Below are positions 1 to 28,669 of a stretch of DNA of 28,669 bases, one piece after another; position 1 is the first letter of the stretch, and each line of letters begins with the position of its first letter. The stretch lies in the IMG/VR virus record IMGVR_UViG_3300006802_000397, positions 1 to 28,669 of that record; one strand, 5' to 3'. Both the position numbers and the translations under genes were made by a program. The notes under the pieces were generated by a model, which did not search any database, was not told where the DNA came from, and saw nothing but the letters and a program-made list of their open reading frames with translations. Source of the stretch: a virus.

Positions 1-350
1 ACATTCAGTATGTATCAATCTGCATATGTTGCGCAACCAACACCGTGCAGTTTTGTGCATATATTTGGCCAGCCATCATCTTGGCATGGGTTCGACCTCA
101 TTGGGTTGGACGCGTCAACAGAAAATGCGGTATACATCAGACATGCCCAAGCTTCAGACATTCATTGTGAGGAAGATCCCGGCCAGCTTCCATGGATGGC
201 GTAGCCGTGCGCCACTGACTGACCGGCTGAGAGCCAATGCAGTGGCTGAAGACTTCCCAGACTTGGTGGCTGAGGGGATCAGTGGCGCCATATATGTGGA
301 GGCCATCTCTGCATATAGTGGGCGCAATCATGCAGATGGCTCACCAATGC
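1..350. repeat. Left terminal overlap, allele of 28320-28669
   Basis: These 350 bases align without gaps to the last 350 bases of the window. I count 21 mismatches. Fifteen lie in the first 94 bases (the control region) and six in the coding part from 125. Four of the coding differences are silent third-position changes; one adjacent pair (242-243) changes Val to Lys. The exact length match says the contig wraps around a circular or circularly permuted genome of about 28,319 bp. The mismatches say the two ends come from different variants rather than from one exact terminal repeat. Confidence 0.85.
7..36 (-). promoter_or_regulatory. Variant copy of the conserved early promoter, site A
   Basis: Read on the minus strand this is TTGCGC, 18 bases, CATACT, followed by GAATGT. 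It is the left-end allele of the promoter at 28326-28355 and, on the circular map, points into the minus-strand gene at 28068-28271. It differs from the other copies in the spacer, and bases 29-38 form the palindrome GTTGCGCAAC, absent from the right-end allele. The leader and start codon it would serve are cut off by the window edge. Confidence 0.6.
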
Positions 351-388
351 TCTGGAGAGTAGTCCTGGCCACTCTGGAGGATCAGTGA
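125..388 (+). CDS. Hypothetical small protein upstream of endolysin
   Basis: An 87-residue protein beginning MRYTSDMPKLQ; the ATG at 143 is an equally possible start and neither has a clear Shine-Dalgarno. I chose 125 because the reading frame is preserved from there in both end copies of the window. Those copies differ at five codons, four silently, which is good evidence of real coding under purifying selection. The longer ORF from 26 would run through the promoter region and is not believed. The stop overlaps the GTG of the endolysin by four bases, so the two are probably translated together as the first genes of a lysis operon. I recognise no domain. Confidence 0.65.
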   Translation: MRYTSDMPKLQTFIVRKIPASFHGWRSRAPLTDRLRANAVAEDFPDLVAEGISGAIYVEAISAYSGRNHADGSPMLWRVVLATLEDQ

Positions 389-1101
389 TCCTCAGGACTC
401 AACACACTCTGGCCCGCATGGGCTACGATCCTGGGAGGCTTGATGGCATCTTTGGTGGCCGCACTCGGTCAGCCATCAGAGAGGCAGAGAAAGCGGCTGG
501 CCTCAGACAAAGTGGCCAGCCATCTGGAGTGCTGCTTGCTGACCTTGATCGTAGGCTGGCCAGAGTCATCCAAGGCATTGAGTGGCTGAGGCTGGATGAC
601 ATGCATGAGATTGCCCCAAGGTTCCCCTCCGCTCATCTGCCATTGCTCCAAGCGGCTCTCATTGAGATAGCGGCCACACCACTGAGGAAGGCTCACTTTA
701 TTGCCCAGATAGCCCATGAGTCAGCCGGCTTTGCCACATTGGTTGAGTATGCCTCTGGTGAGGCATATGAGGGGAGAAAGGATCTGGGCAACACTCAGTC
801 GGGTGATGGAGTCAGATACAAAGGCCGCGGTGTCATCCAACTGACTGGCCGATCCAACTATCGGCAACTGGGTGAGTATTTGGGTCTTGGTCTGGAGGCT
901 CAACCTGACCTGGCTGCACTTCCATGGGTAGCCTACCAAGTGGCCGCTCATTATTGGCTGGATCGAAACATCAATGGTGATGCTGACAGGGATGACCTTG
1001 AGGCCGTCACCAGAAAGATCAATGGTGGAACCAATGGCCTCAAGTCCAGAGCCACATTGTTGGCCAAGGCCAAGAGAGCCTTTTTCTTGGACATGACATG
1101 A
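385..1101 (+). CDS. Endolysin: peptidoglycan-binding domain plus GH19 glycoside hydrolase
   Basis: A 238-residue cell-wall hydrolase that would cut the glycan strands of peptidoglycan at the end of infection. Residues about 3-55 resemble a PG_binding_1 domain (MGYDPGRLDGIFG, then RTRSAIREAE). Residues about 75-235 are GH19/chitinase-like lysozyme: AHFIAQIAHESAGF carries the likely catalytic Glu112, GEAYEGR carries Glu126 and Glu129, and KGRGVIQLTGRSNY is a family signature. The start is GTG at 385, overlapping the previous stop by four bases. There is no signal peptide, so release would need a holin; the 1607-2113 product is the nearest candidate. This architecture is common in phages of Gram-negative bacteria. 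Confidence 0.92.
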   Translation: MILRTQHTLARMGYDPGRLDGIFGGRTRSAIREAEKAAGLRQSGQPSGVLLADLDRRLARVIQGIEWLRLDDMHEIAPRFPSAHLPLLQAALIEIAATPLRKAHFIAQIAHESAGFATLVEYASGEAYEGRKDLGNTQSGDGVRYKGRGVIQLTGRSNYRQLGEYLGLGLEAQPDLAALPWVAYQVAAHYWLDRNINGDADRDDLEAVTRKINGGTNGLKSRATLLAKAKRAFFLDMT

Positions 1102-1607
1102 CTGGAGGGGAGATGGGTCAGTTGATTGAGCGGATCAAGAGCAGGCTTGGAGAGATCAGAGCCAACATCAAGAGCAACCGTCAAACCATCATTGCTGAGG
1201 CCATGGAGTTGCTTGACCTTGGCTTTGATGATGAGTTGGTGTTTGAGGAACTGCGTGACAAATATGTTGACTCAATACCGCTTTTTGTCGAAAAGGCTGA
1301 CACAGCAGTTGATTTTGAGAAGATCATTCCCGGCATTGCTGGCCAGATCCTTGAGGCTGTGGATGGCCTCTTGATTGATCGGTTGCTCCACATGTTCATC
1401 AGAGCGGCCAGCCGACGCATGGAGACCGATGGGATGACCATTGGAGATGTGAGACGGGTCATGGCCGGTGGTGTTGCGCAACGTGTGGAGATTGCACGCC
1501 GGCCGATGGTGGCCAGTGTGGCCAGTGTTCAAGATGTTCCCAGCCGTCCCAGTGTGCTCGAGGTCTCCAGTGGAGATGGCGGCTGGGGTATGGATGAGGG
1601 GATCTGA
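1098..1607 (+). CDS. Hypothetical protein in lysis cluster
   Basis: A 169-residue protein starting ATGA-coupled to the endolysin stop. A second ATG at 1113 follows GGAGGGGAG and may be the true start. The first 120 residues look helical, with the apolar stretch IIPGIAGQILEAVDGLLIDRLLHMFI around residues 78-103. That stretch contains acidic residues, so it is not a clean membrane span. The C-terminus is rich in Val, Ser and Pro and looks unstructured. Position between endolysin and the TM/coiled-coil gene suggests lysis or particle release, but I do not recognise the family. Confidence 0.75.
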   Translation: MTGGEMGQLIERIKSRLGEIRANIKSNRQTIIAEAMELLDLGFDDELVFEELRDKYVDSIPLFVEKADTAVDFEKIIPGIAGQILEAVDGLLIDRLLHMFIRAASRRMETDGMTIGDVRRVMAGGVAQRVEIARRPMVASVASVQDVPSRPSVLEVSSGDGGWGMDEGI

Positions 1608-2113
1608 TGCTCACCCTGATGGCAATGCTGATTCTCTTGGCAATGCCATCCACTGCCATGGCACAAAGCAAAATGCAGATGGATCCCAACACCCTTGGTG
1701 CCTTGCTGGCCGCACTGCTCACCACTCTTGGTGGTGGTGGATGGTATCTGCAAAGGCAGACCAACTCCAAGGCTGGCCGTGATGATTTGTCAGTCAAGAC
1801 CAAAGCAGCCATTGCAAGGGATAATGCGGATCGGATCTTGCGTGAGAAGATCCACGAATACAATGATGGTCAGGCCTCCATAAGAAATGATCTGCAGCAA
1901 ATGCAGCTTTTGGTGACCAGAGCCATTCAGACGGCTGAGACGGCCAGAGAGGAAGTCAGAGCCTTGAGGGATGAGACCTCAACCCGATTCAGAGAGGCCA
2001 GCCAAGCCAACCAACTGGAGAGGTTGTTGCAACCGTTGACCGATCTTGAGACCAAACTCACTCGAGCCATTGAGATGACCGAGAGGAAGGGAGGCAAGTA
2101 TGGTGGCCAATGA
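1607..2113 (+). CDS. Membrane protein with signal peptide, TM and coiled coil (holin or spanin candidate)
   Basis: A 168-residue protein. Residues 1-20 look like a signal peptide with a signal peptidase I site after AMA. Residues about 28-47 form a second hydrophobic segment ending in GGGGWYLQ. The rest, residues about 60-165, is charged, heptad-like and probably coiled coil. The start codon overlaps the previous stop (TGATG). An inner-membrane anchor with a long periplasmic or cytoplasmic coiled coil beside an endolysin fits an i-spanin or an unusual holin. No nested lipoprotein (o-spanin) was found, so the exact role is inference. Confidence 0.75.
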   Translation: MLTLMAMLILLAMPSTAMAQSKMQMDPNTLGALLAALLTTLGGGGWYLQRQTNSKAGRDDLSVKTKAAIARDNADRILREKIHEYNDGQASIRNDLQQMQLLVTRAIQTAETAREEVRALRDETSTRFREASQANQLERLLQPLTDLETKLTRAIEMTERKGGKYGGQ

Positions 2114-2324
2114 CCAAGCGGCATCAGTCTGGAAGCGTGAGCGGCCAGTGGTAACACCGGCTGGAGGCTGGGAGCCAATCCCTGGAAGCCGGCGCCGATC
2201 AGATTCTGAGTTGCCAGCCGAGTGGAGGCCATGGCTGCTCTTGATGCCAAGGCTACACTTTGTCCACTCTCTGGTGAGTCAAGCACTCAAAAAGATGAAA
2301 ACAGGCCGGCCAGCCGGTCACTGA
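2100..2324 (+). CDS. Hypothetical basic protein ending in a GC-rich repeat
   Basis: A 74-residue protein overlapping the previous gene by 14 bases, with GGGAGG six bases before the ATG at 2100; an alternative ATG lies at 2110. It is rich in Arg, Pro and Trp, with one apolar run (WRPWLLLMPRLHFVHSLV). Its last residues, GRPAGH, are encoded by a copy of the dispersed GGCCGGCC element, so the coding end and the hairpin coincide. No family is recognised. It may be a genuine small lysis-cluster protein or a weakly constrained frame. Confidence 0.55.
   Translation: MVANDQAASVWKRERPVVTPAGGWEPIPGSRRRSDSELPAEWRPWLLLMPRLHFVHSLVSQALKKMKTGRPAGH
2304..2320. repeat. Dispersed GC hairpin element, copy in 3' end of gene
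   Basis: GGCCGGCCAGCCGGTCA matches the last 17 bases of the 20-bp consensus seen at 10721, 20834 and elsewhere. Here it encodes the C-terminal GRPAG of the 2100-2324 product and lies just before the next gene, where a hairpin could separate transcripts. Confidence 0.75.
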
Positions 2325-2339
2325 CCAAAGGATCTCCAC

Positions 2340-2630
2340 ATGGCAACCGCATCTCCAACTTTTAGCCGCTCTGGCTCCATTGCCATCAGCACCACCATGG
2401 CCAACAACTTCCTCCAACTGGATGACACCGTGAGAGCAGTCACGGTGTATCTGGATGATGCCACCAACAATGGCACTCTGAGCCTTGGTGGAAGTGCCAA
2501 CCCGGTGGCCTTGCCAAAGCAGACATGGTTGACCATCTGGCAACGGACGGAAGGATACACCGGTCTTTTCAAGATCTATTTTGCCAGCACCACTGGCACT
2601 CCAAACCTCCAGTACATCACTTGGGGGTGA
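2340..2630 (+). CDS. Small putative structural or appendage protein
   Basis: A 96-residue protein rich in Thr, Ser, Ala and Asn with alternating hydrophobic residues (FLQLDDTVRAVTVYLDD), suggesting beta structure. It lacks a signal peptide or TM. An AAGGATC Shine-Dalgarno lies eight bases before the ATG. Composition, and its place before a gene with a poly-Gly linker, suggest a virion appendage or decoration protein. No homologous family is recognised. Confidence 0.7.
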   Translation: MATASPTFSRSGSIAISTTMANNFLQLDDTVRAVTVYLDDATNNGTLSLGGSANPVALPKQTWLTIWQRTEGYTGLFKIYFASTTGTPNLQYITWG

Positions 2631-2631
2631 C

Positions 2632-3405
2632 ATGAGTTTTAGATTTTCTGGAGGCATTGGAACTTTTGGCTCACCAACCATCATCAGTGGTGGTGGTGGT
2701 GGTGGTTCATCAAACTATGATCTCGCTTGGGAGACTGTTGACCTCACAAGCGGCTGGACTTTGTTGGATCCAGATAGCAAGTTGGACACCAACTTTGGCA
2801 CCAATGGCGTGAGCCACTCTGGAGGGTACAACCTCATCCAGTGGGGAGCAAGCGCCACCGGCTCTGACTATCGTTGGGACAACGGTGCAGACCACCGAGC
2901 ACCAAGATGGTACAAAGATCTTCTCATTGATGCAAACAACGTCAAGACTGGAGATCTGCTGACCATGTCGATCAGATCCCAACTTGACAACAGTGTTGAT
3001 GACTTCCATCAACAGGTTGTTTTTGGAGCCTCAGTCTGGCCAGATTTGACAGTGGCCACTTCTATTGCTGGCATTGGTGCTGTAATCAACAAAACCCAAG
3101 GTGGGTTCAATGCATATGGTGTCTGGACTGTAAACACTTCCGCTATGCACAACAATCGTGAGTATAGTGTGGCAACCGTCACCCGTGGTGGTGGTGGTGT
3201 TGGTTCTGCTGCTTATCAAGTCTTTGACGCTACTGACACAGCCACTGGGACTGGGGCCAGAGCAAGCAACCAAACCGGCGGATCCAAGACTCTGAATGTG
3301 CGGCTCATTGTGGGCATTGGTCTCAGGCTCAATGCTGACACCGTGGCGGCTGGAGACCAACAACGGTTCAAGTTCCAGTATGCCGCGATAACAAACCCAA
3401 TCTGA
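2632..3405 (+). CDS. Putative tail or head appendage, receptor-binding candidate
   Basis: A 257-residue protein. The ATG at 2632 follows GGGGGTGA; the longer ORF from 2581 is only read-through of the previous gene in another frame. Residues 1-18 (MSFRFSGGIGTFGSPTII) could be a short attachment segment. It is followed by a six-Gly linker and then a long beta-rich domain with Asn, Thr and Gly repeats and a KFQYAAI strand at the end. Short anchor, Gly linker and beta-sandwich are typical of small phage fibers or receptor-binding appendages, but no sequence family is recognised, so the role is inferred. Confidence 0.75.
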   Translation: MSFRFSGGIGTFGSPTIISGGGGGGSSNYDLAWETVDLTSGWTLLDPDSKLDTNFGTNGVSHSGGYNLIQWGASATGSDYRWDNGADHRAPRWYKDLLIDANNVKTGDLLTMSIRSQLDNSVDDFHQQVVFGASVWPDLTVATSIAGIGAVINKTQGGFNAYGVWTVNTSAMHNNREYSVATVTRGGGGVGSAAYQVFDATDTATGTGARASNQTGGSKTLNVRLIVGIGLRLNADTVAAGDQQRFKFQYAAITNPI

Positions 3406-3414
3406 GGATCTGCC

Positions 3415-3654
3415 ATGGCCACCACATATGTTGACTTTCCCCAAGTTGCTGAGGTTGTGACCTCCACTCAGAGCACTGATGGTTCTGAGGTTGAGGTTGA
3501 TGGCTATGTGATCCCAGTGCTGCTCACATCTGCCGATGTGGCCAGCCTCTTGGCCGCGTATGATCCAGCCGATGCAGGATCCCCAGATGCAAACACGGCC
3601 CGAGAGATTGCCCGGGCCGTCTTGGATGCTCTCAAGTCCTATACAGGATCATAG
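3415..3654 (+). CDS. Hypothetical 79-residue protein
   Basis: A small acidic protein with a GAGGATC Shine-Dalgarno before the ATG. The first half looks beta (TTYVDFPQVAEVVTS, EVEVDGYVIPVLL) and the second half helical (ANTAREIARAVLDALKSY). It follows the appendage gene by ten bases and is probably in the same operon, so it may be a structural accessory or chaperone. Its stop overlaps by six bases the stop of the convergent minus-strand gene, with no visible terminator between them. Confidence 0.7.
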   Translation: MATTYVDFPQVAEVVTSTQSTDGSEVEVDGYVIPVLLTSADVASLLAAYDPADAGSPDANTAREIARAVLDALKSYTGS

Positions 3655-3960
3655 CCTCAGATCAATGATGCCCATGGCCTCCAAGAGTGTGATCAGTGCT
3701 TCTCTCTGCTCACCCTTGGGGCAATGGCCAGCCTTGATCTCATAGTAGGCGCCATACAGTCTGCCGACGGCCATTCCATCGGCCAAGATGGCATATCTCC
3801 CCTGAGTGAACTTGGTGAGCATCATCCTGATCTCAAGGATCTGGCATCTCAACTGGATGATCTCACCATCTACACTCGGTGCCATCAGGTTGATCGCTTG
3901 CTCGGCTTGCTCGAGCTTTTTGGATAGTTGTTGGCATTGCTCACATTCCACGCCGATCAT
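3649..3960 (-). CDS. Hypothetical protein, last gene of minus-strand operon
   Basis: A 103-residue protein. Residues 4-45 contain CEQCQQLSKKLEQAEQAINL and are probably a coiled coil with a CxxC pair; the remainder is mixed. The start ATG overlaps the preceding minus-strand stop by four bases (ATGA), so it is translationally coupled to the 3957-4586 gene. It is the third gene behind the conserved promoter at 4935-4964. No family recognised. Confidence 0.75.
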   Translation of the reverse strand: MIGVECEQCQQLSKKLEQAEQAINLMAPSVDGEIIQLRCQILEIRMMLTKFTQGRYAILADGMAVGRLYGAYYEIKAGHCPKGEQREALITLLEAMGIIDLRL

Positions 3961-4586
3961 TCTTCACCATCCATCAAAGTGTTGAGCCGGGCCAGCAACT
4001 GGATCTCCCAGTCTTCAAGGCCATCGGCCTCCATCAGCATGATCTGATGGTCTCTGAAGTATTCAATCAGAGCCGTGTACAGTGCCTCTGAGTCCATATA
4101 CACAGCCATCCCAAGTGCCTCAGCCTCCAGACCCTCAGCCATCTCAGTGAGGGTCTCACCATATGCCATGAGGTCAGTGGGATCGGCGCCGGCGATGTAT
4201 TCGATGGGATCAAAAACATCTGGGACATTGCTGAGGCTATCTCTGAGCAACTCCCAGAGATCCATGTACCTCTCAGCCCAGAGGCCGATGGTGTTGGATC
4301 CGTCATACTCCACACCCTCATAGCAGGCCATGAGATCAGCAATGAGATCACTGTTGTTGACCAGTGCTCTGATGAGGCTGGGGGTGTGCATGGATGCTCT
4401 GGCTGGAACCCAAAGCACACGCTCAAAGTGAATCTCTGGAGGGAAGCCACCACCGATGCCGCTATAGTCACCAATGGCCTTGGTCTCAGGGTTGATGACG
4501 ATCCCGTATCTGGCTCCATGCACTCTCAGTGGTGCAAGATCGTGAATGGTGATGGTGGTTTGGTCTGGTCTGTTGATTTGGATCAT
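3957..4586 (-). CDS. Hypothetical acidic protein, minus-strand operon
   Basis: A 209-residue acidic protein starting MIQINRPDQTTITIHDL. The start at 4586 is chosen because the shared leader TCAGGAGACA lies just upstream; the ORF extension to 4670 would run through a GC hairpin. The N-terminal 60 residues look beta (TTITIHDLAPLRVHG, RYGIVINPETKAIGDYSG); the rest is helical and rich in Glu, Asp, Leu and Met (LMAYGETLTEMAEGLEAEALG). Strong acidity and promoter class suggest an early protein, possibly a DNA-mimic or inhibitor, but that is a guess. No family recognised. Confidence 0.8.
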   Translation of the reverse strand: MIQINRPDQTTITIHDLAPLRVHGARYGIVINPETKAIGDYSGIGGGFPPEIHFERVLWVPARASMHTPSLIRALVNNSDLIADLMACYEGVEYDGSNTIGLWAERYMDLWELLRDSLSNVPDVFDPIEYIAGADPTDLMAYGETLTEMAEGLEAEALGMAVYMDSEALYTALIEYFRDHQIMLMEADGLEDWEIQLLARLNTLMDGEE

Positions 4587-4616
4587 GTTGGTTGTCTCCT
4601 GATGTTGATTGTGTGA

Positions 4617-4644
4617 GACCGGCCGGCCAGCATGCCGGCCGGTC
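4617..4644. repeat. Perfect GC-rich hairpin between minus-strand genes
   Basis: Arms GACCGGCCGGC and GCCGGCCGGTC (11 bp, perfect) enclose CAGCAT. It lies 7 bases after the stop of the 4652-4888 gene and before the leader of the next gene in the same direction. No U-tract follows on the minus strand, so it is more likely an mRNA processing or partial attenuation hairpin than a full terminator. It belongs to the same family as 19202-19226 and 23040-23059. Confidence 0.75.
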
Positions 4645-4651
4645 AGTGTTG

Positions 4652-4888
4652 TCAGCCTTTGAACCAGCATGGCTCATCAGCAATCTCATCCCACTCATGC
4701 CGCATGGATTCAACCCATGCAGCCTCATCCTCTGGTGACATGTGGCCGTCATCCTCATCAGCCATGTCATTGATCATCTGCTCGATGGCCTCAGCCGAGT
4801 CAGCGTTGCACTCAATCTCCCAGAGGAAGGAAAAGTCATCTTCAGAGTGGGTCATGGTGTCGGTGCTGGTGTTGGTGTTGGTGAACAT
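4652..4888 (-). CDS. Small acidic protein, first gene of minus-strand early-type operon
   Basis: A 78-residue, very acidic protein (runs such as NDMADEDDGHMSPEDEAAW). The start at 4888 is preceded by the shared leader TCAGGAGACA; a second ATG at 4855 is possible. The longer ORF to 4990 runs through the promoter and is rejected. It is the promoter-proximal gene behind site B, so it is the likely main product of that transcript. Small size, acidity and the shared promoter and leader RNA fit an early host-directed or DNA-mimic protein, which is inference. No family recognised. Confidence 0.8.
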   Translation of the reverse strand: MFTNTNTSTDTMTHSEDDFSFLWEIECNADSAEAIEQMINDMADEDDGHMSPEDEAAWVESMRHEWDEIADEPCWFKG

Positions 4889-4900
4889 GTTGTCTCCTGA

Positions 4901-4930
4901 GTGATGGTGGCGGCTGTTGTTTCCACCCAC
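4901..4930 (-). ncRNA. 5' leader stem-loop, copy B
   Basis: On the minus strand the arms GTGGGTGG and CCACC-AT-CAC can pair with a two-base bulge, closing a loop rich in CAA. The 3' arm ends just before TCAGGAGACA. Compared with copies at 14375-14411 and 28285-28321, a C-G pair becomes T-A here, so the pairing is kept while the sequence changes. The stem starts at or near the expected transcript 5' end. Confidence 0.6.
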
Positions 4931-4934
4931 ATTC

Positions 4935-4964
4935 AGTATGTATCTAACTGCATGTCCAAAGCAA
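4935..4964 (-). promoter_or_regulatory. Conserved early promoter, site B
   Basis: Read on the minus strand this is TTGCTT, 18 bases, CATACT, then GAATGTGGG. The segment TGCAGTTAGATACATACT is identical at 14341-14370 (plus) and 28326-28355 (minus). It would start the transcript for the minus-strand genes 4888-3649. An alternative -10 (TACATA, 16-base spacer) overlaps it. Confidence 0.7.
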
Positions 4965-5020
4965 GCGGTATGGCCAAAAAAGATGCACAAAAAAACATGC
5001 AGAAAAGTGAGCCAAACTGC

Positions 5021-5050
5021 TTGGCATTGGCATGCAGTTTGTTACATGTA
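5021..5050 (+). promoter_or_regulatory. Degenerate forward copy of the early promoter, before HNH gene
   Basis: TTGGCA, 18 bases, CATGTA, with spacer ATGCAGTTTGTTA close to the conserved ATGCAGTTAGATA. It points toward the HNH gene at 5096, so 4889-5095 is a divergent control region. The intervening 56 bases are A-rich and contain ATGCAC and ATGCAG half-sites. Confidence 0.5.
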
Positions 5051-5095
5051 TGGAGTGGGGCGAAAAACCCAAAGCTGTCAAATCAGGAGACAACC

Positions 5096-5473
5096 ATGGG
5101 ACATACCAAGAACTGGATCAGAAAAGAAAAGCGCCTTGCCATCTATCTCAGAGATGGCTTGGCTTGTGCATATTGTGGAGCACACCAAGAGCAACCCGGT
5201 GTGATGTTGAGCCTTGATCACTTGGTTTGCCGCACTCATGGTGGCGGCAATGGCGAGGGAAACCTGATCACCGCATGCCATGCATGCAACACCCTACGCC
5301 GTGACATGCCTCTCTCTGAGTGGCTGATCAAGTCTTGTGGTGATGATGCAGCCAAGACGGCCCGATATATCACTGAGCACACTGGACTTGACTTGGCTCC
5401 ATACCGTGCCGAGGCCAACAAAATCATTGCCCGACGCATGGTTGACCGTGCCAAGAACACATCCAAGAAATGA
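5096..5473 (+). CDS. HNH endonuclease
   Basis: A 125-residue metal-dependent nuclease. Residues about 24-70 hold the HNH fold: CAYCG (first zinc pair), LSLDHLVCRTHGGGNGEGN with the DH pair and Asn, then CHACN (second zinc pair). The start at 5096 follows TCAGGAGACA; ORF starts further upstream run through the promoter. In tailed phages free-standing HNH nucleases either act with terminase in DNA packaging or are homing-type or host-DNA-cutting enzymes. Its location beside regulators, far from terminase, leaves this open. A strong 12-bp-arm hairpin follows the gene. Confidence 0.88.
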   Translation: MGHTKNWIRKEKRLAIYLRDGLACAYCGAHQEQPGVMLSLDHLVCRTHGGGNGEGNLITACHACNTLRRDMPLSEWLIKSCGDDAAKTARYITEHTGLDLAPYRAEANKIIARRMVDRAKNTSKK

Positions 5474-5482
5474 CCAACCATC

Positions 5483-5510
5483 CAGCCAGCATGGCCATCC
5501 ATGCTGGCTG
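5483..5510. terminator. Perfect hairpin after HNH gene
   Basis: Arms CAGCCAGCATGG and CCATGCTGGCTG (12 bp, perfect) around CCAT, starting nine bases after the HNH stop. Only TGTTATG follows, so it lacks a strong U-tract. It may be a weak terminator or a 3' stabiliser. Confidence 0.55.
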
Positions 5511-5514
5511 TGTT

Positions 5515-5530
5515 ATGCCACTTGTGGCAT
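5515..5530. promoter_or_regulatory. Candidate operator of the XRE regulator
   Basis: ATGCCAC-TT-GTGGCAT is a perfect 7-bp inverted repeat, 26 bases upstream of the start of the small XRE-type protein. Size and symmetry suit an HTH dimer, so autoregulation is a reasonable inference. Confidence 0.5.
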
Positions 5531-5556
5531 GTACCACAATACATCAGGAGACAAAC

Positions 5557-5766
5557 ATGCATCTCGGTGAACAAGTCAAGGCAGCAAGGGAAGCCAAGGG
5601 TGTTGGCATGTACACACTGGCCAGAGTCATCGGTGTGTCACCCCACACGATGATCAAGTTTGAGGCAGATGGCTGGCCAAGACGGCCAAGCATGATCCAA
5701 GACATTGCCGATCATCTTGGATGTGAGTTCTCCATCCACTTCAAGCCAGCCAACGGGGTACAATAG
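5557..5766 (+). CDS. Small XRE/Cro-type HTH regulator
   Basis: A 69-residue protein that is almost entirely a helix-turn-helix domain: LGEQVKAAREAKGVGMYTLARVIGVSPHTMIKFEADG, with the recognition helix around SPHTMIKFE. The start at 5557 follows TCAGGAGACA with four bases between; the ORF start at 5470 is not believed. Cro-sized single-domain proteins of this type bind operators as dimers, and a perfect palindrome lies just upstream at 5515-5530. A second XRE protein follows at 5909. No larger repressor is seen, so a lytic regulatory role is as likely as a lysogeny switch. Confidence 0.85.
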   Translation: MHLGEQVKAAREAKGVGMYTLARVIGVSPHTMIKFEADGWPRRPSMIQDIADHLGCEFSIHFKPANGVQ

Positions 5767-5785
5767 CCGGGCCGGCCGGCCGGCC
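5766..5785. repeat. GGCC-rich self-complementary tract
   Basis: A run of CCGG/GGCC units directly after the XRE stop, followed by CCTTGGCTGG and, at 5819-5831, CCAGCCGGTCA related to the dispersed element. The 142-base gap to the next gene (5767-5908) otherwise holds an orphan minus-strand copy of TCAGGAGACA at 5798-5807 with no start codon in range. Confidence 0.5.
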
Positions 5786-5908
5786 TTGGCTGGGGTTTGT
5801 CTCCTGACAGCCTTGGCCAGCCGGTCAGGTTTCCCCCGCTGTTGGTTCTTGCCCGTGCTCAAGGCAACCCTGCATCCACCAACACACCAATCCCACCATG
5901 GAGGCCAT

Positions 5909-6133
5909 ATGCCAAGACCATGGCCAGAGGTTCTCAAGGCTGAGAGGGAGGCTTGTGGCCTCTCTCTGCATGCAGCCGCCACCAAACTGGGGACACATCC
6001 AGACCATCTCAAAAAGGTTGAGGATGGTCACCGGAAAGTGGATCCACGCTTGCTGATCAATGCACTCCACTTGTATGGAGGATCGATCTTCAAGATGCAA
6101 CGTGCGCTCCACTACGAAAAAACCAACAAATAA
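5909..6133 (+). CDS. Second small XRE-type HTH protein
   Basis: A 74-residue protein with an HTH_XRE pattern: VLKAEREACGLSLHAAATKLGTHPDHLKKVEDGHRKVDPRLL, with the recognition helix around HPDHLKKVE. GGAGG lies five bases before the ATG at 5909; the ORF extension to 5705 overlaps the first regulator in another frame and is rejected. Two adjacent Cro-like proteins may form a bistable or sequential switch for the early and replication genes. The gene is followed at once by a hairpin (6136-6173). Confidence 0.82.
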   Translation: MPRPWPEVLKAEREACGLSLHAAATKLGTHPDHLKKVEDGHRKVDPRLLINALHLYGGSIFKMQRALHYEKTNK

Positions 6134-6135
6134 AG

Positions 6136-6173
6136 AACCGAGGCCAGCATTTGGACGTGCGCCGGCCTCGGTT
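6136..6173 (+). terminator. Hairpin between regulator and small membrane gene
   Basis: Arms AACCGAGGCC and GGCCTCGGTT (10 bp, perfect) with an 18-base loop, three bases after the XRE stop, followed by a short TT and then AGGAG of the next gene. The U-tract is weak and the next Shine-Dalgarno begins two bases later, so it may act as an attenuator or processing site rather than a complete terminator. Confidence 0.55.
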
Positions 6174-6184
6174 TAGGAGTCTTC

Positions 6185-6342
6185 GTGTCTGAACAAGAGT
6201 CTTCTATCACATATTATGTGAGCGACAAAGAGTGGGTTGAATACAAGACCCGACAGCTCATCCGAGAGATCTTGCACTGCTTGATCTGCTTCATCTTGGG
6301 TATTGGCTTTGGCGCCTTGCTCATTGATCTGGTGCTGCTTTG

Positions 6343-6343
<1 letters not shown>
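6185..6343 (+). CDS. Small single-span membrane protein
   Basis: A 52-residue ORF starting at GTG with AGGAG five bases upstream. The N-terminal half is polar (SEQESSITYYVSDKEWVEYK). Residues about 31-51 form a clear transmembrane helix (LHCLICFILGIGFGALLIDL). Its stop overlaps the ATG of the replication gene by one base (TGATG), supporting real translation. The topology is N-in or N-out undetermined. Small membrane proteins at this position in phages can be exclusion or host-takeover factors, but nothing here identifies the function. Confidence 0.65.
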
Positions 6344-7207
<864 letters not shown>

Positions 7208-7218
<11 letters not shown>

Positions 7219-8005
7219 ACAAGATATTCAAGAGGTCATCCAGTACCTCAGAGCGGCCAGAGTCCACAAATGCCCACATCCAGACGATCAGGGTGTGCTC
7301 ATGGCTTATACAGACTGTTTGAGGAATGTGAGATCTGATGTGGTCTTGGAAGCCGCTCGAGCATGGATCAGCGATCCAGATGGTGGCCGATTCTTTCCCA
7401 CGGCTGCAGATCTTCTCAGTCTCAGCATGACCATTGAGGCTCAAGAGCGGCACACGGTCAAAGAGGTCACAAGAGGTTGTGCCGCTTGTGGGGAGTTGCT
7501 CTGGCCAGATGGATCCGTCAAAGAGCATGGCAACGGGTTTCGCCACTTCATACAGCATTGCCATCCCCTCAATGATGAGGGTGATGTGGACTGGGATGCC
7601 ATCCCATACCGGATCGGTCATCGGCTGGTCTTGTGCGATTGCACCAAGGGCCGGCAGATAGCGGCCAGCCATGAGATTGAGATGCAGAGAGAGATCCCTA
7701 AGGGTCAATCCTCTGGCCGGCCATCCAACTGGAGGCCAACCCTCACACTGGCCAAGGCATGGGAAGTGTTCTCACGGTCTGATGCCAGAGTATATGTGAC
7801 GGGATCACATGCCCGGCGTATGCCAGAGGATCGTCGGCCAGAGTCCCCTTGGTACACCAGACCAAGCCCAGAGGAGGAAATGGGCTGGCACACCGAGAGT
7901 GTGAGGATCCGGCGGGCTGTCTATGATGCCATGAAAGGCCAGATCAGCGATCAAGCGGCTGCATATCTCCAGAGTGCTGGTCTGGTGATGGGAGGCCACC
8001 GATGA
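7208..8005 (+). CDS. Helicase loader-like replication protein
   Basis: A 265-residue protein with the shared leader TCAGGAGACA before the ATG, overlapping the initiator gene by 11 bases. Residues about 5-80 (DIQEVIQYLRAARVHKCP, LEAARAWISD, RFFPTAADLLSL) resemble the N-terminal helical domain of phage helicase loader/inhibitor proteins (G39P/lambda P functional class). Residues about 90-150 hold CAACGELLW, HFIQHCH and LCDC, a likely zinc site. The C-terminal region is charged. Directly after an O-like gene, the natural role is delivering the host replicative helicase to the phage origin. I see no Walker motif, so it is not itself a helicase. Confidence 0.68.
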
Positions 8006-8034
8006 CTCAGAGCCAGCAATCTCTTGGAGGCACC

Positions 8035-8367
8035 ATGTTGATACACCAGCTGTTTGAGCCAAGATGGGTCAGAGAGGGAGAAAAGTGCAGCCGTGACCTT
8101 GGGTTTGGCAAGTGGTGCTCTGGCCGTCTCTCAGTGCAAACCGAGAGGCTGAGTGCTTGGCCAGCACATCAAAAGGTTGAGGATCTGGCCATCCAGAGAC
8201 TCCCCAGCCTTTCTGATGTGGATCTATGCACAACTGATCCCAGCCTTGGCCATCGGCTGGGAGTGGGGATGTGCTCCAAGTGCTCGGTCAGGATCCCGAT
8301 CTACCGTAAGGACTTAACCGGCCGGCCAGCCGGTCTGATGACCCATGAGATGTGGGGTGACATGTGA
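8035..8367 (+). CDS. Hypothetical Cys-containing protein in replication block
   Basis: A 110-residue protein from the ATG at 8035, which follows GGAGG by four bases. An upstream ATG at 8002 overlaps the previous stop as ATGA and is an alternative. Pairs KCSRDLGFGKWC and MCSKC suggest a small zinc-binding fold. Near the C-terminus TGRPAG is encoded by the dispersed GC element (8317-8335), and the stop overlaps the GTG of rusA. Position suggests a replication or recombination accessory role. No family recognised. Confidence 0.7.
   Translation: MLIHQLFEPRWVREGEKCSRDLGFGKWCSGRLSVQTERLSAWPAHQKVEDLAIQRLPSLSDVDLCTTDPSLGHRLGVGMCSKCSVRIPIYRKDLTGRPAGLMTHEMWGDM
8317..8335. repeat. Dispersed GC element inside coding sequence
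   Basis: ACCGGCCGGCCAGCCGGTC, identical to the first 19 bases of the consensus element, read here as TGRPAG near the end of the 8035-8367 gene. Confidence 0.8.
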
Positions 8368-8810
8368 GCGGCCAACCCGTGCTCCAAGTGTTCATCCAAG
8401 GGGATCCAGTGCCAGCCAGCCGGCCAAGGGTCACAAGATATGGCACATTCAACTCCAAGCGGTATGAGGCATACAAACAAAAGTGCGCCTTGGTTCTGCA
8501 GTCAGCATATCGGCAAAGGATCCCGATTGGGATGGCCGTGGCCATCTCTATTGAGGTTGTGATCCCCAAACCGAAGAGCCGTCCAAGGTCTGGGCTGGTC
8601 TCCATGTATTGGAACCCCGATCAGGACTATCCAGCGCCTATCGGTGGAGTCTGGGGAGATATTGACAACTACATCAAAGCCATACTGGATGCAGCCCAGC
8701 TCGGTGGTGTGATCCGCAATGATTCACAAGTTGTTGAAGTCTCAGCCACCAAGATGGCTGGTGAGATCCCTGGGATATATGTGCAGGTATCAATCGTGCA
8801 TCCAGATTGA
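8364..8810 (+). CDS. rusA: RusA-family Holliday junction resolvase
   Basis: A 148-residue endonuclease expected to resolve four-way junctions during phage recombination and before packaging. The family pattern is clear: an N-terminal VFIQGDPVPASRPRV strand, then GDIDNYIKAILDAAQLGGVIRNDSQVVEV, where the spaced acidic residues (GDIDN, LDA, NDSQV) are the metal-binding site of RusA. Length is close to the usual 120-150. The start is GTG at 8364, four bases inside the previous gene, with GGGGTGA just upstream. It sits at the end of the replication block, as in lambdoid phages. Confidence 0.93.
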   Translation: MSGQPVLQVFIQGDPVPASRPRVTRYGTFNSKRYEAYKQKCALVLQSAYRQRIPIGMAVAISIEVVIPKPKSRPRSGLVSMYWNPDQDYPAPIGGVWGDIDNYIKAILDAAQLGGVIRNDSQVVEVSATKMAGEIPGIYVQVSIVHPD

Positions 8811-8822
8811 GTTGGAGGGTTG

Positions 8823-10148
8823 ATGGCTGGAAAAGTGATCAAGTTTCCAGCCATCAACCAAGAGCCACTTCCCACCAAACCCCCAGATGTGAGGCCACCA
8901 ACCTATGAGAGCATTGGTGTGCCACTTCCTGAGTTTGGCTTGGATGATGTGGACTGGGATCAAGAGACTGAGGGTCCTTTGTCATCGGCTGGCCAAGACT
9001 CGAGTGAGCCGATCTTGGGTCATTGTGTTGAGGCTGATCATAGCCATGACCACTGCTCAACTGATTCAAGGGACAAAATGGCCATCCGGTGTGATATTCC
9101 TGGCCATAGTCTGGATGTTTGTGTGGGCGTTGTTGGCTCCACATCCAGATCAATGGAGGGATTGAGTGATGCAGATGGACAAAAAATGGGCAATCAGGCT
9201 GGCATGGATGATCGGCGGAATGTGCGCCGGTGTGCTGATGGCGGAGAACGACGAGACGTTGACCCAGATGATGGAGATGTGTCCCGAGTGCGATTGCCAG
9301 CAAGCCGAGACGGTGGAAGCCGAGACCGAGGCCGAGACGGTGGAAGCCGAGCCAGAGACCGAGACGGTGGAAGCCGAGCCAGAGACCGAGACCGAGACGG
9401 TGGAAGCCGAGACGGAATGATCGATCCAGCCACCATCTTGGGTCTGCATTTCTCACCAAACCTGATGTGGTGGGAGATGCCAGCACATCCCATCCCATGC
9501 AGTTTTTGTGGGAAGCCTCAGTTTTGGTGGCTCTCGGTGGATCGTTATAGGCGGGTCCGAAAATCACCAGAGACCGAGCCGCCACCGGGCTGGGGTTATT
9601 GTGTTTGTGGGTATTGTGGGGGCTTACTGGCATTGGTGCTGAGGCCATGGCCAGACCATCCCACACCACCATATCTGATGGAGATCACACCAATGATGCT
9701 GAGACATACAGCCGTTCAATATCGGCTGGCTGATGATGAGAACACCAGAGAACCTCGGTGGAGGTCAGCTCAAGTCATCCGTCAAAGAGATGGTGGAGCA
9801 CTGGATCTGGCTGTCAATCTGGCCAGTGCCGATCCTGAATACCGTGAGCGGCTGGCCAAGTGCGCCGGCTTTGTCCAATATCGCTGTGAGGATCGTGGTG
9901 GTGAGCAGCAATGGAGAACTGCTTTGGTGGCTGATCGGCCTCATCCAGATGGATCATTGGATCTCACGGTACACTTGACCCTTGAAGATCAAAAGCTCCA
10001 AGGCAAGGCCTTCCAGAGGATAGCCGGCGCCACATATGGAGATGGTGTTGGCCAGTACCGTGAAAGCGGTTTGACCTATCCAGTCACATTGCTTGTGCAG
10101 GGTGCCTCCAGAGGCTCTGAGATTGGCATGTGGCTCCCAGTGAGCTGA
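8823..10148 (+). CDS. Long ORF: zinc-ribbon C-terminal domain, doubtful middle
   Basis: An uninterrupted 441-codon frame with GGAGG before ATG 8823. Residues 1-70 (MAGKVIKFPAINQEPLPTK) and 199-441 look like normal protein; the latter has CSFCG and CVCGYCG, a probable zinc ribbon, and beta-rich repeats LDLAVNLASADPEY and LDLTVHLTLEDQK. Residues about 75-198 are odd and Arg/Asp/Gly-rich (RDGGSRDR), and the +1 frame there holds two better-looking small membrane ORFs. The second of those ends in ATGA at 9417, where MIDPATILG would be a natural start for the C-terminal part. So either this is one protein overprinted by two others, or a base is missing near 9000-9045 and there are four coupled genes. 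No family recognised. Confidence 0.5.
   Translation: MAGKVIKFPAINQEPLPTKPPDVRPPTYESIGVPLPEFGLDDVDWDQETEGPLSSAGQDSSEPILGHCVEADHSHDHCSTDSRDKMAIRCDIPGHSLDVCVGVVGSTSRSMEGLSDADGQKMGNQAGMDDRRNVRRCADGGERRDVDPDDGDVSRVRLPASRDGGSRDRGRDGGSRARDRDGGSRARDRDRDGGSRDGMIDPATILGLHFSPNLMWWEMPAHPIPCSFCGKPQFWWLSVDRYRRVRKSPETEPPPGWGYCVCGYCGGLLALVLRPWPDHPTPPYLMEITPMMLRHTAVQYRLADDENTREPRWRSAQVIRQRDGGALDLAVNLASADPEYRERLAKCAGFVQYRCEDRGGEQQWRTALVADRPHPDGSLDLTVHLTLEDQKLQGKAFQRIAGATYGDGVGQYRESGLTYPVTLLVQGASRGSEIGMWLPVS
9046..9165 (+). CDS. Nested small membrane protein
   Basis: A 39-residue ORF in the +1 frame relative to 8823-10148. It has a strong transmembrane helix (SGVIFLAIVWMFVWALL) and a short polar end (APHPDQWRD). 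A GAGG lies about 12 bases before the ATG. Its stop sits three bases before the start of the next ORF in the same frame, and that ORF's GGAGGG lies inside its end. In this compact genome such spacing looks like real gene structure. It could be a holin-like or exclusion peptide. The competing frame is also open, so confidence is limited. Confidence 0.45.
   Translation: MTTAQLIQGTKWPSGVIFLAIVWMFVWALLAPHPDQWRD
9169..9420 (+). CDS. Membrane-anchored protein with acidic repeat tail
   Basis: An 83-residue ORF with GGAGGG eight bases before the ATG at 9169. Residues about 4-24 (KKWAIRLAWMIGGMCAGVL) are a positively flanked transmembrane or signal-anchor segment with a Cys. It is followed by CPECDC and then tandem ETVEAE repeats to the end. 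The stop overlaps ATG 9417 (ATGA). Signal anchor, Cys cluster and acidic repeats could be a lipoprotein-like or spanin-like protein. The same DNA also encodes an Arg/Asp/Gly repeat in the long frame, so which frame is used needs protein data. Confidence 0.5.
   Translation: MQMDKKWAIRLAWMIGGMCAGVLMAENDETLTQMMEMCPECDCQQAETVEAETEAETVEAEPETETVEAEPETETETVEAETE
9304..9416 (+). repeat. Imperfect tandem repeat ACGGTGGAAGCCGAG with GAGACC units
   Basis: Four copies of ACGGTGGAAGCCGAG separated by variable numbers of GAGACC or GAGCCA. In one frame they give Glu-Thr-Val-Glu-Ala-Glu and in the other Arg-Asp-Gly-Gly-Ser. All units are multiples of three, which fits selection or expansion in a translated frame. 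Confidence 0.75.
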
Positions 10149-10150
10149 GC

Positions 10151-10654
10151 ATGAATCCCCTCACCTATCTGGCCTTTTGTGCATCCTTCGATGACAAACC
10201 AGACCCTGCACACCAGCTCGGTACGGTGGCCGATGTGGCCAGCCCAGATGCACTGGATGACCTCTTGGCCTTTGATCCCTTGCTGGCCAGCCAGCCCACA
10301 TGTCCACATGTGGAGACTGTACAGACACCAAGTGGCCCCAGGATTGACCCAGAGAATCCACATGGCATCCAGACCCTCACTTTCTTGAGCGATCCCAAGC
10401 GGCCAGGCACTTTGTGTGCTTTTTCCTGCCTTTTGTTGACCTCTGATTGCTGGGTGAGCAGCCAAGCAGATTGCTCAGATGCCATCACCATCCCAGCCAC
10501 TTTCCCATCTGGTCGGCGTGGAAGCCTCTCAGCCCTATATGGATGCGTCCAAGCCACACCAGACTCACCAATCCCTCTCAGAGAGACCGTGACCATCACC
10601 ACATCCAATGCACCAGATGACTCCATTTTCTATCTGGTTAAGGGTGCCGACTAA
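10151..10654 (+). CDS. Hypothetical protein before the DnaA-box region
   Basis: A 167-residue protein starting two bases after the previous stop; no strong Shine-Dalgarno is seen, so it is probably coupled. It is rich in Pro, Ser, Thr and Asp and has six or seven Cys (SCLLLTSDC, QADC, YGC) without a recognised zinc pattern. The C-terminal part (RRGSLSALYGCVQATPD, ETVTITTSNAPDDSIFYLV) looks beta. It is the last gene of the replication-side block, ending just before a DnaA-box cluster. No family recognised. Confidence 0.7.
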   Translation: MNPLTYLAFCASFDDKPDPAHQLGTVADVASPDALDDLLAFDPLLASQPTCPHVETVQTPSGPRIDPENPHGIQTLTFLSDPKRPGTLCAFSCLLLTSDCWVSSQADCSDAITIPATFPSGRRGSLSALYGCVQATPDSPIPLRETVTITTSNAPDDSIFYLVKGAD

Positions 10655-10675
10655 TCCATAGGCTATGCATAAGTC

Positions 10676-10721
10676 TGTGTAAAACTACTTATCCACACCC
10701 TGTGAATAACACTGTGGAAAA
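10676..10721. promoter_or_regulatory. Cluster of four DnaA-box matches
   Basis: Within 46 bases four sites fit TTWTNCACA: TGTGTAAAA at 10676-10684 (reverse), TTATCCACA at 10689-10697 (forward, the perfect consensus), TGTGAATAA at 10701-10709 (reverse) and TGTGGAAAA at 10713-10721 (reverse). The stretch is AT-rich for this genome and lies between genes, directly before a GC hairpin and the ParB-methyltransferase gene. It may be a second origin, a DnaA-controlled promoter, or a DnaA titration site. Confidence 0.75.
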
Positions 10722-10740
10722 CCGGCCGGCCAGCCGGTCA
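10721..10740. repeat. Dispersed GC element, intergenic reference copy
   Basis: ACCGGCCGGCCAGCCGGTCA, the full 20-bp form, able to fold as ACCGGC/GCCGGT around a short loop. It sits between the DnaA-box cluster and the leader TCAGGAGACA of the methyltransferase gene. Confidence 0.85.
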
Positions 10741-10756
10741 ACAATCAGGAGACACC

Positions 10757-12343
10757 ATGACAACTGAAAACCCAGCCATGTGGGTTCACATCAATGACCT
10801 CACACCCTGGGACAAAAATCCCAGGGTCAATGATCATGCTGTTGAGCATGTGGCCAAGAGCATCCAGAGATTTGGTTGGGGCGCCCCAATCATTGCCCGA
10901 CGTAGTGATGGAGTGATCATTGCTGGCCATACTCGGCACAAAGCAGCCATCAGCCTCGGCATGGATAAGGTCTTGGTCAGATACATGGATCTTGATCCTG
11001 CTCAAGCGGCTGCACTTGCTCTGGCTGACAACAAACTCAATGAGATTGCTGAGTGGGATGAGGATGGCCTCACCACAATCCTCCAAGATCTGGCCAATGA
11101 GGACTTTGACCTATCTGGACTCGGCTGGGACTCTGATGAGTTGGATCGCTTGCTGGCCTCTGACCCTGTTGATGTGCCAGACTTTGGCTCTGAGCCAGAT
11201 GATGAGTCAGCCGATGACCAGATCCCCAATGATGTGCAGCCACTGACCAAGGCTGGTGAGACCGTGAGTCTTGGCCGCCATGACTTGCACTGCATGGATT
11301 GCCTTGAGATGCTCAAGAGCCTTCCTGATGGCAGTGTGGACAGCATTGTGACGGATCCACCATACGGGATCGGATTCATGGGAAAGGGCTGGGATAGCAG
11401 TGTGCCGAGTGGTGAGTTCTCAGCCGAGTGCTTGAGAGTGCTCAAGCCCGGCGGACACATGATCGCATTTGCCGCCACTCGAACCATCCACCGGCTCACG
11501 GTCAATCTGGAAGATGTGGGCTTTGAAGTCAGAGACCAGATCTCATGGCTCCAATGGCAAGGCTTCCCCAAGAGCCTCAATGTGAGCATCCAGATTGACA
11601 AACATCTTGGCCATGAGAGACCGGCCAGCACTGATGGAGTCATTGATCAAGGCCAGCCAATCACTCCACAAGCCGAGCAATGGAACGGCTGGGGAACGGC
11701 TCTCAAGCCAGCACAAGAGCCAGCGATCTTGGTGAGAAAGCCTCTGGATGGCACCGTGGCTGAGAACGTGCTCAAGCATGGCACTGGCGCCTTAAATGTT
11801 GATGGCTGTCGGATTCCATATGGCGATCCGGCATGGCCTCAGGCTGACCAATCGATCCCAGACTTCACAAAGGTCATGCGGCAAGGCCAAGCGGCATCCA
11901 TTGACTTTGGTGGAGCCAAGCCCGGTGATGCTGTACAGCAATACAAAGAGGGAGGCCGATGGCCAGCAAACATCTTCTATTGTGTCAAGCCTTCCAGAGC
12001 CGAGAGGGAGGAAGGGTGTGAAGACCTCCCCAGCCATAGTGGAGCACAAGCAGTGGATCGCGTGGAAGGGTCTGCCGGTCTCAACAACCCTCGAACCGGC
12101 GCCGGTCGCACGGCTTCAGATGTGCGCAACATTCATCCCACTGTCAAGCCGATTGCTCTGATGAGATGGCTGGTCAGGCTGGTGACCCCTCCCAATGGGA
12201 TTGTGGTGGAGCCTTTTGGTGGAAGTGGCACCACACTGATCGCGGCTGAGAGAGAGGGTGTGACTTGCATTGCTTCTGAGAGAGAGCCTCAGTATTGTGA
12301 CATCATCAGAGCACGGGTGACGGCTGCACAGGGAGGCCAGTGA
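10757..12343 (+). CDS. ParB-like domain fused to beta-class DNA methyltransferase
   Basis: A 528-residue fusion. Residues about 8-110 are a ParB/Srx-type N-terminal domain (INDLTPWDKNPR, GVIIAGHTRHKAA, ADNKLNE). Residues about 170-525 are an amino-methyltransferase: TDPPYG at 199-204 (motif IV) comes before EPFGGSGTT at 485-493 (motif I, SAM binding), the order of beta-class enzymes making N6-methyladenine or N4-methylcytosine. HPTVKP before motif I is typical. The shared leader precedes the ATG. Such phage fusions are known near terminase genes and are thought to protect DNA from host restriction or mark it for packaging. The recognition sequence cannot be read from the protein; GATC is over-represented in this genome. 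Confidence 0.92.
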   Translation: MTTENPAMWVHINDLTPWDKNPRVNDHAVEHVAKSIQRFGWGAPIIARRSDGVIIAGHTRHKAAISLGMDKVLVRYMDLDPAQAAALALADNKLNEIAEWDEDGLTTILQDLANEDFDLSGLGWDSDELDRLLASDPVDVPDFGSEPDDESADDQIPNDVQPLTKAGETVSLGRHDLHCMDCLEMLKSLPDGSVDSIVTDPPYGIGFMGKGWDSSVPSGEFSAECLRVLKPGGHMIAFAATRTIHRLTVNLEDVGFEVRDQISWLQWQGFPKSLNVSIQIDKHLGHERPASTDGVIDQGQPITPQAEQWNGWGTALKPAQEPAILVRKPLDGTVAENVLKHGTGALNVDGCRIPYGDPAWPQADQSIPDFTKVMRQGQAASIDFGGAKPGDAVQQYKEGGRWPANIFYCVKPSRAEREEGCEDLPSHSGAQAVDRVEGSAGLNNPRTGAGRTASDVRNIHPTVKPIALMRWLVRLVTPPNGIVVEPFGGSGTTLIAAEREGVTCIASEREPQYCDIIRARVTAAQGGQ

Positions 12344-12798
12344 TGGCCCGGCCTCCAGAGATCACACCAGAGATGGTCAAACTGGCCAGAGAGGCCATGA
12401 GACTTGGCATGACCAATCAGTTGGCCTCTCAGTATATTGGGATCTCTGAGTCCTCGTTTTACCGCTATCTTGCTCGAGGTCAGAACGAACAAGGGACGAT
12501 CTATAGACGGTTCTGGGATGCCATCTCACAGGGAAGATCTCAATGTGCAGCCATGCAGTTGGCAAGGATCCAGCATGCTGCACAAGAGGACTGGAGAGCG
12601 GCTGCATGGGTCATGGAGCGCCGGTTTGGCTACCATAGGCAACTTGATATCAGAGGGGAGATTGCGCAGACCGAGTCTCTGAGGCTGGGGGATGGCCAAG
12701 ACCTGGATCGGCTCTTGGAGCGCATTGATCACACGGCTCAGATTCGTGAGCAGTTGATCAGCGCTGTCTATCATGAGGAAGATCAAGAGGATGAATGA
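12343..12798 (+). CDS. terS: Terminase small subunit
   Basis: A 151-residue DNA-recognition subunit of the packaging motor. Residues about 5-45 carry an HTH (MVKLAREAMRLGMTNQLASQYIG, then ISESSFYRYLARG). It is followed by a helical region (EDWRAAAWVMERRFGYHRQ) common in TerS proteins, and an acidic C-terminus that may contact TerL. GGGAGG lies seven bases before the ATG, which overlaps the methyltransferase stop by one base. It also overlaps the TerL frame. Confidence 0.85.
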   Translation: MARPPEITPEMVKLAREAMRLGMTNQLASQYIGISESSFYRYLARGQNEQGTIYRRFWDAISQGRSQCAAMQLARIQHAAQEDWRAAAWVMERRFGYHRQLDIRGEIAQTESLRLGDGQDLDRLLERIDHTAQIREQLISAVYHEEDQEDE

Positions 12799-14311
12799 TC
12801 CGGCCGGCCAGCCGGTCAGTGTGCCTCAAGATCCAGATCAAGCCAGATGGCTTCTCACCGAGCATCTCCAAGACCTTGACGATCTTGAGCGGCTGGCCAC
12901 TGCATATCCCATGGCCTTTGCCAGATTGTGGCGGCCACACTGCACCAGATGGGATGGCAACACCAGCCGCCCAAAAGGGTGTGGCCATGAGATGACTCCA
13001 GTGGATGGAGTGCGCGGATCTTTCTGTTGCCAAAATCAAACATGTGAAATGTACGGCCAACCCGAGAAACGCACAAGCCAGAGAGACACCGTCGCCGAGT
13101 TGCTCCAGACCAAGAGGCTTGTGGCATACATGATCGGTGGTGCCAACCGAGCGGGCAAAAGTGAGTCAGCCATTCAACTGGCCATTGCCTTGGCGGCTGG
13201 CTCTGGAGAGTGGTGGGTGAGACGATGGTGTCAACTCAATGGCATCAACCCAGAGGCCATCCCAGCCGAGCCGGCCACCAATGATCGAGCCGTCATCATC
13301 TCGGCTCTGACCTTCAATGACTCCCTGGAGTATCACAGGCCAAAGTTGGATCGGTGGCTACCGGCCGGTAGCCAGAGAAGAAAGTGGAAGGCAGTGGATC
13401 AAGCCGAGTGCATCCTTCCCAATGGTGGCCGGATCGTGTGCAAAGCAGCCGCTCAAGGTCGGGAAAAGTTCCAAGGCAATGCACCGAGAGCAGCGATCTT
13501 GGATGAGGAACATCCAGAGGATGTGTATGAGGAGATCAGCCGTGGTCTGGCTGAGACCGATGGTCTGGCCATCCTCAGCATGACTCCCCTCAAGGGTCTA
13601 ACATGGGCTTTCAATCGGTTTGTACATGACCCTCCACCTGGTCATATGTATGCCCGGATCACTGGTTTGGATAATCCACATGTAAAGTCCAGAGGTCTCT
13701 TGGCTCGGTTCTCACATCTTGAGCCTCACAAAAGAGATGCTCGGTTGTATGGAAAGTTTGCCAGAGCCAGAGGCTTGATCTACCCATCACTGGATCGTGC
13801 GCTCCATGTGGTCAACCCAACCCCGATCCCAGATGAGTGGAGGAAGTTCCGGGCCATAGATTTTGGTTTCAACTTTGGCTGCTTGTGGGCTGCTCTCAAC
13901 CCTGATCTGGATCAGGTTGTGATCTACCGTGAGTTGCTCACTCAGGATGTGAAGTTGTCAGCCAATGCAAGGCAGATCAAGAACCTCTCTGGCACTGAGT
14001 CCTTTGCATGGACAGTGGCTGATCCGGCTGACCGTGAGGGGAGGATCATGCTGGCCAGAGACCATGAGATCCACACCACACCAGCCAGAAAAGATGTTGA
14101 GGCTGGGATTGATGCAGTGGCTGAACGGCTGGCCATATGCCAGCAAGGTCATCCAAGGCTCATCATCCACTCAACATGTGTGGAGTTGCTCAGGGAGTTG
14201 AACCTATACCGGCGCCGGCCAGATGGAACCATACACAAAGAGGCTGACCATTTGGCAGATTGCCTCAGGTATCTGGTGTACTGGATGAAAGTGCAGCCGT
14301 CTTGGATCTAA
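12773..14311 (+). CDS. terL: Terminase large subunit (ATPase/nuclease)
   Basis: A 512-residue packaging motor. GGANRAGKSES holds Walker A (Lys129), AAILDEEHP holds Walker B (acidic pair near 244-246), SMTPLKG is the coupling motif, and FRAIDFGFNFG (Asp363) begins the RNase H-like nuclease domain, with further acidic residues toward the C-terminus (HLADCLRYL). Starts at 12773 and 12791 are both possible and neither has a well-spaced Shine-Dalgarno. The first residues after 12791 (NDPAGQPVS) are encoded by the dispersed GC element, so the N-terminus looks recently altered. A CPxHC-like region near residues 70-90 (GCGHEM, CCQNQTC) suggests an N-terminal zinc site. Confidence 0.93.
   Translation: MRKIKRMNDPAGQPVSVPQDPDQARWLLTEHLQDLDDLERLATAYPMAFARLWRPHCTRWDGNTSRPKGCGHEMTPVDGVRGSFCCQNQTCEMYGQPEKRTSQRDTVAELLQTKRLVAYMIGGANRAGKSESAIQLAIALAAGSGEWWVRRWCQLNGINPEAIPAEPATNDRAVIISALTFNDSLEYHRPKLDRWLPAGSQRRKWKAVDQAECILPNGGRIVCKAAAQGREKFQGNAPRAAILDEEHPEDVYEEISRGLAETDGLAILSMTPLKGLTWAFNRFVHDPPPGHMYARITGLDNPHVKSRGLLARFSHLEPHKRDARLYGKFARARGLIYPSLDRALHVVNPTPIPDEWRKFRAIDFGFNFGCLWAALNPDLDQVVIYRELLTQDVKLSANARQIKNLSGTESFAWTVADPADREGRIMLARDHEIHTTPARKDVEAGIDAVAERLAICQQGHPRLIIHSTCVELLRELNLYRRRPDGTIHKEADHLADCLRYLVYWMKVQPSWI
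12800..12818. repeat. Dispersed GC element at the N-terminus of terL
   Basis: CCGGCCGGCCAGCCGGTCA begins two bases after the terS stop and encodes PAGQPVS at the start of TerL. It lies at the terS/terL junction, where a hairpin would affect coupled translation. Confidence 0.8.
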
Positions 14312-14317
14312 AAAACA

Positions 14318-14331
14318 TGCAGAAAACTGCA
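14318..14331. promoter_or_regulatory. Palindrome TGCAG-AAAA-CTGCA, candidate operator
   Basis: A perfect 5-bp inverted repeat with a 4-base centre, nine bases upstream of the -35 at 14341. The same palindrome occurs at 28366-28379 upstream of promoter D, with TTTT in the centre. Further TGCA half-sites (14342-14345, 14353-14356) continue through the promoter. Confidence 0.55.
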
Positions 14332-14340
14332 CAGAAACAC

Positions 14341-14370
14341 TTGCACATTATATGCAGTTAGATACATACT
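14341..14370 (+). promoter_or_regulatory. Conserved early promoter, site C
   Basis: TTGCAC, 18 bases, CATACT, followed by GAATGTAGG. The core from 14353 to 14376 is the reverse complement of sequence at 28320-28343 and at 4929-4952. It starts the 14424-14960 transcript. TACATA with a 16-base spacer is an overlapping alternative -10. Confidence 0.75.
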
Positions 14371-14374
14371 GAAT

Positions 14375-14411
14375 GTAGGCGGCAACAACAACCAACATCA
14401 ACCCCGCCTAC
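14375..14411 (+). ncRNA. 5' leader stem-loop, copy C
   Basis: Arms GTAGGCGG (14375-14382) and CCGCCTAC (14404-14411) pair perfectly over 8 bp around an unpaired-looking loop of CAA repeats. AGGAGA starts two bases after the stem. Copy D has GTGGGCGG/CCGCCCAC, an A-T to G-C exchange on both sides. The 5' arm lies where transcription should begin, so the stem would be at the very 5' end of the mRNA. Confidence 0.7.
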
Positions 14412-14423
14412 TCAGGAGACACC

Positions 14424-14591
14424 ATGATTGGACAAGTTGAACTCAACAGCGGCGCCGTGACCCTCTTCGCTTCCAAGAAAGAAGCAATGGCTGTAGCATT
14501 CCAGATGCTCTTGGATGGATACACGCCCCAAGTGTTTGAGCGTACCATTGAACTCGGGCCACAAACCATCACCATGTGGTTTGTTCTCTGA
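14424..14591 (+). CDS. Small hypothetical protein behind promoter C
   Basis: A 55-residue protein beginning MIGQVELNSGAVTLFASKK and ending QTITMWFVL. It has an N-terminal strand pattern, a helix (KKEAMAVAFQMLLDGY) and a C-terminal strand, so probably a small folded domain. The leader TCAGGAGACA is three bases before the ATG. It is the first gene of a two-gene transcript between terL and the twin terminators, under the same promoter type as the 4888 and 28271 genes. No family recognised. Confidence 0.75.
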   Translation: MIGQVELNSGAVTLFASKKEAMAVAFQMLLDGYTPQVFERTIELGPQTITMWFVL

Positions 14592-14624
14592 TAACCACCA
14601 ACCCACCCACTCAGGAGACAAACC

Positions 14625-14960
14625 ATGCACTTTGAAGCCATTGAAGCTACCTGCTATCTCATTGCACAAATCACCGTTCGAGATGGCTGGCATCCTGACA
14701 ATCGAAAATTCACGCAGATGAGGGTCAGACAGAGAATGGAGGAGTTGATGAGCATTCTGGAAATTGACATGGTAGTAGCAAACAAAAGACTGCTGCTTAG
14801 TCCAGAATCTGTCAATACTGACTCAGTCAAGCATGCGGTGAGGTCTCTTGTCTACATGCAGCAAAAGTTTGCTGGGTTGATGGATACAGACATTGAACCG
14901 ATCTTGGCTGTTGTGCTCCAAAATCTGGGCATTGCCAAGGCCGGGCCAGTTGAGTTGTAA
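14625..14960 (+). CDS. Hypothetical protein, AT-richer than its neighbours
   Basis: A 111-residue, mostly helical protein (MRVRQRMEELMSILEIDMVV, then DSVKHAVRSLVYMQQKFAGL). The leader TCAGGAGACA lies four bases before the ATG. Its codons include CTT, AGT, GTA and AAA runs uncommon elsewhere in this genome, and base composition is visibly more AT-rich, which suggests recent acquisition. It ends 27 bases before a strong terminator, so the transcript from promoter C carries only this gene and the one before it. No family recognised. Confidence 0.78.
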   Translation: MHFEAIEATCYLIAQITVRDGWHPDNRKFTQMRVRQRMEELMSILEIDMVVANKRLLLSPESVNTDSVKHAVRSLVYMQQKFAGLMDTDIEPILAVVLQNLGIAKAGPVEL

Positions 14961-14987
14961 AGCAAGCCAATCCACTTGAGACTCATC

Positions 14988-15017
14988 CCCCAGCCACATC
15001 GGCTGGGGTTTCTATTT
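14988..15017 (+). terminator. Rho-independent terminator of the site C operon
   Basis: CCCCAGCC-ACATC-GGCTGGGG followed by TTTCTATTT, a textbook 8-bp stem with a U-rich tail, 27 bases after the 14625-14960 stop. It separates the small operon from the structural genes. Confidence 0.85.
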
Positions 15018-15035
15018 CAACAACTGTTGATTTTT

Positions 15036-15058
15036 CCAGCCGATGTGGCTGGTTTTTT
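15036..15058 (+). terminator. Second terminator, exact reverse complement of the first
   Basis: CCAGCC-GATGT-GGCTGG followed by TTTTTT. The 17-base hairpin is the exact reverse complement of 14990-15006, so the two could alternatively pair with each other in one long stem across CAACAACTGTTG. This gives two mutually exclusive folds. Confidence 0.8.
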
Positions 15059-15086
15059 GCTTGTTTGATCCCTGTTCTGGTATGTT
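15057..15086 (+). promoter_or_regulatory. Possible late promoter for the structural operon
   Basis: TTGCTT, 18 bases, TATGTT immediately after the twin terminators and 41 bases before the portal start. The -35 overlaps the U-tract of the second terminator. It resembles a sigma-70 promoter only moderately; it is proposed because the long downstream operon needs a start here or read-through. Confidence 0.35.
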
Positions 15087-15126
15087 GCTCTTGACCTTGC
15101 AACCCACCGGCGGTAATCGGCAACCA

Positions 15127-17697
15127 ATGGCAGACAAGAAAAGACCGACTGTGGCCGAGAGGCTCAATGATGGATGGCGCTGGCTCATCCGTCGGCTGAC
15201 CATTGTTGAGCAGCCAGAACAGATCACATATGGTGGCGCATGGGATCGTGAGCAGCCAGCCTCACCAGCCTATCCAGTGGTCAACTCCATGAGTGCCTTT
15301 GGGAAGTTCCCATGGGTCTATGCAGCCGTGGAAGCCGTTGCCAATGACATCAGTGGCCTACCCATTGGAGTCCAGAGAACGGTTGGAAGCCGCTCCAGAA
15401 CAGTGCCAGAGCATCCAATGATGAGGCTTCTCAAGCGGCCAAGCCACCGAGTTGGTGCAACCCTTTGGCGCCGGCAGATGCTTGTGGATCTGCTCTTGTG
15501 CGGCAACTTTTTTGGTCTGGTGCTTGGCCGTGGAGCCTCAGTCACTTCAGTGGTCAGGCTGCATCCAGAGCATGTCAAGATCATCCCCGCCACTGATGGG
15601 TCGGTGCTGGCCTATCGGTTCGATCAAGATGGAACCTTTACTGATTACAGCCCCGATGATGTGATCCACATACGGCAGACCTCTTGGAGAGATGGTGTGG
15701 ATGGGCTGTATGGTCAGGGTGCCATTGAGGTTCTCCAGACTGAACTTGGTGGAGAGTATGCAGCCTCTCAGAGATGGAGAACCGAGGCCGGCCGTGGCCA
15801 GCCGAGCATGACCATCAGCCCAAAGGGTGACATGCCGATCCCTGGGGATGTGATGGCCAAGTTGGTCAACGCAGTCCAGAGAAACATTGAGTCCACTGGA
15901 GTGGTGCCTATCAATGGCCCGGTGGATGTGAACTTGCTTCCCTTCAATGCAAGAGACATGGAGTTCACAAGTGCAAGGGATTGGACTCGAGCAAGTGTCC
16001 TGGCCGTGGTGGGTGTGGCATATGTTCGGCTTTTCTTGCCATCGGCAAACTTTGCCACTGCTCAACAGCAAAACCGGATCTATTGGCAAAACCTGCTCGG
16101 TCTGATCGCCTTGGTTGAGGATGGCTTGACCAAGATTGCACAACGAATGGGGACGGTCTCTGATCGTGTGGTCCATGACACATCTGGTGTTGATGCACTC
16201 CAAGAGAGCCGCACTGACAGAATGAACCGAGCGGCCATGTTGGTTGAGAAGTTTGGACTCAACCCACTGGATGCACTCCAAGTGGAAGGGTTCACCGAGA
16301 TTGATCCCAACATGATCCAGGAACCGGCCGGCCAGCCGGTTGAGCCTGCTCAGGTTGCGCAACACACATCCCCTCCCATGCTCAGGATCGTGACCAACGA
16401 TCCACAAGAGAGCCAGACCAAGGCACGGCCAGCCGTGCGCTATCGCACTGGAAGGGATGAGAAGGTTTGTGAGATCTGCGCTCCACTGGATGGCCGCGTG
16501 TTTGCCATCAGATCTGATGGGAGCCATGCTGGTCCTGAGTTGCCTCGGCATGAAAACTGCCGGTGTTACTATGAGGGAACCACCACCAAGGCCATGGATG
16601 AGGATCAGGAACTTCAGACCAAGCCCACTCCAGCCAAGTATGATCACATTGACTTCACTCCCACCAAGGGAATGGTGGCCGAGGCCAAGAGAGCAGTGGC
16701 ATGGATTGAGGAAGGCTTGGCCGGTGATGGCATGACCCAAGGGACCAAGGTCTGGGCAACTCGAGTGGCCAATGGTGGGGACATTACTTTTGAGAAGGCC
16801 AAGCGAATGAGAGCATGGTTTGCCCGGCATGAGTCAGACAAAGACGGCGAAGGGTTCAACCCTGGAGAACCGGGTTACCCATCGGCTGGCCGTGTGGCAT
16901 GGGCTGCATGGTTTGGTGATGCTGGCCAAGTCTGGGCTGAGAAGGTTGGCCGGCAGATGGATGCAGCCGATCAAGCAAAATCAATCGGCATGCTGGCCGC
17001 TAAGGATGGAGGGGAGATGACACACCGTTTGGGTCTTGTGCTCAAGAGGATGGCCATGGATGATGATCAGCCTGATGAGTTGATCCAATCTCGGTTCAAG
17101 TTCATTGCTTCCACTGCAGATGTTGATCGCATGGGAGACATTGTTGAGCAGTCATGGAGGCTGGATGCCTTCAAGAGCAATCCAGTGATCCTCTGGAACC
17201 ACGATAGCAGCCGGCCACCGATTGCCAAGGCTCTGGATGTGGATGTGCAAAATGGTCAGCTATTGATTGAGATGGAGTTTGACATGGCTGATCCTTTCGC
17301 GGCTGAGGTTGCTGGCAAACTGCAGCGCGGCTTTCTCAATGCTGGGTCTGTTGGGTTCTTCCCTGGATCTGTTGCCTATCGGTCAGATCTTCCCAAGTCC
17401 GATCCACGCTACTCAGAGAGCAGCATGGGCATTGTTGCCTCCAACAATGAACTGGTTGAGTTCAGCATCACCCCGATCCCAGCCAATGCCGGCGCATTGT
17501 TAGCGGCCAGTGCTGGCCAGCCAGATGACCAGCAGATCCGTGAGATGCTGGCCAACCCGGTCACACGCCGGCGTATCCATGCCATGATTGGTGATGACAC
17601 CAACACCAAAACAACCAGCCATGCAGACTCTCTCTCATGGCTGAGAGACAACCAACCGGCGGCCACTGGTCTGCCATTTCTGAAGGAGTCCGAATAA
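15127..17697 (+). CDS. Portal / MuF-like / prohead protease fusion protein
   Basis: An 856-residue polyprotein. Residues about 40-410 are an HK97-type portal (PVVNSMSAFGKFPWVYAAVEAVANDISGLP; later YWQNLLGLIALVEDGLTK). Residues about 437-485 hold a MuF/gp7-like zinc pattern (CEICAPLDG, then RHENCRCYYEG). Residues about 500-620 contain KRMRAWFARHESDK and YPSAGRVAWAAWFGD, a domain often linked to phage head genes. Residues about 650-800 are an S78-type prohead protease with catalytic His692 (LWNHDSS) and Ser741 (NAGSVGF), ending ELVEFSITPIPANAGA. The start at 15127 avoids the terminators read through by the longer ORF. Portal, minor head protein and protease are usually separate, so cleavage may release them. 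Confidence 0.88.
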   Translation: MADKKRPTVAERLNDGWRWLIRRLTIVEQPEQITYGGAWDREQPASPAYPVVNSMSAFGKFPWVYAAVEAVANDISGLPIGVQRTVGSRSRTVPEHPMMRLLKRPSHRVGATLWRRQMLVDLLLCGNFFGLVLGRGASVTSVVRLHPEHVKIIPATDGSVLAYRFDQDGTFTDYSPDDVIHIRQTSWRDGVDGLYGQGAIEVLQTELGGEYAASQRWRTEAGRGQPSMTISPKGDMPIPGDVMAKLVNAVQRNIESTGVVPINGPVDVNLLPFNARDMEFTSARDWTRASVLAVVGVAYVRLFLPSANFATAQQQNRIYWQNLLGLIALVEDGLTKIAQRMGTVSDRVVHDTSGVDALQESRTDRMNRAAMLVEKFGLNPLDALQVEGFTEIDPNMIQEPAGQPVEPAQVAQHTSPPMLRIVTNDPQESQTKARPAVRYRTGRDEKVCEICAPLDGRVFAIRSDGSHAGPELPRHENCRCYYEGTTTKAMDEDQELQTKPTPAKYDHIDFTPTKGMVAEAKRAVAWIEEGLAGDGMTQGTKVWATRVANGGDITFEKAKRMRAWFARHESDKDGEGFNPGEPGYPSAGRVAWAAWFGDAGQVWAEKVGRQMDAADQAKSIGMLAAKDGGEMTHRLGLVLKRMAMDDDQPDELIQSRFKFIASTADVDRMGDIVEQSWRLDAFKSNPVILWNHDSSRPPIAKALDVDVQNGQLLIEMEFDMADPFAAEVAGKLQRGFLNAGSVGFFPGSVAYRSDLPKSDPRYSESSMGIVASNNELVEFSITPIPANAGALLAASAGQPDDQQIREMLANPVTRRRIHAMIGDDTNTKTTSHADSLSWLRDNQPAATGLPFLKESE
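16323..16340. repeat. Dispersed GC element inside the portal fusion gene
   Basis: ACCGGCCGGCCAGCCGGT, read as PAGQP in the linker between the portal and the MuF-like region. Its position in a linker suggests an insertion tolerated between domains. Confidence 0.8.
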
Positions 17698-19187
17698 TGT
17701 TCGGCAATGAAATGAAAGGGCTGGAAGTGCCGGCCCAAATCACCGAGACCACACTTCGCGAGCATCTCAAAGAGGCTGCAGCCGTCTTGACTCGCACGGC
17801 TGGAGACTCAGCCGCGACCTCCAAGGCAGTTGAGGATCTCTCTGGCAAACTGCAGGGTCTCATGGAAGCCCAAGCACGGCCAGCCGTGCGCTCGGTTGAG
17901 GGTGCCTCTGATCGTGAGCTGGTTCACCGCTATTGTGATGAGACCGGCCGTATCCATCTAAAGTCCAACACACGTCGCCTCAAGTTCGGTGGCCGCACTG
18001 CAGAGATTGACCAACCAGGGCTTTTGGATGACAAAACGATCCTGACCGATTGGCAAGCAGACCTGCAAAAAGCAGTTGAGCGCCGGTCTCTGGTTCGTCT
18101 TGTGGCCAAGAACAATGATACTCCGCGCACCGATGCAGAGATCCTCCAGATCCTCCATCGTGCTCCCAGTGGGATCCGTGGCCAGATTGAGAAGGCCATC
18201 ACTGATTCTGCTGGCTCTGGTGCTGAGTGGATCCCTGATGGAACTTTCCCCAGCATCTATGAGGAGTTCCAAGTTCCCAATGCAGTGGCTGCACTTTTCG
18301 GCACCATTGACATGCCAAATGCAACCATGCTGCAGCCGAGCCTGACCACCGGCGTACGTCCTTACAAGCGTAATGCAATCTCCAGTGATGACCCTGCTAA
18401 CTACACCGGCAGCACACCGGTGAGCAGTGAGACCACCATCAGTGTGGCAAACTGGGCCGTGCGCGTGGTCTATGACGAGATGGATGCTGAGGATGCAGTG
18501 GTGGCCATGGAGCCTCTGGTGCGCCGGCTTGTCGTTGACGCTCTCAATGACGGCTATGAGGATTGCATGATCAATGGTGACACCAACGCAACTCATCAGG
18601 ATGCTATTTCAAGTTGGAATATCCGAAGCCGCTGGGGTGCATCTGGCCTCGGTGGAGCGGCTGATCATCGCCGGATCTTCCTTGGTCTCCGTGCTCTGGC
18701 TGCAGACCGCTCCCAGACCATTGACATGGGATCGGCTCAGACCGTCACGGGTCTGATGACGGATCTGGTTGGTGGCATGGGAGAGCGTGCAGCCTCTCAA
18801 CTGGCCATCATCGTCAGCCCAGAAGTGTTCTATCAAAAGCTCTTGGCTGACAGCAATGTCTTGACCCTTGACAAGCTTGGCACCGGCGCCTCTCTGCTGA
18901 GTGGCCAGTTGGCCAGTGTGTTTGGTCACCCGATCATTGTGAGCCGCTACCTCTCGGCAGATCTGGCCGCCACTGGTCTTTACACCGGCTCTGGTGCTCT
19001 CTCTGGTGTGCTGGCCGTTGACCGCTCGGCATTCTACCACTACCAACGCCGAGGCGCCTTGGTGGAACTTGAGCGCGACATCAAGACCGGTGGAACCCAT
19101 GTGGTGGCCACATTGCGCCGGACTTTCCGCACTGTGTCTGGTGCCTCTGAGGCCGTGGCACGGTTTGGATACAACTGGCTCTCCTGA
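17697..19187 (+). CDS. Major capsid protein, HK97 fold, with N-terminal delta domain
   Basis: A 496-residue protein. Residues about 10-120 are helical and charged (TTLREHLKEAAAVLTRTAG, VEDLSGKLQGLMEAQ), the scaffold-like delta domain normally removed by the prohead protease encoded just upstream. Residues about 140-496 have the HK97 capsid pattern (FGTIDMPNATM; VVYDEMDAEDAVVAME; LAIIVSPEVFYQKLLADS; FGHPIIVSRYLS; FYHYQRRGALVELERDI). AGGAG lies nine bases before the ATG, which overlaps the portal stop (TAATG). A GC hairpin follows the gene and may stabilise the capsid message. Confidence 0.93.
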   Translation: MFGNEMKGLEVPAQITETTLREHLKEAAAVLTRTAGDSAATSKAVEDLSGKLQGLMEAQARPAVRSVEGASDRELVHRYCDETGRIHLKSNTRRLKFGGRTAEIDQPGLLDDKTILTDWQADLQKAVERRSLVRLVAKNNDTPRTDAEILQILHRAPSGIRGQIEKAITDSAGSGAEWIPDGTFPSIYEEFQVPNAVAALFGTIDMPNATMLQPSLTTGVRPYKRNAISSDDPANYTGSTPVSSETTISVANWAVRVVYDEMDAEDAVVAMEPLVRRLVVDALNDGYEDCMINGDTNATHQDAISSWNIRSRWGASGLGGAADHRRIFLGLRALAADRSQTIDMGSAQTVTGLMTDLVGGMGERAASQLAIIVSPEVFYQKLLADSNVLTLDKLGTGASLLSGQLASVFGHPIIVSRYLSADLAATGLYTGSGALSGVLAVDRSAFYHYQRRGALVELERDIKTGGTHVVATLRRTFRTVSGASEAVARFGYNWLS

Positions 19188-19201
19188 TCTAAGCAACAGA
19201 T

Positions 19202-19226
19202 CGGCCGGCCAGCATGCCGGCCGGTC
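19202..19226. repeat. GC hairpin after the capsid gene
   Basis: CGGCCGGC-CAGCAT-GCCGGCCG, then GTCATTC, nearly identical to 4617-4644. It lies 14 bases after the major capsid stop with no U-tract, so it is likely a 3' stabiliser or partial terminator that lets capsid mRNA exceed downstream tail mRNA. Confidence 0.75.
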
Positions 19227-19249
19227 ATTCAAACACTTTGGAGGATACA

Positions 19250-19633
19250 ATGGGTATCAATCAACGGGTCATCACTTCCCCTTTGCTCTTTGGCACTGAT
19301 GCCACTGATGCCGCTCGAGTGGTCTGGCCATATGCTGAAAAAGGCAAGCTTGAGGCTGTATACCTTGAGAACGGTGTGCTCATCTCGGCAGACAACACCA
19401 ACAATGTCACCATCTCTGGCACGATGAACTCCACCACCATTTTCAGCCGTCAAACCAATGTGGCCGGTGGTGCTCTGGCTCAAGGTCTTGAGTCCCAGTC
19501 TCTGGGAGCCAGCATGGTCGGTGAAAAGTTGGAGGTCTCGGCTGGTGACACAATTGCTCTGAATGTGGCCAAGGCCGGCACTGGCCCCAACTATCGTGTG
19601 CAAGTCTCTCTGGTGTTCAATCTCATCAACTGA
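19250..19633 (+). CDS. Head decoration-like structural protein
   Basis: A 127-residue protein with GGAGG before the ATG at 19250. It is beta-rich (KLEAVYLENGVLISAD, NNVTISGTMNSTTIF, KLEVSAGDTIALNVAKAG, NYRVQVSLVFNLIN) without Cys or TM. Size, fold impression and position directly after the major capsid gene fit a capsid decoration or stabilisation protein. The ORF start at 19214 runs through the hairpin and is not used. I do not recognise a specific family. Confidence 0.72.
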   Translation: MGINQRVITSPLLFGTDATDAARVVWPYAEKGKLEAVYLENGVLISADNTNNVTISGTMNSTTIFSRQTNVAGGALAQGLESQSLGASMVGEKLEVSAGDTIALNVAKAGTGPNYRVQVSLVFNLIN

Positions 19634-19650
19634 GATGTGTGGGGTGTCTT

Positions 19651-20271
19651 GTGGCTTTGACTGATGCAGCACATGTCTCAACCATGTCTGGAGGCTCCAT
19701 TGCCTCTGATGAGGTTGGGATGAGTGAGTTGATCTTGCATGCTGGGATCATCATTGCTCGGTGGTGTGGATACCCTCCAGCCTCGGCTGGAGCGGCTCCC
19801 ACCATGGAGCCAGCCACTTACACCCTGTACTCCCAGACCAATCAAGTCATCGTCAAGAGTGGCCGTGAGTTGGTGGTGGAGCCATACCCCGTGACCTCCA
19901 TCACCAGCATCCATGATGACCCTGATGAGGAATACACTGCTGCAGATCTTGTGGTCTCCACCGACTATCTCCAGAGAGGTTTGCACGGTGAGATCATACG
20001 GCTGAAGGCAGACAGCCTCCATGGTGGCTGGTCACACTCTCAAAATGCCATCAAAATCGTGTGCCAGGCTGGCTTTTCATCGATCCCAGATGACCTTGAG
20101 CATGCAGCCACTGAGTTGGTGTTGCACATGTACAACCTCAGGAGCCGACGGGGTGTTTCAGCCACAAGCAGCCCAGATGGCCTCAATGTGTCATATAGGA
20201 CTGAGGAAATACCAGACCACGTCAAACAGCTGTTGTGCCAATACCGGCTCCCATCGGTTTACATGCCATGA
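19651..20271 (+). CDS. Head-tail adaptor, gp6-like connector
   Basis: A 206-residue protein from GTG 19651 (GTG 19639 is an alternative; TGGGGTG precedes both). Residues about 90-200 show the connector pattern: EPYPVTSITSIHDDPDEEY, LVVSTDYLQRGLHGEIIRL, NAIKIVCQAGFSSIPDDLEHAATELVLHMYNLR. These proteins form a ring under the portal that receives the tail. Its stop overlaps the next start (ATGA). The N-terminal 50 residues are helical, as in HK97 gp6-like adaptors. Confidence 0.8.
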   Translation: MALTDAAHVSTMSGGSIASDEVGMSELILHAGIIIARWCGYPPASAGAAPTMEPATYTLYSQTNQVIVKSGRELVVEPYPVTSITSIHDDPDEEYTAADLVVSTDYLQRGLHGEIIRLKADSLHGGWSHSQNAIKIVCQAGFSSIPDDLEHAATELVLHMYNLRSRRGVSATSSPDGLNVSYRTEEIPDHVKQLLCQYRLPSVYMP

Positions 20272-20717
20272 GTGTCAAGCCGATCCAGCAATACCCTCTT
20301 GATCTTGGGTATGCTGCAGACCACTTCACTGACCGAGTGAAAGCAGCTGTCAAGCACACCATGGAGACTGCTGAGAGGCTGGCCATCCAAAATGCCTCTG
20401 GCCGTGTGCTTAATAAAAGAACGGGCCGACTGGTCAACTCCATCAAACACACCGTCAAGACCAGACGGGGTGTGGTGTCTGGTGTTCTCACGGCTGGATC
20501 CAACTCGGTTCCATATGCACGGATCCATGAGGTTGGTGGGATCATCCAAGGCCGGCCATGGCTTGTGTTCCAGTTGGCTGATGGTGGATGGCGGAAAGTT
20601 CAAAGGGTTGTCATTCCACGCCGGCCATATCTCCAGCCAGCCATAGAGGGTGCTTTGGAGACTCTTGAGGATGAACTCAGAGCCGAGTTGGATCCCCTGC
20701 TGAGTCTGGAGGTCTGA
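20268..20717 (+). CDS. HK97 gp10-like neck/tail completion protein
   Basis: A 149-residue protein coupled to the adaptor by ATGA. RTGRLVNSIKHTVKT, VPYARIHEVGGII and RRPYLQPAIEGALETLEDEL are the characteristic pattern of the HK97 gp10-like head-tail joining family. It would act at the neck as a stopper or tail completion protein. Order between adaptor and tail terminator is standard for siphoviruses. Confidence 0.85.
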   Translation: MSVKPIQQYPLDLGYAADHFTDRVKAAVKHTMETAERLAIQNASGRVLNKRTGRLVNSIKHTVKTRRGVVSGVLTAGSNSVPYARIHEVGGIIQGRPWLVFQLADGGWRKVQRVVIPRRPYLQPAIEGALETLEDELRAELDPLLSLEV

Positions 20718-21196
20718 TGCCAACTGCATCTCAAGTCCAGACCGCTCTTGTGAGCATGCTCCAAGCCATCAATGGTCTGGTTCCATACACAATGAACCTC
20801 TCAGACTCCACCATTGTGGGGATGGAGCCAAGCACCGGCCGGCCAGCCGGTCAACTGGCATATGTCTGGCGTGGCCGTACTACACTGGTCCGAGACCCAG
20901 AGGCCACTTTGGGAGGCTGGCTGGTTGAGAAAGTGCATGCATGCACCGTGTTCAATCCTCCCACTGCACAGCAAAACACGGCCAGAGAGACTGCCTTGAA
21001 TGTCATTGAGGCCGATGTGCTGGCCGCCATTGATGCAGCCTTGGCCAGTGGTGGTGCACTTGCTGCAATCGGTGTGCTGGATGTGACCAATGTTGAGATT
21101 GTGCCGAGGTTTTCAAGTCAGCCAGGAGCACAAGCACAACCAAGTGCTGCAGATGTGTTGATCACATTGCGATATATTCGAGGCCGTGGGGAGTAG
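20717..21196 (+). CDS. Tail terminator-like protein
   Basis: A 159-residue protein overlapping the previous stop by one base (TGATG). An N-terminal helix (QVQTALVSMLQAINGLVP), a central strand pattern (AYVWRGRTTLV), a helix (ETALNVIEADVLAAIDAAL) and a C-terminal strand (DVLITLRYIRG) match the alpha/beta plan of tail terminators (lambda gpU class). TGRPAGQL is encoded by a full copy of the GC element. The assignment relies on size, fold impression and gene order. Confidence 0.6.
   Translation: MPTASQVQTALVSMLQAINGLVPYTMNLSDSTIVGMEPSTGRPAGQLAYVWRGRTTLVRDPEATLGGWLVEKVHACTVFNPPTAQQNTARETALNVIEADVLAAIDAALASGGALAAIGVLDVTNVEIVPRFSSQPGAQAQPSAADVLITLRYIRGRGE
20834..20853. repeat. Dispersed GC element inside the tail terminator-like gene
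   Basis: ACCGGCCGGCCAGCCGGTCA, identical over 20 bases to the intergenic copy at 10721, read here as TGRPAGQ in a loop region. Confidence 0.85.
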
Positions 21197-21198
21197 AT

Positions 21199-22005
21199 AT
21201 GGCATGGCTCAAACTCAGTGGTAGCACAAACCCTTTTTCGGCTCGGTTCCCAGTTGCTGTTGATGCCACTGCAGTGGTCTCCAGCACAAACAGGGATGTG
21301 CAAGTGATCATCCCCAAGACCCTCGAGCAGTTCTGGGATCTGATTGGTGCTGATGGCTATGACATACGGGTCACCGATGCCGATGGCATTACCCAGATTG
21401 ACTATGACTGGGGAACTTGGAACAAAGCCACACGGTCTGGCACTCTGGAGATCTATGGAGCAAGCGGCTCCAACAACTGGGAGGCTCAACAATCCAGCAT
21501 CCCACTGATCTGGATCTATGTTGGAGATGATGATGCTGGGGATGGCTCCACAACGGCCACTCTGACCAGTGCTCTCAATGGCTACATCAGCCCAGAGCGG
21601 CCAGCCGAGATCATCACCGTGGCCGATCCAACGCCGGGAAGAGAAGTCCCAGACAACAGCCGATCCAAGTCATCTGGAGACCGGCGTGGATATTGGTTTG
21701 ACTTCAGACCAGTGCTCAGACGGTCAGCCAGACGGTACAATGATCGCTCTGAGTGGGAAGAAGTGGACTTTGTTGAGATCTCAAGTGAGAGTGGTGGATC
21801 TGGTGCTTCCATTGAGATTGAGACGGCCACAAGGTTTGAGGGTGCCGGTCTGGTTCGAGTGCTGGCCAGTGGAGGCACCGATGGCACTGACTACACTCTC
21901 ATAGTCAAGGCCACCACACGGATCCCAGATGACTCCACTGGATCCACTCGCCAAGTGGTTGAGGGTCGATTGCTTGTGCAAGTCCGCGACCAAAACGATT
22001 CATGA
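21199..22005 (+). CDS. Structural protein of unknown role, between tail terminator and tube
   Basis: A 268-residue protein with GGGGAG before the ATG. Residues about 20-115 are beta-rich and contain WIYVGDDDAGDG, reminiscent of sugar-binding or concanavalin-like folds. Residues about 140-190 are charged and Arg/Ser-rich. The last 75 residues (IEIETATRFEGAGLVRVLASGG, YTLIVKATT, GRLLVQVRDQ) look like an Ig-like domain. Such domains decorate tails or capsids and may bind cell-surface glycans. No single family is recognised. Confidence 0.72.
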   Translation: MAWLKLSGSTNPFSARFPVAVDATAVVSSTNRDVQVIIPKTLEQFWDLIGADGYDIRVTDADGITQIDYDWGTWNKATRSGTLEIYGASGSNNWEAQQSSIPLIWIYVGDDDAGDGSTTATLTSALNGYISPERPAEIITVADPTPGREVPDNSRSKSSGDRRGYWFDFRPVLRRSARRYNDRSEWEEVDFVEISSESGGSGASIEIETATRFEGAGLVRVLASGGTDGTDYTLIVKATTRIPDDSTGSTRQVVEGRLLVQVRDQNDS

Positions 22006-22019
22006 TTTAGGAGGCAACA

Positions 22020-23012
22020 ATGCCCACAACACTACCCTTCAGAACAGCCATCGGCATTGGTGTGGAGTCCGTTCGAGGAACTCCAGTGGCTCGAACCAAC
22101 TGGGTTGAGGTCTCAACTGCAGACTTTACTGAAACGGCCACTTATGAGCGTTTTCCAGTCATGCAAGCCGTGTGGGGAGGCTCTCGGCAAGTGAGCCACA
22201 TCACAACCAAGCAAGTGGCTGGCACTCTGACCGTTCCTCTCCAGTATGATGGGATCGGCATCTTGCTCAAGGGTCTGCTTGGCTCGGTGGCCACCACCGG
22301 CGCCGGCCCGGCATATACCCACACTTTTAACCTTGGGAATGTGCCTCCAGAGTATCTGACGATTGAGAAGATCATTGGAACCTCTGGCCGACGTGAGTTG
22401 TACACAGGATGTGCCATCGCTGGAGGCCGGATCACATTCCGCCGGTCAGCCGTTGCATTTCTTGAGTTGGACTTGATTGGCTACAAGGCAGACTCATTCA
22501 ACTCAGCACCAACGCCAACATTTGGAGCCGGTGTTGTAGGCCGTGCGGTGTACGCTCGGCATCTTGACAACTCAGCCTCTGGGATCCCGTTCGAGTTCAC
22601 TTGGAACAGTGGCAACTTCACTGCTCAAGAGATGACCATCAGTTTTGACAACAATGTCTCTGATGTTGGTGACATGGGATCCTTTTACGCCACCGATGTG
22701 GATCAGGGTGGTGAGCGGCTGGTCACAGTGGCGGTTGGCACTCGGCATGTGGGATCGGCCACCGATGCACTGTATACGGCTCACCGTGGCCAGACCTCAA
22801 GTGATCTCACATTCACGGCCACCGGTGATGGCTCGAGCCAGCAAATTACGTTCACATGCCGCAATGCCCAGATCACTGACATGCCGGCGCCACCACTTTC
22901 AGGAACTGATCGGGTTGTAGTGCGGCCAACCTTCACATGTCACGACGATGCAACCGATAATGCGATCAGCATTGCCATCCAGAATGAGTCGGCAACGTAC
23001 AACGCAAACTGA
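22020..23012 (+). CDS. Major tail tube protein
   Basis: A 330-residue beta-rich protein with AGGAGG and a CAACA spacer before the ATG. The N-terminus (RTAIGIGVESVRGTPVARTNWVEVS) is typical of phage tail tube proteins, as are the repeated strands (GGRITFRRSAVAFLELDLIGYKA, TAQEMTISFDNN, GSSQQITFTCRNAQIT). It would form the hexameric rings of the tail tube. Position before the chaperone pair and the tape measure gene supports this. Confidence 0.82.
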   Translation: MPTTLPFRTAIGIGVESVRGTPVARTNWVEVSTADFTETATYERFPVMQAVWGGSRQVSHITTKQVAGTLTVPLQYDGIGILLKGLLGSVATTGAGPAYTHTFNLGNVPPEYLTIEKIIGTSGRRELYTGCAIAGGRITFRRSAVAFLELDLIGYKADSFNSAPTPTFGAGVVGRAVYARHLDNSASGIPFEFTWNSGNFTAQEMTISFDNNVSDVGDMGSFYATDVDQGGERLVTVAVGTRHVGSATDALYTAHRGQTSSDLTFTATGDGSSQQITFTCRNAQITDMPAPPLSGTDRVVVRPTFTCHDDATDNAISIAIQNESATYNAN

Positions 23013-23039
23013 CAGATGTGGAAAAACTGCCCAGAATAG

Positions 23040-23059
23040 ACCGGCATGCCGGCCGGTCA
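23040..23059. repeat. GC hairpin after the tail tube gene
   Basis: ACCGGCATGCCGGCCGGTCA, containing the perfect palindrome CCGGCATGCCGG and ending in the same GCCGGCCGGTCATTC as the hairpin at 19202. Both follow highly expressed structural genes, which supports a role in stabilising or ending tube and capsid mRNA. Confidence 0.75.
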
Positions 23060-23075
23060 TTCATCAGGAGACAAC

Positions 23076-23594
23076 ATGGAAACCAAGAACAGAGGGATCT
23101 TTGATCAGATAGATCAAGCATCCAGCGCAATAGCATATCAACCACTGAGGCCAGGCCTCTCACTTGCCTTCAAGGTCAGATTCATCGGTGTCCAAGAGGC
23201 TGCTCGGCTCGGTGTGCTCATCCAATCTCTACAGCAAATGATCGGCCAATACCGTCAACCCTCTGAGGCTGACATGAGCGGGTTGGAAGCGGCTGAGGTT
23301 GAGGCTGCAAAGTTGACCGATGCCCAGCACCGTGAGCAGATTGATGCCATGATTGAGCGATCCATGGCAGTGGCCAAGGCAGTGGTCACACATGTCCAAG
23401 ACTTTGAAGATCCAGAGCAGTGGCATCCAGTTGAGTGGGTCACCACACCAGACCAAGAGGGTGACTTTCCAGATGCAGTCAGACTCCAAGCAGAGAGGGT
23501 CATCAGATCCGATGGCCTTGCCAACATCCTCCAAGCAACACTCTCCCCGGCATCGGAGGTTGCCGGCCACTGGAGTCCATTTCCTCTCCGATGA
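23076..23594 (+). CDS. Tail assembly chaperone, G-type frame
   Basis: A 172-residue protein with the shared leader TCAGGAGACA before the ATG, unusual among the structural genes. Early beta segment (GLSLAFKVRFIGVQEAARLG), long helices (EADMSGLEAAEVEAAKL; QIDAMIERSMAVAKAVV) and HPVEWVTTP fit tail assembly chaperones located between tube and tape measure. The stop at 23592-23594 lies inside an open +1 frame that continues to 23805, so a fraction is probably extended by frameshifting, as with lambda G/GT. Confidence 0.78.
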   Translation: METKNRGIFDQIDQASSAIAYQPLRPGLSLAFKVRFIGVQEAARLGVLIQSLQQMIGQYRQPSEADMSGLEAAEVEAAKLTDAQHREQIDAMIERSMAVAKAVVTHVQDFEDPEQWHPVEWVTTPDQEGDFPDAVRLQAERVIRSDGLANILQATLSPASEVAGHWSPFPLR

Positions 23595-23805
23595 GGCTGG
23601 ATGCTCTCAGATTGACAAGCAGGCCAGACGGTACAACACCACACCAAGTGCCATGCTTGGCATCCAGTCTGGCACATGGGAGGCCATCTTGGTGGATACC
23701 GCTTGCAGACTCAGTGGGCTTGCTGAGTTTGATGTGATGGTGGAAAATGCCAAGCAGCAAAAGGCCATGGTTTTTCCCACATTGCCAATGACTGGAGGTC
23801 TCTGA
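23572..23805 (+). CDS. Tail assembly chaperone, T-type extension (by +1 frameshift)
   Basis: The +1 frame from about 23572 encodes VHFLSDEAGCSQIDKQARRYNTTP and continues through EFDVMVENAKQQKAMVF to a stop overlapping the tape measure ATG. It has no convincing start or Shine-Dalgarno of its own; the upstream part of the open frame (23353 onward) looks like shadow sequence. By analogy with lambda gpGT it is made as an extension of the 23076 product. A +1 (or -2) shift is required. A possible site is CTC-CGA-TGA at 23586-23594, where CGA precedes the stop. The exact slip site is not established. Confidence 0.68.
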   Translation, partial: GVHFLSDEAGCSQIDKQARRYNTTPSAMLGIQSGTWEAILVDTACRLSGLAEFDVMVENAKQQKAMVFPTLPMTGGL

Positions 23806-25595
23806 TGACTGTGTATCGGAACACGATTGAAACTGAGACCAGTGGCAGTGTGCAAAGCCTCAATCGGCTATCCAATGCGGCTGAGAGCACCACTGACCGT
23901 GTGGCAAGGCTGGATCGGCAGGCTGATCAACTTGGTGAACGTGCCGGCAAAACGGCCAGTGCGGCTGGCATGCTCGGTGGTGTGCTTGGCCGTATCAATC
24001 CAGAGTTTGAGGAAGGGGCCAGGGTTGTTGCTGACCTTGCTGATGGCTTGGATGTGGCCAGCATGATGGGAGGAAGGATGCTGGCCATATTGGGGCCAGT
24101 TGGTGTGGCAGCTGGTGTGGCGGCTGGAGCCTATCTGATCCTCAAGAACAATCTGGATGCAGCCAATGCAGCCATGGAGCAAGCGGCTGAGAAAGCCAAT
24201 AGGATGGTGGATGTACATAGGAAAGTCAAAGAGGCTGCACTTTTAGCCGCACTGGCCGAGGGTGAGATCACTCAGGAGCGGTTTGACTCCATTGTAGCTG
24301 CTCAAAATGCTGCCGATGTATACCGCGATCTACAGACTGCTCAGAGAGAGCAACTCGAAACGGCTCAAGATGAACTTGACCAGATGACGGCCAGCCGAGA
24401 TGCCTTGAGGGACTACCTAAGAGAAAGACGGCAAAACCATCAAGATACTGAAAGTTTTATTAATCTTTTCAGCCAAGAGATTGCACAACTTCAAGCATAC
24501 AACAGCCGCATTGATGAGTTGACACACAAGAGAAATGCTGAGGCCACTGCTCTTGGCAATCTCAATGTTGCACAGGCCAACTATGCCAGATCACTTGAGA
24601 CCATTGCCACTGCACAGCATGCAACCACACAAGCCCACACGGCTGCATCATCTGCAGTCTCTGAGTTGGCTGAGGAAGTGTTTGGGCTGGCTGAGGCATT
24701 TGAGGCTCTTGGGTTTGCCGCTCCTGGAGATGACTTGGTTGGGATTGGCATTGATCTCAATGCTCCACTGACCGAAATGAACACCAATCTCACTCAGGGT
24801 CTGGATCTGCTTTCAAGGCAGATAGAAGTGAGGCAAAGGCTGGCTGAGTTGGCTGAGAGATCAGCTGCAGCAACCGAGGCCGAGAGACAAGCACTCATCA
24901 GCCAAAGAGTTGCCTCAGTTGAAACAGCTGGAGCCGCGATCCAAGTGGCCGGCGGCAATCTTGGAGCTGTTCAAGGCTTGCTCCCAGCCGGTGGTGCTGC
25001 AGCTGCTATGGCCAATCCGATCCTTGGTGTGCTGGCTGGCCTTGAGCAGATTGGCTCCATGGGTTCTGAGGGTGTGGAGGAAAGGCTTGACATGATGCTT
25101 GAGAACATCTCTGCAGGCATCAGAGCACTCCCAAGCATCTTGATTGATGTGATCCCAGAGTTTGTGTTTGCTCTGGTTACGGAACTCCCAGCCGCTCTGG
25201 CCGATGCCATTGCCGAGGTCTTTAGACGGCTGCTCAACCTGATCCCAGGGGTTGACATAAAGGAACCCGGTGCACCACCATCAACCGTCAACGAGGCCGT
25301 GTACCAACAACTTGAGCAGATCCGTGAGACTCAAGAGCAGCAAGCAGTGGGCTTGGTTGGAGCCACCACCACAAGTGCATCAAGATCGGCTGCAGCCAGC
25401 ACCAGAGGAAGGATGGAGAGAGCCGATGGAGCCACACGGCTGGCCATGAGCCGGGCACCAACTTCCACCATGTTTGGAAGTGGCGCCACCATCATCCAGC
25501 AAGCACTTGGCTTTGATAGTGGATCACAAGATCGGTTCCAACGTCGGTTCAGTCAGTTGACCAACTCTGAGACCGGCTTGAGAGGGAGAGCATAA
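23805..25595 (+). CDS. Tape measure protein
   Basis: A 596-residue, mostly helical protein starting TGATG-coupled. Residues about 20-60 and 120-350 are coiled-coil-like (QLETAQDELDQMTASRDALRDYLRERR). Hydrophobic segments at about 90-115 (MLAILGPVGVAAGVAAGAYLIL) and 440-485 (IDVIPEFVFALVTELP, LLNLIPGV) are typical of tape measure proteins that cross the host membrane during DNA entry. At about 1.5 angstrom per residue it predicts a tail near 90 nm. It is the longest gene after the chaperones, as expected. Confidence 0.9.
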   Translation: MTVYRNTIETETSGSVQSLNRLSNAAESTTDRVARLDRQADQLGERAGKTASAAGMLGGVLGRINPEFEEGARVVADLADGLDVASMMGGRMLAILGPVGVAAGVAAGAYLILKNNLDAANAAMEQAAEKANRMVDVHRKVKEAALLAALAEGEITQERFDSIVAAQNAADVYRDLQTAQREQLETAQDELDQMTASRDALRDYLRERRQNHQDTESFINLFSQEIAQLQAYNSRIDELTHKRNAEATALGNLNVAQANYARSLETIATAQHATTQAHTAASSAVSELAEEVFGLAEAFEALGFAAPGDDLVGIGIDLNAPLTEMNTNLTQGLDLLSRQIEVRQRLAELAERSAAATEAERQALISQRVASVETAGAAIQVAGGNLGAVQGLLPAGGAAAAMANPILGVLAGLEQIGSMGSEGVEERLDMMLENISAGIRALPSILIDVIPEFVFALVTELPAALADAIAEVFRRLLNLIPGVDIKEPGAPPSTVNEAVYQQLEQIRETQEQQAVGLVGATTTSASRSAAASTRGRMERADGATRLAMSRAPTSTMFGSGATIIQQALGFDSGSQDRFQRRFSQLTNSETGLRGRA

Positions 25596-26404
25596 TGGGA
25601 AACCCGAGGTTCTACTGGTACCCAGAGGGTGCCACATCCTTTGAGACCATCCAACTCCCACATGTCTCAGCCGTGGCAGTTGCACAGTTTCGTGATGTGG
25701 TGGATGCCGAGGGATTGACCATGACTCGGTTGGATCGGGGTGGTGGCCGCTTGGTCACCATTAGAGGCCGATACAACACGGCCAATCATGCCAACGTCAT
25801 CAGAGCACTGCAGACCTTGGATGCATACTTGCGGTATGGAGGCCGTGTGGCCTTTGCCATTGACAGTGCCAAAGCGTACATGGCGCCATTGGTGATGACT
25901 GCACTCCCTGGGACTCAACAGATCTTCACAGATGCCAATGTGCTTCCATTCACGGCCGGTGGTGTGACCTTGGCCAACAATGATGAGATTGAGATTCAAG
26001 TCACCAACCCGCTCAGATATGAGAGAGCCGTGGTCACATCGGCAGTGGCCACCACATCTGGATACAATCTGACCCTTGGCCGTGGGTTGTACAACTTCCA
26101 GCCACAAAACGCCATTGTGCGGACTCAATACACTTTCCCCACACTTTACATGGATGCAACGGGATCCAACCGCTCAACACGTTGGCTGGATGACACCAGA
26201 CACCCTGGGTTGATCTATGAGATGGATCTGACCTTGGTGGAGTTGCCATGGGAAGTGGCTGCTATGCTCTCAGGAGAGTTGGCCACTGGCAATCTCCAGA
26301 TTGGCTCTGGAGGTCTCTCCATCAATCAGCAGATCTCCAGCACTGACTTTGGATCAAGCACTCAGACCAACCAATCAACTGACTCACACATCAGGACATT
26401 TTAG
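25595..26404 (+). CDS. Distal tail-like protein
   Basis: A 269-residue beta-rich protein overlapping the tape measure stop (TAATG). Motifs include RFYWYPEGATSFETIQLP at the N-terminus and GGGRLVTIRGRYNTANH. These are reminiscent of tail-tip proteins that follow the tape measure (Dit or lambda M/L position). The C-terminus is Ser/Thr/Gln-rich and probably flexible. The assignment is from position and fold impression. Confidence 0.65.
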   Translation: MGNPRFYWYPEGATSFETIQLPHVSAVAVAQFRDVVDAEGLTMTRLDRGGGRLVTIRGRYNTANHANVIRALQTLDAYLRYGGRVAFAIDSAKAYMAPLVMTALPGTQQIFTDANVLPFTAGGVTLANNDEIEIQVTNPLRYERAVVTSAVATTSGYNLTLGRGLYNFQPQNAIVRTQYTFPTLYMDATGSNRSTRWLDDTRHPGLIYEMDLTLVELPWEVAAMLSGELATGNLQIGSGGLSINQQISSTDFGSSTQTNQSTDSHIRTF

Positions 26405-26406
26405 GC

Positions 26407-28017
26407 ATGACCTGGCCAGCCGCTTTCAGATCCAAATTGTACAGTGGTGGTGTGGTGCATCAAGCCTTGCTCTTGGAGTGCTTGATGCCAGCCAATGGCG
26501 AGGGAGTGGGAGATGGTGGATGGTTTGCCGCCACTGATCCAAGCCTCTCACCATGGGCAGAGTTGCTGCAAAAGCAAGGGTTTGAGCCTCGATTGGGTAG
26601 CACTGGGATCAATCCCCAAACTTGGCAACCCATCGAGGGAGGCTGGTCAGTCACCATCAAAGTGGCTGATGGATTGGTTGAGGGTGAGCAGTACCGGCGC
26701 GCCGGCTTGGAGTATGCAGCCAGAGCCTTGAGGAAGGGTGCTCTCCTGAGGTTGAGCATTGGTAAGGTTGGATATTCAAGGTCTGAATACCAAGCACTCA
26801 AGATCGGCAGGATTGCACAAGTAAGCAGTGACGGCCATCCCAATCTCCTCAAACTCGAGGTCTGGGATCTGACCACTGGGATCAGAACACGGCTGGCCGC
26901 TACCGGTGCCAGTGCTGATGAACGGTCTCAACTCTTCTATGGATCAGCCGGTCAACTTGACACCCTCTCGGCTGACTACACAGTGGGAGACGGATCCATA
27001 TCCATCACCGGCGCCACCACTGATCGGTTTTTGAGGGAGACTGGAGGCAATGGAGCCGTAAGGATCACACCAGATGTGGGGGATGACTTTTGGCTCACTT
27101 TCACGGGTGAGACAACTGGGACTCTGACTGGCCTCTCATCCACCGGCGCCTTTGGCACAACAGCTGGTGATGCAACCACTGGCCGAGCAGTGGGATCAAC
27201 CGTGCTCCTGGAAGGTCATCCCATTGACATTCTCAGGAAGATCCTGACCTCCACCGGCGCTGGCACCAATGGAAGCTTTGACACCCTCCCAGCCTCTTGG
27301 GGGCTTGGTATTCCAAGTGACATGCTCTCAGACTATGGATGGTCACAAGCCAAGAGGATCCTCAGTCTCACGGCTGGATCCTATGACTGGAGGATCTTGC
27401 TGGAGACCGAGATCCCAGATCCAGCCGCTTGGATTGTGAGCATCTGGGGATCGGCTGGGATCTGGCTCACCACCAAAGAGGGTCAGTTGGTGCCGAGAAT
27501 GGCCAGAGAGTTGCACACCGTTGGCTTGGCTCGGCAGTTTGGGGATCTGACTGACTCTGACCTCATTGAAGTGCCAAGCATCTCATGGCATCCAGCCGAT
27601 GTGCCAGAGGTTTACCACACGGTCAAGGTCATCCACTCAGCTGGCTTTTCATCACACATCTCCAATGTGACCACGCTCCCAGCCAGAGAGGTCATTGAAT
27701 ACAACATCACTGATCAGACCCTCGGTGTGAGCAATGCAGATGACATAGCCAATGAGACTCGGGATCGGCTCAAGGGATGGGGCCACTTTGTGCCAGAGTA
27801 TGTTGAGGCCACTGTGTATGGTCTCCGATCATATGCCACTGGAGATGTGATCCAGTTGAGCACAGCCGGTGTGAGAGGCCGGCTGACCTTGACGCGGTAT
27901 GGCTATGAAAACCGCTTGGTCATGGTGGTCAGAGAAGAAATGGACTTGAGTGAAAACGCCACACGGCTGACCTTGGCCACACTGCCGATCAACGTCTCGG
28001 AAGACTCCACACAATGA
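26407..28017 (+). CDS. Tail tip / baseplate hub protein
   Basis: A 536-residue protein, last of the morphogenesis operon. Residues about 1-150 contain MTWPAAFRSKLYSGGVVHQALLLECLMP and IEGGWSVTIKVADGL; residues about 180-300 are Thr/Gly/Ser-rich beta; residues about 350-520 contain DWRILLETEIPDPAAWIVSIWG and repeated strands. The length and place fit a hub or tail-tip protein. It lacks an obvious receptor-binding C-terminus, which agrees with the candidate appendage genes lying across the map junction at 2340-3654. It ends four bases before a hairpin. Confidence 0.65.
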   Translation: MTWPAAFRSKLYSGGVVHQALLLECLMPANGEGVGDGGWFAATDPSLSPWAELLQKQGFEPRLGSTGINPQTWQPIEGGWSVTIKVADGLVEGEQYRRAGLEYAARALRKGALLRLSIGKVGYSRSEYQALKIGRIAQVSSDGHPNLLKLEVWDLTTGIRTRLAATGASADERSQLFYGSAGQLDTLSADYTVGDGSISITGATTDRFLRETGGNGAVRITPDVGDDFWLTFTGETTGTLTGLSSTGAFGTTAGDATTGRAVGSTVLLEGHPIDILRKILTSTGAGTNGSFDTLPASWGLGIPSDMLSDYGWSQAKRILSLTAGSYDWRILLETEIPDPAAWIVSIWGSAGIWLTTKEGQLVPRMARELHTVGLARQFGDLTDSDLIEVPSISWHPADVPEVYHTVKVIHSAGFSSHISNVTTLPAREVIEYNITDQTLGVSNADDIANETRDRLKGWGHFVPEYVEATVYGLRSYATGDVIQLSTAGVRGRLTLTRYGYENRLVMVVREEMDLSENATRLTLATLPINVSEDSTQ

Positions 28018-28020
28018 AAA

Positions 28021-28040
28021 ACCGGCCAGCCGGCCGGTCA
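28021..28040 (-). terminator. Hairpin between convergent genes, with U-tract on the minus strand
   Basis: ACCGGCC-AGCC-GGCCGGT (7-bp perfect arms). Reading the minus strand, the stem is followed by TTTTTCA, so it should end the transcript of the 28068-28271 gene; on the plus strand it follows the tail-tip stop directly and is followed only by CAATAATC. The element is a permuted form of the dispersed GC repeat. Confidence 0.7.
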
Positions 28041-28067
28041 ATAATCTCAACTCATCTGGTGTGGCTA

Positions 28068-28271
28068 TTAGCAGCCTTTTTCCCATGCTTGCACAACTTC
28101 AATCCAATAGCTGTCCCTTTTGTTGGCCTCAGCCAAGCACCAGAACTCATAATCTCTCAGATCACATCCAGAGCGTTGGCCATAGTGTGCAAGGCTGCAC
28201 AACATTTCAAGGTCATCCATGGTGGCCTCAGTGGTGTCAAAGCCGAGCTGGTTAGCGGTTTCGATCAGCAT
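28068..28271 (-). CDS. Small acidic protein behind promoter D
   Basis: A 67-residue protein (MLIETANQLGFDTTEATMDD) with three Cys and several Trp/Tyr, predicted helical, acidic in the first third. TCAGGAGACA lies four bases before the ATG. It is the only gene on the transcript from promoter D and ends before the minus-strand terminator at 28021-28040. It shares promoter and leader with the 4888 and 14424 genes but has no clear sequence similarity to them. No family recognised. Confidence 0.78.
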   Translation of the reverse strand: MLIETANQLGFDTTEATMDDLEMLCSLAHYGQRSGCDLRDYEFWCLAEANKRDSYWIEVVQAWEKGC

Positions 28272-28284
28272 GGTTGTCTCCTGA

Positions 28285-28321
28285 GTGGGCGGGGTTGGTG
28301 TTGGTTGTTGTTGCCGCCCAC
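28285..28321 (-). ncRNA. 5' leader stem-loop, copy D
   Basis: On the minus strand, GTGGGCGG (28321-28314) and CCGCCCAC (28292-28285) pair perfectly around a CAA-rich loop, directly before TCAGGAGACA. It is the partner of copies B and C, with a compensatory change at the third pair relative to C. Confidence 0.7.
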
Positions 28322-28325
28322 ATTC

Positions 28326-28355
28326 AGTATGTATCTAACTGCATATGTTGTGCAA
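28326..28355 (-). promoter_or_regulatory. Conserved early promoter, site D
   Basis: Minus strand: TTGCAC, 18 bases, CATACT, then GAATGTGGG. The palindrome TGCAG-TTTT-CTGCA lies upstream at 28366-28379. It is the right-end allele of site A and is closely similar to site C over about 80 bases. Confidence 0.75.
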
Positions 28356-28443
28356 GTGTTTCTCTGCAGTTTTCTGCATATATTTGACCAGCCATCATCT
28401 TGGCATGGGTTGAACCTCATTGGGTTGGACGCGTCAACAGAAA

Positions 28444-28669
28444 ATGCGGTATACATCAGACATGCCCAAACTTCAGACATTCATTGTGAGGAAGATCCCG
28501 GCCAGTTTCCATGGATGGCGTAGCCGTGCACCACTGACTGATCGGCTGAGAGCCAATGCAAAGGCTGAAGACTTCCCAGACTTGGTGGCTGAGGGGATCA
28601 GTGGCGCCATATATGTGGAGGCCATCTCTGCATATAGTGGGCGCAATCATGCAGATGGCTCACCAATGC
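28444..28669 (+). CDS. 5' part of the first lysis-cluster gene, second allele
   Basis: The same frame as 125-388, open to the window edge and lacking its 3' end. Relative to the left copy it carries four silent third-position changes and one Val-to-Lys replacement. This pattern of differences supports the frame being a real gene and shows that two viral variants contributed to the contig. Confidence 0.65.
   Translation, partial: MRYTSDMPKLQTFIVRKIPASFHGWRSRAPLTDRLRANAKAEDFPDLVAEGISGAIYVEAISAYSGRNHADGSPM

What the first reader, a model, noticed from the sequence alone, without database searches (positions are those of the whole stretch)
14375..14411. Covarying 5'-terminal leader stem directly before the ribosome site (copies B, C, D)
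The stem arms are GTAGGCGG/CCGCCTAC at 14375-14411, GTGGGCGG/CCGCCCAC at 28321-28285 (minus) and GTGGGTGG/CCACC-AT-CAC at 4930-4901 (minus). Two pair positions change on both sides (A-T to G-C, C-G to T-A), so pairing rather than sequence is conserved. The loop is CAA-rich and open. The 3' arm ends two bases before AGGAGA, and the 5' arm sits at the expected transcript start. It could protect the mRNA 5' end, present the ribosome site, or bind a protein. I know of no named family matching it.
Basis: seen in the sequence. Interest (0 to 1): 0.85.

Follow-up and report, generated by a model that had tools for sequence, protein, structure and literature searches.

The report
Phage mRNA start hairpin before RBS
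Several small genes of an uncultured phage start with a messenger RNA whose predicted very first bases fold into a hairpin just before the ribosome site; the hairpin is kept in related phages although its sequence changes, so it most likely shields the message from decay and keeps the ribosome site free, a known type of device in a setting where I found no earlier description.

Summary
The stem is real and at the stated coordinates. It lies in a 28.7-kb uncultured tailed-phage record. The three window copies alone are weak evidence: B and C are a recent duplication, and D is bulged and folds no better than its shuffles. Related phage contigs decide the matter. Ten promoter-leader-RBS units from four phages of one clade share -35 / 16-17 bp / TACATA-like -10, then a hairpin, then CAGGAGAC and ATG. 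In 7 of 10 the first paired base is the predicted +1. Hairpin sequences differ almost completely, but arms pair with their own partner better than with swapped arms (38 of 100,000 permutations). Dinucleotide shuffles give combined p=3e-11. Homologous leader pairs show double compensatory changes. Loops share no sequence or length. A conserved RNA shape, not a DNA operator or sequence-specific protein site, fits best. Most likely function: 5'-end protection plus ribosome-site insulation, as in ompA-type leaders. B sits in a moron cassette (promoter, leader, two genes, terminator) absent from a relative with 99%-identical terminase. No Rfam match. The closest described phage feature, SAS/ESAS of Cluster K mycobacteriophages, lacks arm covariation according to its authors. 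Start sites, RNA structure, function and host are unproven.

The parts
14318..14331 (+). dyad TGCAGAAAACTGCA upstream of promoter B (possible operator; similar sites at 46 and 28365)
   Evidence: function inferred only
14341..14368 (+). promoter B: TTGCAC (14341-14346), 16 bp, TACATA (14363-14368); 22-bp block 14354-14375 identical in B, C and D
   Evidence: not called by a strict consensus scan
14375..14411 (+). leader hairpin B, 8 bp GTAGGCGG/CCGCCTAC, 21-nt loop, first paired base = predicted +1 (14375)
14414..14419 (+). Shine-Dalgarno AGGAGA of gene B, ATG at 14424
14424..14591 (+). gene B, 55 aa, no family
14625..14960 (+). second gene of the B cassette, 111 aa, no family; its RBS region repeats the 3'-arm-like ACCCACCCACTCAGGAGACAA without the 5' arm
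14988..15008 (+). terminator closing the B cassette; a second one at 15036-15052 has a counterpart in the L007 empty site
28285..28321 (-). leader hairpin C, GTGGGCGG/CCGCCCAC, predicted +1 at 28321; -10 TACATA 28333-28328, -35 TTGCAC 28355-28350
28068..28271 (-). gene C, 67 aa, no family
4901..4930 (-). leader hairpin D, GTGGGTGG/CCACC-AT-CAC with a 2-nt bulge, predicted +1 at 4930; -35-like TTGCTT 4964-4959, -10 TACATA 4942-4937
4652..4888 (-). gene D, 78 aa acidic protein, orthologues in G001 and G003
5021..5071 (+). fourth unit, divergent from D: TTGGCA-16-TACATG promoter, predicted +1 at 5055, hairpin TGGG 5056-5059 / CCCA 5068-5071, SD 5085, drives the HNH gene
5096..5473 (+). HNH endonuclease gene read from the fourth unit (ORF also listed from 4901)
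1..23 (-). truncated copy A of the promoter block; with 46-345 it repeats 28365-28664 at 97%, so probably the same locus as C at the record's other end

Best explanation
It is a 5'-terminal RNA hairpin that forms the front of a portable promoter-leader-RBS unit of one clade of uncultured tailed phages. Transcription is predicted to start 7 nt after a TACATA-like -10, on the first base of the stem, so the mRNA 5' end is base-paired. The hairpin ends 1-12 nt before CAGGAGAC. Shown by computation: the layout, the maintenance of pairing with replaced sequence, and the moron-like cassette around B. Inferred: (1) the paired 5' end slows pyrophosphate removal and 5'-end-dependent attack by RNase E or RNase J type enzymes; (2) folding the leader on itself keeps it from pairing with the SD, so these small-gene messages are long-lived and translated well wherever the cassette lands.
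For: Ten units in four phages of one clade (window, G001, G003, G004) share promoter, hairpin, CAGGAGAC and ATG. Promoters ranked by -35/-10 score alone, with a gene nearby: the top seven are these units, and all ten rank in the top 13. First paired base is the predicted +1 in 7 of 10; background windows with dG <= -8 and pairing from +1 or +2 are 10%. Own arms beat swapped arms in all but 38 of 100,000 permutations, 70 of 100,000 without C; dinucleotide shuffles give Fisher p 3e-11, 6e-10 without C. Compensatory changes: B/C A-U to G-C, and orthologous G003/G004 plus-strand leaders G-C to A-U without gaps; C/D C-G to U-A, and window/G001 HNH leaders U-A to C-G, read from the sequences. Two U-G pairs in the G003 stem suit RNA, not a DNA palindrome. 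Loops of 4-21 nt have no common sequence, which argues for shape only. RBSs of CAGGAGA type elsewhere also tend to follow hairpins (mean z -1.2, 18 sites) unlike other AGGAG sites (-0.07, 14 sites). The E. coli ompA stabilising leader works through a nonspecific stem-loop plus the RBS (text of PMC7148126).
Against: No start site is mapped, and the promoter is not a strict consensus match. D, the window HNH leader and both G001 leaders are individually no better than shuffles (p 0.08-0.16), and in the G001 leaders pairing starts at +6 to +8, which protects a 5' end less well. The G003/G004 HNH and G003 D leaders instead carry ATGCTTGGGAGGCAT around the SD, with no stable separate hairpin. The SD is not predicted to be fully open in any leader, which is weak support for the insulation part. 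More distant relatives lack the layout. Pair 6-19 of the G004 plus-strand stem is a C-C mismatch. Protection and insulation were not measured, and the host and its RNases are unknown.
Confidence: 0.6

Rival explanations
1. The inverted repeat is a DNA operator at the start site for a phage repressor or activator, as the authors suggest for the ESAS repeats of Cluster K mycobacteriophages.
For: Position just after the promoter; HTH genes at 5470-5766 and 5705-6133; ESAS precedent (PMC3203893).
Against: Arm sequences share no half-site between units (GTGGGCGG, GTGGTTGGC, CGGGG, CAAGTTG); arms covary; U-G pairs break DNA symmetry. A better operator candidate, TGCAGAAAACTGCA, lies upstream of the promoters of B and C.
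Confidence: 0.1
2. The hairpin is a translational operator bound by a phage or host protein near the SD, repressing or activating these small genes.
For: Hairpin next to the SD, as in known phage translational operators (general knowledge).
Against: No conserved loop or bulge sequence; stem length about 4-11 bp and loop length 4-21 nt vary freely.
Confidence: 0.1
3. The hairpin acts on transcription: initial pausing, attenuation or antitermination (put-like RNA).
For: It is predicted to be the first RNA made; put-like antitermination RNAs are near the 5' end (general knowledge).
Against: No U-tract after the hairpin; the B cassette is short and ends in its own terminators; no conserved sequence; no Rfam match.
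Confidence: 0.07
4. The arms are a by-product of a duplicated promoter-RBS cassette with a G-rich start and a C-rich RBS flank; pairing has no role.
For: B and C are recent duplicates; D alone is not better than shuffles; the second gene of the B cassette has the same 3'-arm-like sequence without the 5' arm.
Against: Leaders of unrelated sequence in G003/G004 pair strongly; swapped-arm and shuffle tests; gap-free compensatory change.
Confidence: 0.13

Closest known systems
5'-terminal stabilising stem-loops of bacterial mRNAs (E. coli ompA and papA leaders, B. subtilis aprE leader)
   Same: Stem-loop at or near the 5' end followed by a strong RBS; nonspecific stem sequence (PMC7148126 text; titles in the reference list of PMC3997798).
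   Different: Here in a phage clade, repeated as a portable unit with a shared promoter, and with compensatory replacement between copies; stabilisation not measured.
T7 gene 10 leader (from general knowledge)
   Same: Phage leader with a short hairpin at the very 5' end and an RBS downstream.
   Different: T7 uses its own polymerase promoter and a longer leader; here the promoter looks like a -35/-10 type and I noticed no phage RNA polymerase gene in the proteins examined.
SAS/ESAS of Cluster K mycobacteriophages; start-linked repeats of Microbacterium phage clusters EF and EG (PMC3203893, PMC7302621)
   Same: Conserved RBS-containing sequence with an inverted repeat just upstream at many small genes.
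   Different: ESAS repeats share a consensus and their departures do not support RNA pairing, so the authors prefer a DNA-binding site. Here sequences differ and pairing is kept. RBS consensus differs (CAGGAGAC against GGGATAGGAGCCC).
Phage morons
   Same: The B cassette has its own promoter, genes and terminator and is missing from a close relative (L007).
   Different: Carries the hairpin leader as part of the expression unit.

Membership tests
Stabilising 5'-terminal stem-loop leader (ompA/papA kind) | Stem-loop within a few nt of the transcript 5' end | tested here: met
   First paired base = predicted +1 in 7 of 10 leaders, +2 in one, +6/+8 in two; rests on predicted starts
Stabilising 5'-terminal stem-loop leader (ompA/papA kind) | Pairing, not sequence, matters | tested here: met
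   Swapped-arm test and compensatory changes
Stabilising 5'-terminal stem-loop leader (ompA/papA kind) | Longer mRNA half-life that depends on the stem | not testable with these tools
   Needs decay measurements
SAS/ESAS (Cluster K mycobacteriophages) | 13-bp GGGATAGGAGCCC at the RBS | tested here: not met
   RBS is TCAGGAGACAAC or similar
SAS/ESAS (Cluster K mycobacteriophages) | 17-bp inverted repeats with a shared consensus | tested here: not met
   Arms share no consensus across units
Phage moron | Autonomous gene with own promoter and terminator, absent from close relatives | tested here: met
   L007 (terminase 99% identical) lacks the cassette at about 14310-15010; terminator at 14988-15008; promoter predicted only
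Any Rfam family | Covariance-model match | tested here: not met
   None at gathering level for the window, none up to E 5 for 14250-14500
Intrinsic terminator or attenuator | Stem followed by a U-tract | tested here: not met
   Stem is followed by the SD; no terminator is called there on the + strand

The most novel reading that the evidence does not exclude
A phage clade uses a sequence-free, shape-only 5' cap of RNA as a standard front end for gene cassettes that it gains and loses, so that any newly acquired gene gets a message resistant to 5'-end-dependent decay in the host.
Probability: 0.3. Interest if true: 0.6.

Novelty: new variant of a known kind. Interest (0 to 1): 0.45.

Why it matters
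If right, it is a natural 5'-terminal hairpin in which selection has kept the fold and let the sequence go, a cleaner case than the few classic cellular leaders. It would also separate start-linked inverted repeats that act as RNA from those of other phages that were read as DNA sites, and it gives a simple test: does arm covariation predict mRNA protection?

Tried and rejected
Rfam search: nothing. RNAalifold on a MAFFT alignment of ten leaders: no structure, because the arms do not align by sequence; for that reason I used arm swapping and gap-free homologous pairs, and did not build a covariance model. Gapped promoter-RBS pattern over viral contigs: only the known clade plus four chance hits without a real hairpin. 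More distant relatives (G012, G013, G014, L011, L017, L018, L020, L036, L037, L059): layout not found. Protein family searches for the small genes: no family. Host: only a 46-48% capsid relative in one Acidimicrobiaceae MAG contig, the one match among 395 genomes of its class, and no close isolate, so no host is claimed. A further relative scan with the G003/G004 minus-strand protein gave no new phage. I first read the ATGCTTGGGAGGCAT leaders as the same hairpin type; folding does not support that.

Full report
What is there. The window is a virus record of 28,669 bases with terminase-like (12773-14311), portal (15043-17697) and capsid (17637-19187) genes, that is, a tailed phage. They form the downstream end of a larger repeat: the 22 bases GCAGTTAGATACATACTGAATG are identical at 14354 (+), 28342 (-) and 4951 (-), with a fourth, truncated and slightly different copy at 23 (-).

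How good are the three copies alone? Modest. B and C are 93% identical over 111 nt, so they are a recent duplication differing in the stem by one compensatory A-U to G-C pair. D adds C-G to U-A but has a two-base bulge, and folds no better than its shuffles (p 0.16), against 0.0005 for B and 0.004 for C.

Relatives decide it. Terminase, portal, capsid and HNH proteins brought related contigs. In G001 (IMGVR 3300043015_001826), G003 (3300031957_003354) and G004 (3300044724_006477) I found six further units of the same layout, and a fourth in the window at 5021-5096, divergent from D. The -35 boxes are TTGACA, TTGACG, TTTACA, TTGCAC and the like; the spacer is 16 bp (17 in one); the -10 is TACATA in seven, and TACATG, TATTAA and TATAAT in one each. 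The 7th base after the -10, the usual start, is the first base of the stem in seven of ten. Examples: G003 GTGGTTGGC-AGTCAA-GCCGGCCAC, G004 GTGGC-c-AGCT-ATCG-AGCT-c-GCCAC, G004 minus AAGTTGCAGCG-AATCAC-CGCTgtTCAACTT.

Tests. A ranking of promoters by -35 and -10 alone, requiring only an RBS and gene downstream, puts these units in the first seven places and all ten within the first 13; two of the remaining three are the G003/G004 HNH promoters described below. Shuffling each leader keeping dinucleotides gives a combined p of 3e-11 (6e-10 without C); six leaders are significant singly, four (D, window HNH, both G001) are not. Pairing each 5' half with the 3' half of another leader gives weaker duplexes: the own-arm total of -129 kcal/mol is reached in 38 of 100,000 permutations (mean -98), 70 of 100,000 without C. 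In the gap-free orthologous pair G003/G004 (downstream proteins 86% identical) one stem pair changes on both sides (G-C to A-U), one changes from U-G to C-G, and one is lost. The window and G001 HNH leaders (82% identical proteins) change the closing pair from U-A to C-G, read directly from the sequences.

Limits. G003 and G004 use a different leader at their HNH genes, and G003 also at its D gene: ATGCTTGGGAGGCAT around the SD, just after a predicted start; this does not fold into a convincing separate hairpin. More distant relatives do not show the layout. RNAalifold on a sequence alignment finds nothing, because the arms cannot be aligned by sequence. No start site is mapped. The promoter definition is mine and was made after seeing the first units, although without reference to the hairpins.

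Setting. The B unit opens a cassette: a dyad TGCAGAAAACTGCA, promoter, hairpin, a 55-aa and a 111-aa gene, and a terminator (14988-15008). In L007, whose terminase is 99% identical, the whole cassette is absent and the terminase end is followed directly by a terminator like that at 15036-15052. It is thus a moron by structure. CAGGAGA-type RBSs at other genes also tend to follow hairpins, often the GGCCGGCC repeats (mean z -1.2 over 18 sites), whereas other AGGAG sites do not (-0.07 over 14). The genes driven by the units have no known family apart from the HNH gene.

Mechanism. The fold is kept while arms, loop sequence, loop length and even stem length change. This leaves roles that need only a structure: covering the mRNA 5' end, and folding the leader away from the ribosome site. 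A nonspecific stem-loop plus RBS is how the ompA leader is described as prolonging mRNA life (PMC7148126). I put about 0.6 on 5'-end protection combined with RBS insulation, and about 0.85 on the weaker statement that the RNA hairpin is maintained by selection.

Known or new. Rfam has no match. The nearest phage description is the SAS/ESAS system of Cluster K mycobacteriophages: an RBS-like 13-mer with upstream 17-bp inverted repeats. Its authors report that departures in the two arms do not generally support RNA pairing and favour DNA-binding sites (PMC3203893); similar start-linked repeats occur in Microbacterium phages (PMC7302621). The present element differs exactly on that point. I rate it a new variant of a known kind.

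Noticed in passing
window 46-345 and 28365-28664: The two ends of the record repeat each other over 300 bp at 97% identity, so the record probably wraps around a genome of about 28.3 kb assembled from two strains; copies A and C are then one locus.
   Followed up: partly
window 2297, 10717, 12795, 16319, 20830, 23041, 28017, 4616, 19198: Many GC-rich GGCCGGCC...CCGGTC inverted repeats, several at gene ends or just before CAGGAGA ribosome sites, also in relatives.
   Followed up: partly
window 46, 14318, 28365; G003 25021: Dyad TGCAGAAAACTGCA-like sites upstream of these promoters, a candidate operator for the phage's HTH proteins (5470-5766, 5705-6133).
   Followed up: partly
G003 24650-25150 and G004 1-80: At the HNH genes, and at the G003 D gene, the leader is replaced by ATGCTTGGGAGGCAT, with the ribosome site inside a short inverted repeat at the predicted start.
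   Followed up: partly
window 14593-14620: The second gene of the B cassette has the same ACCCACCCACTCAGGAGACAA sequence before its start but no matching 5' arm.
   Followed up: no
window 9305-9412: 27-bp direct repeats inside a coding stretch that reads as an arginine/aspartate/glycine-rich repeat in one frame.
   Followed up: no
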